Notes under the pieces: model-generated
What the model was told of the DNA's origin: nothing
What the model saw: the letters and a program-made list of their open reading frames with translations, nothing else
Database searches by the model: none
Translations under genes and position numbers: made by a program
Shown here: positions 1 through 64,000 of the stretch, piece by piece
Position numbering within the stretch: position 1 is the stretch's first letter
How the letters are laid out: the number at the start of each line of letters is the position of its first letter
Source of the DNA: a virus
Virus record (IMG/VR): IMGVR_UViG_3300037516_000306
Span: 1 to 64,000 of that record
Reading direction: 5' to 3' (one strand)
DNA: 64,000 nucleotides

Positions 1-3000
1 ATGTACCAGATGTTCCTGATGTAGCTGAAGTACCAGAGGTGCCACTAGTTGCAGATGTACCACTAGTACCCGAAGTACCTGTAGTACCACTAGTTCCTGT
101 GGTTCCACTAGTTCCTGTGGTTCCACTAGTTCCTGTGGTTCCACTTGTACCAGAAGATCCATTTATTCCTGATGTACCATTTGTACCATTGATTCCTGAC
201 GTTCCACTAGTACCATTTACTCCGCTTGTTCCTGAAGTACCTCCAGTTCCATTTGTAGCACTTGTACCAGATGTACCTGTGGTACCTGATGTTGCAGAGG
301 TTCCACTTGAACCACTTGTAGCAGAAGTTCCACTAGTTCCAGTGGTTCCTGAAGTTCCAGTGGTTCCACTAGACCCAGCAGTTCCTGAGGTTCCATTTGT
401 ACCATTTACACCAGAGGTTCCAGACGTACCAGTAGTACCTGAACTACCAGATATTCCACTTGTGCCTGATGTACCAGCAGAACCATTTGTTCCACTAGTT
501 CCAGCAGACCCTGATGAGCCAGATGTACCTGTAGTTCCAGATGTAGCAGATGAACCAGAGCTTCCGCTTGTTCCACTTGTTCCACCTGTACCATTAGTAG
601 CAGATGTACCACTTGTTCCAGTAGTACCTGAAGTACCATTTATTCCTGAGCTTCCAGAAGAACCGCTAGTTCCACTAGTAGCAGACGTTCCTGAAGTACC
701 TGTTGTACCTGATGAGCCAGATGTAGCACTTGTACCTGAGGTACCAGTAGTACCTGACGTTCCTGTTGTTCCACTGCTACCAGAGGTAGCTGATGAACCT
801 GAGGTTCCTGATGTACCATTACTTCCATCACCACCTGTTGCACCATCAAGGTTAACAAACCATGAGCAATAGAATCCTGAACCAGTTTGACCAGTCACTT
901 GGAAATCTAAAACACCTGTAGCTGGATTATATCCTGTAACGATAGCCTCATTATGTATAAGAGGATCGCCTGAATAAGTTATAATTATACTTTGTCCTAA
1001 TGTATACGCAAGTCCTGTACCAACAGTAATAGTACCTGTACCAGGAGGTGCTTGAATAGTATAACATGTAGAAGAAGTTGTTGCGTATTTATCTCCTGAA
1101 TATCCTGATGTACCAGATGTAGCAGAGCTACCTGAAGATCCTGAAGACCCACTAGTTGCACTAGTTCCACTAGTACCACTTGTAGCTGAGCTTCCTGATG
1201 TTCCGCTAGTTGCTGAAGTACCTGATGTTCCGTTTGTTCCATTAATACCAGAAGTACCTGCTGATCCATTAGTACCACTAGATCCACTGGTTCCTGTAGT
1301 TCCTGACGTTCCATTTATACCAGATGTTCCAGAAGTACCTGTACTTCCACTTGTTCCACTAGTCCCACTAGTTGCAGAAGATCCAGAACTACCGCTTGTA
1401 GCTGATGTACCACTTGTTCCACTACTTCCAGAAGATCCATTAGTTCCATTTGTACCATCATTCCCTGATGTTCCTGAGCTACCACTAGTAGCTGAGGTTC
1501 CAGATGTACCAGAGGTACCTCCTGTTCCATCAGATCCTGATGTACCACTAGACCCACTTGAGCCAGTAGTACCACTTGTTCCAGAGGTTCCACTAGTAGC
1601 ACTTGTACCAGATGTTGCAGAAGTTCCTGATGTACCAGTTGTTCCAGATGTAGCACTAGTTCCACTGGTTCCTGATGTACTACCTACAGATACACCTATT
1701 TGTTTTGTTACAACAATAATAGAAGGTGCAGCAGGACGAGCATAAGGACTTGTTGAAGCAGGAACAGCTGTAATTTGTACATGATCAGATGGAGAAGCAA
1801 ATACTATTTCTAAATAGTCATTAGCTTGTAGTTCTAATATGACAGATACAAATGGTAAACTTTTTGAATTGTTAGATTGCTCAGTAACTATAGAATCAGT
1901 ACGAATAATATCTGTACCATTTTTTCTTAAAAATATACTTACATCAATTGCACTTCCACCTTGTGTTTTCTCTAATTGTAATGAATAACCTATTTCGTAT
2001 ATACCAGCATATGGATATCTAATCTGTTGACCAAAGTCTAGAACAATACCATTTGCTATTTCTGTTGTGTTGTATGTAATTACTGTAGGAGTGTTTGCTG
2101 CTGTAACAATCTGTGTTGTACTATCAGAATAACTAGCAAACCAGTTAGCTATAGCAGCTCCTGAACTTCCATTTATTCCACTAGATCCACTAGTACCAGC
2201 AGTTCCGCTTGTTCCTGATGTTCCAGTTGTACCTGCAGTTCCAGAGCTACCAGATGTACCAGATGTACCCTCAGTACCTGATGTACCAGAAGTCCCTGTT
2301 GTTCCACTAGTACCAGAAGTCCCTGAAGTGCCACTTGATCCACTAGTTCCGCTGGACCCAGATGAACCTGAAGTACCAGCAGTACCACTTGTTCCAGATG
2401 TTCCATCTGTCCCAGAGCTTCCAGAACTTCCACTAGATCCGCTAGTTCCTGTTGTACCTGAGGTTCCAGTTGATCCAGAACTACCTGACGTACCACTAGT
2501 GCCACTAGTTCCAGTTGTTCCACTGGTACCTGTAGTACCAGAACTTCCTGTTGTACCAGACGTTCCAGATGTTCCATTAGAACCATCTCCTCCTGTACTA
2601 CCATCTAAGTTTATATCCCATATACAATAATTTCCACTACCCACTACTAATGTAGGGCTAGCAAAAGTTAAATCTCCTGTAAAAGGATTGTATGTTATAA
2701 CAATACATTCTTGATAGTTGAATGCATCATATGCAATAATAATAGATTGTCCAGGAGTGTATGCCAATCCTGTATCAACAACTAATGTTCCTGAGTTACC
2801 TAATGTAAAACAATCTGTAGAGACTGTTCTATATCTATCACCTTGTAATCCTGACGTTCCACTAGTTCCAGCTGTAGCAGATGTACCGCTTGTCCCTGTA
2901 GTACCAGAGGTACCAGAGGTTCCAGTTGTTCCTGAGCTACCAGAAGATCCAGTGGTACCAGAAGTTCCATCTGTACCAGAGGTCCCACTTGTAGCGGATG

Positions 3001-3403
3001 TTCCTGAGGTACCTGTACTTCCTGATGTTCCACTTGTGGCAGAACTTCCTGAGCTTCCTGATGTAGCACTAGTTCCTGAACTACCACTGGTTCCAGCTGT
3101 TCCACTTGTAGAAGAAGAACCAGATGTACCTGCAGATCCACTAGTACCTGTGGTACCAGAGGTGCCTGAAGTGGCTGATGTTCCACTAGTACCTGATGTG
3201 CCTGACGTTCCACTAGTACCAGAAGTACCACTAGATCCATCAGCACCAGCACCTGAACATAGTTTATCATTAATTTTCTTTAATGCAGATTCAAGGGTTT
3301 CATTAGTAGTTATACCAGTACATATCAAGTTAGGTCCTTCGTAGAATACACAGGACGCACTTAATAATATTGGGCAAGGATTAGCTGCACAGATTACATT
3401 CAT
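1..3403 (-). CDS. Collagen-like / C1q-like fibre protein, C-terminus outside window
   Basis: The minus-strand frame is open from ATG at 3403 through position 1 (at least 1134 codons) and continues outside the window. The N-terminus is a short Cys-rich head resembling that of the next gene upstream (CxFYEGPNL, then a helix ending in KKINDKL). After it come four long Gly-X-Y blocks, almost all GTS/GTT/GSS/GAT with hardly any proline, near 3255-2865, 2600-2165, 1675-1105 and 840-1. Two homologous globular modules of about 85 residues (near 2860-2605 and 1100-840) share TGLAYTxGQSIII, a YNPxTG motif and a C-terminal NLDGxTGGDG. A third globular part (2160-1680) resembles the C1q/TNF jelly-roll fold (IFLRKNGTDI, LELQANDYLEIVFAS). 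Likely a trimeric virion fibre; role inferred from composition and position. No stop interrupts the frame. Confidence 0.85.
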   Translation of the reverse strand, partial: MNVICAANPCPILLSASCVFYEGPNLICTGITTNETLESALKKINDKLCSGAGADGSSGTSGTSGTSGTSGTSGTSATSGTSGTTGTSGSAGTSGSSSTSGTAGTSGSSGTSATSGSSGSSATSGTSGSTGTSGTSATSGTSGTDGTSGTTGSSGSSGTTGTSGTSGTTGTSGTSATAGTSGTSGLQGDRYRTVSTDCFTLGNSGTLVVDTGLAYTPGQSIIIAYDAFNYQECIVITYNPFTGDLTFASPTLVVGSGNYCIWDINLDGSTGGDGSNGTSGTSGTTGSSGTTGTSGTTGTSGTSGTSGSSGSTGTSGTTGTSGSSGSSGSSGTDGTSGTSGTAGTSGSSGSSGTSGSSGTSGTSGTSGTTGTSGTSGTEGTSGTSGSSGTAGTTGTSGTSGTAGTSGSSGINGSSGAAIANWFASYSDSTTQIVTAANTPTVITYNTTEIANGIVLDFGQQIRYPYAGIYEIGYSLQLEKTQGGSAIDVSIFLRKNGTDIIRTDSIVTEQSNNSKSLPFVSVILELQANDYLEIVFASPSDHVQITAVPASTSPYARPAAPSIIVVTKQIGVSVGSTSGTSGTSATSGTTGTSGTSATSGTSATSGTSGTSGTTGSSGSSGTSGSDGTGGTSGTSGTSATSGSSGTSGNDGTNGTNGSSGSSGTSGTSATSGSSGSSATSGTSGTSGSTGTSGTSGINGTSGTTGTSGSSGTNGSAGTSGINGTNGTSGTSATSGTSGSSATSGTSGTSATSGSSGSSGSSATSGTSGYSGDKYATTSSTCYTIQAPPGTGTITVGTGLAYTLGQSIIITYSGDPLIHNEAIVTGYNPATGVLDFQVTGQTGSGFYCSWFVNLDGATGGDGSNGTSGTSGSSATSGSSGTTGTSGTTGTSGTSATSGSSGTTGTSGTSATSGTSGSSGSSGINGTSGTTGTSGTSATNGTGGTSGTSGSSGSSATSGTTGTSGSSGSAGTSGTNGSAGTSGTSGISGSSGTTGTSGTSGVNGTNGTSGTAGSSGTTGTSGTTGTSGTSATSGSSGTSATSGTTGTSGTSATNGTGGTSGTSGVNGTSGTSGINGTNGTSGINGSSGTSGTTGTSGTTGTSGTTGTSGTTGTSGTSGTSATSGTSGTSATSGTSGT

Positions 3404-3415
3404 TGGATTGTATTA

Positions 3416-3805
3416 TTAGTAAACGATTTTAAGAAGATCTCCTGTACGGTAGATCTGACCAGCAACTAAGCCAGCAAATAAAGCAGCTGAATTATTAGCA
3501 TACTGAGGAGTTACTAAAGGAGATGTAATTACAAGACTCCAATCAGCAGCTCCTGTACCTACAGCTTTAGCAAAATACAGCATAGACTTAGCTGTGTTTA
3601 AATAAGTTTGTCCTAGATATGTAGCAGATGTGCTAGGAGCAGTTATACCAGATAATGGTACTAAATTAGTATTTATTTTAGCCAATATAGATTCAAGATC
3701 CTCTAAAGGATTTGCTTTTATATTAGTTAAATAAGGGCCATTGTATACAATGCATTTAGCATTCTCATACACAGCACATGTTGGGCAAATTGCAGCTGTT
3801 CTCAT
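3416..3805 (-). CDS. Small tail-fibre-like protein
   Basis: 129 residues, about 70 bp downstream of the 1635-residue gene and 12 bp upstream of the collagen-like gene. The N-terminal 50 residues share a pattern with the collagen-like protein: a Cys pair, then CIVYNGPYL, then a helix ending in LESILAKIN. The C-terminus (AALFAGLVAGQIYRTGD followed by LKIVY) is a module I recognise from many phage fibre and virion-decorating proteins. The shared head suggests both proteins dock to the same virion site. No catalytic motif is seen. Function is inferred; presence as a gene is secure from length, frame and spacing. Confidence 0.75.
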   Translation of the reverse strand: MRTAAICPTCAVYENAKCIVYNGPYLTNIKANPLEDLESILAKINTNLVPLSGITAPSTSATYLGQTYLNTAKSMLYFAKAVGTGAADWSLVITSPLVTPQYANNSAALFAGLVAGQIYRTGDLLKIVY

Positions 3806-3876
3806 GTGAGCAAAGTTAATTATTAATTATATGTTTTGAAAGTATTGATATTAAATACCTGGTATAATATAGCGTT

Positions 3877-6800
3877 CTATCTAATACCATAATTTGATTG
3901 AACTTTTATTCCAAGATCTTTTGCAAGTGCTGGGTAGAACATCGGAAGATATCCTTGTACTTGATTTGTAAAAGGAAATGTTTTCATCAAATATTTAATT
4001 ACTTGTGTCTTCTTTTCTAGTTCTTCATCTCCTGTACCTAATGCAAACATTTCTGTTTTGAAGTTAGTCATCAATTTAGCAAAGTTAGTTATCACTGCAG
4101 CAGCTGGAAACGCTCCTTGTGATATAAGATCTATTCCACTGGTAGGATCATAGAAGTACATAAGTTCTCCTTTGAATTTATCTGCAGCTTTCATATAGAA
4201 TTTGTATCTATTTTTAACAAGTGGATCTTCATCATCACCTGGTTCATTAGCTTTTAATGCTGCAAGTAATGCAAACACTGTTGCTAAGAATACAACATCC
4301 ACCACTTGAGATTTAATATTTTGTCTAGCAAGATCTATGAATTCAGTTTCAGTCATCTCAAGTGTCTTACCTGTTTCAGACTCATATTCATTTTTCTTTT
4401 TCTCAAACATCTGTCTCATATACTCCACTCCTTTTTCTGTACCTCTTAATGAATTATATAGTTTACCTAGTCCTGAAACAGGATTAGTAAGACTGAAGTC
4501 ATCTGTTAACACTTTGAATACCATTCTAGTTCTTCCCCATTCATATGCATCAGAAGCAGAATTATATTTCAAGTTACCCATACGTACATCTACAAGTCTA
4601 GGGATCCAGTTCTTAAACACCATGAATGATTTTCCTTGGACACTCATGTTGATCATTCTAAGATCATCTTCAGATAAGTTACCCAATGCATCTTTAGATA
4701 CTTGTTGTACCTTTCTTCTAAGTTCTACAACAGAATCAGACTTTTGCTCTACACCAGGAATTACAAACTTATTATCAACAACCTCTCCAACTTTTAACAC
4801 TCCCTGTTCATTAATAAGTCTTTTAACTTCTGCATCAAATCTTTCTTCAAAAGCTTTTCTATCTGCTACAGACCCTGAGTATTTTTCTTGGTATTCAGGT
4901 TGAGATCTTAGATACTCTCTAGCGTTTATCACTTGGCCATCTTGTACAATTGAATTGTTAAGGAAAGCGTAGAAGTTTGCTGTCTGTACATTTAAGTCTG
5001 TATTTCTCATTAAGATCATTAAGAAATCTTGTATGCTCTCTTGTGTTAATTGATTTAATGAAAGCTTCTTAGCTATCTCTCTATTATAATTATCTGTTAA
5101 TGGTAGGAAGTATTCTAATGCACCAATTAATTTCTTTTGATCTGTACCAAGAAACTTTTTAGAAAAGATCATTAGCTCTGCAGCTAAGTAATCTTTCTTA
5201 GTAAAATACTTACCTGAGTTAATTAATGATTGAGCATTACCTCCAAAGAAGTTAGAAGTGGCAGAAAGAAGGTTAAGTCCTAATGTTGTTATCTGGAATG
5301 TATTATTTAATTGATTGATAGTTTTATTTACACTTAACTGTCTATTAGATAATCCTTCTGGGAATACATTCACACCAAGTTTCTTATTTAATGTTTCTCC
5401 CCAGTTACCCATCTTAAATAAAAGCTGATCAAACATTTGATTATCTACAAACTTCTGTCCATAAATAATAGCTTTCATCATAGACTCAACTAAGTTAGCA
5501 TTTTCTCCTTTTATATATTGTCCATGTTTATCAGTGGTATATTTCAATACACCATCTTCTATTCTAGTCTTACCAAATATAGATGTAGCAATAGATTTTT
5601 TATTCTTCTCAACATCAACAACAGCTATCAATTGATCTTCTATTTCAGTTAGATATTTATATCTAATAGCAGCTTCATTGTACATAGCCATAGTTCTGAA
5701 TAAATCAGTAGATGTTTCTTCTTCTAAAGCTGAAGTGAAATACTTAGGTATTTTATTTACAATTTGTCCTGTATCAGGATCATATTGTCCATATCCTATA
5801 TCACCTTCATCTACAGATATATCAGTGAAGAACTGTTGACCAAGTTTAACTTGACCTCCAGTAACTAACTTTTCTACTAAGTTCTTTCTTACAAATGGAA
5901 GAAATGTTCTAGCAAATCTTTTATTAATATATCCAAGATCAGCATACTCATTATTCTTCTCAACAATATAATCATAGAATTGTTTAGCAGGAGCATTCTC
6001 TGGTTTGTTTAATTCTTTCCATTGTTCAGATGTCCATTTATCTTTCTTAGGAAACTTTCTAGTTTCATTATATATAAACCATCCTGCAGATGTAGTGGTG
6101 CTAGTATCATACAAGTTCTTAACCTTATATATTTCCATTACCACTTCATTAGGAAGTTTACCAGTGTTAGCTAATGCATCAGCTTCTTCTGATGTTAATA
6201 GTCTAGGTTTGTTTTTAATCCTTTCTATTTCCTCAGCAAGTTTTTCTTTTAAATGTTCATTATAAGCTGAAACATCTATGTTATCTCTTATCCATGAACT
6301 ATCTCTATCATCAGAAATGTTTTTTATTTCTTCTTTAGTCTTAGCTTTTAATTCAGTATAGAACGTTGGGTCATACTCATCGATAAGTTCATTAGAATCT
6401 TTCTTCTTAAGTATATCAAAATAGTTTTTATATGATAATCCTTTTCTCTTAGCCCACCCTTCAAACTTTTCTTTTAAATCCTCAAGTGTTTTACTTTCAG
6501 CTAATGTGTCCTGAGCAGAATAAGCAAATGCTCTATTAGCTTTCTTATATAAAAACTGTACAGCTTTACTTTGTAATGTAGCTGTAGAAGCAAATAACTT
6601 AGTGAATCCTTTAATTACTTTTTCTGCAGAAAGGAAATTATCTATTCCTTCTCTCTTAGCAATTATATCTTCTGCGTATTCTTCCAACACTCTTTCTAAT
6701 TCATCTTCTAAATCTTTTGCATCTTCAGATGTTTTTCTTAATTCTTTTTTAAGTTTTTCATCTTCTGCACTATCTGATAACAATGCTCTAACTTCTGAAT

Positions 6801-8784
6801 AAAGATCTGTATAGATGTTAATTGAAAATTGTGCATCTGTAATCTCTTTAGCAAAGTCACTAACTTGTTTATCAGTAAATGATTTAGCATCTTGACCTTT
6901 AATTTGATCCTCATATCTTGCTAGAAGTTTCTCAATAGTTTTGTTTAACAACTGAGCTTGTCTAACTAATGGTTGAATATTTTCTTTAACTTGTAATTGT
7001 CTTATAGAATAAAATAATGAATTAAGTAATTCATCTTTATTTAATTTCTCAGATTCAGGAACTGACTTATCAGAAATCTTTTTATAAAGACTATTAAGTT
7101 CACCTAGTAATTCATCTATTTTTCTTTTACCAGTTTTCTCATTCTTAATTGGAACAGGAAGTAAGTAATCCTCTTTAATGTTCTTAACATTAACATCTCC
7201 AATTTTAATACCAAGTAGTATTGGAAGAATATTTTCTTTTGCACTACCTTTTGTATATAAGGCTTTTATAGGAATCATTCTTGTTTGTTTGAACTTCTCA
7301 GGCTTTACACCATAAGCGTTCTGTAGAATAGATCTATATTGCTCCATTTGTAAATTCCATGCAGTGTTCTTATACCAAGGAATGTCAGTGTATTTATCTG
7401 TATCAAGATCCATAAACTTCCAGTCAAGAATGTTTACATCTCCTGTTGGTGTAATAGCTAAGAAATCCACAGTACCTGCACGATTAGCTTTAGGATTGTA
7501 GATGGTAGCTTCAGACATGAATCTAGTTCCTACAGGAAAAGAATTAAGACGATCTTTAAGATTGTTTCTTAATGTCTCATACATATCTCTATTATTAGGA
7601 TTGATTCTAGATTGATATCCAGTATCATCTAATGGTGTCTCTCTTAGATACCCATTCTCATCTACATATAAAGAGAATGCATACTCAAGATCTTTATGAC
7701 CTTTAGTACCCTTCTCAGCTTTCAAATCATTTGCAGCTTGTTGGTATTCTGTTTTGTTTAGATCTCCATTACGGAATGTTCTTTCATACCATGCATCAAC
7801 TAAATCAGAAACTCTAGGAATCTTTTTACCATTGATTCTATATCCATCCTCATCATGTTTCTCTATACTATCAGATACTTCTTTGATTCTATTCATCACT
7901 GCTTCTTGAGGATCTAACTGAAGAAAGGCTATACCTTCTTCTTCATTAATATCTTCTGCAGTACCAATTATTTTACCAGTTAGAATGTCCATAGACAATT
8001 GATCAAATCCTGATGTAGTGAATAGTTGTTTAAACCATTGAACCATTTGATCCCACCAGTTCTGCACTTTAGCAATATTCTCTGGTCTTTCTAAAGATCC
8101 TTCATTGTTATTAATGATTGTCTCAGCTAACACCTTAGCAATAGCTTCTTCTTTAAGCATTACTACATTAGGTCTTCCATCTATTTGATACATAGGGTTT
8201 TGACCATAAGTAGCAAACACTTCATTTAACACAGCATAATTATTAATCTCACTCATCAACTTCTTATACAAAGCTGGATTAGTTTGTTTAATGATTGCAA
8301 CAGCAAAGTGCATAGCTTCTTCAGGAAGAGCTTGTGCTTCTTTACCTTCTACCACTTCAATAAGTTTTTGTGTAAGTAATGCAACACCAGCAGCATCTTG
8401 TTTTATACCATCAACAACAACATTCTTTAATGATTTAACATCTACACCAATACGTGTAAGAAAATCATTAACCATTGCTAATGTTTTAGGAGAAGCAGTA
8501 GAAGGAATAGGTCCTTCATTCAATTGATAGAACACTCCTTTAGCATTATCTATTTGTTTGAATGCTGTTTTATTAGGAACAGCTTTACCATCCTCTTCAT
8601 AAAACAATCTACCTTCAGTTCCATATTTCTCTTTGGCAATATCAGATAATTCTCTATTGCTTTTTACGAATTTATTGTAATCAAGTATTTTAAGAAACTC
8701 ATCAATAATACCATTAGTCCTTAACCAAGCTTTAGTTGAGGCCTCTGATGTTTTAAACTTTTTCTTATCGTTGCAATTTGCCAT
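3877..8784 (-). CDS. Giant virion protein with PD-(D/E)XK nuclease-like domain
   Basis: 1635 residues, 10 bp downstream of the RNA polymerase gene. Residues about 320-470 carry a PD-(D/E)XK-like core: D440 in GTVDFLAI and D454-W-K456 in NILDWKFMD, preceded by a helical region with NNRDMYETLRNNL. The rest is mostly helical, with long charged stretches around residues 560-780. A strongly hydrophobic segment lies near residue 1500 (VFLATVFALLAAL). In crAss-like phages the genes next to the virion polymerase are usually packaged and ejected, so a role in DNA entry or host DNA degradation is possible but inferred. The start directly follows the upstream stop and no alternative start is needed. Confidence 0.75.
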   Translation of the reverse strand: MANCNDKKKFKTSEASTKAWLRTNGIIDEFLKILDYNKFVKSNRELSDIAKEKYGTEGRLFYEEDGKAVPNKTAFKQIDNAKGVFYQLNEGPIPSTASPKTLAMVNDFLTRIGVDVKSLKNVVVDGIKQDAAGVALLTQKLIEVVEGKEAQALPEEAMHFAVAIIKQTNPALYKKLMSEINNYAVLNEVFATYGQNPMYQIDGRPNVVMLKEEAIAKVLAETIINNNEGSLERPENIAKVQNWWDQMVQWFKQLFTTSGFDQLSMDILTGKIIGTAEDINEEEGIAFLQLDPQEAVMNRIKEVSDSIEKHDEDGYRINGKKIPRVSDLVDAWYERTFRNGDLNKTEYQQAANDLKAEKGTKGHKDLEYAFSLYVDENGYLRETPLDDTGYQSRINPNNRDMYETLRNNLKDRLNSFPVGTRFMSEATIYNPKANRAGTVDFLAITPTGDVNILDWKFMDLDTDKYTDIPWYKNTAWNLQMEQYRSILQNAYGVKPEKFKQTRMIPIKALYTKGSAKENILPILLGIKIGDVNVKNIKEDYLLPVPIKNEKTGKRKIDELLGELNSLYKKISDKSVPESEKLNKDELLNSLFYSIRQLQVKENIQPLVRQAQLLNKTIEKLLARYEDQIKGQDAKSFTDKQVSDFAKEITDAQFSINIYTDLYSEVRALLSDSAEDEKLKKELRKTSEDAKDLEDELERVLEEYAEDIIAKREGIDNFLSAEKVIKGFTKLFASTATLQSKAVQFLYKKANRAFAYSAQDTLAESKTLEDLKEKFEGWAKRKGLSYKNYFDILKKKDSNELIDEYDPTFYTELKAKTKEEIKNISDDRDSSWIRDNIDVSAYNEHLKEKLAEEIERIKNKPRLLTSEEADALANTGKLPNEVVMEIYKVKNLYDTSTTTSAGWFIYNETRKFPKKDKWTSEQWKELNKPENAPAKQFYDYIVEKNNEYADLGYINKRFARTFLPFVRKNLVEKLVTGGQVKLGQQFFTDISVDEGDIGYGQYDPDTGQIVNKIPKYFTSALEEETSTDLFRTMAMYNEAAIRYKYLTEIEDQLIAVVDVEKNKKSIATSIFGKTRIEDGVLKYTTDKHGQYIKGENANLVESMMKAIIYGQKFVDNQMFDQLLFKMGNWGETLNKKLGVNVFPEGLSNRQLSVNKTINQLNNTFQITTLGLNLLSATSNFFGGNAQSLINSGKYFTKKDYLAAELMIFSKKFLGTDQKKLIGALEYFLPLTDNYNREIAKKLSLNQLTQESIQDFLMILMRNTDLNVQTANFYAFLNNSIVQDGQVINAREYLRSQPEYQEKYSGSVADRKAFEERFDAEVKRLINEQGVLKVGEVVDNKFVIPGVEQKSDSVVELRRKVQQVSKDALGNLSEDDLRMINMSVQGKSFMVFKNWIPRLVDVRMGNLKYNSASDAYEWGRTRMVFKVLTDDFSLTNPVSGLGKLYNSLRGTEKGVEYMRQMFEKKKNEYESETGKTLEMTETEFIDLARQNIKSQVVDVVFLATVFALLAALKANEPGDDEDPLVKNRYKFYMKAADKFKGELMYFYDPTSGIDLISQGAFPAAAVITNFAKLMTNFKTEMFALGTGDEELEKKTQVIKYLMKTFPFTNQVQGYLPMFYPALAKDLGIKVQSNYGIR

Positions 8785-8794
8785 GGTTTATTTA

Positions 8795-11700
8795 TTAAAA
8801 TGGTACACAAGAATCATTGTTATCTTCTTCTTTCCAAGATTCATCTTCTTGTTCAAATAAATCTAATTGTCCTGGTATAGGTTTAACTGTTCTTACTCTA
8901 GGTTTACCTTTGTTTAATTCAGAAAGTTCATTTTTTAAATCTCTTAACTTTTCTTTTAAGTTAGTTATTTCAGAAGATGTTCCAATCTGAGATTTATAAT
9001 TTACTTTACTTCCTGAAGATAGTATATCAATAATAATAGTTCTTACCTCTTGAGTGGTAATATCAGAATCAATTCCAAAATTGCTTTCCCATATATCATG
9101 AGCAGCTTGATCTACACTTACACCACTACGACTTAATAAAGTGTATTTAATATCTTTATCATCTCCAGTTTTCATACCAGTTTCTTTTCTAGCAGACTCT
9201 GGAGTTATTTTAGGTAAGCTGTTTAATACAATTGTTTCTGTATTAGTAACATCAAGATCTTCTTGCACATATCTTAACTCTTCTATTCTTTGTGCAATGT
9301 CATTTATTTCAAATTGTAATTGTTCTTCTTCAGTGTACTCTATTTCAGGAACAACTTCTTCTTGTACAGATGTTTCTGTTGGTAAAGATACAACTTCTTG
9401 TGCAATATCACCACCAAAATATTCAATAATTGTTGCATTAGGAATCTCTTGATCAAGTTTTATTGTACCATTATTAAGAACAGAAGGTCTTCCATCTAAA
9501 TAGTATTCAGAAACTAAATTACCATCACCAAGTAAGTTAACTAGTTTGTATACATATCTACCTTCATGGTTTCTTACAGTTTCACCATTTGAGTATTTTA
9601 CTTTTTGGTATCCATAGTAATCTGTTAGAGATGTATTACCAGCCATTCTCATAGCTTTCATAGCTTGTGGGCTAATAGTTTTCCCAGATAAAATATCTAC
9701 ATTCTGACCTCTGTTGTTTACAAACACTCTAGGCACTTTAACAAAATCACTATTGGCACCATTGTTACCATCATATCTAGGACTCAATGTTAATACCAAT
9801 CTTTTGTTTTCAGCATCATCAAATTGAGTTTCGAATCCTTCCACTTCATATTGATATACATCATTACCATAAGGATCTTCTCCAATGATATTTTCAATCT
9901 CTTCAAACTCTGCGTCTCTTTGAAATTGGAATCTAGGAGTGATGGTAGGAACTATCTGATCATCTTTCCAATTGTTCTTTTGGAACATTCCTCCATTAGC
10001 AAAATACTCAGTATCAGCATTATCAATTAATGAATCTATTACAGGTTTGATCTCTTTAGAATAATCTTCTAAAGGAACAATGTTATTAATAGATACAGGA
10101 GATTGATATGTTCCTTGTAAAATAGCCACCTTAACAATGTTATTATACAATTGAGGATCCAGCTCTCTTAACTCTCTCATCATCTCTACATATAAGTTTT
10201 CATCATATGCTTCTTTCAAGTTCACTTTAAGTTTTATAGTTTGTGCACCATCAATCTTTTTAGATGATTCAGGAACAAGATCTTGTAACAACTTCATGTT
10301 AGGATATTGTAACTTAGCTTTTGCTAATTGCTCAGCAATAGAATTTTCTCCTGTTGTTAGTTTTAATATCTCTGCATTAATTCCAGATTTAGTTTGTACA
10401 ACAAAATCAAGGAATGATGCTTTAGCTTTACTAGCAATCTTAGAGAAGTCATCATCACTCATGAACTCTTGTCTCTCAAATGAATCTAACACTTTGTTAG
10501 TGATATCTGTAAATTGTTCTTGTTCAAGTTTAATGAATGCACCAACAGCTTTCATTCCAAGATTGATTAATCTCTTTTGATTACCTAATGAACTTGAATC
10601 TAATAAATTATCTACAGAAGAGAACATGTTTATATCTCTTGCAATATCTGTCTTAGTTGATTTTCTATGGAATGTATCAGAGTTTTTAAACTTAGTTGTA
10701 TCATAGTTTGTAGCTTGTGTAAACTTGAAACTATACTCAGCCATCTTAGCATACTTCAAGAAGTCTTTAAGTATTGCTCCTTGCTCATCATTCTGTTGTT
10801 TACTTAACATCTTATTCTTATTATCAGAATAAGTTTTAATGTTAGCTTTTAAACTATCTACATTGAAAGTTTCATTTTCTGTACCTTTAGCTCCTAATTT
10901 ATTAAGACCAAACTTAGCTCGTATAGCATTTACATTTTTTGGATTATATAAGAACTTAGTTCCTTTACTTTCAAGCATACTTAAGTATTCAGAAATGATC
11001 GGTTGGTTCATAAACCACACTGTGTTTTGACCAACACCAATTCTTTCTAAGAACATGAATGTTCCAATAGCAGCATCAGATTTAATAATCTTCATGATGT
11101 ATGGATCTTTTGCAATATCCACAACAGATGTTGCATATCCAGAAAGTCTATTAGATATCTTTTCAAATATTCCCTTAGCATTTGCTACAGCTGTATTAGT
11201 TCCAGAAAGAGAAACCTTACCATCAATTTCATTATGTGGAAGATTAACTATACGATCTCCTAATATTGATAATTCATCAGCAGTTAGTTTATTTGCTACA
11301 GCATCAATATCCATTACTAGTTTTATTCTTTGTGCAAGAGCATGTCCTGTAATATTTACAGCAGCAATACCAATCCATCTCTTACCAGTAAGGAATGCAT
11401 TTCTTAATCTTGTTCGATAATTTCTATTGATGATTCTATTTTTAATTTTTGTTTCATCATTACCTCGTATTTTATCTAACTCATCAGATATATCTTTTAA
11501 TCCAGCATCTCCAATAGGAGTGATTAAGTTTTGATAGTTACCAGGTAGAGTTAATAGTTTTTCGAATGCATCAAAGTATCTATTCTCAAGAGCTTTCTTG
11601 TACATAGTCTTAACATACTTATCTCTTAATTCTGTATTTAATAAGTTAGCATTAAGTCTTTCTGTCTTTTTAGAAAGAGATTCTATTTGACTAGTCATGT

Positions 11701-14700
11701 ATTGTGAAGGTAACATCTCTTCAGCATCAGCTTGAGAAACTATTTCATCAATAACATCTTGATTTAATTTATAAAAGACTCTTTGTTCTTTAGATACTAC
11801 AGTGTCTGTTTCTTCAAATGCACTTAGTACATCAAGAAGTTGATCTCTGAATTCATTATTATTTGATATGCTTTCAATATTCTTTTTGATTGTACTATCA
11901 TACACTCCACCATAGAATTCTTTTGTAGCTTTCTCAGATCCTTTGTAATCAACTGCATGAAGTTTTCCATTCTCATCTACATATACAGACTTAAGATACA
12001 TGTTTAATTTATCAATATCAAAATCTGATCCAGCTTGAGATGTAATCTCTGAAGGAACAACAACAGTTTTACCCATGTAGTCTGGTAAGAATGCTGCCAC
12101 TCTAATAGCAGCCATAGAAGACATAGCTTGAGCAGGTATACGGAAAGCAATACCTCTTAAAATTCCTTGATTCTCAGGTTTGTTTAGTTCTCTAATAAGA
12201 TCAGCATCGTTTTTAAATTTACCTTTAAGTGATTTCTTCATCCAGTTAGGAAGTAATACTTCCATGTAAGGATCATTTTGTGTAGGGAAATGAAGTCTGT
12301 CACTTGTAAGAACCACTTTACTTTTCTGATTTGCTGGTAGTTCATTGTATTCTTTTATAGATAACTTTCTATATCCATCTTTTTCTTTAATAGCAACACC
12401 TCTTCCTTGTTCAGCATTCTCCCATCCTGTAACAGCAGCTTGTGTATATCCTCCTCCATTCATTTTAGGAGAAACTAACGCTTTGTTAATCATTGAGTAT
12501 ACAATATCTTTAACTTGTTTGTATGCAGGAGAAGCTTCGTATGGAATTCTTTGTTGACCATTCTCATCTAACTGAATAGTGTCTTTAGCATTGTTTGAAA
12601 GTTCTCTTCTAAACATTTCACCTTCAAGTGTTTTTGCTATTACAAATGGATCTACTAATTCAAATTCACCTACACCAAGATCTTCTACACCAAATTTAGA
12701 AAGAAGTTCTGTATATGCATTGTCATCAAGATCTTTAAGAGCTTGGTTATAAGTATCAAAAGCATCTCTTGCTCCTTCAACAACTTCTTCTCCATTATCA
12801 AACATATCAAGTGTAACAATCTTAGTAGGTTGAGAACCTCTAGTTTGTTCTGTTCCACCTTCATATGCAGTTTGAACTTGAATACCATTAATACTCCATG
12901 GTACTAACACTTTAGTATCTCCAGAAAATGGAGATTCATTAAATGTTCCATCAGGATTATAAAGACTGTGTGCTTTTTCAATACCAACTTTTCTACCACT
13001 TTCCATAATAGCGTAGTCAATCTTCTCATTGAACATTTTGATATACAGTTTTTCAAGATTAGTTCCTGCCACTGCACTATAATATAAAGGCATTTGAGAT
13101 GTCTTATCTAGTACAAGTTTTATCTCATTCTCATTGAATTGAGAACCAGACATAATTGGTTTAGTAATATCAATTACATACTCAACTTGTTCTTCTGATA
13201 ATATTTGTTCATCAGCAGCTTTCAATTGTTTGTTAGTGTATTTGTAAACTCCTTTATCAGATAATAGCTTTCTTGTTAAAGCCATTTCATATTGATGCCA
13301 AGCTTCAGCATTCTCTGACCATTGTCCATTTTTACTCTTAGTCTCTCTATATGCTACATCTGATATATATGAGAATGCATCTGCTTCATTAACTCCTGTA
13401 TAGTTGTTTGTATCAAGCTCAACATCTTTTAATGTTACTGTAGTAGCATACTCTTTGTTCTCATGGTATCCATAATCCTCTGGAGTTAATTCTATACCAT
13501 TAACATTATTTTGATCATTTAAAAATGCATTATATTCAGGACTATCAAATGTAGTTCCTCTTGGAGATAAGAAAGATTTAATACGTTTAGTCTCATCTAA
13601 TATACCATCTTTAATTTTAAATTGATATGGATCACCAAATAATATTTTATGGAACTCAATACTATTAATGTAGTCATTTGTATTTACAAACATTAACATG
13701 TTATCAAGTTGAGTTTCAGTCATTCTAAATTTATCAATACCTTCTGATATAGCAAAGTTACTATCAAGCCCAGCATATGTATACATATTCTCAGCATCAC
13801 TATTTTTCTTCTTTGCCATAATAACCTCACTAGTTGCAAAAAGAATTTCTTTTGTACCGTTTGCAAGATCTTTTAAAGTTTTATCTACAGCTTCATTAAT
13901 AGCATCAGTGTTCTTAGCAATGTAATCTTCAAACTCAGCATCTGTTGTAGCTTCATCAGCAATCATTACATTAAGCTCTTCTAGTTGTTTAGGAGCATAG
14001 TCTTCTAATATCTCTTTGAAGAAACGTAATTCTTTAGCTTTGCTACCTACATTCTTAAGAGAACTTCTATTTTTCCAATCCCGAGCTAAAGCAATATCAT
14101 CATCTAAATATCCTCTAAAGATTTCATGGATCTCATCCATAGCTCTACCACCTACAACATTTTTGTATGATATATGATTACCAAGATTCATCATCCATTC
14201 TGTAGATCCATCTGCAGGAATAAGAATATAATAGTTACCATTAATGTTTTGATTTATCTCTTGTGTAAATCTTTGACCTTCAGTTAGTTTACTTGTAGTG
14301 GTACCTTTGTTACTATCAATTGATTTCTTACCTTCAATTAAAGAAACTTTTATCATTTTAAATCTATCACCACGATCATTAAAGAATAACCCACCTTCTT
14401 TAAATGTAATAGCATTTTTAGAAAATACATCATTAAGTTCTGGTCTTGCTATTTTTAATTCTTCTAATGTCTCAGAATCATTAAATGCATTTTCAAATAT
14501 TGAAGGAACATTGTTATCAACATAAACTTGTTTCTTATTACCTTCAACTCCCATCATTGTATTCTCTTGATTAGGATTGTCCACTTTAACTTGCAATGCA
14601 GCAAGAGCAGCTACTTGTTTATTAATCTTTAATGTCTTACCATCTAATGTACCAATATCCTTAGCTTCTGGTAGATAAGCATATATCTCACCAACAGCAT

Positions 14701-17700
14701 CACTAAAATCATCTCTTTGTTTTGATTTTAATTTTAGATAATCTTCCATAGTGAAAGTGATACCTAAGTCTTTCAAGAAGTCAAGCATCTCTTCAGGACC
14801 TTTAGGAAGCTTATCAGGCCATAACTCTGACTTAGTGTTAACTTGATATGTTTTAGTTTCAGTGTTAAGTGTAACTAATCCGCTACGAGTTTTAGCCAAT
14901 GCTCTCATTTGACTAAACCAATCTTGTTCTACTTGTTTAGTTATTGTAAACTGATTAGCAGGAGCAGTATACACTTCTGTACCTGTAACATATTGAACAA
15001 GAGCAGTTGGCTTTTGTTTAGTAAATGTTTGGTAGAAGTTTATAAATAATCTCCAGTCTTCTGCTGTTTTAAAGTTTTCAAAAGGAATAGTTCCTGTTGC
15101 AAGATCACCACCTAAGCGTTGGAAGAATCTAACATATGTAGCATCGTATTTAGCTAAGTCAACTAATTTATTAACTATCTTACCAATGTTTGTTGTATTA
15201 GAAAATTTATCTAATAGTGTAGAAAACACTCTACTAAAGTTTACAAGTTTGTATCCTTTAACAGATGATGTTGATCTTTTAGGTAATTCTAATGTTGTAC
15301 TATTTTGTTGATTAGTAGGAACTACTTCTGGTAATGTAGCACCAACAAGTTTGATAGCATAAGGTGCAGTCTTTTTATAATCAACTGTAAAAGCATCTTG
15401 AGAATAACCAACACTAGTTACACTCTCATCATTAATATCTACAAGATCTTCTTCATTGAAATCAACACCTATTGTACGTAGTAATTGTTTACCTTGTGCA
15501 AACAATGCATTAAAACGTACTTCTCCTAATTGTTCATATTTTTTTTCATTAATATATAACTGTTTAACATAGTTATATATTTCAGCTCCTGAGATCTTTT
15601 GTAAATCATATAAGTATTTTTTATGATCACCAAATATATAATTTGATGCACGAGAGAATATATCCTGTGCATATTCAGAAGCTTGTGTTTCTGTTATACC
15701 AGGGATTCTACTATATGCAGGTGATCCTTTCTTTTGTGATTCAGAAATAGTAAAAGCTTTATATTTACCAGCATCAATAGCTTTGAATAAATCTTTAGTT
15801 AATGAAGGTTTAGCATTAAATGATTTAACAAAATTAATAATTCTTCTAAAGAAGTTACGTACTAATTCACTCAATGATCTAGCAGGAAGTTGACCTGCTT
15901 TGAATTCACCAAAGTCATCAGCTATTCTTTCTTCTATTTGTTTATCTGTAGCATTAGCGTAATCTATTTTCTTACCAGAAGCTCTATCTGTAAACTGTCC
16001 AGGTTTGTTTCTGAACTCATCATTAAGAGCAGTTCTTTCATCAGGACTTAAGAAGTGTTGATAGACAGGGTGAAACAATTCATGGTATCCAACTGTTCTT
16101 GGTCCAGCTTTGTAGAACTTAGCTACACCATCAACATATACACCAAATGCTTTCTCACCATCATATGTATCAACAAGATCTTCTAACACTTCTAATGGTA
16201 TACCAGGAAGATTCTCAGCTTGGAATTGTTTTAATATTTCAAGTTCTTCATTAGTCATTGCTTCTTCAACAGTAGGTCCCACTCTCATGTAATCATCTTC
16301 AGGTAACTCTGTATCAGCTACATCAATAGTATCTGTTTTCTCTCCAGGAAGAATTTGTTCTCCGCCTTCTAAAGCAGCTAGTTCTGCATCAACAAATTTT
16401 CTAAACTCATCTTTAAATTTACCAGCAGTACTCCAATCATTTCCTAAATTATTACCTTCAGTATCTGTATTTACTTTTACTTTTTCTACAGATCCATCAG
16501 TTCTAGGAGCACTTTTAAATCCTTCTTTAACTAAACCTTTTTCTTTAAGATTAGCTACAAAACGTTTTGCAAGATCTTCACCTACTTTATTTACTTCATC
16601 TCTTCTATCTCCTTCATATTTACTTCTTGTTATATAAGTAAATGCACTTTCTATATCAGCTTTCTTAGTATCTATATCAGAAACTTCTTCTATAACTGTA
16701 GGAGTTTGTTGTTTGGATTCTTCTTCTTTAGTATAATTTTTTAATATTGTAAAAATATTACCTTTTAATTTATACCAATTTGGATTACCTTTAAATTTAT
16801 AAGATTTTGTTTTTTCTGAAATAACTTCTATTTCTCCTTCTTGAATGTTATTACTTCTCCAAGGTTCTTCTCTTTGATTATATACTTCTAATATATATTG
16901 AACTTTGTCTCCTTTTTTAAAACCATAAGGTCTTGAATCATCTTCTTTTATTTCTTCTACAACTGTAGGAACTTCTTCAACAACTGGAGCTTCTTCTACT
17001 TGTTGTGTGTTCTGTATTTCTTTTAATGCAGCAATAAGTTTATCACCAACAAATGTTACTACACGTTGTTCATCACTAGCTTCTGCATCATATTTATCAA
17101 TAGCTTGTAATACATCATCCACTGTAGATAATGTACCTTCATTCTCTGCAGCTTTTGTTATTGTATCATTCACAGTAATGTCTACAGATATATTACCATC
17201 AGCATCTAATGTTCCTGTAAATTCAACTGGACCACTTGCAAACTGATATGTATTAGATGTTGTACCATCCATTACATATTCTCCAATAGCATTACCAGCA
17301 ACTGGAGCTACAGCAGCTTTAGGAGCTTGTGCAACAGGAGCAGGTTTGATAATAGGTAATTCAAAATCAATTAATGTAGCATACTTCTGAGAAAATGAAT
17401 AAGGAACACTTGGTGTAGGAGCAGCCACTATAGTTGTAAGTGGTGTGTTTGCACCAGAGCGAGATGTTTTACCATCAGGCATTCTTCCTGATAATAAATA
17501 AGATTGATAGTTTTTCCAATACCTAGCTACAAGTTCACCTTTAGCATTCTTCTCTCCTGTGTATTCATAGAACTTACTAGTAACATCTTTTACAGTTTTA
17601 CTATTAATGTTGTGATAAGTACCTTCAAGTTGTCTTACCATCTCATCTTCTCTATTCTCAATATCAATGATAGGATAATTGACACCACCTATAGAGATAG

Positions 17701-20700
17701 TTCTTTTGTTTGTATCAATAAAGAATTGATTACTTCCTGCAGATGTTGTACTACTCTTACGTAAGTATAATACATTCTGTAAGTAAGTTAAATAGTTTAC
17801 ATCTATATCTAATGGTTTACCAGATGTAGATTTCTCTCTTATGTCAAGAGCTAATGCTTTAATAACTTGGTATAATGAATTAGCTTTCTCTTTACCTAAT
17901 ACACTATTGTTTAATATCTCTAATGTATCTCCATACTGAAGAACTACTAATCCTTTTTCTTTGAATGATATATTCTTACCTTTATGAGAAATAAATCCTG
18001 CTGTGTTGATTTGAATAAGTCCTGGTTGAGAAGCGATTCTATCTTCAGGAATTAATATTCCACCAACTTGGTTTCTTTCAAACTTACCATCAGCACCTTT
18101 ATTAATAATAGGGATACCTCTAGAAACATTAATCTGATATACTTTATGTGCTGCTGTATTGTTTGCAAACAACTTAGCTCTCTCTTGTCTCCAACCATTA
18201 GCTGCAGATGCAAGATTTTCTTTTTCACCTTGTCTATATCTAGGAACTCTTTGTCCAGTTTTAGGATCTGTGTATGTATAATATAATTCTGTTGTAGGCA
18301 TAGCTTGGAAGATAGCTTGATTTACATCAATCTGTTTACCAACTTCTCCTAAACGTTTTCCATCTTTATCTACAAAATAAGTTTTATTGTTATCATGTTC
18401 TACAAACACTTGTGCAACAAATCCTGTATCAACATTATCTATTTTATCATCTGCAACTATTGGTCTACCAAACTGAAGTTGTGTAAGTCCTTCTAATCCT
18501 AAAGCTTTTTCATTATTAGATGTAACTAACATTGCTCCTATCTTAGGTGCATTTTTAAAGTTCTTAACATTGTTTAAAAACTGTCTAGAGTTCTTAACAT
18601 GCTGTGGTGCATTAGTACGATTCTGAGCATTCTCAGATTCACTTGTACCTGAGATAAAGAAGTCTTGCCAAGATTTTAAATAGCTCTCATCTTCTTTTAC
18701 AATAGCTTGTGAAGTTGTAGTGTCTGTAGGAATAGGTGTAGCAATCTCTCCAGAATTAAGCTCTGCTTTATCCTGTTGCCTATCCACTTCATTCTTAGTG
18801 ACAAGCATTGCTTGTTCCTCTTTCTCTAAAGCAGCATTCTTTTCTTTTACAGCTTTGTATGTCTCATCTATATTGTTTGTTATAACAGCAATAGTTTCAT
18901 CTAATAATGTTTCATTATTAGTACCAAACAATCTTCTAAAGAATGTTTTTAATGAATTAACAAATGCATTCCATGTAGAAGTTTTTGTACCTTCATAAGG
19001 AATAGTTTGTAAGTATCTTTGGAACTCTCTATTAGATAAAGCTTCTGTTGCAAACTCATAGATGTTTTTGAATGCATAGTATTCACCATTCTTAATCAAT
19101 CCAGCCTCAGCATATTTATCAGGATCATTCTTAAATGTTTCTTGTACAAATTTAAATAATGGATCTAACTCTTTATAGAACTGTCCGTTTGTATCAGACA
19201 ATCCATATACAGTTAAGTCATGTCCTATCTCATGTAATAATACATGTTCTACTGGAAGACTACCTGCTTCATAATCAAAAGCATTGTCTTCATAGTTAAT
19301 ACTACTTACAGCAGATTCTGGACCTAATGTTCCTCCTCTAGAAACTCCAGCACTAGCTAATGTTCTATCACCTAATATGATTTTACTATTCTTACTTGTG
19401 AAGTTTAAGAAAGCTGCTGCTAATTGTTTTTCAAGAGTAGTAGCATAAGGTGATTCAGCAATCTTCTGTAACACTTCATATTTACTTTTCTCTCCTTCAC
19501 CATATTGATTTACAAGATCAGCATAAGTTCTCTTATCTGATTTAAACTTATCTCTACTCTTAGAGAAGTAATCACTTTGTACTGGAGCAGTAGTTCTTGT
19601 TTTCTTTCCTTCTGGTGTAAATTCTTCTTTCTCCCCTGTGAATGAATAGTTCTGTGGATTATTTTTAAGATCGTTATACTCATTAACAAATAGTTGTCTT
19701 CTCTTAGAAAGCTCAACTACATCTTTTAATTCTTGTTTAACAACATCAGTATCTATTCTATCTGATGCTTGTTCATCTATATTGTATAATGCTTTAGCAA
19801 GAGATACAGATGTATCATTTGATAATTCATCATCTACAATATCTTGTACAGGCATTCCTGTTCTTAAGATCTTCTCAGACACTTTAGGTATACGAAGATC
19901 ATAGTCAGCTATCTTACTAGCTGCATAAACCATCTTATCAATAATAAGTGGAGAGTACTTTCTAATTTGACTTCCATCAGGAGATAATAAAACTTTACCT
20001 TCTGCATCCTTCATCACTTCACCAGAGTATCTAAGGTTTAAAGATTTATATAACTCTTGTGTATTCTTTGCTGTAGTTTCAAATGCGTTTAATCTTTTTT
20101 GGAATGATTCAACTGTATCATTAACATTAGCTATTCCTTCTTCTTTTAAATCTGCAAGTCCTTCTTTAGACATTCCTGCTTGTCTAAGATCATTGATATC
20201 ATCAGCAATCATATCATATCTACCATACTTAATACGTGGAGCAAGATATGTATGCATCATGTCTGCATTAAGATCTCTAGCTTCTAGTTCATCTCCTTGT
20301 ATAGTAGCAGATTGTTGTTGTTCTTGTAATGTAACAAATCTATTTACAGCTTCAAGTTTTTCTTTGAATGCTTCTCTAAATGTAGGCGCACCATTAAGAT
20401 CTTGAATAAATCTTTCGGTGTTAGATTTTGTAACTTTGTTTCTTGCAATCTCTCCATTAGGTCCAAGTGATTGCATTAGTCCTCCAGTGATACCACCAAG
20501 TATTCCACTCTCAATACCTTCTTTTGAATTAAGTGCTCCTACACCTTCACCCTTTTCATTTTCACCATACATTCCGTATAAGAAACCATCAGTCCAAACA
20601 CTTGCTTCTTTACCATCACGTCCTTTATTAAAATAGTTTTGTGTACCTACTTGTAAAGCAAATTGTCCAATCTCTTGTCCAGCTTCTTTAGGATCGAAAA

Positions 20701-21967
20701 CATACTTACCTACTTTAGCACCTCTTTCATAAAGCTTACCAAATTTAGTTGTAGCACCTTCTGCTGCTGCATACTTACCTTCTCTTAATAATACATCATC
20801 TGCTTTTCCTAATAAACTATTAGCAGCTTGTCTTTCAGCAGCATACGAACTTCCTAACAGTTTAGGAAGCTGAGCATATTCTGTAACACTTAATAATGCT
20901 AAGTTACCAAAGAAAGAAGTTTTACCTACTGCTTCTGCTGTTGCATTTATTTCTGCTAAAGCTGCACCTGTAGGATCTTGATCCTCATGATCTTTTTTAT
21001 ATTGTTCAATTAAATTTTTTCTATATTCATTTGATGTTTGTAATGCTTCAAAAGAAGCTTCACCTGCAGATGAATAAGCAGCAACTGCTGTTCTTCTAAA
21101 CTTATCTTGGAACCCAGCTATTCTATTTGTTACCTTAGCTATATTTGCAATTTCAGATTCTATAGCAGTAAGATCAGCAATAGAAGATATTCCATTCTCT
21201 AATGCTGCAGCAGCTTCAATATTTTTTCCAGCAGAGAAAGCTCTTGATGTATTTTTTAATAATGGAGTGAATAATTTAAATGCTTGTGATGATTCAGCAA
21301 GTATAGCACCTTCTGCAGATAATGTTCCAATTGCTCCACCAATACCACGCAATGCACCATTAGCTATGTTACCAGATAACATTGCTCCAACAGCAAATCC
21401 AGAATTCTTAATTAGTTTATCAAATAAGAAGTTAGCTCTCATCCAGTTATCTGGAGAATACCAAGAAGCATTCTTTTCTTGATTAGTATAATAGTTTGGT
21501 AGATAGTTTTGATCCACCTCATTATTATATTTATCTAACATTTGCATTGCTGGATTATCCCATATGTCAGCAAGTCTACCAGAGAATGGAGACTTAGCTA
21601 ATCCATATAACATACCAAAACTTCCTGCAACTGTAGTAGCTGCAAGGTTAACTCCTTTTAATACACCATTAGTAGCTTTTGATAATATAGATTGTGCATT
21701 AGCATTCTGATCTTCAATATCAATAATGTCACGAGCAAACACATCATATCTTCTATTCTCATATAATTCATTTGCTGTAACAGTAGGGATTAATCCTTTT
21801 CCCATAACTGGACCTTTACCAAATATAGGATCCCCATTATTCCTTCCTGATAAATCTGTACGTAATGATGCGTAGTTATCTGGAGTGGGTGTAGATGGGT
21901 TAGGCAGATAAGGCAGTTGCTGATCTGGGTTTACAAGAATTGGATTAAGGTTTTTAAAATCTGGCAT
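8795..21967 (-). CDS. Giant crAss-like virion RNA polymerase polypeptide
   Basis: 4390 residues in one frame. D3315-F-D-I-D3319 (12011-12025), in SDFDIDKLNMYL, is a DxDxD metal-binding loop of the kind used by the YonO/crAss-like family of double-psi-beta-barrel RNA polymerases. The C-terminal half around it has the expected large mixed alpha/beta composition. Upstream are two zinc-metallopeptidase motifs, HEIGH (H912-H916) and HELFH (H1962-H1966). Gly/Ala-rich hydrophobic stretches near residues 105-135 and 190-230 could be membrane-active during ejection. In the family the enzyme is carried in the virion and transcribes early genes. Assignment rests on the motif, size and gene order; the metallopeptidase roles (self-processing or host target) are inferred. 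Confidence 0.85.
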   Translation of the reverse strand: MPDFKNLNPILVNPDQQLPYLPNPSTPTPDNYASLRTDLSGRNNGDPIFGKGPVMGKGLIPTVTANELYENRRYDVFARDIIDIEDQNANAQSILSKATNGVLKGVNLAATTVAGSFGMLYGLAKSPFSGRLADIWDNPAMQMLDKYNNEVDQNYLPNYYTNQEKNASWYSPDNWMRANFLFDKLIKNSGFAVGAMLSGNIANGALRGIGGAIGTLSAEGAILAESSQAFKLFTPLLKNTSRAFSAGKNIEAAAALENGISSIADLTAIESEIANIAKVTNRIAGFQDKFRRTAVAAYSSAGEASFEALQTSNEYRKNLIEQYKKDHEDQDPTGAALAEINATAEAVGKTSFFGNLALLSVTEYAQLPKLLGSSYAAERQAANSLLGKADDVLLREGKYAAAEGATTKFGKLYERGAKVGKYVFDPKEAGQEIGQFALQVGTQNYFNKGRDGKEASVWTDGFLYGMYGENEKGEGVGALNSKEGIESGILGGITGGLMQSLGPNGEIARNKVTKSNTERFIQDLNGAPTFREAFKEKLEAVNRFVTLQEQQQSATIQGDELEARDLNADMMHTYLAPRIKYGRYDMIADDINDLRQAGMSKEGLADLKEEGIANVNDTVESFQKRLNAFETTAKNTQELYKSLNLRYSGEVMKDAEGKVLLSPDGSQIRKYSPLIIDKMVYAASKIADYDLRIPKVSEKILRTGMPVQDIVDDELSNDTSVSLAKALYNIDEQASDRIDTDVVKQELKDVVELSKRRQLFVNEYNDLKNNPQNYSFTGEKEEFTPEGKKTRTTAPVQSDYFSKSRDKFKSDKRTYADLVNQYGEGEKSKYEVLQKIAESPYATTLEKQLAAAFLNFTSKNSKIILGDRTLASAGVSRGGTLGPESAVSSINYEDNAFDYEAGSLPVEHVLLHEIGHDLTVYGLSDTNGQFYKELDPLFKFVQETFKNDPDKYAEAGLIKNGEYYAFKNIYEFATEALSNREFQRYLQTIPYEGTKTSTWNAFVNSLKTFFRRLFGTNNETLLDETIAVITNNIDETYKAVKEKNAALEKEEQAMLVTKNEVDRQQDKAELNSGEIATPIPTDTTTSQAIVKEDESYLKSWQDFFISGTSESENAQNRTNAPQHVKNSRQFLNNVKNFKNAPKIGAMLVTSNNEKALGLEGLTQLQFGRPIVADDKIDNVDTGFVAQVFVEHDNNKTYFVDKDGKRLGEVGKQIDVNQAIFQAMPTTELYYTYTDPKTGQRVPRYRQGEKENLASAANGWRQERAKLFANNTAAHKVYQINVSRGIPIINKGADGKFERNQVGGILIPEDRIASQPGLIQINTAGFISHKGKNISFKEKGLVVLQYGDTLEILNNSVLGKEKANSLYQVIKALALDIREKSTSGKPLDIDVNYLTYLQNVLYLRKSSTTSAGSNQFFIDTNKRTISIGGVNYPIIDIENREDEMVRQLEGTYHNINSKTVKDVTSKFYEYTGEKNAKGELVARYWKNYQSYLLSGRMPDGKTSRSGANTPLTTIVAAPTPSVPYSFSQKYATLIDFELPIIKPAPVAQAPKAAVAPVAGNAIGEYVMDGTTSNTYQFASGPVEFTGTLDADGNISVDITVNDTITKAAENEGTLSTVDDVLQAIDKYDAEASDEQRVVTFVGDKLIAALKEIQNTQQVEEAPVVEEVPTVVEEIKEDDSRPYGFKKGDKVQYILEVYNQREEPWRSNNIQEGEIEVISEKTKSYKFKGNPNWYKLKGNIFTILKNYTKEEESKQQTPTVIEEVSDIDTKKADIESAFTYITRSKYEGDRRDEVNKVGEDLAKRFVANLKEKGLVKEGFKSAPRTDGSVEKVKVNTDTEGNNLGNDWSTAGKFKDEFRKFVDAELAALEGGEQILPGEKTDTIDVADTELPEDDYMRVGPTVEEAMTNEELEILKQFQAENLPGIPLEVLEDLVDTYDGEKAFGVYVDGVAKFYKAGPRTVGYHELFHPVYQHFLSPDERTALNDEFRNKPGQFTDRASGKKIDYANATDKQIEERIADDFGEFKAGQLPARSLSELVRNFFRRIINFVKSFNAKPSLTKDLFKAIDAGKYKAFTISESQKKGSPAYSRIPGITETQASEYAQDIFSRASNYIFGDHKKYLYDLQKISGAEIYNYVKQLYINEKKYEQLGEVRFNALFAQGKQLLRTIGVDFNEEDLVDINDESVTSVGYSQDAFTVDYKKTAPYAIKLVGATLPEVVPTNQQNSTTLELPKRSTSSVKGYKLVNFSRVFSTLLDKFSNTTNIGKIVNKLVDLAKYDATYVRFFQRLGGDLATGTIPFENFKTAEDWRLFINFYQTFTKQKPTALVQYVTGTEVYTAPANQFTITKQVEQDWFSQMRALAKTRSGLVTLNTETKTYQVNTKSELWPDKLPKGPEEMLDFLKDLGITFTMEDYLKLKSKQRDDFSDAVGEIYAYLPEAKDIGTLDGKTLKINKQVAALAALQVKVDNPNQENTMMGVEGNKKQVYVDNNVPSIFENAFNDSETLEELKIARPELNDVFSKNAITFKEGGLFFNDRGDRFKMIKVSLIEGKKSIDSNKGTTTSKLTEGQRFTQEINQNINGNYYILIPADGSTEWMMNLGNHISYKNVVGGRAMDEIHEIFRGYLDDDIALARDWKNRSSLKNVGSKAKELRFFKEILEDYAPKQLEELNVMIADEATTDAEFEDYIAKNTDAINEAVDKTLKDLANGTKEILFATSEVIMAKKKNSDAENMYTYAGLDSNFAISEGIDKFRMTETQLDNMLMFVNTNDYINSIEFHKILFGDPYQFKIKDGILDETKRIKSFLSPRGTTFDSPEYNAFLNDQNNVNGIELTPEDYGYHENKEYATTVTLKDVELDTNNYTGVNEADAFSYISDVAYRETKSKNGQWSENAEAWHQYEMALTRKLLSDKGVYKYTNKQLKAADEQILSEEQVEYVIDITKPIMSGSQFNENEIKLVLDKTSQMPLYYSAVAGTNLEKLYIKMFNEKIDYAIMESGRKVGIEKAHSLYNPDGTFNESPFSGDTKVLVPWSINGIQVQTAYEGGTEQTRGSQPTKIVTLDMFDNGEEVVEGARDAFDTYNQALKDLDDNAYTELLSKFGVEDLGVGEFELVDPFVIAKTLEGEMFRRELSNNAKDTIQLDENGQQRIPYEASPAYKQVKDIVYSMINKALVSPKMNGGGYTQAAVTGWENAEQGRGVAIKEKDGYRKLSIKEYNELPANQKSKVVLTSDRLHFPTQNDPYMEVLLPNWMKKSLKGKFKNDADLIRELNKPENQGILRGIAFRIPAQAMSSMAAIRVAAFLPDYMGKTVVVPSEITSQAGSDFDIDKLNMYLKSVYVDENGKLHAVDYKGSEKATKEFYGGVYDSTIKKNIESISNNNEFRDQLLDVLSAFEETDTVVSKEQRVFYKLNQDVIDEIVSQADAEEMLPSQYMTSQIESLSKKTERLNANLLNTELRDKYVKTMYKKALENRYFDAFEKLLTLPGNYQNLITPIGDAGLKDISDELDKIRGNDETKIKNRIINRNYRTRLRNAFLTGKRWIGIAAVNITGHALAQRIKLVMDIDAVANKLTADELSILGDRIVNLPHNEIDGKVSLSGTNTAVANAKGIFEKISNRLSGYATSVVDIAKDPYIMKIIKSDAAIGTFMFLERIGVGQNTVWFMNQPIISEYLSMLESKGTKFLYNPKNVNAIRAKFGLNKLGAKGTENETFNVDSLKANIKTYSDNKNKMLSKQQNDEQGAILKDFLKYAKMAEYSFKFTQATNYDTTKFKNSDTFHRKSTKTDIARDINMFSSVDNLLDSSSLGNQKRLINLGMKAVGAFIKLEQEQFTDITNKVLDSFERQEFMSDDDFSKIASKAKASFLDFVVQTKSGINAEILKLTTGENSIAEQLAKAKLQYPNMKLLQDLVPESSKKIDGAQTIKLKVNLKEAYDENLYVEMMRELRELDPQLYNNIVKVAILQGTYQSPVSINNIVPLEDYSKEIKPVIDSLIDNADTEYFANGGMFQKNNWKDDQIVPTITPRFQFQRDAEFEEIENIIGEDPYGNDVYQYEVEGFETQFDDAENKRLVLTLSPRYDGNNGANSDFVKVPRVFVNNRGQNVDILSGKTISPQAMKAMRMAGNTSLTDYYGYQKVKYSNGETVRNHEGRYVYKLVNLLGDGNLVSEYYLDGRPSVLNNGTIKLDQEIPNATIIEYFGGDIAQEVVSLPTETSVQEEVVPEIEYTEEEQLQFEINDIAQRIEELRYVQEDLDVTNTETIVLNSLPKITPESARKETGMKTGDDKDIKYTLLSRSGVSVDQAAHDIWESNFGIDSDITTQEVRTIIIDILSSGSKVNYKSQIGTSSEITNLKEKLRDLKNELSELNKGKPRVRTVKPIPGQLDLFEQEDESWKEEDNNDSCVPF

Positions 21968-21982
21968 AATTATCTATTATAA

Positions 21983-24547
21983 TTAGTAGTCTATTTTAGA
22001 GAAATCATAAGATGGGTAAGATTGTTTAAGTACATTCAATAGCACCTCATCATTTAATGAATTTAAATTTTGTATACCTTGTTCATATCCAACTCTAGAT
22101 AATTTATCATCTCCTGCAATTTCAAAACGAACATACTTACCATCTTTTTGTTTAAGAAAAATTGTTGGAATAAATAAACCAGGAGTATCTTCTTCTAGTT
22201 TTGCAGTTACTTGTAATTTTTTAATTCCAGGGAAATCACCAAAACGTTTTTGCATTAATTGATCAGTTGCAACGTTTGATCTATTAATATCACTATTACC
22301 TTTACCTAATGCAAATCTACCAGAAACTTGAGAATTATCATTTACATATTCATCACCTAGGTACGCTCGAACTTGTTGACTATTCACTTTAAATGATTGA
22401 ACATTATCTGGATCTTGTAAATTTCTCAATTGTATTGTGTAATTATCTCCATCTTGTTTTATCATTACTCTTGTATCTTTTGCAAGCTTATCTGTAAAAT
22501 ATGATGATGCAGTACCAAAATTCCATTTACTATCTGTTTTAATTCCTTTCTCATTTTGAGCAATAACTAATTGATTAAGTTTTTGTAATATGATTGGTGG
22601 AACTTCTCCTTTAGGATTAGATACAGCTTTTATTTTTGGAACAAATGCAAAAGCAGATTCTCCTAACTTTGATGTATATATAATATCAGATTTATCATAA
22701 GCTTCTTTCACTTTACTAGCTGCTGGTCTAAAAGTTTTTACAATATTATTTAATTGAGTTCTTGTAGTATTACTTAATTTTCCACCAAAACCATATACAG
22801 CATCTACATACTTTCTTTGGTTTTTATTTAACGCTGCTTTTGGATCTATATAAGTTTGTTCTGTTGTAAGTTCTCCTGAAGGAACAGTTTGTTTTCTTTC
22901 AGCATTCAGCACCCCAACTAATTCTTTTGGAGTTAATGTAACTCTTTCACCATTAGCCATTGAAAAAGATACATTACCTCTACCTTTTACAGCTGAATTA
23001 ATTATTTTTTCTACACCAGCTTCTTTTTCAGAATCAGCTCTGGTTCTTGTTTCAAAAGTTTCTAATTGTTTTAAGTAGTTTTCATTTTTTACAATGTCTT
23101 GTATTTCTTTAATTGCATTAGCTGGTATGCCAGCTTTTGAAACTACACCTTGTGCATCGTTCCATTTTTTAACCATTTCATTAATATCAGCTTCACGATA
23201 TCCTTTTGATTTTAATGCACCTTTAGTTGAATCAACTGAATCTTGAACTGATACAACATGGTTAGTGAATAACTCAGAACCTCTGTTTAAATTATCTGTT
23301 GGGTTTCCTAGATCAGTCCATGGAGACTCTACACCATAAGCCATTGCTTTATCCATTGCAAGCTTCTCAGCATCTATAGCAATTTTCTGTCTAGTTAAAT
23401 CTGTAGTTACACCAAACTCATATTTATCTTGTTGGAACTGAGCTTGTTTAAGTTTCATCTCAGCAACCCAGTTTTGTTGTGCTTTCAATGGGTTTGTAAC
23501 ATACTCCATTTCCTCTTTCTTGTATTTGAAAGCATTTGCATACTCACTAACAAACCCATCTTTGTATATGTTATACTTCACCTCATCAGGATTAGTTCTA
23601 GCTTGTTCAACATTCTTATAGAATCTTTCATCAAGCTTACCCACTTTACCATCACCACCTAATAAGTCTCTATATTGTTCAATTTGATTTTCAATATCAT
23701 CTAACTTAGTAGGATCTGTTGTAATAGCTTGTTGAACTTGTAATCTATCTAATTCACTAATTGCTTGAGCTCTTTGAACATCATAATCTTGTTTAGCTTT
23801 CACTGCAAGTTGTTCAGATCCAACTCCTCTGAATTGATACTTAGAATCAATTCTTAATTGATTAAGATCATCTGGTGTCATAGCTGCAGTTAATGCTTGT
23901 GTAATCTTCTCTGCACTAATTCCTTCAATCTTATATCTCTTCATTGCATCAGCAATTCTAGTTTGATCTATTCTACCATTCTCATCTACAAAAGGAATAT
24001 CATATTTTAATAAATCAGGATTCAAAGCTTTGATAGTATCTAAAGCTTTCTTCTTTACATCTGTATATTGTGTATATCTTCCTCTGAAAGATTGTCCCAC
24101 TTTATCATTATTTAAATACTCACTTGCTTGTTGATTGAAATCATAGATGTTAGATTGTGAAGACTTACCTTCAGCAATAGCTTTCTCCATATCAGCTTGT
24201 TGTTTTCTTAACCAAGCTGTAGATGATGCAGCAGTTTGCACATTAGGATCTCTTGCAATCTGTGAGACCATACCTGTTGTAGAATTAACTAGTTGAAAGT
24301 TAGAGAAATCACCAGCTGCAACTGTGGTAAGATCATTACCAAGTTGATTAAGTTTAGATTGCAGGTATGCCTTATCCGCATCATTAGCAACATCTAATCC
24401 TGCAACATTATCAATGCTAGTTTGTATTTTCTGAATGCCCTCTTCGTACTTTTGTTGTTTGTACATACCTACTTGAACCATTGCCTCAAGAGGTAATTGT
24501 TTCACGTAGGGATTAAACGTAGGGACTGTGTCTTTGTATGAAGCCAT
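21983..24547 (-). CDS. Large helical virion/cargo protein
   Basis: 854 residues, 15 bp upstream of the polymerase gene. The N-terminus (TFNPYVKQLPLEAM followed by a helix with QQKYEEG) and the almost wholly helical first 450 residues are typical of proteins found beside the polymerase in crAss-like phages, some of which are capsid cargo. No enzyme motif is seen. A host-type promoter sits just before the start (24555-24586), so this gene and the two giant genes after it may be transcribed as a separate unit. The predicted transcript start is only a few bases before ATG. Function is inferred from context. Confidence 0.7.
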   Translation of the reverse strand: MASYKDTVPTFNPYVKQLPLEAMVQVGMYKQQKYEEGIQKIQTSIDNVAGLDVANDADKAYLQSKLNQLGNDLTTVAAGDFSNFQLVNSTTGMVSQIARDPNVQTAASSTAWLRKQQADMEKAIAEGKSSQSNIYDFNQQASEYLNNDKVGQSFRGRYTQYTDVKKKALDTIKALNPDLLKYDIPFVDENGRIDQTRIADAMKRYKIEGISAEKITQALTAAMTPDDLNQLRIDSKYQFRGVGSEQLAVKAKQDYDVQRAQAISELDRLQVQQAITTDPTKLDDIENQIEQYRDLLGGDGKVGKLDERFYKNVEQARTNPDEVKYNIYKDGFVSEYANAFKYKKEEMEYVTNPLKAQQNWVAEMKLKQAQFQQDKYEFGVTTDLTRQKIAIDAEKLAMDKAMAYGVESPWTDLGNPTDNLNRGSELFTNHVVSVQDSVDSTKGALKSKGYREADINEMVKKWNDAQGVVSKAGIPANAIKEIQDIVKNENYLKQLETFETRTRADSEKEAGVEKIINSAVKGRGNVSFSMANGERVTLTPKELVGVLNAERKQTVPSGELTTEQTYIDPKAALNKNQRKYVDAVYGFGGKLSNTTRTQLNNIVKTFRPAASKVKEAYDKSDIIYTSKLGESAFAFVPKIKAVSNPKGEVPPIILQKLNQLVIAQNEKGIKTDSKWNFGTASSYFTDKLAKDTRVMIKQDGDNYTIQLRNLQDPDNVQSFKVNSQQVRAYLGDEYVNDNSQVSGRFALGKGNSDINRSNVATDQLMQKRFGDFPGIKKLQVTAKLEEDTPGLFIPTIFLKQKDGKYVRFEIAGDDKLSRVGYEQGIQNLNSLNDEVLLNVLKQSYPSYDFSKIDY

Positions 24548-24554
24548 AATTAAG

Positions 24555-24586
24555 CAAATGTAATATGAATTATTAAATTATCCAAA
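24555..24586 (-). promoter_or_regulatory. Host-type promoter upstream of 854-residue gene
   Basis: TTTG (24586-24583), 20 bases, TACATTTG (24562-24555) on the minus strand, a perfect pattern match, ending only seven bases before ATG. The transcript could be nearly leaderless. Confidence 0.6.
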
Positions 24587-24611
24587 ACTAATAATCAATT
24601 TTGGTAATTCT

Positions 24612-24632
24612 TTATAATTAAATTAGTTATAA
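24612..24632. repeat. Second copy of the 21-bp palindrome
   Basis: Differs from the copy at 40376-40396 at one base and overlaps the stop codon of the 1098-residue gene; it precedes the promoter at 24555-24586. Confidence 0.55.
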
Positions 24633-27600
24633 ATTTTTGAATGCTTTAACAACTGAACTATTCTTAGCATTTTTAACAACTGATCCTCCATTCTTTTTCT
24701 TAGCAACTATACCTGGAGTTTGATAAGGAGCAGTGGTTGTTTCAGTTGTTGTATCATTATAAGGTTTTAATTCGTAACCTGTTATTTCACCATCAGGACC
24801 ATATTTAGGAACCTGTATAAATGATGCTTTGTTACCATACATCTGTGGAATATTTAGTTGAGTATATCCTTGATTATATATATTACCTGTTTGACCATAT
24901 CTATAGTTAGGGAATAAATTACGTTTAACTCTGTATTCAGCATTACGAGCTTCGTGTTGTAAATACTTATCACCAATAGATCCTATAGCTTCTTGATTAA
25001 TTTTATTTGTAATAGCTTCTCCTTCTAATTGTTTATCTCTTTGATCAGCTAACAGTTGCATATTTATACCTCTTGCTTGATTTATCTTAGCTCTATTACC
25101 ACCGAATATTTGTTGTTCAATAGCTTGGTTAGTTCTAAACTCTTCTCCTTTAACTGCTTGGTTTGCTTTATATTTATTAGCAAGTAAACCAGCTAATGCA
25201 GCAGGATTATTTCCAAGTTGTCTTTCTACATCTCTAAAGTCTGCAGTGTTTTGATTCATTACATCTTCATAACTTACACGATATACAGGATCTAACTCTG
25301 GAGCATATTGTTGAGCTTGTACAGGATAAGGTGTATTCTGAGCCATAGCCATATATTCTTTAGCAAACTGACGTGGATCAATATCAGGTAAATCATTATT
25401 TTGAAAAAATGGAGAAATCATATTAGCGAAATCTACTATCTTATTTCTTTCATATGGAATTATATCTGTTGGTTTTTTAGGTTCTTCTTTAGGTACATTA
25501 GTTTTATCATCTTTAGGAATTTCTGCAGGCTTTGGTAATAATAATTGATCAGCTGCCCAACCATAACCTAACTTCTCATCTATCATAGGTGTGTCTTTAC
25601 CGTATAAATTCTGATGTCTAGCTTTAATCAATGGAGCACTTTCAGGATTGTTTAAAAGAAACTCTTGAAACTCTTTGTTTCCTTTTCCTTTGAATCCTAA
25701 TTTGTCTGCTACTTCATCCCATTGTTTTGCACTAAATGAAGAAGCTGTAGCTTTACCATATTTGTTTCCTTTAGATGTATTTCCTTTCCAAGGAGTGATA
25801 CCATATTTACTTACATAATCTTTATCATCTCCAACAGTAGCACTGTTCTGAGCTTTTCTTAAGAACGCTCCATGTTTAGCATATGGATTTTCTAATTCAG
25901 CATCTTTAGTAATAGGATCATAATCAGTTTCTATTTTACCTTTACCTAATGCTTCAGCACTAATGTTTTTTCCTTTAAGATATGATTGTTCTTTCTTCAC
26001 TTCTTGTGTAGCATTCTGTAAGTTAGCTAGTTTCATTATTAGATCAGCATAATCTTTTTGTGTTTGGTCACCACCATATTCCATCATCTCTGCAGTCTTT
26101 AAATCAAGTGCTCCCCATTTAGTAGTGTCTGCATCATTTGCTATTTCAGAAGCTTTAACTTTATTTTGTTCTGCTCTTTTTTGTGGTGCAGCTAAATCAG
26201 CTATTAGTTTCTTATATGTTTTACCATCTTTTTCTTTAGCAAGTTTAATAAGAGCTTCATCTCCTGTAGCCTGTGCTACTTTTTTAGTAAATGGTATATT
26301 ACCAAATATCACAGCTGATGTATTAGAACCCATTGATCCACCTTCTGCCATTTCAATAATAGGCTCTCCTGTTTCAGCTTCTACTTGTGCTCCCATGTTT
26401 GCACCATTTTCAGCCATTGATTGATAGTCTTCTTCTCCACCATTATAACTAATACCAATGCCACCATTATCGTGAGATGCTCCACTAAGCATACTTATTT
26501 CACCAGATCCTGGTAAGTAAGGATTGTAAGCTATAGGATTAACTTCTCCACCCCAATGAGTTTGAAGTTGTCCACCCATAGCATAAGAATTCATTCTTCC
26601 ACCATTCTCATAAGTTTGCATAGCTCTTTCACTAGGAGCAGTGTATTCTTTTAAATGTCCACCAGCTCTAAATTTATGTGCATAGTCAGCAAAGTCATCA
26701 GCATTATGATCACCAAACATTGCAATCACTTGTGGATTATATTCAGGATTCATATATCCACCTTCTTCATATGCAGGAAGTTCTGTACCATCCTGAGCAA
26801 CACCCATACCTTGTATACCAGTAGTGATGTTATTTGCACCATCTACCTGACCCATCAATTTATTATTGAAATCCATTCTGTTTGTTGCATTTCTTTGTCT
26901 ACCTGGATTTTTATCAAAAGCTGTTGCAACTTGTTCAGCTAACAATCCTACACCTGGTCCAAATGCACTACCAATCTTACCCCACTTTTTACCCTCTGCA
27001 GAATTATTAGAACCAGATATCATACCTGCAAAAGGACTACTCACTCCAAAGTTACCCATGAATCCTCCTGTAGCACTTCCACCTAATGCACCATTCATTT
27101 TTCCAAACCATTCTCCAAATCCTCCACCAGTTTGAAATGCTTTAACTTGATCTTCATCTTGCAAAGGTGCATATCCAAGATCATCATATAATGTATTGTT
27201 AGGGGCATATGTGTTTTGTATTTCTGTTGGATTACCTCCAATGAAAGATCCATTTTGTACATTTAATATATCAGTTCCTCTTCCTTGTGTATTATATAAT
27301 TCATTAGTGTTAGCAATAAATCTTTTATCATCTGGACTAACCCATTTATTTTTTGGTCTAGGCACAGCATCATTTGATCTTTTAGCTCTTAATACAACAT
27401 CAGAAACATCAGCCCAAGTTTCATATTTCTTTGTTAATTCTTCTGCTGCTTTACTTTCTTGATTTAATTGATTAATATCACCTAGAAAACCAACTGCTTT
27501 ACCAAACATATCCATTGCACCACTACCTTTTTTATCACTAGGGTTACCATTTAATTCTTTTGCTGTAGGTAATTTTGCTGTAGGTAATTGTGTAGGAAGT

Positions 27601-27923
27601 TGAGCTAATCCTGAAGATTTTAAATTACTACCAATAGGACTAACCTGAGGAGTATATCCATATCCTTGAGTATTTGCATAATTAGCAGTTTGTCCAAATC
27701 TAGGATCATTCATACTATTTATGTTTTCTAGAAAATCTGGAACACCATTATTATTAGTATCATTCAGATTACCATAGTTCTGTGCTTTATCTATTGCATT
27801 AGATGATTGAGCTTTCTTAAACTCTTTACCATGCTTTTTCATGAATGCTGCTTCAGATGGATATTTCTTATAGAACTCCTTCTCAGATTTAACTCCTGCA
27901 ATTTTTAAAATTTGTGCCTTCAT
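24627..27923 (-). CDS. Gly/Asn-rich cargo-type virion protein
   Basis: 1098 residues, 1 bp downstream of the 680-residue gene. The N-terminal 40 residues form a basic helical module (KEFYKKYPSEAAFMKKHG), followed by an Asn/Asp-rich DTNNNGVPDFLEN motif that looks calcium-binding (thrombospondin-3/dockerin-like). The middle has many GG pairs (YEEGGYMNPEYN, FRAGGHLKEY, YENGGRMNSYAMGG). Next comes a SGASHDNGGIGI / VEAETGEPIIEM region, a pattern I associate with crAss-like minor structural proteins. The C-terminal quarter is helical (NPAALAGLLANKYKANQ). Position between the muzzle genes and the polymerase favours a packaged protein. Biochemical function unknown. Confidence 0.7.
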   Translation of the reverse strand: MKAQILKIAGVKSEKEFYKKYPSEAAFMKKHGKEFKKAQSSNAIDKAQNYGNLNDTNNNGVPDFLENINSMNDPRFGQTANYANTQGYGYTPQVSPIGSNLKSSGLAQLPTQLPTAKLPTAKELNGNPSDKKGSGAMDMFGKAVGFLGDINQLNQESKAAEELTKKYETWADVSDVVLRAKRSNDAVPRPKNKWVSPDDKRFIANTNELYNTQGRGTDILNVQNGSFIGGNPTEIQNTYAPNNTLYDDLGYAPLQDEDQVKAFQTGGGFGEWFGKMNGALGGSATGGFMGNFGVSSPFAGMISGSNNSAEGKKWGKIGSAFGPGVGLLAEQVATAFDKNPGRQRNATNRMDFNNKLMGQVDGANNITTGIQGMGVAQDGTELPAYEEGGYMNPEYNPQVIAMFGDHNADDFADYAHKFRAGGHLKEYTAPSERAMQTYENGGRMNSYAMGGQLQTHWGGEVNPIAYNPYLPGSGEISMLSGASHDNGGIGISYNGGEEDYQSMAENGANMGAQVEAETGEPIIEMAEGGSMGSNTSAVIFGNIPFTKKVAQATGDEALIKLAKEKDGKTYKKLIADLAAPQKRAEQNKVKASEIANDADTTKWGALDLKTAEMMEYGGDQTQKDYADLIMKLANLQNATQEVKKEQSYLKGKNISAEALGKGKIETDYDPITKDAELENPYAKHGAFLRKAQNSATVGDDKDYVSKYGITPWKGNTSKGNKYGKATASSFSAKQWDEVADKLGFKGKGNKEFQEFLLNNPESAPLIKARHQNLYGKDTPMIDEKLGYGWAADQLLLPKPAEIPKDDKTNVPKEEPKKPTDIIPYERNKIVDFANMISPFFQNNDLPDIDPRQFAKEYMAMAQNTPYPVQAQQYAPELDPVYRVSYEDVMNQNTADFRDVERQLGNNPAALAGLLANKYKANQAVKGEEFRTNQAIEQQIFGGNRAKINQARGINMQLLADQRDKQLEGEAITNKINQEAIGSIGDKYLQHEARNAEYRVKRNLFPNYRYGQTGNIYNQGYTQLNIPQMYGNKASFIQVPKYGPDGEITGYELKPYNDTTTETTTAPYQTPGIVAKKKNGGSVVKNAKNSSVVKAFKNL

Positions 27924-27924
27924 A

Positions 27925-29967
27925 TTAGTTATATTTATTCAACCATCCACCTGGTTGTGGTTTGTTATAGTTTGTAAAGTTAGTTAGATTATCTAAGTTA
28001 ACCAAACCTTTTTGTTCTTGTCTTAATCCATTCTGAGCCATAGGATATTCAGTTACCTTCTTTCCTTTGAACTTATAATTCTTTCCTGGTTTCATTAGTT
28101 TAGTATCACCAGTATCAGATATACCTAACAGTGGTTGATCTACTCCTTCCATTGTTATTTTATTAGAACCTATCTCAACAGGACTTCCCCAATTATCAGG
28201 ATTCCAATATCCCATATCATCTTTAACAACTCCTCCATCTTCATAGCTATCTAACCATCCACCATTCTTACTAATGCTCTTAGGTTTCCAATCTAATCCC
28301 TCTTGATAGAATTTCATCTCTTGACCATTCTGTGCTACATAAGTTTCTTGTTCAGGTTGTTTATTCTGTGCAATATTATTCATTAGCCAGATTAAATCTT
28401 TATCTGAATAGTTTTTTAACAAACGATCTTTTGCAAATGTTTTCCTTGCTTTTTTTAAATGCCCTTCATTAAAATCTTCTTTACCTGCATCATATATTCC
28501 TTGTTGTTTTAAATTATATCTAAAAGAATTTAAATCAGCTTTATTTTCATATGGATCTTGATCATGTTCATTTATACCTTTTGATCTACCACCTCTCTTA
28601 ATTAAATTATCTACATCTTTTTTATTTAATCTAAAGTCAAAATCATTTTCTCCTGTAGGATCTAATCTTTGTACTTCAGCATGACCAAGTTCATGTGACT
28701 CAGTTTCATTTATTGTAGGTGATGTAAACTTAGAATTTTTGTATATATCTTTATGTAGGAGTGCATCATTCTTTTCATTTAAATGTATTATGTTTTCATC
28801 TAAATTATAATGACTACTATATTTATCAAAGTCACCAGAATCCCACATCTTATTCATTTCATAAGCTTCATTAGGTATTGGTTCAATCTTTGTATTTTTT
28901 ACATTACCACTTCTAATTCTAATTTCCTTTGGTACATTTTCGTATCCAGATTTAGTTAATCTTTCTTTATACTTAGGGGAATTAATATAATCTAAAGTCC
29001 ATTGTTTAACTGGATCAGAGTTTACAGTTTTTATTTTATATGAATTATCTTTAATTATTGGACCAAGATTTAAACCTTCTTGTGCACTAGCCATTGTTTT
29101 CTTTGCATACTTCCCATTGCTAGGAGCAGGAGATTGTGTACGTGCATATGAGAAACCTACAGCTCCTGGAATAGAACCACCCATCTGTGCTTGAGGAACA
29201 TAGTTAACTGGATAAACATATCCACCCATTTGATAATTAGGAGTGTTAGGATTAGCAAATGTATTATGAGGATTTCCTCTACCAGTTATAATTGCACGAG
29301 GAGGAGGTGCTTCACTTTCTACAGTTTTTACTTTTTGTTTATTTTTACCATTATATAAATCTTCTGGATTAGGCATCATTCTTCTAATACCATCTTCATT
29401 TACTGAATTATAATCATTAAAATTAAAACCATTATTAGTATAGTAGTTTGAAAATATTTCTTGATTAGTTCTTGTATCTTCATCTTCTATAACTTGAACA
29501 TCATGCCAAGGCATATACTCATCATCATAATTATTCATACCATAATCAACAGAATCTTTTGTTCTTGTATAATGTGGATTGAAAGTATTTAAATTACTTG
29601 CACTATCATCACCATATGTTTCATATTGATTTTTGTTTCCAAATATATTTTCAGTTAGATTTAAATCTGTTCCAGATAAAACTCCACCCATTTGAAATTG
29701 TCCACCCCATGCAGGAGAATAGTTTCTACCTTTGGTGTTATTACCCATACCAACAAATCCTTCTGGTAATGACACAGAAGAATCATTATAATTCTCTTGG
29801 TGTTCTTGCATTGTTCCACCATTAGCATAGCTATCTAGCCAACCACCATTTTTCATGTTGTTAGAATTATCTCTACCACACTCATGACATATGTACATAT
29901 CTTTCTTACTAGAATCAGATTTGTTCCATGACCATCCACATGTGCATTTTACTTTACCACTACTCAT
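27925..29967 (-). CDS. Zinc-ribbon and HELGH metallopeptidase-like virion protein
   Basis: 680 residues; the ATG overlaps the upstream stop (TAATG). Residues 8-30 form a zinc ribbon (C8xC10 ... C27HEC30). HELGH at H425-H429 (ETESHELGHAEVQ) is a zincin-type motif, the third HExxH in this cluster. The sequence NGGWLDSYxxGG occurs twice (just after the zinc ribbon and in the last third), and the protein ends in GGWLNKYN. A segment with TMEGVDQPLLGISDTGD and FKGKKVTEYPM near the C-terminus is a module I have seen in other crAss-like proteins. Probably packaged with the polymerase; whether it cleaves virion or host proteins is unknown. Confidence 0.7.
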   Translation of the reverse strand: MSSGKVKCTCGWSWNKSDSSKKDMYICHECGRDNSNNMKNGGWLDSYANGGTMQEHQENYNDSSVSLPEGFVGMGNNTKGRNYSPAWGGQFQMGGVLSGTDLNLTENIFGNKNQYETYGDDSASNLNTFNPHYTRTKDSVDYGMNNYDDEYMPWHDVQVIEDEDTRTNQEIFSNYYTNNGFNFNDYNSVNEDGIRRMMPNPEDLYNGKNKQKVKTVESEAPPPRAIITGRGNPHNTFANPNTPNYQMGGYVYPVNYVPQAQMGGSIPGAVGFSYARTQSPAPSNGKYAKKTMASAQEGLNLGPIIKDNSYKIKTVNSDPVKQWTLDYINSPKYKERLTKSGYENVPKEIRIRSGNVKNTKIEPIPNEAYEMNKMWDSGDFDKYSSHYNLDENIIHLNEKNDALLHKDIYKNSKFTSPTINETESHELGHAEVQRLDPTGENDFDFRLNKKDVDNLIKRGGRSKGINEHDQDPYENKADLNSFRYNLKQQGIYDAGKEDFNEGHLKKARKTFAKDRLLKNYSDKDLIWLMNNIAQNKQPEQETYVAQNGQEMKFYQEGLDWKPKSISKNGGWLDSYEDGGVVKDDMGYWNPDNWGSPVEIGSNKITMEGVDQPLLGISDTGDTKLMKPGKNYKFKGKKVTEYPMAQNGLRQEQKGLVNLDNLTNFTNYNKPQPGGWLNKYN

Positions 29968-30833
29968 TACTTATAAGATATTTGTGCAGGTGCTGTTATA
30001 AATTGAGACACTAGATGAGTTGTTGAACTGTTATCTAGTATATGTCTCACCTTTAATTCTTTTGCTCTTAGCGTTGCTTTCTTAAAGCTCTTAGGGCCAT
30101 AGTCCATATTAGCTTGATTAACTATCTTATCAATAGAAAGATTTTCACAAGTTGTTCTAAATAATGGAATCTGAGAACTTATCTCTGCAGCCCAGAATGT
30201 ATTGTACTGATAGAAGTTATCACTCTTAGTATAAGTGATAGTTTTACTCTCAGCATTCAATATAGGATACTGCATGTATGCATGTAAGTTATGAAGAGGT
30301 TTAGCTACAAGTTCTAATATACCAGAACTCTGCTGTCCGTTATATAAGATAGCTTTATTAAACCATTTATCATTTGTTTCTATTCTTGTATTATCATCAA
30401 ACACTCCATCAAATATAGGATAGTATTCATATGCTTTTGTATAATCTTTTACATTCTGTAATATTTCATCTTGGTATTGATACGCAAAAGGATACTCAAT
30501 AATATATGGTTCTATAGTTCCATAGAATGTATTATAAAGTCTTATATTAGTTAAGTGTCTCCATAAACAAGCTGTAACAGATTGTGTGTATGTTGTATTT
30601 ATAAACTCTACAGTATCAAATGATTCTAATTTAAAAGTATTTTCTATAGTACAATTTCCTACAGATTTTATAATTATAGCATTTACATTATTATTAACTT
30701 CATAACTCACTCCTCTAATAAGAGTTTTCTTAGGAACATTTTCAGCTATGATATTTCCACGATCATCCAATATGTTGAATGGTCCTGCAGAAGGTCCAGC
30801 TTGTTTCAATTTTATTGTTATAATCTTTGACAT
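29967..30833 (-). CDS. Muzzle C-terminal-domain protein with adaptor-type N-terminus
   Basis: 288 residues. The first 65 residues (ITIKLKQAGPSAGPFNIL ... IIKSVGNCTIENTF) are homologous to the starts of the 83- and 436-residue fibre genes, sharing a GPFN motif, a middle SYxV/GT stretch and a late CTxxx motif. The remainder (KWFNKAILYNGQQSSG, YTKSDNFYQYNTFW, IVNQANMDYGPKSFKKA) resembles what I recall as the terminal part of crAss-like muzzle/stabilisation proteins, which here would be encoded separately. It directly follows the 525-residue gene (stop TAA, two bases, ATG) and its own stop overlaps the next start. Function as part of the tail muzzle is inferred. Confidence 0.7.
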   Translation of the reverse strand: MSKIITIKLKQAGPSAGPFNILDDRGNIIAENVPKKTLIRGVSYEVNNNVNAIIIKSVGNCTIENTFKLESFDTVEFINTTYTQSVTACLWRHLTNIRLYNTFYGTIEPYIIEYPFAYQYQDEILQNVKDYTKAYEYYPIFDGVFDDNTRIETNDKWFNKAILYNGQQSSGILELVAKPLHNLHAYMQYPILNAESKTITYTKSDNFYQYNTFWAAEISSQIPLFRTTCENLSIDKIVNQANMDYGPKSFKKATLRAKELKVRHILDNSSTTHLVSQFITAPAQISYK

Positions 30834-30835
30834 AA

Positions 30836-32413
30836 TTATGGAGCAGTAGTGGTTGTTGTTGTTGTTATATCAGCTATAGAACTTATCACACAGCTTCCTA
30901 CTTGAGTAGCTGAATTTAAAGCAGTTACAGTTATACTTGATGTATCTGTAATATTTCTATATGTATCAATGATTGATTGAGGATTAGATTTAATTATTAC
31001 ATAAATATTTCCATCTACATCTGTTACATATATGTTACACTGACATTCGTATATAGAAGTAGGAGAGAATGCACCTACATTAATATCTACTAAAAGTGTT
31101 CCTGTAGCATAGTCATATTCTGATATGTAATAATCTAATGTTACACTATCTTTGTTGATAATTAATAACTCACCAGTTTGTACATATAACATATTACCTT
31201 GTGCCACTCTATTTGTTTGTAATGTAAACTTAATAGTGTTAGATGCAGTTAATGTAGCGATGTCTAATTCTGTAACCTCTTGTGGAGATGGTGCATCATT
31301 TACAGCAATCAATGTAGTGTCATCTAAAGCAACTATTCCTGATGATGTAGTAAATCCACCTGAGAAAGAAATTGCTCTGTTAAATGTAGCATTAAATGGA
31401 GATAGAGTGATATCCCATTCTTGTATATCAGTATCAATAGACCAAAGCTTATTAGTTGTCATAGCTATTCCTAGAGATGATATATATCCTGGAACATCTA
31501 TAGGTTGTATAGAATCAGTGATACTATTAACATAATAGTAAACAACATCACCTGATGTAAATAATATACCACAACATTCTGAAATAACTGGAGGTAATGT
31601 AGTAGTGGTGGTAGTAGTCTCACAACCACAGTTTGATATTTCTACAATAATACCATCTACAATATGATATATGTAATCTTGAATAGAATACATATTAGGT
31701 AGAGTTGATACACTATACCAACCATCTGGTAAATAAGTACAATAAATAAATGCTGCATTATATACATACTCTCCTAATATAGGAAGAGCTGTTACATCTT
31801 GCGTAGTGTATGTAGCTCCAAAGAAAGAAGTTAATACTATATCTACATTATCAGGACTTAAAGATGTTTGTACAACTGGTACAGCATCACATGCATCCTG
31901 AAGAGTTAATGAAGAATCAACTGGAGGATCTATTCCTATTGTATATCCTTGAACAAATGTAAATACATTTAGATCTGTAGGTGTAAGACATACAGTGGTG
32001 GTACTTGTTGTAGTTGGATAAACTGTAATCACTCCTGTTCCATCTAATTCACAATCTGTTGTTACACCAAATCCATCTAAATCACAATACAATAATGTAG
32101 TGGTATGCGTAGTGGTTGGTTGTGGTGCTCCTGTAGTAGTTGTTGTAGTGCTTGGTGGTAAAGGTTTTGTCATAATTCCAACAAGAGCTTGAAATCCTCC
32201 TCCAGCAGAAGAATCATCACAACATCCATTAAGTCCTGAATAAAAGAAATTATTTTCTCCTATATAAAAATTAGGAATATAAGTATGAAAAGAAATCCAA
32301 CTTCCAGTATTTAAATTATATGACATGGTCCAAGATTTATTACAAAAATAATCTGGATCTGATAAGTAAACTTTCGTTCTTATTACTACTGGTATTTTAT
32401 TTTCGTCAGCCAT
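30836..32413 (-). CDS. Muzzle continuation protein with Thr linkers and propeller-like domain
   Basis: 525 residues. The first 65 residues (IRTKVYLSDPDYFCNKSW, WISFHTYIPNFYIG, FFYSGLNGCC) look like the direct continuation of the muzzle protein encoded just upstream, whose product ends in YDSKFDRVIITKQDY plus a short tail. Then come modules separated by Thr-rich linkers (TTTTTTGAPQPTTTHTTT, TTTSTTT, ETTTTTTTLPP). A region of about 200 residues has repeated strands reminiscent of a beta-propeller (LGIAMTTNKLWSIDTD, GGFTTSSGIVALDDTTL). The protein ends in a run of seven Thr, then AP, stop. The gene lies 14 bp after the 1481-residue gene. Virion tail component by context. Confidence 0.75.
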   Translation of the reverse strand: MADENKIPVVIRTKVYLSDPDYFCNKSWTMSYNLNTGSWISFHTYIPNFYIGENNFFYSGLNGCCDDSSAGGGFQALVGIMTKPLPPSTTTTTTGAPQPTTTHTTTLLYCDLDGFGVTTDCELDGTGVITVYPTTTSTTTVCLTPTDLNVFTFVQGYTIGIDPPVDSSLTLQDACDAVPVVQTSLSPDNVDIVLTSFFGATYTTQDVTALPILGEYVYNAAFIYCTYLPDGWYSVSTLPNMYSIQDYIYHIVDGIIVEISNCGCETTTTTTTLPPVISECCGILFTSGDVVYYYVNSITDSIQPIDVPGYISSLGIAMTTNKLWSIDTDIQEWDITLSPFNATFNRAISFSGGFTTSSGIVALDDTTLIAVNDAPSPQEVTELDIATLTASNTIKFTLQTNRVAQGNMLYVQTGELLIINKDSVTLDYYISEYDYATGTLLVDINVGAFSPTSIYECQCNIYVTDVDGNIYVIIKSNPQSIIDTYRNITDTSSITVTALNSATQVGSCVISSIADITTTTTTTAP

Positions 32414-32426
32414 TGTTAATCTTTTA

Positions 32427-35400
32427 TTATGGTGTTGTAGTAGTCGTGGTACTTGTAGTGATAGGTTGATTAGTATAAACTATTGACTCAACATAAAACT
32501 CTTTAGTTATAGGATCATATTTTACATCTTTATCAATAGGAATATAATCTTGTTTTGTAATTATCACTCTATCAAACTTACTATCATATACACCATGAAG
32601 TCCTATTCCAGTATAGTTATTATCTATATCAACATTAGGAAAGAATCTAAGTATTTCAAATGCTAAGTGATCTGTCATAAATCTATTTACACCAGAACCA
32701 ACTGCTGTAAGATCTTTAGCTCCTTCATTAGTTATTAAAAACACTTGTCCTCTTTTAGCATCTACAGTTACTTGTCCTTGTGGTATCTTCAATAAGAACT
32801 TATTCTGACTTCCTACATATCCAAGATCTGTTTCAGCAAAATCAATAGGTGGAGTTTCTCCAAATAATTTAGTTCCTCCTAAATAAGCAGCTTTTGGATT
32901 TGTAGAATCCATTGTTAATAATTTGTTATACAACAATGATTTGTTTTCAAATCTAGCAAGTACAGCTTTATCCTGAATACCATCTAATGATGTAAGCTTT
33001 CCATAGTTTTGAGGAAAATCAAATAATGCTAATGGGGCATAACTTAACCAATTGTTAACTCTTATATCAGCATTTTGTTCTTGTGAATCAGAATAGATTG
33101 CTCTAAATGGATAATATGTATAACATAATTGACTAGTCCAATCTGCTGGTAGATGTGAAAAGAAGTTTTCTTTATTCTGTTTAGAGAATGTTACATTATA
33201 ATAATATGTATTATCATAAGCAATTGTTGTAAACTCTTCTTGTACCCAATCATCAGGAATACCTGTAGATACATGTGGCCAGAAGTTTCCTTCTCTATCA
33301 TTGAATGCTTGTCTTAAATTTAAATTATAAGAAGTCTCACAATAAAAATTAGGAATACCATATGCAAATAAATAAAACTTACCATCATAAAATGTTCTAT
33401 ATGTACCAGCTGGTCCTCCAACAGTTGTAGGAGCTTTACTAGGATCACTAGGACAATCAAAGTTGTGAGCTTTAATTGATATAATGTTAGTCATTGTTTG
33501 GTAGTTATACAAAATAGATCTAGCAGAATGCCAGAATTTTGGATAAGCTACGTTACCTATTTCATCATAGAATATATCACTATCATCTAATCCATTCACT
33601 CTATTATCTATAAAGAATGGAAGTTTTGTTTTGTATGCAAATCTAGAAATAAATGTATCTCCACCAAACACTACATCATTTGAAAAACCACTATCAAAAA
33701 ATCTTTGGAATCCTGTGTCAATTGTTTCATATGAATATATTTGTCCCCATTGGTTTACAAATATATTTTTCAATGAAGCATAATATACTACAGTTGTAAT
33801 GTCTTGTTCTTTCTCAGGTGTGTTACAATAGTTTCTACCTGTAAGAGGATCTATATTACTAGAGATTGTGAATCTAGATTTATCTGTAATTAAAGATGTA
33901 CCTAATGAATTAACAAGTGTTGGTGTTTTATCAGGGAATGGTAATGGCACTACTGAATTAGTTAATGCACCTTTTGTTCTTAAATAAATAGAAGACTCTC
34001 TTTGGTAGTTATTAATGTTTTTATCATCTCCAATATTTTGAACTCCTGGAATCATATAAGATTTTAAATCAAGAGGTCTTTGTTTAATACCAACATTTCC
34101 ATTAATATCTGCAGTGTTATTATTTATATCTGAATAGTAATCATAGTTAGCTACAGAGTTAAATGAATACGCATAATTCTTTCTTGTAATACCATTTACA
34201 TAAATAGTTAGATATGCTTGGTATGCTGTAAATACAGCTGTTATATCTAGACCACCAATAGTAAATGATGCTTTTAATGCATCTTCTTGAACCTCTTTAG
34301 AAAGAAGTCTATATTTAGCATTACCTTTCACTTTGACAAAATGTGCTCTACCTCCACCAAACATTACATTTTCTAACTTAAGAACATCTCCTAAGAATGG
34401 TTGTGCAAAAGAAGTTTCAGGAGAATTAAACACTTGTCTATATCTAGAACTATCACTAGTTATAGGAGGAAGTGGTTTAGGATCTCCACAGAATGCATTA
34501 AGTGGTGATCTTCTTCCATACTCTCTTCCTGGAACTACATTTCCAAAAGGAGTTAATGTATTTGGAGGAAACTGTCCTAATGGGGGTGTTACAAAAGGTT
34601 GCTTAGTTGCACAAGGAGCAGGTTGTAAATCTTGTTCTTTAAAAGGAACTGAGTTTAAATCTAATCTTTGAACATATACAGGACCAATAGCACCTGCACA
34701 AGGATAAGGCATCCATCCCCCCCAATTTAAAGTTTTAAGAGGTTGATTATCATTAGTCCAACGAGTATTACTTCTTAATTTATAACAACTAACACCTGCG
34801 CATGCATTATTAACATACCACACATCATAGTTACCAGGACCTATTGTTGCTTTACCACTTAAATATATTGGTCTTGTTAAAGAACAAAATTCATAAGTTT
34901 CATTAGCAACCATTTGTTTAATTACTTGTTCACCAGTTTCTGGCTCAAAATAACTATAATCACCTGACTCAGTACATACAACCATCCATGGTTCTGTTTG
35001 TCCTAATACAGCATATGAATTACTACTTGCTAATAAGAATGGATCTGTATTAAGATCGTTATATGGATAGTTTGGATAGTATAAAGTTTGATCTTGTCTT
35101 TGGTATGTTCCTACATTACGGAGCATTCCTTTAGCTACAATAGATTTATTTGTATTTCTATTACCTCTTACAATTTTAAATCCTACAACATCATCTTTTT
35201 GATCTTGTGTAAGACCTGTTGATGTTTGTATAAGTGTTTCTATTTGTTTAATATTAACTTTTACACCTAATGGATATACAGCATTATTTTGCATCACTGG
35301 TTGAAACCCAGGAGTTAATGAATATACAGGATTCTCAAATATAGGACTTACAAGAACATCTGGAAACTTATGATGTCTAATAGGTTTACCAGCAAGATCA

Positions 35401-36872
35401 CCCCATACATCAACATTACAAGGATACTCTTCTGTAGACTCCCAATAAGCAAACTCACCATATTGATATGGTGTAGCATTATTAATATTAGGACCAGTAG
35501 CATTACCTATGACAGTAGCTGTATTATATATTTTCCAATAAGAACTATATCCTATTCCTGTAACAGGATCGATATAATCAGGCTCACCTATAAAATCAGC
35601 ATTAGTATTTGGTACATCTGGATATTGTAAATCAGCATAAGTTAATGTTCTTCCAGGAATATGGAACCCATCTGTTTGTTTTCCATTCTTTAATAAGAAT
35701 ACAATCTCAAATGCATACACCTCATCACGTAGATATCCACGTAGGTTTGTAGCATTTAATTCATCACCATAATTTTCATTGGAAGGAATTCTGTATGTCT
35801 CCCATAATAAATCTATTTGAGATGCTATTTGTTGATAATTAATTCTATCTATAGATGTAAGATTATCCCATACAAGAACATCTTGTACAGCTGTAAGATC
35901 TTGTGCTATATCATAGTATGGATACTTCTCAAATATATCTGATGGAGAAAGATTAATAAGTGTATTATTCTGTCCAGTATATGTTATTGTGTCAACTTGA
36001 TTCTCAATTGAATATGTACCAACTAATTCTATAGTGGTAATATTATTAACTGTTTTAATTACAGCTACATTATAATATTGAAATAACCCTGTTGTATCTA
36101 AATTAGTAATACTAACTTCTATAGATCTACCCACTTTATAATCAAATATAGCTGTGGTTAATTGCGTATCAGCAATTGGTGTAGGATTTGTAACAGAGTA
36201 ATATGATGTGTAAGGATTACCAGATGCATTAGCATATTGAATAGCAAACTGATATGTACCAGCAGTAAGATCTCCACCACTAGCTATATCTGATATAGTA
36301 AGTTGTGGAATATTAAAATTAGGTTGTATTTTTAATTGATTACAATCTAATTGATTTGTATATGTAGGGTCACAAGGATCTGAAGTAGGAGTTTGTAAAT
36401 ATGGAATATTTTCAATATCTAAATATCTTCTTGGATTTAATCCATCTGTCCAATATATTTCTGTAGTGCAATTACTTATTTTATGTACAACTTTATGTAT
36501 AGGATTGTTCTCATTAAAATTAAGACATGCAGCTTCTACTAATGTACGGTAGATACAATCATTGTTATCCATATATCCTATTTGACTCATCCCTAGTTGA
36601 GGATTTACAACAAAGAATATATGTTTGCTTTTTTCTGCAATAAAGTGTCTACCAATTAACATGTATCCAGAAGGAAAACTTATACAAAGTTCATTCCCTT
36701 GTTCATTTTGATAATTAATAGAACTTGCATCAAAGTTTTCTAAGGCAGCATTTAATGCATATGTAAGAGTACCTGGTTTAATCTGGTTCAAAGTTTGATC
36801 CATATTTAAACCAATAGATCCACTATTAATTTCTATCCTTATATTACTTTGTTCTTTTTCTTGATCAGCCAT
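32427..36872 (-). CDS. Muzzle / tail stabilisation protein, main part
   Basis: 1481 residues. The N-terminus (INSGSIGLNMDQTLNQIKPGTLTYALNA is the region; key motifs are NMDQTL and IKPGTLTYALNA), then YWTDGLNPRRYLDIENIP and VWDNLTSIDRINYQQ, match the very large tail stabilisation/muzzle proteins that cap the tail of crAss-like podoviruses. Length is in the family range, but the C-terminal part seems to have moved into the next two genes: this product stops after ITKQDYIPIDKD plus a Thr tail (ITTSTTTTTTP). It lies 5 bp after the 324-residue gene in a tight operon. Likely forms the outer tail barrel and plug; family-level call, not atom-level. Confidence 0.8.
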   Translation of the reverse strand: MADQEKEQSNIRIEINSGSIGLNMDQTLNQIKPGTLTYALNAALENFDASSINYQNEQGNELCISFPSGYMLIGRHFIAEKSKHIFFVVNPQLGMSQIGYMDNNDCIYRTLVEAACLNFNENNPIHKVVHKISNCTTEIYWTDGLNPRRYLDIENIPYLQTPTSDPCDPTYTNQLDCNQLKIQPNFNIPQLTISDIASGGDLTAGTYQFAIQYANASGNPYTSYYSVTNPTPIADTQLTTAIFDYKVGRSIEVSITNLDTTGLFQYYNVAVIKTVNNITTIELVGTYSIENQVDTITYTGQNNTLINLSPSDIFEKYPYYDIAQDLTAVQDVLVWDNLTSIDRINYQQIASQIDLLWETYRIPSNENYGDELNATNLRGYLRDEVYAFEIVFLLKNGKQTDGFHIPGRTLTYADLQYPDVPNTNADFIGEPDYIDPVTGIGYSSYWKIYNTATVIGNATGPNINNATPYQYGEFAYWESTEEYPCNVDVWGDLAGKPIRHHKFPDVLVSPIFENPVYSLTPGFQPVMQNNAVYPLGVKVNIKQIETLIQTSTGLTQDQKDDVVGFKIVRGNRNTNKSIVAKGMLRNVGTYQRQDQTLYYPNYPYNDLNTDPFLLASSNSYAVLGQTEPWMVVCTESGDYSYFEPETGEQVIKQMVANETYEFCSLTRPIYLSGKATIGPGNYDVWYVNNACAGVSCYKLRSNTRWTNDNQPLKTLNWGGWMPYPCAGAIGPVYVQRLDLNSVPFKEQDLQPAPCATKQPFVTPPLGQFPPNTLTPFGNVVPGREYGRRSPLNAFCGDPKPLPPITSDSSRYRQVFNSPETSFAQPFLGDVLKLENVMFGGGRAHFVKVKGNAKYRLLSKEVQEDALKASFTIGGLDITAVFTAYQAYLTIYVNGITRKNYAYSFNSVANYDYYSDINNNTADINGNVGIKQRPLDLKSYMIPGVQNIGDDKNINNYQRESSIYLRTKGALTNSVVPLPFPDKTPTLVNSLGTSLITDKSRFTISSNIDPLTGRNYCNTPEKEQDITTVVYYASLKNIFVNQWGQIYSYETIDTGFQRFFDSGFSNDVVFGGDTFISRFAYKTKLPFFIDNRVNGLDDSDIFYDEIGNVAYPKFWHSARSILYNYQTMTNIISIKAHNFDCPSDPSKAPTTVGGPAGTYRTFYDGKFYLFAYGIPNFYCETSYNLNLRQAFNDREGNFWPHVSTGIPDDWVQEEFTTIAYDNTYYYNVTFSKQNKENFFSHLPADWTSQLCYTYYPFRAIYSDSQEQNADIRVNNWLSYAPLALFDFPQNYGKLTSLDGIQDKAVLARFENKSLLYNKLLTMDSTNPKAAYLGGTKLFGETPPIDFAETDLGYVGSQNKFLLKIPQGQVTVDAKRGQVFLITNEGAKDLTAVGSGVNRFMTDHLAFEILRFFPNVDIDNNYTGIGLHGVYDSKFDRVIITKQDYIPIDKDVKYDPITKEFYVESIVYTNQPITTSTTTTTTP

Positions 36873-36877
36873 AGTTT

Positions 36878-37852
36878 TTAGTTATTACGTCTTCTACCAT
36901 ATCTATTAGTACGGTTAGGAAGTTCATACATATTGAATCTATTAAGATCGTTTTTAATTCTTCTTTGCTTCTCCCAAGGAGTTTGTTTCTTCATTTCAAT
37001 CTCAGCCATGATGTAAGATTCTTCATAAGCTTGTTTATGATATAACATCTTTTGTTGTAACTGATTGAAAGTTTCATCATTAGTTTGATTAGTAAGAGTT
37101 TCAAATATCTTGAATTTAAGAAACGCTTCTACATATTCTCTAATACGATAGTTATCAGGAATCATTTGATTTCCTATTTGATCATACTCTGTAGCATAGA
37201 ATAATAAGTGTACCACACCATTTCTAAAATTAGTTACAAACTTATTGTCTCTAATATCAAATGAGTCATAACTAGCAGCACCAGGAGTGAATTCATGAAT
37301 AGGAGGAGCTTCTGCATAGAAGTCCCAATTGTTAGTGTATTCCACTCCACAGTTTTGTCTTGCAGATATATTACCAGGCTTAAGTAAATACTCGTGAGTA
37401 AATCCTCTAGCTACAGTGTTGTTTGTTTTATATACAGCTTGTACTAATACAGGCATACATGTACCATCACATTGTGGAACTTGACAACCAGGTTGATTAC
37501 AAGGAGTTCCTCCAATAGTTAATGGAGCCACTTGAATAGTTGTAGCTGAAGCAGCTTGAGAATAGAATGAATTAGCTGATTGATATGGGTATCCTGCAAC
37601 TTCTGTACACATCCAAGCTTCTCTTACAGCATAAAAGTTATCAGGGAGTCTAGCTTGGTAATCTTCTATAAATAAGACTTCTTCACTTATTACAAAGGTA
37701 GTTCTTCCTAACTTCTTAAGACACTTATCTAAGTAGGTAGGAAATAAAAGATCATCCACTGCACCAGTATCAAAGTAACTTTTAAGTTCTTCTTTAACTG
37801 TTGAGTAGACAGGCTCTGGGGATACAAAATTATATTTATAGTAATATGACAT
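36878..37852 (-). CDS. Tail ring / tubular protein
   Basis: 324 residues, 5-6 bp from both neighbours. Motifs LFPTYLDKCLKKLGRTTF, EDYQARLPDNFYAVREAW and a C-terminal arm of helices (YEESYIMAEIEMKKQTPWEK) fit the conserved crAss-like tail/ring proteins found between the IHF-like gene and the muzzle gene. A Cys-rich insertion (CNQPGCQVPQCDGTC) lies near residues 115-135. The RLPDNFYAVREAW strand-turn pattern is shared with tail adaptor (P22 gp4/T7 gp11-like) folds, so a head-tail ring function is the best inference. Confidence 0.65.
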   Translation of the reverse strand: MSYYYKYNFVSPEPVYSTVKEELKSYFDTGAVDDLLFPTYLDKCLKKLGRTTFVISEEVLFIEDYQARLPDNFYAVREAWMCTEVAGYPYQSANSFYSQAASATTIQVAPLTIGGTPCNQPGCQVPQCDGTCMPVLVQAVYKTNNTVARGFTHEYLLKPGNISARQNCGVEYTNNWDFYAEAPPIHEFTPGAASYDSFDIRDNKFVTNFRNGVVHLLFYATEYDQIGNQMIPDNYRIREYVEAFLKFKIFETLTNQTNDETFNQLQQKMLYHKQAYEESYIMAEIEMKKQTPWEKQRRIKNDLNRFNMYELPNRTNRYGRRRNN

Positions 37853-37858
37853 AGTTCA

Positions 37859-38335
37859 TTATTTTTTCCATTCTCGGTAAATATTTTGGTACTTGTCGCT
37901 GGTTTTTAGATAGTGTGATAAAAGTCTTGAAGTGAGTCTAGAAGGTTTGAAATACCATAGGTCAGAGTTTTTGAAACGTGCTGTTGGTTTAAACCACATC
38001 CAACCAAAAAAATAACCTTCCGTATGATAATTAAAGTTATAAATAACTTTTCCTTTCTCTTTAGTTTTCTGCCAATCGATTGGTAAGTTAATAAACTCTT
38101 TTCCATCAGCTAGTTTTATTTTTCTTCTTTTCTTTTTATTGATAGAGAACTCTCCAAACCCATAAGGTAGTTTTGCTTTCTCACCTGTTTCTAATATATA
38201 CTCTTTAAAGAATTCATTGTAAGTGTAGATAATATTTCTCCACTCATCATACGTAAGAGTTATAGAAGGGTGTTTTTTGCAGAACTGATTATAGTTGTCT
38301 TTGCTAGAGCTTCTCCAATCAATCTTTGTTCTCAT
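37859..38335 (-). CDS. IHF-like conserved tail-operon protein
   Basis: 158 residues; its ATG overlaps the stop of the upstream gene (TAATG). A LPYGFGEFSINKKKRRK stretch resembles the HU/IHF 'GFGxF' arm region, and crAss-like genomes usually carry an IHF-annotated gene at this place. The aromatic-rich C-terminal half (YHTEGYFFGWMWFKPTARF) is not part of a standard HU/IHF fold. It may be a virion protein that keeps only a relict similarity. Function is therefore open: DNA-binding or a tail ring. Confidence 0.65.
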   Translation of the reverse strand: MRTKIDWRSSSKDNYNQFCKKHPSITLTYDEWRNIIYTYNEFFKEYILETGEKAKLPYGFGEFSINKKKRRKIKLADGKEFINLPIDWQKTKEKGKVIYNFNYHTEGYFFGWMWFKPTARFKNSDLWYFKPSRLTSRLLSHYLKTSDKYQNIYREWKK

Positions 38336-39063
38336 TAATTAGTTGGTTTTGAGTTTGGTGATTGACCATCTATTCCTTCTTGACTAGTATCAGTTTTAAG
38401 ATTGAAGTATGTAGATAGAAGTTTTTGAGATGTAAGTTGTAGTACTTGTTGTTCTAAATATCCAGGAAGAGGAAACTCTTTATCTAATGGATTCTTACAT
38501 AGTTCTTCAGTAGTGTATTCTGGAGTTCCACATCCACATTCTGGATACATGATTTCATTTTCTACATCTTCTTCAAATAATGCAACAAATCTAATTGCTT
38601 TAAGTAAAGGATTGTTTACATATAGATATCCATTAGATATCCAATAGTATTCTTCTTTCTTGATTATAGGAAGCTTTAAAAGATTTATATATCTATTGAT
38701 AGTTATTTCTTTTAACTTTTTTCCTACACCACTCATAGCATTAATGGAATAAACTCCTTGTATTACATATTGGTAATTACCTTCTGATATACGTGGAAGT
38801 TTAAACTTAGTTCTAGCTATAGTACATTCATCTACATAATTACAACATTCAGAAATAGATACCTCTACCATTTCCAAACAAGGAATGGTAGTAAATAATG
38901 TATCAGTTGCCCAAAGCTTTCTTAGATTGGTTTCTCTCTTTATAAGTAATAAAGAGTTGTTTCTTATCTCAGATGCAATTGCTCTATCTGTAATAAGACT
39001 ATCTGTAGAAAGTATCTTGTGGACACTTCTAACATCTGATACTAATTTTCTTAATGTTGCCAT
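38335..39063 (-). CDS. Conserved crAss-like tail/connector protein
   Basis: 242 residues, 2 bp after the phosphoesterase gene. Visible features: an N-terminal helix pair (LVSDVRSVHKILSTDSLITDRAIASEI), CLEMVEVSISECCNYVDECT, which could form paired cysteines, and a C-terminal ECGCGTPEYTTEELC segment. The start matches proteins in the same slot in other crAss-like genomes, which are structural. No enzymatic motif is present. A connector/ring role is inferred from neighbours. Confidence 0.65.
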   Translation of the reverse strand: MATLRKLVSDVRSVHKILSTDSLITDRAIASEIRNNSLLLIKRETNLRKLWATDTLFTTIPCLEMVEVSISECCNYVDECTIARTKFKLPRISEGNYQYVIQGVYSINAMSGVGKKLKEITINRYINLLKLPIIKKEEYYWISNGYLYVNNPLLKAIRFVALFEEDVENEIMYPECGCGTPEYTTEELCKNPLDKEFPLPGYLEQQVLQLTSQKLLSTYFNLKTDTSQEGIDGQSPNSKPTN

Positions 39064-39065
39064 AA

Positions 39066-40289
39066 TTATATTCTTGTTTCGAACTCAGCAATCTTACCTA
39101 GTTTACTATCATATACTAAAGCTAAGGCAGCTCTTACTGAATGTACGTAGTTATTATCTAGGTGCCATCTATCAGTTCCTGAAAGACTAGGCATTTGTTG
39201 TATTCTTACACCTTTGACTTCTTTAGCCATGTAGTGATGTTTATCACCTGTATGTACTTCTCTATAGATAGCATTACCAAATGCTTGACTATATTGAGGA
39301 TGTGTTGCAAACAATAATGGTAGGTCTTCTAACTTACAGTTACCATGGTGCCATCCAATAAATGTATTTCCTAATGTTAATCCTTTAACTACACTATGCT
39401 CTCTGATAAAATCTACATCAAGATCTTCCTTGAAATAAACATCTAATGCATGAGCTAAGTAAAAAGATTTAGTTCTATCATGATTACCCTGTACAAGAAT
39501 GACAGTTACATCATTGGCATTCTGTCTTAACATGTTAATTGTATCTACAAGAATAGCAAATCCTAATTCATATTCAGAACTATAATCCATTATAGTATCT
39601 TGTGGAGTACCTTGTGTAGTTTGGTTTTGATAGTTATCAGTATGAAAGAAATCATTTGATATAGGTAACACTACAGTGTTTATATTGTAATTAGCTCTCA
39701 CTTTGTTAATCAAAGACTGAGCCACATTAAAATATCTTAAAGCTCTTCCTTCTGGACTATTATCACCATCTACAGTTCTTTTAGCTAAATGAAAATCAGA
39801 TAAAGATATTTCTATATCTACATAATCTTTCTCTATAGAATAGTTTTCTTTAGCAATTGATATGTTATTTGGTTTGTAGTTTTGTAAAAATTTAGCAAAG
39901 TCTTCAGGGGAATAATCTTTTGCTTGTTTTAGTTTTGAAAAGACTGAGGAAGTAAACTTCCCACTTGGTAACATCTTAGACCAGTAGTTGGTTATGATGT
40001 ATTTATCTAAATTTATCTTATGTAGCTTAGCTAGTTCAATATCATTTTTAGGTTCATAGTCAGATATGATTGTACTTTCTAGTGTACCTTTTTCAACATT
40101 AACTTTACGTTCTTCTGTATAGTTTCTTGCTATCTCTGAAGGTTGTTCATTATCTTTTTCTTTAAGTTCTCTCATGAGCTCACTCACTTCAAACTCACTT
40201 ATTCCTAATCTTTCAGCATAGAACTTTTTACTTTTCTTTTGCGTTAATAACTCTTCTAATTGGTATAACAAGTGTTGATTTTCAGACAT
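39066..40289 (-). CDS. Calcineurin-like metallophosphoesterase
   Basis: 407 residues. The metal-binding motifs appear in order: D165-F-H167 (SDFHLAK), N212-D213 (ISNDFFH), G268-N-H270-D271 (QGNHDRTK), H314 (GWHHGN) and G348-D-K-H351 (TGDKHHY). The first 60 residues look like a helix-turn-helix (KKFYAERLGISEFEVSELMREL). A phosphoesterase in this slot is a known feature of crAss-like phages; its substrate is unknown (nucleic acid is a reasonable guess). It is the first gene after a strong terminator and has its own candidate promoter at 40318-40350, so it heads the tail operon. Confidence 0.85.
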   Translation of the reverse strand: MSENQHLLYQLEELLTQKKSKKFYAERLGISEFEVSELMRELKEKDNEQPSEIARNYTEERKVNVEKGTLESTIISDYEPKNDIELAKLHKINLDKYIITNYWSKMLPSGKFTSSVFSKLKQAKDYSPEDFAKFLQNYKPNNISIAKENYSIEKDYVDIEISLSDFHLAKRTVDGDNSPEGRALRYFNVAQSLINKVRANYNINTVVLPISNDFFHTDNYQNQTTQGTPQDTIMDYSSEYELGFAILVDTINMLRQNANDVTVILVQGNHDRTKSFYLAHALDVYFKEDLDVDFIREHSVVKGLTLGNTFIGWHHGNCKLEDLPLLFATHPQYSQAFGNAIYREVHTGDKHHYMAKEVKGVRIQQMPSLSGTDRWHLDNNYVHSVRAALALVYDSKLGKIAEFETRI

Positions 40290-40317
40290 ATGTATTTATA
40301 TTAGTTAAAAAATATTG

Positions 40318-40350
40318 TAAAGATAAACAATTGTTTTTATATATTCCAAA
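40318..40350 (-). promoter_or_regulatory. Host-type promoter of the phosphoesterase/tail operon
   Basis: TTTG (40350-40347), 21 bases, TATCTTTA (40325-40318) on the minus strand, one mismatch to TAnnTTTG; directly after the operon terminator and palindrome. Confidence 0.55.
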
Positions 40351-40375
40351 TAATTTTAGTTAGAGATAGAATTAT

Positions 40376-40396
40376 TTATAACTAAATTAGTTATAA
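40376..40396. repeat. 21-bp palindrome between operons
   Basis: TTATAACTAA and TTAGTTATAA flank one central A, a perfect inverted repeat, between the terminator and the phosphoesterase promoter. A 20/21 copy lies at 24612-24632, also just upstream of a promoter. It may be an operator or transcription boundary element. Confidence 0.6.
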
Positions 40397-40404
40397 AACA
40401 AAAA

Positions 40405-40428
40405 CTCCCCAAGAAAAATCTTGAGGAG
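40405..40428 (-). terminator. Strong terminator ending the head/fibre operon
   Basis: On the minus strand CTCCTCAAG pairs with CTTGGGGAG (one T-G pair), loop of six, followed by TTTTTGTTTT. It lies about 35 bp after the 83-residue gene. Confidence 0.85.
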
Positions 40429-40463
40429 AAAACTTGTAAAACCAACAAAACAAGATTTTTTTA

Positions 40464-40715
40464 TTAAGTTAAGGTAGTTGTAGTGGTTGTTGTCACTTGA
40501 TCTAGTACTATATCTATATAGTTAGTACAATCTCCTGTTGATAACACTCTAACTACTGTTGTGTAATCAGGAACTAAAGAAGAAGAATATCCTGTAAGTA
40601 AAGCTGTTTTATCTACTCCTGATTCAAATGCTGTTACATATCCATCTAGATTTGAATACAGGTTGAAGGGGCCTGAATCAGCCCCAGCAACTGTTAATGT
40701 TATTAATACTGTCAT
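40464..40715 (-). CDS. Small adaptor-domain protein with Thr tail
   Basis: 83 residues consisting of one domain: it shares TVLITLT, GPFNLYS, DGYV and CTNYIDI with the N-terminus of the upstream 436-residue gene, then ends in a Thr run (QVTTTTTTTLT) and a stop. It looks like a fibre gene that kept its virion-attachment domain and linker but lost its distal modules, or a capping version of the protein. An intrinsic terminator follows within 60 bp. Confidence 0.7.
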   Translation of the reverse strand: MTVLITLTVAGADSGPFNLYSNLDGYVTAFESGVDKTALLTGYSSSLVPDYTTVVRVLSTGDCTNYIDIVLDQVTTTTTTTLT

Positions 40716-40732
40716 ATATTATTGATTTTAAA

Positions 40733-42043
40733 TTAAAACGGACAAGGTCCTATTATATTAAATAGTACACCTCCTGTTGAGTAAACATTAGTTGCACAGC
40801 CAGTACCTGTTTCACCTGGTCCATAAGGAACAGTAGAGACAACACCTGTGTCACAATCAGTCACAACTAAATCTCCTCCAACATCTCCTGAATCATAAGA
40901 ATATTCAAAACAATATCCTGTACAACCTGCTCCTTCTGTTGTGTCTGCTGGAAAGTTATCACTAATTAAAGGAGATTGAGCACATATTGTTATTGAAGGA
41001 TCTAGTTCTCCTAAATTAATAGTAAGTGGAGTTGATCCACCACATGGTGTGTATTGTACTGTATGTATCTCACCAGCAACTGGATCTATTAGATATTGTG
41101 CACATGTAGGAATACCTGTAGTTGTACTTGTAGTTGTAGATGTAGATGGTGTTGGTATACAGCATGGACCGAAAGCTTCTACAGTAAAGGATACAGTTGC
41201 TGATAATGAATTTCTATTCAAACATGCAGGATCATCAAGACCAATAAATACGTTTGGACCTGAAACTATAGCTACTGATTTAGGAGTACCAAAACAATCT
41301 TCATAGTTAAATGTACCAGCTCCATCTGCAATAATACTTACATACTCAACACATGGACACACAGTAGTAGTGGTTGTAGTTGTTGGCGGTATAGTAGTAG
41401 TAGTAGTTGTTGTTTGACAAGCTCCTAAAATACAAGGATCTCCAACTGTAATTATTACACTAGGATCATTCGCAGATGGTAGAGATCCACAAAGTTTTAC
41501 AGTTTCATTACCACCAATACCTATATTGAATAGTTCAACATTATCACAAGTAGTATATCCAAACAAATGAGGATTTTCATCTGTATTTACAAATGTTAAA
41601 CAATTACAAGCAATAACTGTTGTTGTTGAAGTTGTTGTACTAGAACTACTTGTAGTAGTTGATGTAGTACTACTTGAGGTACTAGTTGTTGTACTTGTAG
41701 GAGGAACAGTAGTTGTACTAGTTGATGTAGAACTACTTGTACTGGTTGTAGTGCTCGTAGGAGGAACTGTAGTAGTAGATGTAGTTGTACTACTAGAACT
41801 GGTAGTAGTAGTTGTAGTAATTAAATTGATTGGTATATCAATATAATTTGTACATGGTGCAATAGATCTCACTCTAATGATTGTTGTTCCAGGAGGTACA
41901 TTAAATGATATAAATCCAGCTGTTAAAACAAGTGCAGATATATTTGTTTCAAATGGTAGGACATACCCATCTGTATCTGAATAAAGATTAAAAGGACCTG
42001 CAATCCCACCAGGTGGTATGGTTAATGTTATTAAGACTGTCAT
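40733..42043 (-). CDS. Modular fibre protein with Thr/Ser linkers
   Basis: 436 residues. Residues 1-72 are the adaptor domain shared with the 83- and 288-residue genes. A Ser/Thr-rich linker follows (about residues 73-143, with PPTSTTTSTSSS repeated). Then come about four Cys-containing modules of 55-65 residues (CNCLTFVNTDENP..., CPCVEYVSIIADG..., CAQYLIDPVAG..., CFEYSYDSGDV...), the first three separated by further TTTT linkers. Similar modules occur in the 537-residue gene. Likely an extended virion fibre in which each bead is an exchangeable binding unit; the ligand is unknown. Confidence 0.75.
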   Translation of the reverse strand: MTVLITLTIPPGGIAGPFNLYSDTDGYVLPFETNISALVLTAGFISFNVPPGTTIIRVRSIAPCTNYIDIPINLITTTTTTSSSSTTTSTTTVPPTSTTTSTSSSTSTSTTTVPPTSTTTSTSSSTTSTTTSSSSTTTSTTTVIACNCLTFVNTDENPHLFGYTTCDNVELFNIGIGGNETVKLCGSLPSANDPSVIITVGDPCILGACQTTTTTTTIPPTTTTTTTVCPCVEYVSIIADGAGTFNYEDCFGTPKSVAIVSGPNVFIGLDDPACLNRNSLSATVSFTVEAFGPCCIPTPSTSTTTSTTTGIPTCAQYLIDPVAGEIHTVQYTPCGGSTPLTINLGELDPSITICAQSPLISDNFPADTTEGAGCTGYCFEYSYDSGDVGGDLVVTDCDTGVVSTVPYGPGETGTGCATNVYSTGGVLFNIIGPCPF

Positions 42044-42079
42044 ATTTTTATATGTTAATTTATGTTAATTTATATTAGT

Positions 42080-42379
42080 TTATGATAATTGATTAGCAGT
42101 TCCAGTAAAGTCACATACATTACAACATACAGCAAGTTGATTATATATGTCAGTTATATTATTATTAATATTTGTTATACTGTTGTTAATATCTGTTACA
42201 TTTATTGTAATTTCATTTACACCAATTATAGCATCACATATAATAGCATCAAACTTAGCAAGGATAGTATTTAAATTATCACATGTATTCACATCTGAAC
42301 AAGGAAGTGGAGTACCATCATATGTGATAGTACTCGTTCCTTGTATTGTTGTATTATTTATTTGAGAGCAATTTCCCAT
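42080..42379 (-). CDS. Short fibre head protein, truncated relative of the 537-residue gene
   Basis: 99 residues. It aligns with the N-terminal part of the upstream 537-residue protein: TSTITYDGTPLPC versus SSTIVYDGPALSC, then a helix with NLNTILAKFDAIIC versus TLNVILQKIDEIIC, then NITDIYNQLAVCC versus NITNIYNILGECC. It ends with CDFTGTANQLS; CNFTGTANQLP occurs far inside the larger protein. This points to duplication and recombination between neighbouring genes. The Asn/Ile heptad pattern suggests a trimeric coiled coil. Confidence 0.7.
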   Translation of the reverse strand: MGNCSQINNTTIQGTSTITYDGTPLPCSDVNTCDNLNTILAKFDAIICDAIIGVNEITINVTDINNSITNINNNITDIYNQLAVCCNVCDFTGTANQLS

Positions 42380-42412
42380 TTTAAATTTTTATTTAAATTA
42401 CTGTTGCTTGTA

Positions 42413-44026
42413 TTAATCTTGTATTAATCTTACTGAGAAACCAAGTGTTGGAGTACTACCAAAATTTCTATAAACAATTCCATCAGCAGGAGTCATTAGG
42501 CGATAATAATAATCTGTAGAAGGAAGAAGTGATGAAGGCCACCAATTACCACTAAAACCAAGATTACTAAATGCACCAAAACTATCTCGTAGACCTCCTC
42601 CAAGTGCTGAAAAGCCAGTACTATTAGTAGCATCTATATTATTAACATTCCAGTGACATAATCCTGTTTGTTTTAATGCACTACCAGCAACGCTTGAACC
42701 TCCTAAAAATGTAGTTAGCGTTGTCCATTCTGCATCACTTGGAACATGATAACCTGTTGGAGCTAATCCCCTTGGATCATTTACAGCGTACCAGTTGTAT
42801 ATTTTTCCATAAATTGGTCCATTTGCTGAATCATTATTGTAGTAACACCATGCAGGAGTAGTTAATGCTGCCCAAGCAGTTGGATCACTTACTTCTGGAA
42901 TAGGATCACCATTTGCAAAAGTAGTAATATTTAGATTACATCCAGTCCACACTTGAGTTCCAATTGTTACATTACCTGGTATACAATTTACACATACAGT
43001 TGTTGTTGTAGTAGTTGTTGGTGCTACAGTGGTAGTAGATGTAGTAGTAGAACTAGAACTACTAGTTGTTGTTGTAGTTGTTGGATCTGGAAGTTGATTA
43101 GCAGTTCCAGTGAAGTTACAATTTGGTATAGCAGTTGTTGTTGTAGTAGTTGTAATTCCAGGACATAATCCACCAATACAATCAGCTCCAACTGTAATTA
43201 ATACAAGATCACTGTCTGCAGATGCACAACATCCACAAAATTGTGATGTTTGATTTGCAGCAATTGTAAAATCAATAGGCTCTCCAAGACAATTATTATA
43301 TAAAATATTATGGCTTGCACTACTATCTGTATTTTCAAATGTCAAACATTCACAAGGAATTGGTGTTGTTGTTGTAGTGGTAGTAGGTGCTATTGTCGTA
43401 GTACTAGTTGATGTTGATGATGTTGTACTTGTAGTTGGAGGAAAGCAAGGACCATTTGGAATCACTATAATAGTTCCAGGAACAGTTAGAGGACTATCTG
43501 TTACAACACAAATATTTGTATCTCCTGGATATAGTATAATAGCGTCTGGCTCTTGTGTTGTACAATCAGTAATAATTATAGCTACTGGTACATCTCCTGT
43601 ATTAGTTAATGAGAAGTTTTCACAAAGACGTATTGTTGTTGTACTTGTTGTAGTAGGTACAGCAGTAGTAGAAGTTGTTGTTGTACAACATTCACCTAAT
43701 ATATTATATATGTTAGTAATATTATTGTTGATATTAGTAATCTCATTCTTAATATTAATAATTTCAATATTTAATATATTAATCTGTGTTAATAGATTAC
43801 ATATAATCTCATCAATCTTTTGTAATATCACATTAAGTGTATCACATGGTTCAGCTGTCGTACAACTTAATGCAGGACCATCATAAACAATAGTGCTAGA
43901 AGCAGTTAAATGAGTACCACATGGATTGTTACAACCACCATTGGTGATTGTAGAACTACATCCACAAGGACTATTTAAAACTACATCTGTACAGCAAGGA
44001 TTTACTGGTAAATATGGATATGCCAT
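42413..44026 (-). CDS. Modular fibre protein with FISUMP (lectin-fold-like) tip
   Basis: 537 residues. A Cys-rich head (about 1-60) leads into an Asn/Ile coiled coil (70-115). Thr linkers and two Cys modules follow (ENFSLTNTGDVPV and CECLTFENTDSSA types). The C-terminal 180 residues are a Fibrobacter-succinogenes-major-paralogue domain: IGTQVWTGCNLNITTF, YCYYNNDS, YGKIYNWYAV, PTGYHVPSDAEWTTL, STGFSALGGGLRD and a final GFSVRLIQD. This fold is related to C-type-lectin/formylglycine-enzyme-like domains, and in Bacteroidota it occurs in surface proteins. Here it is the likely receptor-binding tip. No variable-repeat cassette or reverse transcriptase is in the window. Confidence 0.8.
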   Translation of the reverse strand: MAYPYLPVNPCCTDVVLNSPCGCSSTITNGGCNNPCGTHLTASSTIVYDGPALSCTTAEPCDTLNVILQKIDEIICNLLTQINILNIEIINIKNEITNINNNITNIYNILGECCTTTTSTTAVPTTTSTTTIRLCENFSLTNTGDVPVAIIITDCTTQEPDAIILYPGDTNICVVTDSPLTVPGTIIVIPNGPCFPPTTSTTSSTSTSTTTIAPTTTTTTTPIPCECLTFENTDSSASHNILYNNCLGEPIDFTIAANQTSQFCGCCASADSDLVLITVGADCIGGLCPGITTTTTTTAIPNCNFTGTANQLPDPTTTTTTSSSSSTTTSTTTVAPTTTTTTTVCVNCIPGNVTIGTQVWTGCNLNITTFANGDPIPEVSDPTAWAALTTPAWCYYNNDSANGPIYGKIYNWYAVNDPRGLAPTGYHVPSDAEWTTLTTFLGGSSVAGSALKQTGLCHWNVNNIDATNSTGFSALGGGLRDSFGAFSNLGFSGNWWPSSLLPSTDYYYRLMTPADGIVYRNFGSTPTLGFSVRLIQD

Positions 44027-44038
44027 TTTATTGATTTA

Positions 44039-45160
44039 TTAATAAGGTTTATACATAATCCAATAACAAGCTGTTACTGGTTGAATGTTTGAATGAGGAA
44101 GTCCTCCACCTGCTGGACCAGCTACATTATTTATTGAAACTGTAATTCCTGTTGATGCTGGTGCTGTAAAAAATGTAGATTGCAAAGGTGTATTATTAGT
44201 ATTTGCATTCTGAAATTGTCTTGTAGTACTACCTGTATCCAATATTCCCAATACACCTTTTCCAGTTGGTCCAACTTGATGTGTGTGTGTAGGATCATTA
44301 ACAATTGCTGTATTAGCATGTGTATGTAAAGGAATTTGTGTAGATGATAATGTAATTTGATTTGCACCAACTTCATCAAAAATAGCATAGTTTGGATTAC
44401 CAGATCCAGGACTTGGAAGAACAGATGGATCTAGTGAATTTCCAGGAACATTAACAATTGCACCTGTTAAAGCTCTACCTCTTAAATCAGGAGTTCCATT
44501 CTCTCCATTACATAGATATATTTTTTCCCAAGGACTACCTATTATACCAGCTCCTGTACTATTAAAATATGAAAGAGATCCAAAATAAGGAACCACTGAG
44601 AATGGAACCATTTTATTACTAATTAATCCAGTAGATAAACTATCTAAATAATCTTGGATTAATGTGTTAAGTTGATCTAATTGTACATACGTATCTGGTA
44701 GATCCATTACTAACTGATCAAACTCATCTCTTAATGTACAAAGTGCAGTGATTGTAGCTTGTAATACAGAATGTGTATCTGAAGAACTTGTTACTCCTGT
44801 TAAACATCCAACATTATAATCTCCATTCAATATTGCAAGTTCTGCTACAATAACATCAACTTGATCTTGAAGATCACAAGTAGATTTTATAATAGCTGAT
44901 AGTATATCATTTAATGAAAGATCTCCACAGTTAGGTAGATTTGCTTGAACTAAATCACAAATAATCTGAGGATCAATAATAGGTTTGATTCCTGTACCAT
45001 CTATTGCAGATGTAAGGAATGTAATCAATGCTTGTTCTACAAATGATAATGAATCACCAGTTTGAATTCCTAGGACAGGAACATCTATTCCTGTATATTT
45101 AACACATCTGTCAGAGACAATCTCTGTACATCCGTTATAACAATTTGAGCAATTGGACAT
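44039..45160 (-). CDS. Tail-collar-domain fibre protein
   Basis: 373 residues. The N-terminus has the crAss-like fibre head (CVKYTGIDVPVLGI, GDSLSFVEQAL) and a helical shaft. From about residue 185 it is a phage tail collar domain: PWEKIYLCNGENGTPDLRGR, two HTH motifs (IPLHTHANT, PTHTHQVG) and a terminal SNIQPVTACYWIMYKPY. Collar domains occur in T4 gp12-type short fibres and microcystin-dependent-protein relatives. A host-binding fibre is the best call. It sits between two Thr-linked modular fibre genes but has no Thr linker itself. Confidence 0.85.
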   Translation of the reverse strand: MSNCSNCYNGCTEIVSDRCVKYTGIDVPVLGIQTGDSLSFVEQALITFLTSAIDGTGIKPIIDPQIICDLVQANLPNCGDLSLNDILSAIIKSTCDLQDQVDVIVAELAILNGDYNVGCLTGVTSSSDTHSVLQATITALCTLRDEFDQLVMDLPDTYVQLDQLNTLIQDYLDSLSTGLISNKMVPFSVVPYFGSLSYFNSTGAGIIGSPWEKIYLCNGENGTPDLRGRALTGAIVNVPGNSLDPSVLPSPGSGNPNYAIFDEVGANQITLSSTQIPLHTHANTAIVNDPTHTHQVGPTGKGVLGILDTGSTTRQFQNANTNNTPLQSTFFTAPASTGITVSINNVAGPAGGGLPHSNIQPVTACYWIMYKPY

Positions 45161-45188
45161 GTTATTTTATTTTAAGTTATTGTTTATA

Positions 45189-46352
45189 TTATAAAGCATC
45201 AAAGTGCGTATAGATTGTTCTAATTCCACTTGGAGCTAATGTTGTTGTTGTGCTTGTAGTTGAACTAGTAGAACTTGTTGTTGTACTTGTTGAACTACTG
45301 CTAGTAGTGGTAGTAGATGAAGTAGGTTCAATACCACATATATACATATCAAATCCAGTTCCATTTAAACTTCCAGGATTATTTCCTGTTATTGTAATTG
45401 TATTGAAAGGTGCATCTGCAACCACTTCAATATTTCCTCCTGTACGCTGTTCTGGTGAAGGCATAGAACCTGCAACAACATTTGGAGCTTCAACTCTAAA
45501 GTCATTACATCCAGCTAATTCTGTTACTACTGTATTTGCAGCATTTGTTGTAAATGTATAATATTCTGATATACCTAATTGGTCAGCATAACCCATTCCA
45601 TACATTACAAATTTTACTGCAGTTTGAGCAGTACTATATGTTATTGTAAATGTAAAAGCTCCATCACTATAATTTAAAAAAATTGATCCACCTGTTCCAA
45701 CATCTCCACCAAATTGTCCACCTACACAATTAATAAAAGGAGGACTTGGTAAACTAAGTAGTGGTAACGCTCCTGTATATGTAGTGCTAACTACTAATCC
45801 AGAACTAAGTGTCATAGTTCCATCACCTGTATATCTATTTGGAAAACCTACAGGACCATAATAACCAACAGGACATCCTGCTGTAGAATTACTTGTGGTA
45901 GATGTAGTAGTTGTACTTGTTGAACTTGAACTTGTTGTTGTTGTAGTTGGTATTGCAGTTGTACTAGTACTGGTTGTAGATGTACTAGTTGAACTTGTAG
46001 TAGTTGTAGTTCTTACAGGATTTGGTACAATAATAATATCACAAGGTTCCTCTAAACAACGTTCTGGTTCATTACATCTACTAACACATCCTAATGTAAG
46101 ACGTATCACTCTACTAGCTATCATCTTAACAGAGTACTTACATACGTAGTTAGGATTACAATACTTATAAGTTAATATTCTCCTGTAACCTATTAACTGA
46201 AGAATGTCATCAGCAGGTACTGGTTTATTTAACATATACGATATGTTATTATATAAATTATTGCCAAGCTCAGCTAACTTACAATCTATCTTTTTAAGTA
46301 AAGAAGGTATATCAGCGCATTCTGGGCAATTATTTAGTCTTGGTGATAACAT
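45189..46352 (-). CDS. Modular virion protein with central beta domain between Thr/Ser linkers
   Basis: 387 residues. Residues 1-115 are a conserved head with paired cysteines (CPECADIPSLLKKIDCKL, CVSRCNEPERCLEEPC). A Ser/Thr linker (about 115-160) leads to a single beta-rich domain of about 190 residues (GNIEVVADAPFNTITITG, GTGFDMYICGIEP). A second Ser/Thr linker and a short C-terminal peptide (IRTIYTHFDAL) follow. The central domain looks like an insertion flanked by identical-type linkers, because the conserved head and the short tail would otherwise adjoin. Function as capsid or tail fibre inferred. Confidence 0.7.
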   Translation of the reverse strand: MLSPRLNNCPECADIPSLLKKIDCKLAELGNNLYNNISYMLNKPVPADDILQLIGYRRILTYKYCNPNYVCKYSVKMIASRVIRLTLGCVSRCNEPERCLEEPCDIIIVPNPVRTTTTTSSTSTSTTSTSTTAIPTTTTTSSSSTSTTTTSTTSNSTAGCPVGYYGPVGFPNRYTGDGTMTLSSGLVVSTTYTGALPLLSLPSPPFINCVGGQFGGDVGTGGSIFLNYSDGAFTFTITYSTAQTAVKFVMYGMGYADQLGISEYYTFTTNAANTVVTELAGCNDFRVEAPNVVAGSMPSPEQRTGGNIEVVADAPFNTITITGNNPGSLNGTGFDMYICGIEPTSSTTTTSSSSTSTTTSSTSSTTSTTTTLAPSGIRTIYTHFDAL

Positions 46353-46364
46353 AGTATTAATTTT

Positions 46365-46460
46365 TTATTTGTTTACTTTAGAAGCGCATTGTCCGCATAG
46401 TCCATCTCTCAATTGACATCCACACCCCACATTAGCTCCACATGAATTACATTGTGCCAT
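46365..46460 (-). CDS. 31-residue Cys-rich mini-protein
   Basis: A short frame beginning MAQCNSCGANVGCGCQL and containing a second CGQC pair; four to six cysteines in CxxC spacing suggest one zinc site. The start lies two bases after the stop of the 187-residue gene, the same TAA-TT-ATG junction seen elsewhere in this operon, and the stop is 12 bp before the next gene. Its fit in the operon and strong Cys pattern support a real gene. Role unknown. Confidence 0.7.
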   Translation of the reverse strand: MAQCNSCGANVGCGCQLRDGLCGQCASKVNK

Positions 46461-46462
46461 AA

Positions 46463-47026
46463 TTAATAAAAGTTTATTTGGTAGTTGTTACCTGAACAAC
46501 CACAGTTGGTTCTTAAAAAGTTATCTAACATATTATCTGCCTGTACATATAATGTATTTGATTCATATTCTGCACAGTTATTAGCTGCAGCAATAGCTCC
46601 TTGAATAAAGAAGTTAATTGTGTTTAATTGAACACTAGATTGTGTTTTAAGTGCTCTGTCGCACTCCATCATATTTAATTGCAAAAACGCATTGTCAAAC
46701 TTCTCTTGAAGTCTATCAACACGTAATATTGTTTTCTCCACATAGTTTGCATATGCAGGAGCAACAGAATATCTTAATCTGTACACTCCATCTGGAAGTG
46801 GTTGATTACAACCAGGATCTGTAATTCCTAAATTAGAAGATGTAAATACATTTAATTGGTCAGGAACAAAAGGTAAAATCTTGGTTCCGAATCCTGGTAT
46901 ATCAATCTCAATAGATGGTGCTGAGACCACTGGAGGATTGGTAGGATATACAGAAGCATCTGCAACACCAAGAGTATTAACATCGTAAGTAGGTACTACT
47001 AGTATATCTAATTGTAAGTTTGCCAT
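46463..47026 (-). CDS. Conserved virion protein, unknown role
   Basis: 187 residues. An N-terminal beta region (PLPDGVYRLRYSVAPAYANYVEKT) is followed by a helical half (RVDRLQEKFDNAFLQL, INFFIQGAIAAANNC) and a Cys-rich end (CGCSGNNYQ). I recognise the 'PDGVYRLRYSV ... IQGAIAAANNC' pattern as conserved downstream of the capsid genes in crAss-like and other Bacteroidota phages. No known activity. An 85-bp gap with a hairpin lies upstream. Confidence 0.7.
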   Translation of the reverse strand: MANLQLDILVVPTYDVNTLGVADASVYPTNPPVVSAPSIEIDIPGFGTKILPFVPDQLNVFTSSNLGITDPGCNQPLPDGVYRLRYSVAPAYANYVEKTILRVDRLQEKFDNAFLQLNMMECDRALKTQSSVQLNTINFFIQGAIAAANNCAEYESNTLYVQADNMLDNFLRTNCGCSGNNYQINFY

Positions 47027-47042
47027 GTTGTTTTTAAATAAA

Positions 47043-47083
47043 TATGCCAGAGGAATGTGAGTTATCCTCTTTCCCCTGGCATA
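47043..47083 (-). terminator. Two-part hairpin between 376- and 187-residue genes
   Basis: TATGCC/GGCATA outer stem and AGAGGA/TCCTCT inner stem with an A/T-rich run after it on the minus strand; attenuator- or terminator-like in the 85-bp gap. Confidence 0.6.
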
Positions 47084-47112
47084 GGTTATTATTAATTTCT
47101 ACTTGTTAATCC

Positions 47113-48243
47113 TTAAGGAGCAGTTGTAGTAGTAGTTGTAGTTGTGATACAAGTATTATTATCTGGAACAGTTCCTAAAGCAGCTTCTAAGATTGCTTCA
47201 AATGGAGCAGTTAAGTTACTACCACCTTGAGGCACAGCAATAATCACTGTAGAATCTTCCATGATGTAATCACCCCATTGGTATTCAGATTTGTTATACT
47301 CGTTGAATTTGATATAGAATGAGTTGTACATAGTACCATTAGATACCCAAGACTCAAAGTTCTCATTGTATCCATTCATTCTATATAAGTGTTTCAAGTA
47401 ACCTGCTTGGTAGCTGTAGAAGTTTTTCTCTAATTGAGCAATCTCTGCAGATGTTCCAGTAGGATAAGAAGCACGTTGTGCAATTGTTTCAGTAGCAACA
47501 ATGTTACAAGCATCCGCTACGATAAAGTCAGCAGTAGTAGCTGGACCAGCATAAACGAAAGTTCTGAAAGACAATCTATCATATTCAAATGGGAACGCTG
47601 CGATATCACAAGGTTGTCCATATACAGTTAATGGTTTTCCAGTAATACGTAAGATAGTTCCACCTACATTTTCAAATGTATAGAATGTGTTGAAGCTAAT
47701 GTTATCAGGGTTATTACCTGGAGCTTGTTGAGTTAATTTAGCAATCAATAAGTCAATAATAATATTTGGACTTACATCAGCACATGGATTTTCGTCACAA
47801 CCACAACAAGGAGCTTGGATAGTTACTGAACGAGTGAAACCATTGAAATACAAAGTATTGATGTAGCTAGAAAAACCACGTAAAGTTAACGTGATGCTTT
47901 CTCCACATTGTACTAAGAAATCAGTTACATCAGTAATTTGATTAGCAGCAGTTGGACATCCTGTTACTTTGTACCATTCTGTTACGTTAGAGTTGCAACC
48001 AGATCCTGAAGGACATCCTTTGATCTTATCAGATCTTTTAGAACCTTGCAAGTAAGTGTTTGTTCTACCTTGAGCTACATAGAAGTAAGGAGAAGCAGCA
48101 ATATTCAAAGCAGTAGCTACAGAATAATCGCTTTTAAAAATTCCCACAGTACCTGGAGTTAGGTCTTGTGTTGAGCCAGAGCTAGGGACAGCACTCTGCC
48201 CTACTGGAACCACGAATAACGTGGTTAATGAAAAATCAGCCAT
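47113..48243 (-). CDS. Conserved structural protein with Thr tail
   Basis: 376 residues, mostly beta structure, with a Cys cluster near the middle (CCGCDENPC). It lies among head genes, after the 243-residue gene. The C-terminus ends in CITTTTTTTTAP, the same Thr tail found at the ends of the 525- and 1481-residue muzzle proteins. I expect a virion surface or head-fibre protein. The tail may be where a further module was attached or lost. Specific role unknown. Confidence 0.7.
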   Translation of the reverse strand: MADFSLTTLFVVPVGQSAVPSSGSTQDLTPGTVGIFKSDYSVATALNIAASPYFYVAQGRTNTYLQGSKRSDKIKGCPSGSGCNSNVTEWYKVTGCPTAANQITDVTDFLVQCGESITLTLRGFSSYINTLYFNGFTRSVTIQAPCCGCDENPCADVSPNIIIDLLIAKLTQQAPGNNPDNISFNTFYTFENVGGTILRITGKPLTVYGQPCDIAAFPFEYDRLSFRTFVYAGPATTADFIVADACNIVATETIAQRASYPTGTSAEIAQLEKNFYSYQAGYLKHLYRMNGYNENFESWVSNGTMYNSFYIKFNEYNKSEYQWGDYIMEDSTVIIAVPQGGSNLTAPFEAILEAALGTVPDNNTCITTTTTTTTAP

Positions 48244-48270
48244 TTTAATTTATTTAAATGTTAATAAAGT

Positions 48271-49002
48271 TTATTCGTTTGTTTGTATTCTGTAAGCTGC
48301 ACTTTGTACTGCAGATTGGTTTTCAGTATACATTGCTAGATTTTGTACTGTTAAGTCTAACAGCTCATCCTCTAAATATAATTCAAGTTCACAATTTTGA
48401 TCAAATGATGGTTGCCCATCTAACATTATATATCCTGTTTTATTTATATATACTGGATATCTCATGTACATCATGTAAACTTTAGTTGGGGTAAATGTAC
48501 CATCTGTAAAATAACTTATTTCATCTGATGATAAAGAGTTGAATGTTTCTTGATATTCAAAACTTGGTCTATAATGATCATTGTTTAATATAAACTGAAG
48601 ATCACCATGTTTAGCAAGATCTCTATTGATCCAGATCTTTCTATCTTTACATCTACCTTTGTCTGCCAGTATATATGAATCTATGTAGAACATATATTGT
48701 GGACTAAGTTGATGTACATATGTACACCATTGATTCAATTCAACATTCTTTAACGTAAGATCTAAAGGTTGATGATTGTAATTCATTATAAGACTTTGTA
48801 AGTCTTCATAACGTTTCTTAAATGAATCTTGTCCTAATTGACTAGCAGTACTAATACCATCAATCTTTTGTTTTATCAACTTAATCTGAGCTTCATTCAA
48901 AGCTAAGATTTTGTCTTCTAGTTGAATCTGTTGGTGCTCATTAGTTGATAGTTTATTTAGTTTCTGATCGATCTTATACAATAAACTATCTACTGGTATC
49001 AT
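48271..49002 (-). CDS. Conserved head-region protein
   Basis: 243 residues. The first 90 residues are coiled-coil-like (LYKIDQKLNKLSTNEHQQ, ILALNEAQIKLIKQKIDGI). The rest is beta-rich and aromatic (YMFYIDSYILADKGRC, FTPTKVYMMYMRYPVYIN). It is conserved by position in crAss-like phages (third gene after the capsid gene). Likely virion; no enzymatic motif. Confidence 0.6.
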   Translation of the reverse strand: MIPVDSLLYKIDQKLNKLSTNEHQQIQLEDKILALNEAQIKLIKQKIDGISTASQLGQDSFKKRYEDLQSLIMNYNHQPLDLTLKNVELNQWCTYVHQLSPQYMFYIDSYILADKGRCKDRKIWINRDLAKHGDLQFILNNDHYRPSFEYQETFNSLSSDEISYFTDGTFTPTKVYMMYMRYPVYINKTGYIMLDGQPSFDQNCELELYLEDELLDLTVQNLAMYTENQSAVQSAAYRIQTNE

Positions 49003-49030
49003 ATGCTTTTATATTTTTAAAACTAGCCTC

Positions 49031-49999
49031 TTATACAGAAGCTAGCTTTTTAGTTTTCAACTTACCTTCTAATGTCAATAACTCATCTTGGTTATCATCA
49101 TCAGCTAGGAATTTAATTAAATCTTGTTCATCTTTAGCAATTTCAAATTCACCTTCGTAAACTTTACCATTTGGTTTAACTCTGTAAACTGAATGTGTAA
49201 TTGCTTGTTTAATTAAATCTTGTATATGGAGTAAATTTTCTTTCATGTCAGCAAATCTATTAAACACTTCAACTGGATTCAATCCTGAATATTTACCATT
49301 CGTGAATTCTGTTTGTTTCAATATATTATCTACTTGATTATAAACAACTTCTTCCATTGTGTCTTCTGATACTGGAAGACCTAAAAGTCTTGCAACTTTA
49401 CGTTTCTTCTCAGGAGTCATAGAATCAAACTTAACAATAGCTTTGTTAATCAATTGTTTTTTCTTGTAGATCACTGCATTTTCTATCTCATCATCAACAA
49501 CATAAAATTGTGTATCTGCTGGATATTCTCCTCTTTCCCATGCTTGGTGAGAAGATGCAATAGTTGGATGTACTCTTAACCATGAAAAGGCTATCTCTTG
49601 AAAAGGAACTGATAGATCAAAGTAATTATCACCATCTAATAACTTAACTGGTTGTACATGTGTTTGATCATCTGTAGAAGTTGATAACCCATAATTCCAA
49701 AACTTTGAACGAGGTCCTAAATCAATATCACCTAATTCATTTTCAAGTCTTGCTTTAAGTTTAGTTACTCTTTCTATTTCTAACTCTCTTTCAGTTTGAT
49801 CTGCAATTCTTCTGATGTAAGTAGAGTCTGGATCTAATCCTGTTCTATACTTTCCATCTAATTCTTTATAAGGATACTTGAATACTCCTGTTCCAGGAAT
49901 TCTTGTAAATCCTTTTTGCGATAGTCCACTGTCCATTGTCTGCAGTTGAGAACTGTTATACTCACGTTTTATCGTAGAGATTTTGCCTGTTTTACCCAT
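49031..49999 (-). CDS. Conserved protein downstream of major capsid gene
   Basis: 322 residues, the first gene after the capsid gene but separated from it by a 236-bp structured segment. Motifs include FKYPYKELDGKYRTGLDP, IRRIADQTERELEIERV, and a helical C-terminal half ending in acidic DDDNQDELLTLEGKL. Position suggests an auxiliary capsid or head-completion protein. The gene itself is secure. Confidence 0.6.
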   Translation of the reverse strand: MGKTGKISTIKREYNSSQLQTMDSGLSQKGFTRIPGTGVFKYPYKELDGKYRTGLDPDSTYIRRIADQTERELEIERVTKLKARLENELGDIDLGPRSKFWNYGLSTSTDDQTHVQPVKLLDGDNYFDLSVPFQEIAFSWLRVHPTIASSHQAWERGEYPADTQFYVVDDEIENAVIYKKKQLINKAIVKFDSMTPEKKRKVARLLGLPVSEDTMEEVVYNQVDNILKQTEFTNGKYSGLNPVEVFNRFADMKENLLHIQDLIKQAITHSVYRVKPNGKVYEGEFEIAKDEQDLIKFLADDDNQDELLTLEGKLKTKKLASV

Positions 50000-50034
50000 A
50001 ATGTAGTTTAATTAAATATTTGGTTTATTTTAGA

Positions 50035-50174
50035 AGAGTGTCCCCATTGAAGGGAATGCGACTGGGAAACCCAATCCATCACTCTAAAACTTAGTTACGT
50101 TGCTGTGCAAGAGGCTTGACTAAGTAGGGTTGAGATCAATCCCCTCTGGGAGGGAGAGGAGGTGAGGGGATCTT
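50035..50174 (-). ncRNA. Structured noncoding segment between capsid gene and next gene
   Basis: Three further helices follow the capsid terminator. ATCCCCTC (50139-50146) pairs with GAGGGGAT (50164-50171). CTTAGT (50090-50095) pairs with ACTAAG (50119-50124), with an inner CAAG/CTTG. A branched element has AGAGTG (50035-50040) pairing with CACTCT (50080-50085) around two inner hairpins (TCCC/GGGA and TGGG/CCCA). It may be a small RNA, a 3' UTR stability element or a second regulatory hairpin set. No coding frame fits. Confidence 0.5.
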
Positions 50175-50180
50175 TCTCGG

Positions 50181-50224
50181 AAAAAAGAGATGTGTGCTGT
50201 TCTATTATGGGAAGCATCACATCT
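50181..50224 (-). terminator. Terminator of the major capsid gene
   Basis: On the minus strand AGATGTG pairs with CACATCT across a 23-base loop that can pair further (TGC/GCA), followed by TCTTTTTTCC. It starts 12 bp after the capsid stop. Confidence 0.75.
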
Positions 50225-50235
50225 ACGTTTTATTA

Positions 50236-51798
50236 TTAGAATTGTGGGATTTCCTCGATCAACACAGTTCTAGATAAATCTTCAATAAATACATCACATC
50301 TGTCTTTCATCCAGATTTCGTATCCTGGGAATTTATTAGCAGAACTCATACCTTGAGATTTAGCAAAACCTAAGTGGTGACGAGTACCATCAATATAACC
50401 CCATGTCATAGAAGGAGCACCTTTCATACGTACTTCTCTAATGTTGTTTACCATTGATCCATCAGACATTGGAGAAACATCAAACACCATAAATACTGGA
50501 GTAGATTTTTTGTTTTGTCCAAACTCTAAGTTAGATTGTGGTAAATCTAATTCTTTTAAGTGAATCAATTCAACACGTCCAGTCTCACGAGTTACCATTG
50601 CATCAAATGCAAAGTTGTAAGTGATGTGTTGTCCTTCTCCTTGCATATATCTGTTTCCAGAATCAGCCATGAAAGTAAGACCTGAATTTAATGCATCTGT
50701 TTTTAAAGCTTGTTGGAATACATCGAATCCAGCTTCATTAGTATACATCTTAACACTTCTATCTTTTACATCCACTCTTCTGTAGAATAAATCTCCAAAT
50801 ACAGAACGGATTAAGTTAGCAGAGAATTCACCTCTGTTATATTGTACTAAGTTTCCATTGTTTCTCATTCTGTGGTATACACCAGCAGATGTTCTTTTCA
50901 ATTCTTGTTTAGAACCATTAGTTTTAACTGTACCTGGTTTAGCCCAGATCATACGTTTAACTTTCAACTCTAACATAGATTTACGCATCCAGAACTCAAT
51001 GAACGGTTCCCATTTAACATCATTACGAGTTAAAGGTAATTGGTTACGTCTTTGTGGAGCATAAACTAAGATGTCTAATGGTTTACCAGAAGAATCTCTC
51101 ATCATTTTATCATCAGCCCATTCAGTGATTTTGTGCTCATATCCATATGCAGAACCTAAAGATTCGAACATTGTGATTTGCTCACCTAATCTTGGAAGAC
51201 CTAATAAGTCTTGATCAAACTCACCAATAGCAGCATCAACTAATTCTAGTTCTACACCATATTGTAAGAAGATAGGATTAACAAAATCAACTTGTGGATT
51301 ATCACTTACTAATGTAAATGTATACAAGTAACCCATGTTCCATGGCTGAGGATCTTTGATTACATAGAATCTAGGACCGTACTGACGAGTACCTACAGAA
51401 ATGATTGCATTTTTAGAGAACTCATTAGTATCTAATATTAAAGAGAACTCTTGACCATCAATACCAGTTTTTCCAGCTAAGATAAGATCTTGCGTAGAAG
51501 TAGGGATGTCAATGATTTTTGGGAATTTGTAAGGAACAGCGATTTGCCATTTCCATGCATCACTATTATTATCAATGTAATAAGGTGTGCTTTTGTTGAT
51601 CATGTCTAGGAAGTCATTACTATACAATGAGCTCTGAGTATATAAAGAAATGATTTTCTTGTCATAATCAGCAGGCTCAGTAGAGTGAAAACTTTCCAAG
51701 TGATTTGAGTCAGTAAGTTTTCCTACCGCACGTTTGTCCATAGACGCTACACGAGCATAAGTAAAACCTGTTAAACCTGGGATTGTTTGAATTGCCAT
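50236..51798 (-). CDS. Major capsid protein
   Basis: 520 residues, in the position expected after portal and scaffold candidate. The N-terminus (GLTGFTYARVASMDKRAVGKL) and internal motifs (PRFYVIKDPQPWNMGYLYTF, QYNRGEFSANLIRSVFGDLF, SMTWGYIDGTRHHLGFAK) match the HK97-fold capsid proteins of crAss-like phages as I know them. It is followed by a strong terminator, as expected for a highly expressed gene, and preceded by an A-rich leader with TTAATAACAAAA. Confidence 0.88.
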   Translation of the reverse strand: MAIQTIPGLTGFTYARVASMDKRAVGKLTDSNHLESFHSTEPADYDKKIISLYTQSSLYSNDFLDMINKSTPYYIDNNSDAWKWQIAVPYKFPKIIDIPTSTQDLILAGKTGIDGQEFSLILDTNEFSKNAIISVGTRQYGPRFYVIKDPQPWNMGYLYTFTLVSDNPQVDFVNPIFLQYGVELELVDAAIGEFDQDLLGLPRLGEQITMFESLGSAYGYEHKITEWADDKMMRDSSGKPLDILVYAPQRRNQLPLTRNDVKWEPFIEFWMRKSMLELKVKRMIWAKPGTVKTNGSKQELKRTSAGVYHRMRNNGNLVQYNRGEFSANLIRSVFGDLFYRRVDVKDRSVKMYTNEAGFDVFQQALKTDALNSGLTFMADSGNRYMQGEGQHITYNFAFDAMVTRETGRVELIHLKELDLPQSNLEFGQNKKSTPVFMVFDVSPMSDGSMVNNIREVRMKGAPSMTWGYIDGTRHHLGFAKSQGMSSANKFPGYEIWMKDRCDVFIEDLSRTVLIEEIPQF

Positions 51799-51834
51799 TG
51801 TTTATTCGTTTTTGTTATTAATTAATTATTTTTG

Positions 51835-53112
51835 TTATAAGAACCATGAATTAGGATTAGATTTAGAACCACCAGTAGCAGCAGCTGTTTTAGCTTTTGT
51901 TACTTGTCTTGCAACTTCTCCGAACAATTGGTTAGACTTTTTAGTCACACCTGTTCTTTGTATAGTTGATAATGTAGGATCTTTTTCTAACATTTTAAGC
52001 AGAAGTCCAATCTTAACTTTTTGTGCATGATTCTCTGGTCTTTTCAAATCCAGGATAGCACGATCAAAGTCAGTTAGTGTTTCTCCTGAAGGAGTTTTCC
52101 ACTTATCAACTAATAAGAAGTCTTGTAGTTCTGTTGCTAATTTTGGATTGATAGGTATACCATCAAACTCTTTTTCTTTCACCTTATCTTGTAAGATGGA
52201 TTGTACGTTATTTATATACTGATTTTTAACAGCTTGTTTTTGTTGTAATTCTTGTTGAGCACTAGTTTCCATTTGTTGTAACTTAGATGCTTCTTTTTTA
52301 ACCAACACTTTGTGATGTTTAGCAGCTACATTTTCAAGATCACCGTAGTTTTTAAGTCTTTCAACTTCTGTCTCTACATCTTCTGGATCAAATCCTTGAT
52401 CTGATAAAGCTTGCTTCATTATCTTTACTTGATTGTCTTCATTTGAAAGATCCATCTCAGCAAAGTTTACTACTTGATTATAAACACTAAAGTAATCTTT
52501 TGGATTAACTCCTTTTACAAATATGGCATCAAAAGCTTCTTGGTAATCTTCTCCAAATTGTCCAATGAAATTTTGTACTAATTCAGAAGCACCTTTTTTC
52601 TTTTCTTCATTAAATCTTTCTAAGAACTCTTCTGCTGTAGATATAGGTTGTTGATCTTCTTCTTCATCATTGGTGAATACACCTAGTTTATAAAGATCAT
52701 TTGCAAGAGCAGTGAATTGTGTTCCTTCAGGAGCATCCTCATCACTATCATCTGCATCATCATCAGTAGCTGCAGCTTTTGCAGGTTTTGATACTGGAGC
52801 AGGTGTGTCATCTTCTTCTTCATCTTCATCATCACTTAAGAAGTCAGAGATCATTGATTGTCCATCTAGTTTCTCTTCATCTGTTTTACCATCAACGCTT
52901 TTAGGAGGAACAATATCCTTACCTTTTTTAACCGCTGGTGCTTCAGGAGCATCAGGAGCATTAGCATCTTTAATAATTGCAGTTACATCCTCTGGATTAG
53001 AAGATGCTGTTTCAGGAGAAAACAAGTCATTTAATAGTTCTTGGTTACCCATTCCCATGTCCATAGTATCTTGGATACTAAAGTTACTTAGGTTATCTAA
53101 ATTATCAGCCAT
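51835..53112 (-). CDS. Acidic scaffold-like protein
   Basis: 425 residues between portal and capsid genes. The first 150 residues are very acidic (SDDEDEEEDDTPAP, DDDADDSDED); the rest is helical (TSAQQELQQKQAVKNQY, VKEKEFDGIPINPKL). This position and composition fit a capsid assembly scaffold. A candidate host-type promoter (53145-53175) precedes it, which would allow extra transcription of scaffold plus capsid. No protease motif is seen in the protein itself. Confidence 0.7.
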   Translation of the reverse strand: MADNLDNLSNFSIQDTMDMGMGNQELLNDLFSPETASSNPEDVTAIIKDANAPDAPEAPAVKKGKDIVPPKSVDGKTDEEKLDGQSMISDFLSDDEDEEEDDTPAPVSKPAKAAATDDDADDSDEDAPEGTQFTALANDLYKLGVFTNDEEEDQQPISTAEEFLERFNEEKKKGASELVQNFIGQFGEDYQEAFDAIFVKGVNPKDYFSVYNQVVNFAEMDLSNEDNQVKIMKQALSDQGFDPEDVETEVERLKNYGDLENVAAKHHKVLVKKEASKLQQMETSAQQELQQKQAVKNQYINNVQSILQDKVKEKEFDGIPINPKLATELQDFLLVDKWKTPSGETLTDFDRAILDLKRPENHAQKVKIGLLLKMLEKDPTLSTIQRTGVTKKSNQLFGEVARQVTKAKTAAATGGSKSNPNSWFL

Positions 53113-53135
53113 ATGTAGTTGTATTTATGTTTGGT

Positions 53136-53225
53136 TTATTTATGTAAAAGTATAATAAGAGTTTCTAATATCAAAGTGTTATAGATCAATGTGATCCAAT
53201 TTTCTTGATAATATAGCATTAACAT
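53136..53225 (-). CDS. Possible 29-residue hydrophobic peptide
   Basis: A short frame in the 142-bp gap between portal and scaffold genes (MLMLYYQENWITLIYNTL..., ending LLHK). It is preceded by AGAGGAG seven bases before ATG, an unusually good Shine-Dalgarno match for a phage of hosts that seldom use one. It overlaps a candidate promoter, so it may be chance. Confidence 0.25.
   Translation of the reverse strand: MLMLYYQENWITLIYNTLILETLIILLHK
53145..53175 (-). promoter_or_regulatory. Possible promoter before scaffold and capsid genes
   Basis: TTTG (53175-53172), 19 bases, TACTTTTA (53152-53145) on the minus strand; one mismatch in the last position. Confidence 0.4.
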
Positions 53226-53254
53226 TTTTATCTCCTCTTTCGAGAAGAATTTTT

Positions 53255-55840
53255 TTAACCTTTTTTGTTATTTCTGCCCTTAGCATTCTCTTTTGCAACA
53301 GCAAGATCGTTTGCCATATTCTCTCTTTGTACTTGTAATTTCTCTTTTTCTATAGACATTTTATCAGCAGCTTGTTTATTTTTAGATTGAACATCAGCCA
53401 TCTTTAATCCATAATCTTTAGCAGCTTTATCTTGATCATTAGCTAATCTACTCATTTCTAGTACATCAGGAACAGAATTAGAATTTTCATCTTCACTTGC
53501 AACATTACCATATCCTGTAGCAGAAATGATAGCAATCTTCTCTTTAGACAATCTATCAAGTTCTCTTTGATAATCATCATTAGCTTGTTTCTCTTGTTGT
53601 AACTGAGCAGCTTGTTGTAATGCAGCTTGAGCTTGTTCACCTTGTTGCTGTATTTGTTGTTGCTGTAATTGGTTAGCTTGTTCTTGTTGAGCAATCTGTC
53701 TATCTCTAAGATCTTTAAATGTTTTCTTAAGTTCTCTTTGAGACTTAGAACTATACAGTTCCACTACATCATAAAGCGTGCCACCATTCTGAATAATAGC
53801 TTGAGAAAGTTGTCTAAGCTCATTAAACATTTGAGTATCTTCAGGTCTATTAGTAAGGAACACTTTTAAATCACGTAATGAAAGATCATCTCCATTTACT
53901 TGTACAAATGCAGACTCACCCTCATTTGTAATATATGATAGTGTACTCTGTGGTTTTGAACTTTGTATATATTGAGCAGCATCTACAATACCTTGATACA
54001 ACTGTCCAAGTACATACTCGTGAGCTATAAATAAAGGCTCTGTTTGAGAGTAACTCTGTTGCATAGCAGCATTGGTACCTGTAGCACTTTCAGAAGCAGA
54101 AATGTTACCCATACGTTGTCTAGACATACCTACAAGTTCCCAACATTCAGTTTTAAGTTGTTGTGCTAATGTATATCTTGATTGTATCTCTTGTGTACGT
54201 GTAAGATCAAGAGCTGTAAATTGATTGAATGAACTAGGAGATTTTAAGTTCTCTGGAGAGTCATCAATAAATACTACACCTCTATTACGTGCTTCCATTT
54301 CCCAGATATCAAGAGCATCTTGTGCATCTCCATCTTTAGGAATAGGAATATGTCTTAATGACATAAGCTGAACCTTACCTACCTCTTTCTCTAGAAGTTT
54401 GTATAATTGGTTCATACATACGTTATATAGCACTTGGAAAGGTTTCATTAAATCTACAAGAGATTTAGATTCTGTGTTCTTCACCTCATATGTTGTACCT
54501 ATAATAGGACAATAGTTTAATAACTTAAATGGTTTAATGTGATAGATATCTGGACCAATTTTAGTTCCTTGATACCATTGATTAATCCATCCCCATTCTA
54601 ATGATTGTTGTGTAGGTATTGTGCCTGATTTGTAGTCTTCAGTTACAAGAGTAGATTGCTCATTACCCATATCATCTAAATAGATAAGTTTACCTATTTT
54701 CTTTTTAGATATCCAATAGCTTCTAACCACTACATACTTATATCCAAATGAGCTTACATTGTTTGTAAGTCCTAAGAAGTCTTTTAATCCATCATTGTTT
54801 TCTTTCATTTCTGATTCAATGATCATTCTTGTTTGTAACACAAGAGGGTCAAATGTATCATACATTACAGAGTCTTGTCCAGGAATAGCATCTGGATTAC
54901 CAAGGTTTGATTCTCTAACATTAATCAATCCATAATCCTGTAATGAACTACGTAAGTGATCTATCTCTTCTTTAGTAAGATCTGGAATGCTTTCGATGAT
55001 TTCTGAAAGTTCCATAACCTGTACTGTACCAGCAGCATATGCTCCTTGTGCTCTACCTGTTGGATCTGATATAAACTTTCTATCAGGAGTAGTAAGAAAC
55101 CAAGTGTTCTTTGGGTTAGCCACCTCAATGTTAAATCCAGTTTTTGAATTATCTTCATATATATGATAGAACTCTCTACCAGAAATTAGAAGATCTCTAA
55201 AAGCATCTTCTGATTTTTCTTTAAGAACAAATTCAGCTTTTTGACATGTAAGAACATGATTAGCCCATTTCTCTGCAACAGATGTATAGCTATCTAACTG
55301 ATCCTTAACTTGTTCCATTGACATCTTCTCTAGATCTTCATCAGGGATATCAATTCCTTCTATTGAAGCCTTTTCAATAATTTGTTGTTTAGCTTGTGAG
55401 ATGACATATTTCTGAAGAGTTTCTGTTTTAAATTGTAGCTCTTCTGCTTGACTATCATCATCAAAAGCTTTCACTCTAAATGTATCAGGTCTTTTACTGA
55501 TCTCTCCTACTAATTCATTTACAGGAGTGGTAACAATAGAATACATCTTCACGTATGCAGGAAGTTCTAGATCTGCTGTAAGTACATCTGTGAAGCTTCT
55601 CACTTCAGGCTCCTGATAGAAATCTTCCATACGTAGGATTCCTTTCATAAGATCGTAGTTCTTAACAAATGTATCTCTATTCTTTACATACTCAGCATAT
55701 GCTTTATTGGAGAAATAATCCATTGTATTCTTTATCCAACTCTCATCTTGTTTTTCCTTATCTGTTTTGAACTGATCTGGGAAGATGTTAAGATAGGCAT
55801 ACCTGATGGTTGCGTCTTTTGTATATCTAATTATTGCCAT
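53255..55840 (-). CDS. Portal protein
   Basis: 861 residues; its start overlaps the TerL stop. Features of crAss-like portals: an N-terminal helical wing (IKNTMDYFSNKAYAEYVKN), the core with FKLLNYCPIIGTTYEV and LVGMSRQRMGNISASESATG, and an AAMQQSYSQTEPLF stretch. The C-terminal 170 residues are a Gln-rich coiled coil (QEQANQLQQQQIQQQGEQ) with an Asp/Asn-rich DENSNSVPDVLE motif. It forms the dodecameric DNA channel at the capsid vertex. Confidence 0.88.
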   Translation of the reverse strand: MAIIRYTKDATIRYAYLNIFPDQFKTDKEKQDESWIKNTMDYFSNKAYAEYVKNRDTFVKNYDLMKGILRMEDFYQEPEVRSFTDVLTADLELPAYVKMYSIVTTPVNELVGEISKRPDTFRVKAFDDDSQAEELQFKTETLQKYVISQAKQQIIEKASIEGIDIPDEDLEKMSMEQVKDQLDSYTSVAEKWANHVLTCQKAEFVLKEKSEDAFRDLLISGREFYHIYEDNSKTGFNIEVANPKNTWFLTTPDRKFISDPTGRAQGAYAAGTVQVMELSEIIESIPDLTKEEIDHLRSSLQDYGLINVRESNLGNPDAIPGQDSVMYDTFDPLVLQTRMIIESEMKENNDGLKDFLGLTNNVSSFGYKYVVVRSYWISKKKIGKLIYLDDMGNEQSTLVTEDYKSGTIPTQQSLEWGWINQWYQGTKIGPDIYHIKPFKLLNYCPIIGTTYEVKNTESKSLVDLMKPFQVLYNVCMNQLYKLLEKEVGKVQLMSLRHIPIPKDGDAQDALDIWEMEARNRGVVFIDDSPENLKSPSSFNQFTALDLTRTQEIQSRYTLAQQLKTECWELVGMSRQRMGNISASESATGTNAAMQQSYSQTEPLFIAHEYVLGQLYQGIVDAAQYIQSSKPQSTLSYITNEGESAFVQVNGDDLSLRDLKVFLTNRPEDTQMFNELRQLSQAIIQNGGTLYDVVELYSSKSQRELKKTFKDLRDRQIAQQEQANQLQQQQIQQQGEQAQAALQQAAQLQQEKQANDDYQRELDRLSKEKIAIISATGYGNVASEDENSNSVPDVLEMSRLANDQDKAAKDYGLKMADVQSKNKQAADKMSIEKEKLQVQRENMANDLAVAKENAKGRNNKKG

Positions 55841-57864
55841 TATGTAAACAATTTATTTTTTGGTGTGTTAAACATTGGTCTGCTTTCTGTAAACAGCTTA
55901 TTCTTTTTGTTCTTAGTGAACATTGATTTGATTCTTACATCTTGTTCTCCTCCTATTTTTCCCATAATGGGATCTAGTTTCATAGCAAGAGCTATTGCAA
56001 GCTCTGCAGCAATGATTCTATCAAAGTTACCTGATTCATTATACTGAATCATTTCTTCTAGTAATACAGGATCAAATATCTTTGCTATACCTTTTATCTC
56101 AGACTTGATGTTTCCATCTTCATCTTTCTCTGTATGTACCACTTCTTCTGAATACTTCTTAAGACATCCATGTAAGAAGTCTCGTATTTTTTCAGATGAT
56201 CTATGTATTCCGTAATCCCTTCTAACTGTGGTATTTGGAACTATTTCTTTCAACCAGTCTGGTTGTCTTTCTAAATAATGAGCATCTCCTTTAGCTATCA
56301 TGTAATCAATGAATGATATTTCATCATTCTCACATAGAGCTCTAGCATTATAATACTTAATAAGATAGCGAGCTTGTTCTTCCCATGTTTCTTTTTTATC
56401 TGGTCTAGCACAATAGCTAGCTACAAACATATCTTGATACTTCTCTCCAGAAATAGCATGCATACGTTTGTATATATAGACAGATCCTAATGAGCTAGAA
56501 TAAGCAGATTTACCTTGTCTATAAGGGTCAATTCCTGCAACATACAATCCATATGGAGGATCTGCTATAGGAAACTCATATATCACTACAGGAGCATCTT
56601 TCTGATCACTATTCTTAAGAGGAAAGTTTGATATAGGAAGTTTATCTGTAAACTCATGTCTCACACCATCACCATCATCATATAAAACAACAGGTGTTCC
56701 TGTTCTTTCTTGTGCTAATAGTCTACTCTTCTGACGTTTAGCTGCTTCTATATCAAATATGTTTGTATCTTCATTCAAGAATATATCATCCACTTCTTGT
56801 GGGTAATACATTTTCTCTTTTAAATAAGCTAGTCTATCACCAGCTTTCTTTAATCTTTCAAGATTATCATTTGTAATCTTATCTGCTGTCTCTTGATTAG
56901 AGACTAACATCTTTACATTATGTAACTCAGAATCTGCTGGTTGTTCTAGAAAAGCTCCAAGAGTGGAATCTTCTTTAGCTTCCATTCTATACTTATGTGA
57001 AATAAATAGTCCATGGATTCTTTGATCATCCTTAGCACTATTGTATTCCAGAAAGTTAAAGTTCTGAACGTCAAACATTAAGCTCTTTGCGTCCATGAAG
57101 TTTTGCATATCTCCACCTGTACCTGTAAGAATTGGAGAACATCCCCAACCAAATGGTGTGGTGAAACCTGGTGTAGCAGCTTGTAATCCTCTGAGGAAAT
57201 TACCCTTACCTATCTCATCAATAATAAGCCTTCTTGGTTTTGTACCTGCAATAGCCTCTTCATTGTTACCACCATCTAAGTTACGAATAAGGATCTGAGA
57301 AAAGGGGATTCTCTCTCCTGCTTTTGTCTTGATCCCTAATGTAACTTGGTTTTTCCAGTTGTCTTCTACCCTCTGCCATCTCCAGGCTTCTGGTAAGAAG
57401 TTTAATCCTTTGTCAATCTTATCTGTGATAAGCTTTATATCGGGAGCATTTAGTCCTGCAATAATGTTCTGGGAGTTCTCATCGAACGTTGCACCATGAC
57501 CTATATAGGAGCTCTCAATTACTGACTTAGCTAAACGACGAATACCTAGTATTACTAGGCCTTTCTTTTCTGTATGTGCTCTATCTATTTCGTTTGTTAT
57601 AATCCACTCGTTATCACGTAGATATGGATTAGCATATTTCTGTGATATTCTACCTCTGTCATCTATCATATCTACCTCTGTATTCCAGAAGTTTAAATGC
57701 CAATATAGAAAAGGATTGATATAAACTCCTCCCATTGTACAACCATCGATGCACAGTTGTTTATGAAAAGCATAGAATTCCCTATACTCCTCTGAATCTT
57801 TTGAGGGAACTCTCTTCTGGTTGATAAACCAGTCTTTATAATCAATACTTTGTAATCCATCCAT
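55840..57864 (-). CDS. terL: Terminase large subunit
   Basis: 674 residues. The ATPase has a Walker A-type loop G107-IRRLAK-S114 (arginine-rich, as in crAss-like terminases) and Walker B LIID216E217. The nuclease domain shows D446 in AGIDPYRQG and E512/D514 in CENDEISFID. A C-terminal FDRIIAAELAIALAM helix follows. It packages DNA through the portal encoded immediately downstream, with stop and start overlapping. Both flanking genes overlap by one base, indicating translational coupling. Confidence 0.92.
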   Translation of the reverse strand: MDGLQSIDYKDWFINQKRVPSKDSEEYREFYAFHKQLCIDGCTMGGVYINPFLYWHLNFWNTEVDMIDDRGRISQKYANPYLRDNEWIITNEIDRAHTEKKGLVILGIRRLAKSVIESSYIGHGATFDENSQNIIAGLNAPDIKLITDKIDKGLNFLPEAWRWQRVEDNWKNQVTLGIKTKAGERIPFSQILIRNLDGGNNEEAIAGTKPRRLIIDEIGKGNFLRGLQAATPGFTTPFGWGCSPILTGTGGDMQNFMDAKSLMFDVQNFNFLEYNSAKDDQRIHGLFISHKYRMEAKEDSTLGAFLEQPADSELHNVKMLVSNQETADKITNDNLERLKKAGDRLAYLKEKMYYPQEVDDIFLNEDTNIFDIEAAKRQKSRLLAQERTGTPVVLYDDGDGVRHEFTDKLPISNFPLKNSDQKDAPVVIYEFPIADPPYGLYVAGIDPYRQGKSAYSSSLGSVYIYKRMHAISGEKYQDMFVASYCARPDKKETWEEQARYLIKYYNARALCENDEISFIDYMIAKGDAHYLERQPDWLKEIVPNTTVRRDYGIHRSSEKIRDFLHGCLKKYSEEVVHTEKDEDGNIKSEIKGIAKIFDPVLLEEMIQYNESGNFDRIIAAELAIALAMKLDPIMGKIGGEQDVRIKSMFTKNKKNKLFTESRPMFNTPKNKLFT

Positions 57865-58196
57865 TATTTTCTACCCTTTAAGAAATCTTCTGCCATACTT
57901 CCTAGCTCAGCACCACCTCTTACAGGTACCACCTTTGCTTCTTCTTTCTCTCTGAGTTTCTCAACTTGCTCTAATAGAGCTAGATAGTTTTTCATTGTCT
58001 CTTGTACAAACTTACCTTGTGCTTCAATAGATGCAATCACCATAGGCATTGCTCCACCAGCTTTGGTTTCTTTCCATTTGATTCTATCCTCTAATGTATG
58101 TAAAGGATTAGCATCAACGTATTGCTTCCAGGTTGATAATTGTTCTTCAGCCCATTCAAGTTCTGCTGCTATATATGTAGTTTTCTTTAATGCCAT
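57864..58196 (-). CDS. Small terminase candidate
   Basis: 110 residues, all helical (YIAAELEWAEEQLSTWKQYV, TMKNYLALLEQVEKLREKEE), directly upstream of and overlapping TerL. Size, position and coiled-coil content fit a small terminase subunit, but no helix-turn-helix is evident, so the call is positional. Confidence 0.55.
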   Translation of the reverse strand: MALKKTTYIAAELEWAEEQLSTWKQYVDANPLHTLEDRIKWKETKAGGAMPMVIASIEAQGKFVQETMKNYLALLEQVEKLREKEEAKVVPVRGGAELGSMAEDFLKGRK

Positions 58197-58207
58197 TGTT
58201 TTGTTTT

Positions 58208-58483
58208 TTAGTATTCCTCCTCTTCAAACATGCTGTCTAAATTCATGCCATCTTTTATTATCTCCTCTATTTCTTCATCATCTAGATGAGGCCCATCTAT
58301 ATTGAGTTCTATTTCATACTTCTGTATAGCATATAAAAACTCTCTGTCACTCACTCCCCATACATCTGTATATTCATCCAATGCTGTGGAAATGTGTCTT
58401 CCCATATTATACGTAGGATAGGCTTTTTGTAAGCGTACCAATGTCTGTATAATTTGACGATAATAGTTAGGTTGTTTTGCCAT
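58208..58483 (-). CDS. Small conserved protein, acidic tail
   Basis: 91 residues: a basic helical start (NYYRQIIQTLVRLQKAYP) and a very acidic end (DDEEIEEIIKDGMNLD). It lies in the tight pre-terminase operon; stop and start overlap with the 86-residue gene. Function unknown; possibly a packaging accessory. Confidence 0.65.
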   Translation of the reverse strand: MAKQPNYYRQIIQTLVRLQKAYPTYNMGRHISTALDEYTDVWGVSDREFLYAIQKYEIELNIDGPHLDDEEIEEIIKDGMNLDSMFEEEEY

Positions 58484-58743
58484 TATATTAATTCATTTAT
58501 ATCATCTTCAGATAGAGAAGGTTTGTCTTCTTCCTCTTCTTCTCCTTGCATATCCACTTCTATCTCTATTTCACTATCATCTGACATGTACTCAGGCTTC
58601 ACTGTTATCTTTATAACATCCATTGATCCTTCTTCTCTTTCATCTTGCTGTCCTGATATATCAATAAAATCAGCTCCTTCTTCAAATAGATTTGTAAGAA
58701 TTTGTATAAGTCCCTCTAGTGGTATTTTACGTAGTGAGTTCAT
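58483..58743 (-). CDS. Small acidic protein
   Basis: 86 residues, with EEEEEDKPSLSEDDINELI at the end and a short beta region (MDVIKITVKPEY) in the middle. It overlaps its upstream neighbour by 17 bp and its downstream neighbour by one. Not recognised. Overlaps on both sides support it being translated. Confidence 0.6.
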   Translation of the reverse strand: MNSLRKIPLEGLIQILTNLFEEGADFIDISGQQDEREEGSMDVIKITVKPEYMSDDSEIEIEVDMQGEEEEEDKPSLSEDDINELI

Positions 58744-59002
58744 CTGGTAATGATTGTGCTACCCATTTCTTGAATGGGCATTCGCATGTTAAACATTTTG
58801 TTTTTGCAGATAGTGTACATCCGCATTCTGCACAATGTGCATCTGGTCTCATACTCTTATAATCCTTCTTATTAGAAGAATGCTCTTCACATGCATTACA
58901 TATAGCTAGTCTTTCTTGACTAACATGTTCTATAAAAGCTTTTTCTTTTTCTTCAGGGAGAAGGTGATTCTTCCATCCCTCATATATCTGTTTTAGACTC
59001 AT
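58727..59002 (-). CDS. Zinc-ribbon protein
   Basis: 91 residues. Cysteines are arranged as CNAC ... CAECGC ... CLTCECPF, with two histidines nearby, enough for two zinc sites. This pattern is similar to small 'CxxC ... CxxCGC' zinc proteins found in many tailed phages of Bacteroidota near the terminase genes. Binding target is unknown. Confidence 0.65.
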   Translation of the reverse strand: MSLKQIYEGWKNHLLPEEKEKAFIEHVSQERLAICNACEEHSSNKKDYKSMRPDAHCAECGCTLSAKTKCLTCECPFKKWVAQSLPDELTT

Positions 59003-59342
59003 TCATTTTTGGTTTTAATGTTTTGATATCTGTTAACGCTGTATTCAATCTTAGTTGTGTAGAATGTTTCTTCTTATCTGTAACATCTGGATCAGCTAAT
59101 GTATTCTCATAAGCTTGTTTCATTTGTAAAAGCTTATTATATTGTGTAAGTGCTTTCTTCTTATTAAACAAAAACTTACCAAACCCCGAAATCTCTATTG
59201 TATCATTTGTATTAAGAGCATCATTGGCAGAATCAAACTGATGGTTCACTACTTGGTCAATTGTCTTTTCTGATATGACCATGTTAATCGACATCTTCTT
59301 AATTATCCACTCCTTCACTGACATTGTTGATGGCTTCTCCAT
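58980..59342 (-). CDS. HU/IHF-like DNA-binding protein
   Basis: 120 residues from the outermost start. Homology to HU/IHF begins at residue 7 (MSVKEWIIKKM), so the true start may be 59324; this would reduce the overlap with the upstream gene. The helix-helix-arm pattern is visible: TIDQVVNHQFDSANDAL then TIEISGFGKFLFN. The C-terminal 50 residues are a basic helical extension (KLLQMKQAYENT). IHF-like genes are common in crAss-like phages; this could bend DNA during packaging or regulation. Confidence 0.7.
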   Translation of the reverse strand: MEKPSTMSVKEWIIKKMSINMVISEKTIDQVVNHQFDSANDALNTNDTIEISGFGKFLFNKKKALTQYNKLLQMKQAYENTLADPDVTDKKKHSTQLRLNTALTDIKTLKPKMNESKTDI

Positions 59343-59673
59343 GTAATAGTTTTATTTCTAACGTTATATCTTTCTTGAAATCAATAGTGATGATTGGATT
59401 AACCTTCACCTTACCATTCTCTTTAATGAATATACCTATCTTCTTAAGCTTAGAGATGATGTTGTTAATAGATGGAGATGTACTATTATATGTCTTACAG
59501 AATTCTTCTCTTACATTAGCATATGTAATGTTACCTTTAATAGCTGTAAAAGATATGAGTTGTATTTCTCTCTCTGTTAGATGTAGATTGTTTATAGCAG
59601 ATAGTATAGAATAGTATTTCTCTGCTAATTGTATATCAGTCTGTACATCTTTTTTAAGTCTTTGTACTATCAT
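59299..59673 (-). CDS. First late-operon protein, helix-turn-helix-like
   Basis: 124 residues. Residues about 30-90 (LHLTEREIQLISFTAIKG, SPSINNIISKLKKIGIF) look like a winged helix: the last helix plus IKENGKVKVNP would be the wing. A host-type promoter lies 20-50 bp upstream (59693-59722), making this the first gene of the late block. A regulator of late transcription is plausible but unproven. Confidence 0.65.
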   Translation of the reverse strand: MIVQRLKKDVQTDIQLAEKYYSILSAINNLHLTEREIQLISFTAIKGNITYANVREEFCKTYNSTSPSINNIISKLKKIGIFIKENGKVKVNPIITIDFKKDITLEIKLLHGEAINNVSEGVDN

Positions 59674-59692
59674 AATTTAGTTTTCTATTTTA

Positions 59693-59722
59693 CAAAGATA
59701 GAAAATAAAAATATACAATCAA
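59693..59722 (-). promoter_or_regulatory. Host-type late promoter
   Basis: On the minus strand TTG (59722-59720), 19 bases, TATCTTTG (59700-59693): a good match to the Bacteroidota housekeeping promoter. It gives a leader of about 15 bases for the first late gene. Confidence 0.7.
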
Positions 59723-60086
59723 CATATATAGATAAAATATTTATTCCAATGCTATATTATGAAATATTTCTCTATAGATGTATAGAAGATAACCAGGCCC
59801 AACCACCACCCCAAAGGTATGACATATTTTATATATCTACCAAACTTTTTTTCTAAAATTTTTTTCAAAACTTAGAAACCCTTTGTGTGTATGGGTGTGT
59901 AGACCTATCCATACCAAGACCCCCCATAACAAATTGAGAGTTGGGACTACCCCCCATCAATCAGGTGTTGTGAGCCTAAAATCATCCACGTAAAATCATT
60001 ACTTTACAGAAAGTAATAGTTCTACGTAGGCAGGGAGTGCAAGCCCTGTCTTATTATTATTATTATTAATCTAATACATAAACATT
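59723..60086. other. Divergent intergenic region between late and early blocks
   Basis: About 360 bp without a gene beyond the late promoter. It holds C-rich tracts on the plus strand (ACCACCACCCC, GACCCCCCATA, TACCCCCCATC) among A/T-rich DNA. A nested hairpin spans 59986-60030: ATTACTTT-ACAG-AAAGTAAT inside ACGTA/TACGT. A second hairpin (CAGGG 60031-60035 / CCCTG 60044-60048) is followed by a (TTA)n tract. It may contain early promoters, a small RNA or a replication signal; none is proven. Confidence 0.6.
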
Positions 60087-60329
60087 ATGAAACTATTTGC
60101 TTACTACAGACAAGACCACAATGGTTTTGCTTTATTCTTTAACCATTGTAACACAGTACAAAGAGTGGTTGTGGAAGATGTTAGTGGTCTTAAACATCTA
60201 TTGTTGACTAATCCTTTATTACTACAACTTAATAGTGATAGTATGAAAGAGGCTACAGAAACATTGATAGACATAACTCTTTTTAATATAATACCACAAA
60301 AGGACATTGAAGGAATGATAGCGTTGTAA
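60087..60329 (+). CDS. Small unknown early protein
   Basis: 80 residues, first gene of the plus-strand cluster (MKLFAYYRQDHNGFALFF...). It contains alternating short strands and a helix (DSMKEATETLIDITLF). The stop codon lies inside the loop of a GTAACA hairpin. No family recognised. An A/T-rich leader with a (TTA)n tract precedes it. Confidence 0.6.
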   Translation: MKLFAYYRQDHNGFALFFNHCNTVQRVVVEDVSGLKHLLLTNPLLLQLNSDSMKEATETLIDITLFNIIPQKDIEGMIAL

Positions 60330-60339
60330 CAAACGCTAT
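60318..60339 (+). terminator. Hairpin with GTAACA loop over the stop codon of the 80-residue gene
   Basis: ATAGCGTT / AACGCTAT pair perfectly around GTAACA, and the gene's TAA is inside the loop. The T run afterwards is weak, so it may act in RNA stability rather than termination. Confidence 0.55.
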
Positions 60340-60465
60340 TGGTTCTCTCCTATAAGGAGTCTTCATCCAACCAAAACCTATTCTCTTTGAGTATCATCCA
60401 TCCCAAAACCTTTTTCACACATCGAGTACATAAATCATTAATAACAATTAAAAACAGAAAACAAA

Positions 60466-60867
60466 ATGAAAAATTACGTAATCAACAATGGTGCTTTTAC
60501 AGCAAATGGTAACTTCAGTGGATACACCGCTCTTGGTGTTAGAGTTCACTTACACAAACGTCAAATGAATGCATTAGGCTGGGAACAAACAGCAGACGTT
60601 GCTTTTCCTTTCTTCTGCATTGCAGAGACTAAACAAATTGGTTCACTAGACGCTAGTGGTAATCCTGTTATGGACAACAATGGTGTTGAAATCAAATCAG
60701 ACAGACTAACTGCTTTGAGTGCTTTCAAAACTAAAGGGGAAATCACACAGGCTCATGCTGACAGTTCTTTACTAGACGTTGAAATTCAACAAGCTATTAG
60801 AACACAGGCTAGTTCTGCAGGATTAAGCGAGAATGCAATCAACACACTTGCTAACGCATCATTCTAA
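60466..60867 (+). CDS. Unknown 133-residue protein, probably well expressed
   Basis: 133 residues, starting MKNYVINNGAFTANGNFSGY, with Ala/Ser/Thr-rich composition and a C-terminal helix (AIRTQASSAGLSENAINTL). The leader contains ATTAATAACAATT and an A-rich run before ATG. An excellent 13-bp terminator follows. Codon use looks more regular than in its neighbours. Isolated leader, gene and terminator suggest a monocistronic, strongly expressed early gene. Function unknown. Confidence 0.75.
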   Translation: MKNYVINNGAFTANGNFSGYTALGVRVHLHKRQMNALGWEQTADVAFPFFCIAETKQIGSLDASGNPVMDNNGVEIKSDRLTALSAFKTKGEITQAHADSSLLDVEIQQAIRTQASSAGLSENAINTLANASF

Positions 60868-60877
60868 TGTAACACAC

Positions 60878-60908
60878 AGAGAGGCTATTCACAACGAATA
60901 GCTTCTCT
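60878..60908 (+). terminator. Strong terminator after the 133-residue gene
   Basis: A 13-bp stem (AGAGAGGCTATTC with GAATAGCTTCTCT, one G-T pair) and five-base loop, followed by TTTGTTATTAT. Confidence 0.85.
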
Positions 60909-61217
60909 TTGTTATTATATATAAGGGTGGGATTATAAAATTGGGTGGGCTTAATATAAAAACAAACTTTCTTCCTATATATATAGGTAAAAACTTGCTA
61001 TTGATATGCGAGTTGTATAATAAACTATTAAGTCAAAGGTACATTGGATTGTATCATTTACTGAATACCTATATATATATAGAATAAAACTTTTTACGAG
61101 GGAGAAAAAAACTTTTTGTGTGTATAATATTATAGCAGTGGATACATAAGCAACATAAAAGGCCTTGGATAACAAAAGGAAAAATCAACCAACATAAATA
61201 ATATATATAGCATTACA
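60909..61217 (+). other. Noncoding segment before the 66-residue gene
   Basis: About 310 bp. It holds a G-rich pair (GGGTGGG at 60925-60931 and 60943-60949), two A/T palindromes (60974-60987 and 61069-61082), and repeated AAAACTTTTT sequences around 61087-61130. No open frame of note and no tRNA. Confidence 0.55.
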
Positions 61218-61418
61218 ATGGAAATAACAATCAACAAAGGTACAAATGATGTCATTATGGACATAGAAGATCTTATAGTCTTATTAGAATATAAACTTAT
61301 TGCTCTTAATAGATATAAAGATGATGGGTTAGATGTTTCTTTACAAATTATAAATACACAGAAGAGTCATATACATTTACAAGAATATCTTTTATCTCTA
61401 TATAAAGAAGAAGAATAA
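61218..61418 (+). CDS. Small acidic helical protein
   Basis: 66 residues (MEITINKGTNDVIMDIEDLI..., ending LSLYKEEE), a short beta start followed by helices. About 350 bp of noncoding DNA lies upstream. Not recognised. Confidence 0.6.
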   Translation: MEITINKGTNDVIMDIEDLIVLLEYKLIALNRYKDDGLDVSLQIINTQKSHIHLQEYLLSLYKEEE

Positions 61419-61444
61419 TTAGCTCTCTTACGGGCTTAACCAAA

Positions 61445-61509
61445 ATACACATCACATGTTCGCAGGCTATAAACCTACATTCTGTAAAGCATGGTTTAGT
61501 GGTGTGTAT
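61445..61509 (+). ncRNA. Large stem-loop before the 105-residue gene
   Basis: ATACACATCAC (61445-61455) pairs with GTGGTGTGTAT (61499-61509), 11 pairs including one G-T. The loop holds a small AGG/CCT hairpin. A short T run follows. It could be a terminator of the 66-residue gene or a leader RNA for the next gene. Confidence 0.5.
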
Positions 61510-61520
61510 ATTTTTAACCT

Positions 61521-61530
61521 CCTTAATAAT
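61521..61530 (+). promoter_or_regulatory. CCTTAATAA motif, copy 1
   Basis: CCTTAATAAT seven bases before ATG of the 105-residue gene; the same motif precedes two other early genes. Confidence 0.5.
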
Positions 61531-61537
61531 AAACAAT

Positions 61538-61855
61538 ATGAGAAACGCTAAAGAAGAATTTTTAAGTATGGTAGGTAGCACTGAATTGTTATGTGCTGAG
61601 ATATCTTACCAAGATTGTTGGGATCGTGAATCACCAGGTTCTGAACATAAATTACCTGTTGGATATACAGAAGAACAATACAATAGTTTTGTTGAGTCAT
61701 TAGATTTTGAATATGATTCAGGATATGGTGGACAAGAACTATTTGGTTGTATTTGGTTCAAAGATGGTACATGGGCAGATAGAGGTGAATATGATGGAAG
61801 TGAATGGTGGCAACATCATGAATGTCCTGTTGTTCCTAAGTCATTACTATTTTAA
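61538..61855 (+). CDS. Small acidic aromatic protein
   Basis: 105 residues from ATG at 61538, chosen because it follows the CCTTAATAA leader motif; an in-frame upstream start at 61499 lies within a stem-loop and is less likely. The acidic, Trp/Tyr-rich second half (DSGYGGQELFGCIWFKDG, EWWQHHECPVVPK) suggests a compact beta fold. Unknown function; composition is reminiscent of small inhibitors of host enzymes, which is only a guess. Confidence 0.7.
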   Translation: MRNAKEEFLSMVGSTELLCAEISYQDCWDRESPGSEHKLPVGYTEEQYNSFVESLDFEYDSGYGGQELFGCIWFKDGTWADRGEYDGSEWWQHHECPVVPKSLLF

Positions 61856-61911
61856 CAATACTAGTACACAATGTAGAGAACATTCTTTCACATTTATATT
61901 GTGTTAACAAC

Positions 61912-62127
61912 CAGCCACTGTATAATCCAAGGATTAGGTGTGGAGAAAGATGCAACGTATAAATGATATTAGCTTACCCATCGTGGTCCAATAAACAGCT
62001 ATTATCAATGTGCAATTACGTTGTAAAAAGAACTTGCTTTATATAATATCATCTGAGATGAAGAATGCGCTTAGTACTGAGCAAGCAAGCTGTTCATATA
62101 AAACAGGTAGCAGATGATCTTATATAA
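61912..62127 (+). ncRNA. Multi-hairpin structured RNA candidate
   Basis: The 300-bp gap between the 105-residue gene and the lipoprotein gene folds extensively. A small hairpin is TAATC-CAAG-GATTA. A long one pairs TGCAACGTA (61951-61959) with TACGTTGTA (62017-62025), continued by AATGATATTAGCT (61962-61974) with AGCTATTATCAAT (61997-62009), 11 of 13. A 17-bp stem pairs 62039-62055 with 62111-62127 (one mismatch) and encloses GCTTAG/CTGAGC and CTGT/ACAG hairpins. No coding frame fits. Probably one or more small RNAs. Confidence 0.55.
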
Positions 62128-62146
62128 CAAACGTTTAAATATTAAT

Positions 62147-62156
62147 CCTTAATAAC
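62147..62156 (+). promoter_or_regulatory. CCTTAATAA motif, copy 2
   Basis: CCTTAATAAC six bases before ATG of the lipoprotein gene, 19 bp after the structured RNA candidate. Confidence 0.5.
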
Positions 62157-62162
62157 AAACAA

Positions 62163-62282
62163 ATGAAAAATTCAAAAACTTATGCTATTGTAGCATTATT
62201 ACTTATTGCTCTTGCATTAGAGAGCTGTGCATCACGTTGTGGTCAACAAAGAAGATATTGGTCTAAACATAGAGCAGTATGA
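62163..62282 (+). CDS. Tiny lipoprotein
   Basis: 39 residues. A basic N-terminus (MKNSKTY), hydrophobic core (AIVALLLIALAL) and a lipobox-like LESC, giving a mature peptide of 18 residues starting CASRCGQQRRYW, strongly basic. It follows the CCTTAATAA motif by six bases. Possible roles are an outer-membrane spanin partner or superinfection exclusion; either is inferred from size, lipidation signal and phage context. Confidence 0.6.
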   Translation: MKNSKTYAIVALLLIALALESCASRCGQQRRYWSKHRAV

Positions 62283-62296
62283 TAACGATATGCATC

Positions 62297-62395
62297 ATGC
62301 CTAATTTCAAAGGCACAAGACAGGAACATTGTCAAGCACTATTTATATGTCTATTCTTAGATATGGTATACTTAGTGCCATTATTAATCTTATAA
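62297..62395 (+). CDS. Possible 32-residue membrane peptide
   Basis: A short frame in the gap between the lipoprotein and the next membrane gene (MPNFKGTRQEHCQALFICLF..., ending YLVPLLIL). It has one hydrophobic segment at the C-terminus. Spacing (14 bp and 10 bp to neighbours) fits an operon; too short to be certain. Confidence 0.4.
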   Translation: MPNFKGTRQEHCQALFICLFLDMVYLVPLLIL

Positions 62396-62405
62396 CTTAT
62401 ACATT

Positions 62406-62570
62406 ATGATTACATTGTATATTATTATCACATACCTGGTTAATCTGGGTATGATGATAGCATCATTTAAAGATGCTTCAAGAATATCAGCAGAATCTTG
62501 GTTCGTATTATTTATTAGTCCAATCACATGTCCAATCATCATTGGTATGACAATAGCAGATAAAGAATAA
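62406..62570 (+). CDS. 54-residue two-segment membrane protein
   Basis: MITLYIIITYLVNLGMMIAS followed by a short charged loop (FKDASRISAES) and a second hydrophobic segment (WFVLFISPITCPIIIGM). The stop overlaps the next start (TAATG), so the two are probably translated together. Holin-like topology is possible, but no family is recognised. Confidence 0.6.
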   Translation: MITLYIIITYLVNLGMMIASFKDASRISAESWFVLFISPITCPIIIGMTIADKE

Positions 62571-62785
62571 TGAGTGAGTCAAGTAGAATACTAGTAGAAC
62601 TTGTAGAAGCTCAGGAGAGTGCATTACAAACAGCAAATGAGTTGTTAACTGTAAAAGATGAACTAATAGAACTATTACAAGATGAGATTACATTACGTAA
62701 GAAACAAAATGTTGCTCTATGTGGTGTAATGATAACATGTTTTGTTGTATTTGGATTTATCGCTTCAATATATCGTATATTATGA
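62570..62785 (+). CDS. 71-residue coiled-coil tail-anchored membrane protein
   Basis: Residues 1-47 form a coiled coil (ILVELVEAQESALQTANEL, DELIELLQDEITLRKKQ) followed by one C-terminal membrane segment (ALCGVMITCFVVFGFIASIY). Overlaps on both sides with neighbouring genes (4 bp). Possible lysis or membrane-complex component with the preceding gene; inferred from topology. Confidence 0.6.
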   Translation: MSESSRILVELVEAQESALQTANELLTVKDELIELLQDEITLRKKQNVALCGVMITCFVVFGFIASIYRIL

Positions 62786-62937
62786 GACGTAGAATACAGA
62801 GAGGCACATTAGTTGGTTCAACTGACAGGTTTAGAGCAATCAAGTCTAGAAGAATGATTGTTGAAGTGTTATATAATTTCAGACATGGGATTATAAAAGA
62901 ACGTACAATAGATGTACGAGAAAGTATTGAACAGTAA
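62782..62937 (+). CDS. Small basic protein
   Basis: 51 residues, start chosen at the ATG overlapping the previous stop (ATGA). Very basic (MRRRIQRGTLVG, FRAIKSRRMIVEVLYN). Followed by a terminator at 62966. Could bind nucleic acid; not recognised. Confidence 0.6.
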   Translation: MRRRIQRGTLVGSTDRFRAIKSRRMIVEVLYNFRHGIIKERTIDVRESIEQ

Positions 62938-62965
62938 ATAATTTGGTTAATTGTTTGTTTTATTT

Positions 62966-62992
62966 ATCCCTGTAGATTATATTTGCAGGGAT
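62966..62992 (+). terminator. Terminator after the small membrane gene cluster
   Basis: ATCCCTG / CAGGGAT stem with a 13-base loop, then ATTTATTA; 28 bp after the 51-residue gene. Confidence 0.7.
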
Positions 62993-63007
62993 ATTTATTA
63001 AAAAGGT

Positions 63008-63102
63008 GCTTGTAACTAATCTTACAAATGATTATATGTCGTACAAGCTAAGTACTATTCGTGAAGCCTTAGTGGTCTTGCATCCACATTAAACTTGCAA
63101 GA
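63008..63102 (+). other. Structured stretch directly upstream of tmRNA
   Basis: GCTTGTA (63008-63014) pairs with TACAAGC (63042-63048), and TCTTGC (63076-63081) with GCAAGA (63097-63102). It may be a tmRNA precursor leader or a separate small RNA. A weak TAAACTTG box at 63090-63097 resembles the host -7 element, but no -33 box is at the right distance. Confidence 0.4.
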
Positions 63103-63105
63103 TTT

Positions 63106-63427
63106 GGGGGTGACTGGTTTTGACAGGTTACCAATAATTAGTACAATCAGCCAGAGAGATAACTGTAAACTAAGGTGAATTGATTAAATGGCAAAAACAC
63201 AAGTCGTGTAGTGTCTCTAGGAGATAACGCACAAGTAGAAGCTAACATGAACAAAGTATTCTCTCTATTGGGAGAAGAAGTTGCTGTAGCAGCCTAAATT
63301 AATGAGATTTCTCTATTAGATTAAATAGAGTGGTGGATTATCTCAAGCCTAGCTTGACCCTAAATAAGCTGTATAAATTGTATTAATGAACGTAGTTTGG
63401 ACAGGAGTTCGACTCTCCTCACCTCCA
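63106..63427 (+). ncRNA. ssrA: tmRNA (transfer-messenger RNA)
   Basis: The 5' end GGGGGTGACTGGTTTTGACA and the 3' end (GGAGTTCGACTCTCCTCACC, then TCC-A) are the tRNA-like halves of a tmRNA. GGGGGTGA pairs with TCACCTCC, and AGGAG/CTCCT forms the T stem around TTCGACT. The internal message ends at TAA 63295-63297; its last codons read LLGEEVAVAA, a typical hydrophobic degradation tag end. The frame is open from at least GGA at 63220, which would give a 25-residue tag; the exact resume codon is uncertain. CCA is not encoded. A terminator follows at 63432. It would rescue stalled ribosomes, perhaps with phage-altered tag specificity. Confidence 0.88.
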
Positions 63428-63431
63428 CAAT

Positions 63432-63453
63432 AAGCCTCTGTAACAAGAGGCTT
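63432..63453 (+). terminator. Terminator after tmRNA, GTAACA loop
   Basis: Perfect 8-bp stem (AAGCCTCT / AGAGGCTT) around the hexaloop GTAACA, followed by a T run. Confidence 0.85.
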
Positions 63454-63467
63454 TTTTATTTATAAAT

Positions 63468-63477
63468 CCTTAATAAT
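63468..63477 (+). promoter_or_regulatory. CCTTAATAA motif, copy 3
   Basis: CCTTAATAAT eight bases before ATG of the 48-residue membrane gene, 14 bp after the tmRNA terminator. Confidence 0.5.
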
Positions 63478-63485
63478 TAAAAAAC

Positions 63486-63632
63486 ATGAAGACAATCACA
63501 TTAAAACCAACTGAGTTCTATCAGTTCAGACAATTAGCATTTGCAATGAGTATTGCATTTGCATGTACAATAGCACAAGGTGTGTATATTGTAGAAGCCA
63601 ATATAGACCAACTTAAACAGTTGGGTTATTAA
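63486..63632 (+). CDS. 48-residue single-span membrane protein
   Basis: MKTITLKPTEFYQFRQLAFA followed by a hydrophobic segment (MSIAFACTIAQGVYIV) and a short tail. It follows the tmRNA terminator and the CCTTAATAA motif (eight bases before ATG), and is itself followed by a GTAACA-loop hairpin. Unknown function. Confidence 0.6.
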   Translation: MKTITLKPTEFYQFRQLAFAMSIAFACTIAQGVYIVEANIDQLKQLGY

Positions 63633-63645
63633 GGAGGAGAATTAT

Positions 63646-63665
63646 GGGCTCTGTAACAGGAGCCC
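63646..63665 (+). terminator. Hairpin with GTAACA loop after 48-residue membrane gene
   Basis: GGGCTC / GAGCCC plus one T-G pair enclosing GTAACA, followed by TTATTCTTT; terminator-like and the same loop as the hairpins at 60318 and 63432. Confidence 0.65.
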
Positions 63666-63694
63666 TTATTCTTTAATCTAAAGCAAATAATATT

Positions 63695-63841
63695 ATGGTA
63701 GATATATCAATTATTGAACAGTTAGGATTAACTGATGACCAAGTACGTAATATTGTACTAGAGTGGTATACAAATGGTATGTGTTCTTGCATTTTTCAAA
63801 ATGAAGAAGGAGAAGACCTAGAAGAATATCTTGAACAATGA
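63695..63841 (+). CDS. 48-residue acidic protein
   Basis: MVDISIIEQLGLTDDQVRNI... with EEGEDLEEYLEQ at the end; largely helical and acidic. Stop overlaps the next start (ATGA), supporting coupled translation. Unknown. Confidence 0.55.
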   Translation: MVDISIIEQLGLTDDQVRNIVLEWYTNGMCSCIFQNEEGEDLEEYLEQ

Positions 63842-63963
63842 AACAACTAATCATTAAACATAAGAAACCTATAGTGATAATTATAGGTCTTATAGCATTG
63901 AATCTATATTTTGGCTTTGATGCCAGATTTACAATCATTAACTTATTATGGTTATTATTATAA
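63838..63963 (+). CDS. 41-residue membrane peptide
   Basis: A basic start (MKQLIIKHKK) followed by hydrophobic segments (PIVIIIGLIALNLYFGF and TIINLLWLLL). Coupled to the upstream acidic gene by ATGA. Unknown function. Confidence 0.55.
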   Translation: MKQLIIKHKKPIVIIIGLIALNLYFGFDARFTIINLLWLLL

Positions 63964-63981
63964 ACAATAAAAAATAAAACT

Positions 63982-64000
63982 ATGGAAAAAGAAATCACAA
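63982..64000 (+). CDS. Start of a gene running off the window
   Basis: ATG 18 bases after the previous stop, preceded by an A-rich leader; only MEKEIT is visible. Likely the next early gene. Confidence 0.4.

What the first reader, a model, noticed from the sequence alone, without database searches (positions are those of the whole stretch)
29967..36872. Muzzle/stabilisation protein appears split into three genes, with Thr tails at the breaks
Seen: the 1481-residue product ends in YDSKFDRVIITKQDY and a Thr tail. The next gene starts with IRTKVYLSDPDYFCNKSW and WISFHTYIPNFYIG. The third carries KWFNKAILYNGQQSSG and MDYGPKSFKKA. From memory of crAss-like muzzle proteins these three pieces normally follow each other in one chain. 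Here each break has an added Thr-rich tail, and pieces two and three have gained new modules (propeller-like domain, adaptor domain). The break may have allowed foreign domains to be displayed on the tail tip. The homology order is inference.
Basis: partly seen in the sequence, partly recalled or inferred. Interest (0 to 1): 0.7.

Follow-up and report, generated by a model that had tools for sequence, protein, structure and literature searches.

The report
Phage tail-tip protein split in three
In a large, uncultured group of crAss-like phages, the protein that forms and gates the tail tip is encoded as two or three separate genes instead of one, and interchangeable, probably cell-binding domains are attached on threonine-rich linkers exactly where the chain was cut.

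Summary
The finding holds. The 1481-, 525- and 288-residue products are consecutive parts of the crAss-like muzzle protein, which is one chain in every reference phage checked (Lbo-JY46, phi17:2, csAssE-Sib, FpV4, crAss001 gp44). The structure predicted for the 288-residue piece has one significant PDB match, the cryo-EM muzzle.

The second break (B) exists in all 132 sampled distinct relatives of one clade and arose once. The first break (A) changed state about 13-14 times on the tree, also in a second lineage mostly without Thr tails. Both breaks map to the last two blade-like segments of the gp44 propeller.

Material at the breaks is modular: Thr linkers carrying Fib_succ_major, a beta-propeller, Ig/PKD/LRR domains, or whole extra genes with a shared N-terminal domain. 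Near-identical phages differ by clean swaps whose edges fall in Thr tracts and at the start of the 288-residue gene. The window's first Thr tail looks like a linker that lost its Fib_succ_major head.

All muzzle parts remain under equal purifying selection, so the three chains most likely still build one muzzle. That step, and display in the virion, is inferred. New variant of a known kind.

The parts
32427..36872 (-). Piece 1: muzzle N-terminal and central part (1481 aa), up to site A
   Evidence: crAss_MUZ PF25731 E 1.2e-36; phrog_37948 E 3.9e-97; aligns with single-chain muzzles
32430..32459 (-). Thr tail of piece 1 (TTSTTTTTTP): linker without a head
   Evidence: Sister phages carry Thr linker + Fib_succ_major here
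32414..32426 (-). Spacer TAAAAGATTAACA at break A; AAAGATTAA matches the KD-stop end of the Fib_succ_major module kept in L004
   Evidence: Spacer comparison; relic reading is inference
32225..32380 (-). Muzzle segment 2 (piece 2 residues 12-63), between sites A and B
   Evidence: phrog_15100 1546-1586, phrog_37948 2050-2099; corresponds to gp44 about 1183-1232
31619..31990 (-). Piece 2 module 1 (residues about 142-265), inserted after site B, between Thr linkers
   Evidence: Module family shared with many loci; AF2 strands at pLDDT about 71-91
30899..31576 (-). Piece 2 beta-propeller module (residues about 280-505)
   Evidence: AF2 pLDDT mostly above 90, Foldseek to YWTD/YncE-type propellers E about 1e-7 to 1e-6
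30839..30868 (-). Thr tail of piece 2 (ITTTTTTTAP)
   Evidence: Thr runs in 127 of 132 site-B tails
30836..32413 (-). Piece 2 gene (525 aa): muzzle segment 2 plus displayed modules
30585..30833 (-). N-cap of piece 3 (residues 1-83), a shared N-terminal domain
   Evidence: Same family in 120 piece-3 orthologues, 33 inserted-gene units and two other window genes, nearly always N-terminal
29967..30584 (-). Muzzle C-terminal part (piece 3 residues 84-288 and stop)
   Evidence: phrog_15100 1588-1780; sole significant PDB fold match 7qol_P, crAss001 muzzle, E 5.5e-5
29967..30833 (-). Piece 3 gene (288 aa)
40464..40715 (-). Related gene: N-cap plus Thr tail only (83 aa)
40733..42043 (-). Related gene: N-cap plus Thr-linked modules (436 aa)
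42413..44026 (-). Tail gene with Thr-linked modules and C-terminal Fib_succ_major (same family as the site-A heads of sister phages)
   Evidence: PF09603 E 2e-38; up to 58% identity to the site-A module of L024

Best explanation
The muzzle of this crAss-like phage is made from three polypeptides. Shown: piece 1, residues 12-63 of piece 2 and residues 84-288 of piece 3 are consecutive segments of the single-chain muzzle; the cuts map to the last two blade-like segments of the beta-propeller region (gp44 about 1179-1183 and 1232); the cut sites carry exchangeable Thr-linked domains and genes; all three muzzle segments stay under purifying selection. Inferred: the pieces are co-translated, re-assemble non-covalently into one hexameric muzzle whose propeller is closed in trans, and the new chain ends project adhesin-like domains from the tail-tip surface. 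Route, partly reconstructed: a single-chain ancestor; one fission at B bringing a Thr-linked tail and a new start with an N-cap; repeated fissions (or imports of split alleles) at A through cassettes of linker + domain + stop + start; in the window, loss of the Fib_succ_major head at A, leaving a bare Thr tail.
For: Contiguous profile matches. Single-chain references. Foldseek of piece 3 to the cryo-EM muzzle 7qol_P, E 5.5e-5, the only significant PDB hit, and to crAss stabilization proteins. Loci classified (A/B): joined/split 187, split/split 36, joined/joined 48, split/joined 8. Tree of 175: B one change, A 14; second tree of 76: B 1, A 13. Site-A split in a distant lineage with Ig/PKD/LRR domains, no Thr runs in 4 of 5. 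Mapping to gp44. Conservation: mean identity of segments 1/2/3 75/73/69% versus 41% for the N-cap; median dN/dS 0.187/0.175/0.147. Natural experiments: L157 vs L185 (cassette present only in the split member), L004 vs L081 (clean 644-bp difference, Fib_succ_major module), L130 vs L146 (one module on its own N-cap gene, or fused to the muzzle through the Thr linker, about 97% DNA identity), L305 vs L315 (99.7% identical core, whole insert swapped). Left edges in Thr tracts 28/38 versus 9.2 expected; right edges at the piece-3 start 40/48 versus 2.8 expected.
Against: No virion or protein data exist for any split phage; no isolate in the phage collection was found with this split. A three-chain complex could not be predicted with the tools. 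The piece-3 match to gp44 has TM 0.33 by query length (N-cap included). In the piece-2 model segment 2 alone is poorly predicted (pLDDT about 38-52), as expected for an isolated blade fragment but not confirmatory. Receptor binding of the displayed domains is inferred from family names and folds. Changes at A include transfer of already split or joined alleles (L007), so they are not all separate fissions.
Confidence: 0.8

Rival explanations
1. Pieces 2 and 3 have left the muzzle: after fission they became separate tail or accessory proteins that no longer complete the propeller.
For: Both have gained unrelated modules; no direct proof of assembly exists.
Against: Segments 2 and 3 are as conserved as the rest of the muzzle and under equal purifying selection; they stay next to piece 1 in the loci examined.
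Confidence: 0.1
2. The chain is rejoined during or after translation (readthrough, programmed frameshift, splicing or ligation), so one muzzle chain still exists.
For: Spacers are short (13 and 2 nt).
Against: Double in-frame stop at A, different frames, own start codons, an extra N-cap domain on piece 3, and in relatives whole genes between the pieces, up to 866 aa. No intein or homing-endonuclease family among 105 scanned tails.
Confidence: 0.03
3. The fissions are neutral by-products: adhesin cassettes with their own stop and start land in permissive loops, and the split chain is merely tolerated, with no benefit from splitting itself. (This concerns why, not what, and is compatible with the three-chain muzzle.)
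For: Single-chain phages take in-chain inserts of about 300 aa at site A (phi17:2, FpV4); one inserted cassette is enough to convert joined to split (L157 vs L185); Thr tails can be left bare.
Against: B is never re-fused in 132 sampled members; A splits recur; the right edges of exchanges sit at the piece-3 start, which suggests that separate genes ease exchange. None of this proves a benefit.
Confidence: 0.35
4. Assembly or sequencing artefact, or a decaying gene.
For: Thr tracts are repetitive and hard to assemble; a few loci look like simple frameshifts (L050, L062, L265).
Against: 132 distinct members, two identical contigs from separate metagenomes, a public 287-aa homologue in Virus NIOZ-UU157 at 60% identity over its length, dN/dS about 0.15-0.19.
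Confidence: 0.02

Closest known systems
crAss001 muzzle protein gp44 (PDB 7QOK/7QOL/8CKB; Pfam PF25731 crAss_MUZ)
   Same: Homologous over all three pieces; piece 3 matches its fold; inserts are known to vary between phages (PMC10172136).
   Different: gp44 is one 1371-aa chain; the published length variation is inside the crass and IG2 regions, whereas here the chain is cut and decorated in the last propeller segments.
T5-like DT57C/DT571/2 two-gene lateral tail fibre LtfA/LtfB (PMC4728585)
   Same: A single fibre gene of one phage corresponds to two proteins in relatives, both with recognition domains; a deletion can fuse them; repeats lie near the joint.
   Different: That is a peripheral receptor-binding fibre, and LtfB has no homology to T5 proteins; here the core tail-tip gate itself is cut and every segment is kept.
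T7 nozzle gp12 propeller
   Same: Same ring-joining and beta-propeller type according to PMC10172136.
   Different: Single chain; no Thr linkers or display domains (own knowledge).
Fib_succ_major/DUF1566 variable proteins of diversity-generating retroelements (PMC4159848)
   Same: The domain at site A of sister phages belongs to a family found among variable binding proteins.
   Different: No reverse transcriptase was found in this 113.6-kb record; diversity here comes from module exchange.

Membership tests
Crassvirus muzzle protein (PF25731) | Sequence match of the N-terminal and central part over the curated cut-off | tested here: met
   126.8 bits versus cut-off 27
Crassvirus muzzle protein (PF25731) | C-terminal part present with the muzzle fold | tested here: met
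   Present, but in another gene: AF2 of piece 3 matches 7qol_P, E 5.5e-5
Crassvirus muzzle protein (PF25731) | One continuous polypeptide | tested here: not met
   Three ORFs in different frames with stops between; so this is a multi-chain variant, not a standard member
Crassvirus muzzle protein (PF25731) | Hexamer at the tail end, gated by a loop in propeller blade 4 | not testable with these tools
   Needs cryo-EM
Crassvirales-type phage | Conserved structural genes: crass capsid, portal, terminase, ring proteins, muzzle in one block | tested here: met
   Crass_capsid 3.3e-28, CrAss_Ring_2 1.1e-18, CrAss_Ring_1 4e-9, portal phrog_6547 3.1e-91, terminase phrog_6681 1.1e-85
Diversity-generating retroelement system | Reverse transcriptase near a variable target gene | tested here: not met
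   No RVT_1 in the 113.6-kb record, which may be incomplete
Split receptor-binding fibre of the LtfA/LtfB kind | Two fibre proteins with separate receptor specificities | not tested
   Resemblance of principle only; binding was not tested

The most novel reading that the evidence does not exclude
A cargo-gating propeller of a phage tail tip is closed in trans by two or three chains, and the cut ends form a plug-in display platform: Thr-encoding tracts act as recombination joints, and the N-cap is a docking domain that lets interchangeable adhesin genes join the tail tip. Cutting an essential core gene would then be a recurrent way of swapping receptor binding.
Probability: 0.4. Interest if true: 0.82.

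Novelty: new variant of a known kind. Interest (0 to 1): 0.68.

Why it matters
The muzzle is described as a highly conserved hallmark of crassviruses and the gate for DNA and cargo proteins. Finding it cut, once at one loop across a large clade and repeatedly at another, suggests that the gate can be built from separate chains, marks two permissive loops for domain display, and gives a direct explanation for rapid turnover of tail-tip modules in uncultured crAss-like phages. It also warns annotators: the C-terminal muzzle gene and the segment-2 gene will otherwise be filed as unknown proteins, and muzzle-based phylogenies will miss parts.

Tried and rejected
1) Exchange of piece 3 independently of piece 1: identity of piece 3 to L011 is 93% while the piece-1 core is 75%, but adjacent parts of piece 1 also correlate weakly (Spearman 0.47 versus 0.40 for piece 1/piece 3), so the test is inconclusive. 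2) Direct phmmer/hmmsearch of the window muzzle or profile A3 against PDB sequences found no muzzle; only fold comparison did. 3) Searches with the single-chain Lbo-JY46 protein in viral contigs and with piece 3 in bacterial genome contigs gave nothing; piece 1 in plasmids gave nothing. 4) A diversity-generating retroelement as source of variation: no reverse transcriptase. 5) Intein or homing endonuclease as cause of the breaks: no such family among 105 tails. 6) Readthrough: rejected on the double stop and frames. 7) L050, L062 and L265 look like frameshifts or overlapping stops; L050 and L265 were left out of the second tree, and none is used as evidence. 8) Literature searches found no report of a split crassvirus muzzle; only open-licence papers are held, so this does not prove novelty.
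Full report
CHECK. The three ORFs, their motifs and the Thr tails on the first two products are as described. Pfam crAss_MUZ matches piece 1 (E 1.2e-36). PHROG profiles of single-chain muzzles match all three pieces in order: phrog_15100 positions 12-421 (piece 1), 1546-1586 (piece 2 residues 23-63) and 1588-1780 (piece 3 residues 88-285). The last two are adjacent in the profile, so the order is tested, not recalled.

SINGLE-CHAIN RELATIVES. Leptolyngbya phage Lbo-JY46 (1654 aa), Cellulophaga phage phi17:2 (2289), csAssE-Sib (2263), Flavobacterium phage FpV4 (1961) and MT837925 each hold all parts in one ORF. crAss001 gp44, the solved muzzle, is one chain of 1371 aa. In a MAFFT alignment with the joined chains, site A falls at gp44 about 1179-1183 and site B at about 1232. 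PMC10172136 places IG2 (residues 318-1021) inside propeller blade 3, so both sites lie in the C-terminal blade-like part; assignment to blades 6 and 7 is my inference from the sequence pattern.

STRUCTURE. AlphaFold2 of piece 3 with 60 sequences gives mean pLDDT 82, with a well predicted N-terminal domain (residues 1-80) and a beta-rich remainder. Its only PDB match at E below 0.001 is 7qol_P from the crAss001 tail, the muzzle by entry and chain length (entry listed for gp44). Among viral models it matches a 287-aa protein of Virus NIOZ-UU157 (60% identity, E 6.7e-40), several crAss stabilization proteins and, below that cut-off, a 77-aa protein the size of the N-cap alone. Piece 2 contains a beta-propeller at residues about 280-505 (pLDDT mostly above 90; Foldseek E about 1e-7 to 1e-6).

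DISTRIBUTION AND HISTORY. The 321 loci were classified by whether the three muzzle segments share an ORF: 187 are joined at A and split at B, 36 split at both (the window's state), 48 joined at both, 8 split at A only; the rest are incomplete. These counts include repeat retrievals of the same contigs. After removal of near-duplicates, a 175-row tree needs one change for B, with 132 split rows in one clade at 100% support, and 14 changes for A. A second tree of 76 rows by IQ-TREE gives 1 and 13. The single chain is the state of all deeper branches, so B was most simply split once. Changes at A are not all separate fissions: L007 is joined inside a split group, and its segment 2, N-cap and piece 3 are 92, 81 and 93% identical to L041 while the core is 75%, so it probably imported that half. 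The A-only cases (L246, L248, L249, L250, L254) belong to a distant phi17:2-like group; there the second gene mostly starts with a short Cys-rich domain, the first gene has gained Ig, PKD or LRR domains, and Thr runs are absent in four of five. Single-chain phi17:2 and FpV4 carry in-chain inserts of about 300 aa at the same site. Site A is thus a permissive loop used repeatedly.

WHAT SITS AT THE BREAKS. Site-B tails have a median of 251 aa (17-1692) and contain TTTT in 127 of 132; 36 loci carry extra genes between the pieces. In 31 of these an extra gene begins with the N-cap that also begins piece 3 and two other tail genes of the window (40464-40715, 40733-42043); 32 of 33 N-cap units in the inserted genes are exactly N-terminal. 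At site A the sister phages L004, L008 and L019 carry Fib_succ_major on a Thr linker (E 1e-28 to 1e-38); the same family ends the window's tail gene 42413-44026, and it includes known variable proteins (PMC4159848). The window, L015, L081, L161 and L174 have bare or nearly bare Thr tails.

HOW MODULES MOVE. Among phages with core identity of 90% or more but different inserts, left edges of divergence fall in Thr tracts in 28 of 38 cases (9.2 expected for random positions) and right edges within 30 nt of the piece-3 start in 40 of 48 (2.8 expected). Edges were counted in both genomes of a pair, pairs share phages, and alignments tend to stop in repeats, so I read this as strong enrichment, not as an exact probability. 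Four pairs show the steps: L305/L315 (99.7% identical core, entire insert replaced), L130/L146 (the same module on a separate N-cap gene or fused to the muzzle through the Thr linker), L004/L081 (Fib_succ_major module present or absent; the spacer after L081's bare tail still holds AGATTAATACAATG), L157/L185 (linker, domain, stops and new start present only in the split member). The window's spacer TAAAAGATTAACA resembles the same relic, so its bare tail is probably a deletion derivative (inference).

FUNCTION KEPT. Segments 1, 2 and 3 have mean identity 75, 73 and 69% across the clade, the N-cap 41%. Median dN/dS over 40 pairs is 0.187, 0.175 and 0.147. Hence the separated parts are kept as strictly as the main chain. 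The simplest mechanism is re-assembly of the muzzle from three chains, with the Thr-linked domains outside. Assembly, stoichiometry, the role of the N-cap and receptor binding are not shown.

VERDICT. Real, widespread, and not found in the literature held here: a new variant of a known protein. Interest 0.68.

Noticed in passing
window 63106-63428: ARAGORN predicts a tmRNA gene with tag ANMNKVFSLLGEEVAVAA in this phage record; a virus-borne tmRNA is uncommon.
   Followed up: no
window 41105-46024: Dense Thr-encoding tracts link modules in several tail genes (40733-42043, 42413-44026, 45189-46352), so the Thr-linker system is not limited to the muzzle.
   Followed up: partly
window 40464-40715: An 83-aa protein that is just N-cap plus Thr tail, with no other domain; similar small N-cap proteins occur in L036 (75 aa) and probably Virus NIOZ-UU157 (77 aa).
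   Followed up: partly
G000 record, 101731-102354 (outside the window): A second Fib_succ_major domain in this genome (E 3.2e-33).
   Followed up: no
L082 (PP438436.1, 82844-87808): The closest annotated single-chain muzzle is in a phage listed as infecting the cyanobacterium Leptolyngbya boryana, an unexpected host for a crAss-like phage.
   Followed up: no
L246:12176-17496: In the distant site-A split lineage: Ig and LRR domains on gene 1, an extra gene with repeated S.DG..W-like motifs (propeller-like by eye, no Pfam match) between the pieces, and an insert in gene 2 resembling the in-chain insert of phi17:2.
   Followed up: partly
L150:12856-18895 and L310:6941-16543: Extreme site-B enlargements: about 6.3 kb between segments 2 and 3 in L150, and a single gene with about 1690 extra residues in L310.
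   Followed up: no
tails and inserted genes of alignment A5: Among 105 tails and inserted genes, Glyco_hydro_108 and PG_binding_3 (E 1.9e-22 and 9e-11) each match one member, suggesting that cell-wall enzymes can also ride on this locus.
   Followed up: no
window 27925-29967: The gene after piece 3 begins with a zinc-ribbon-like Cys stretch and has a segment matching a tail-protein family (phrog_24249, E 2.2e-30); possible cargo protein.
   Followed up: no
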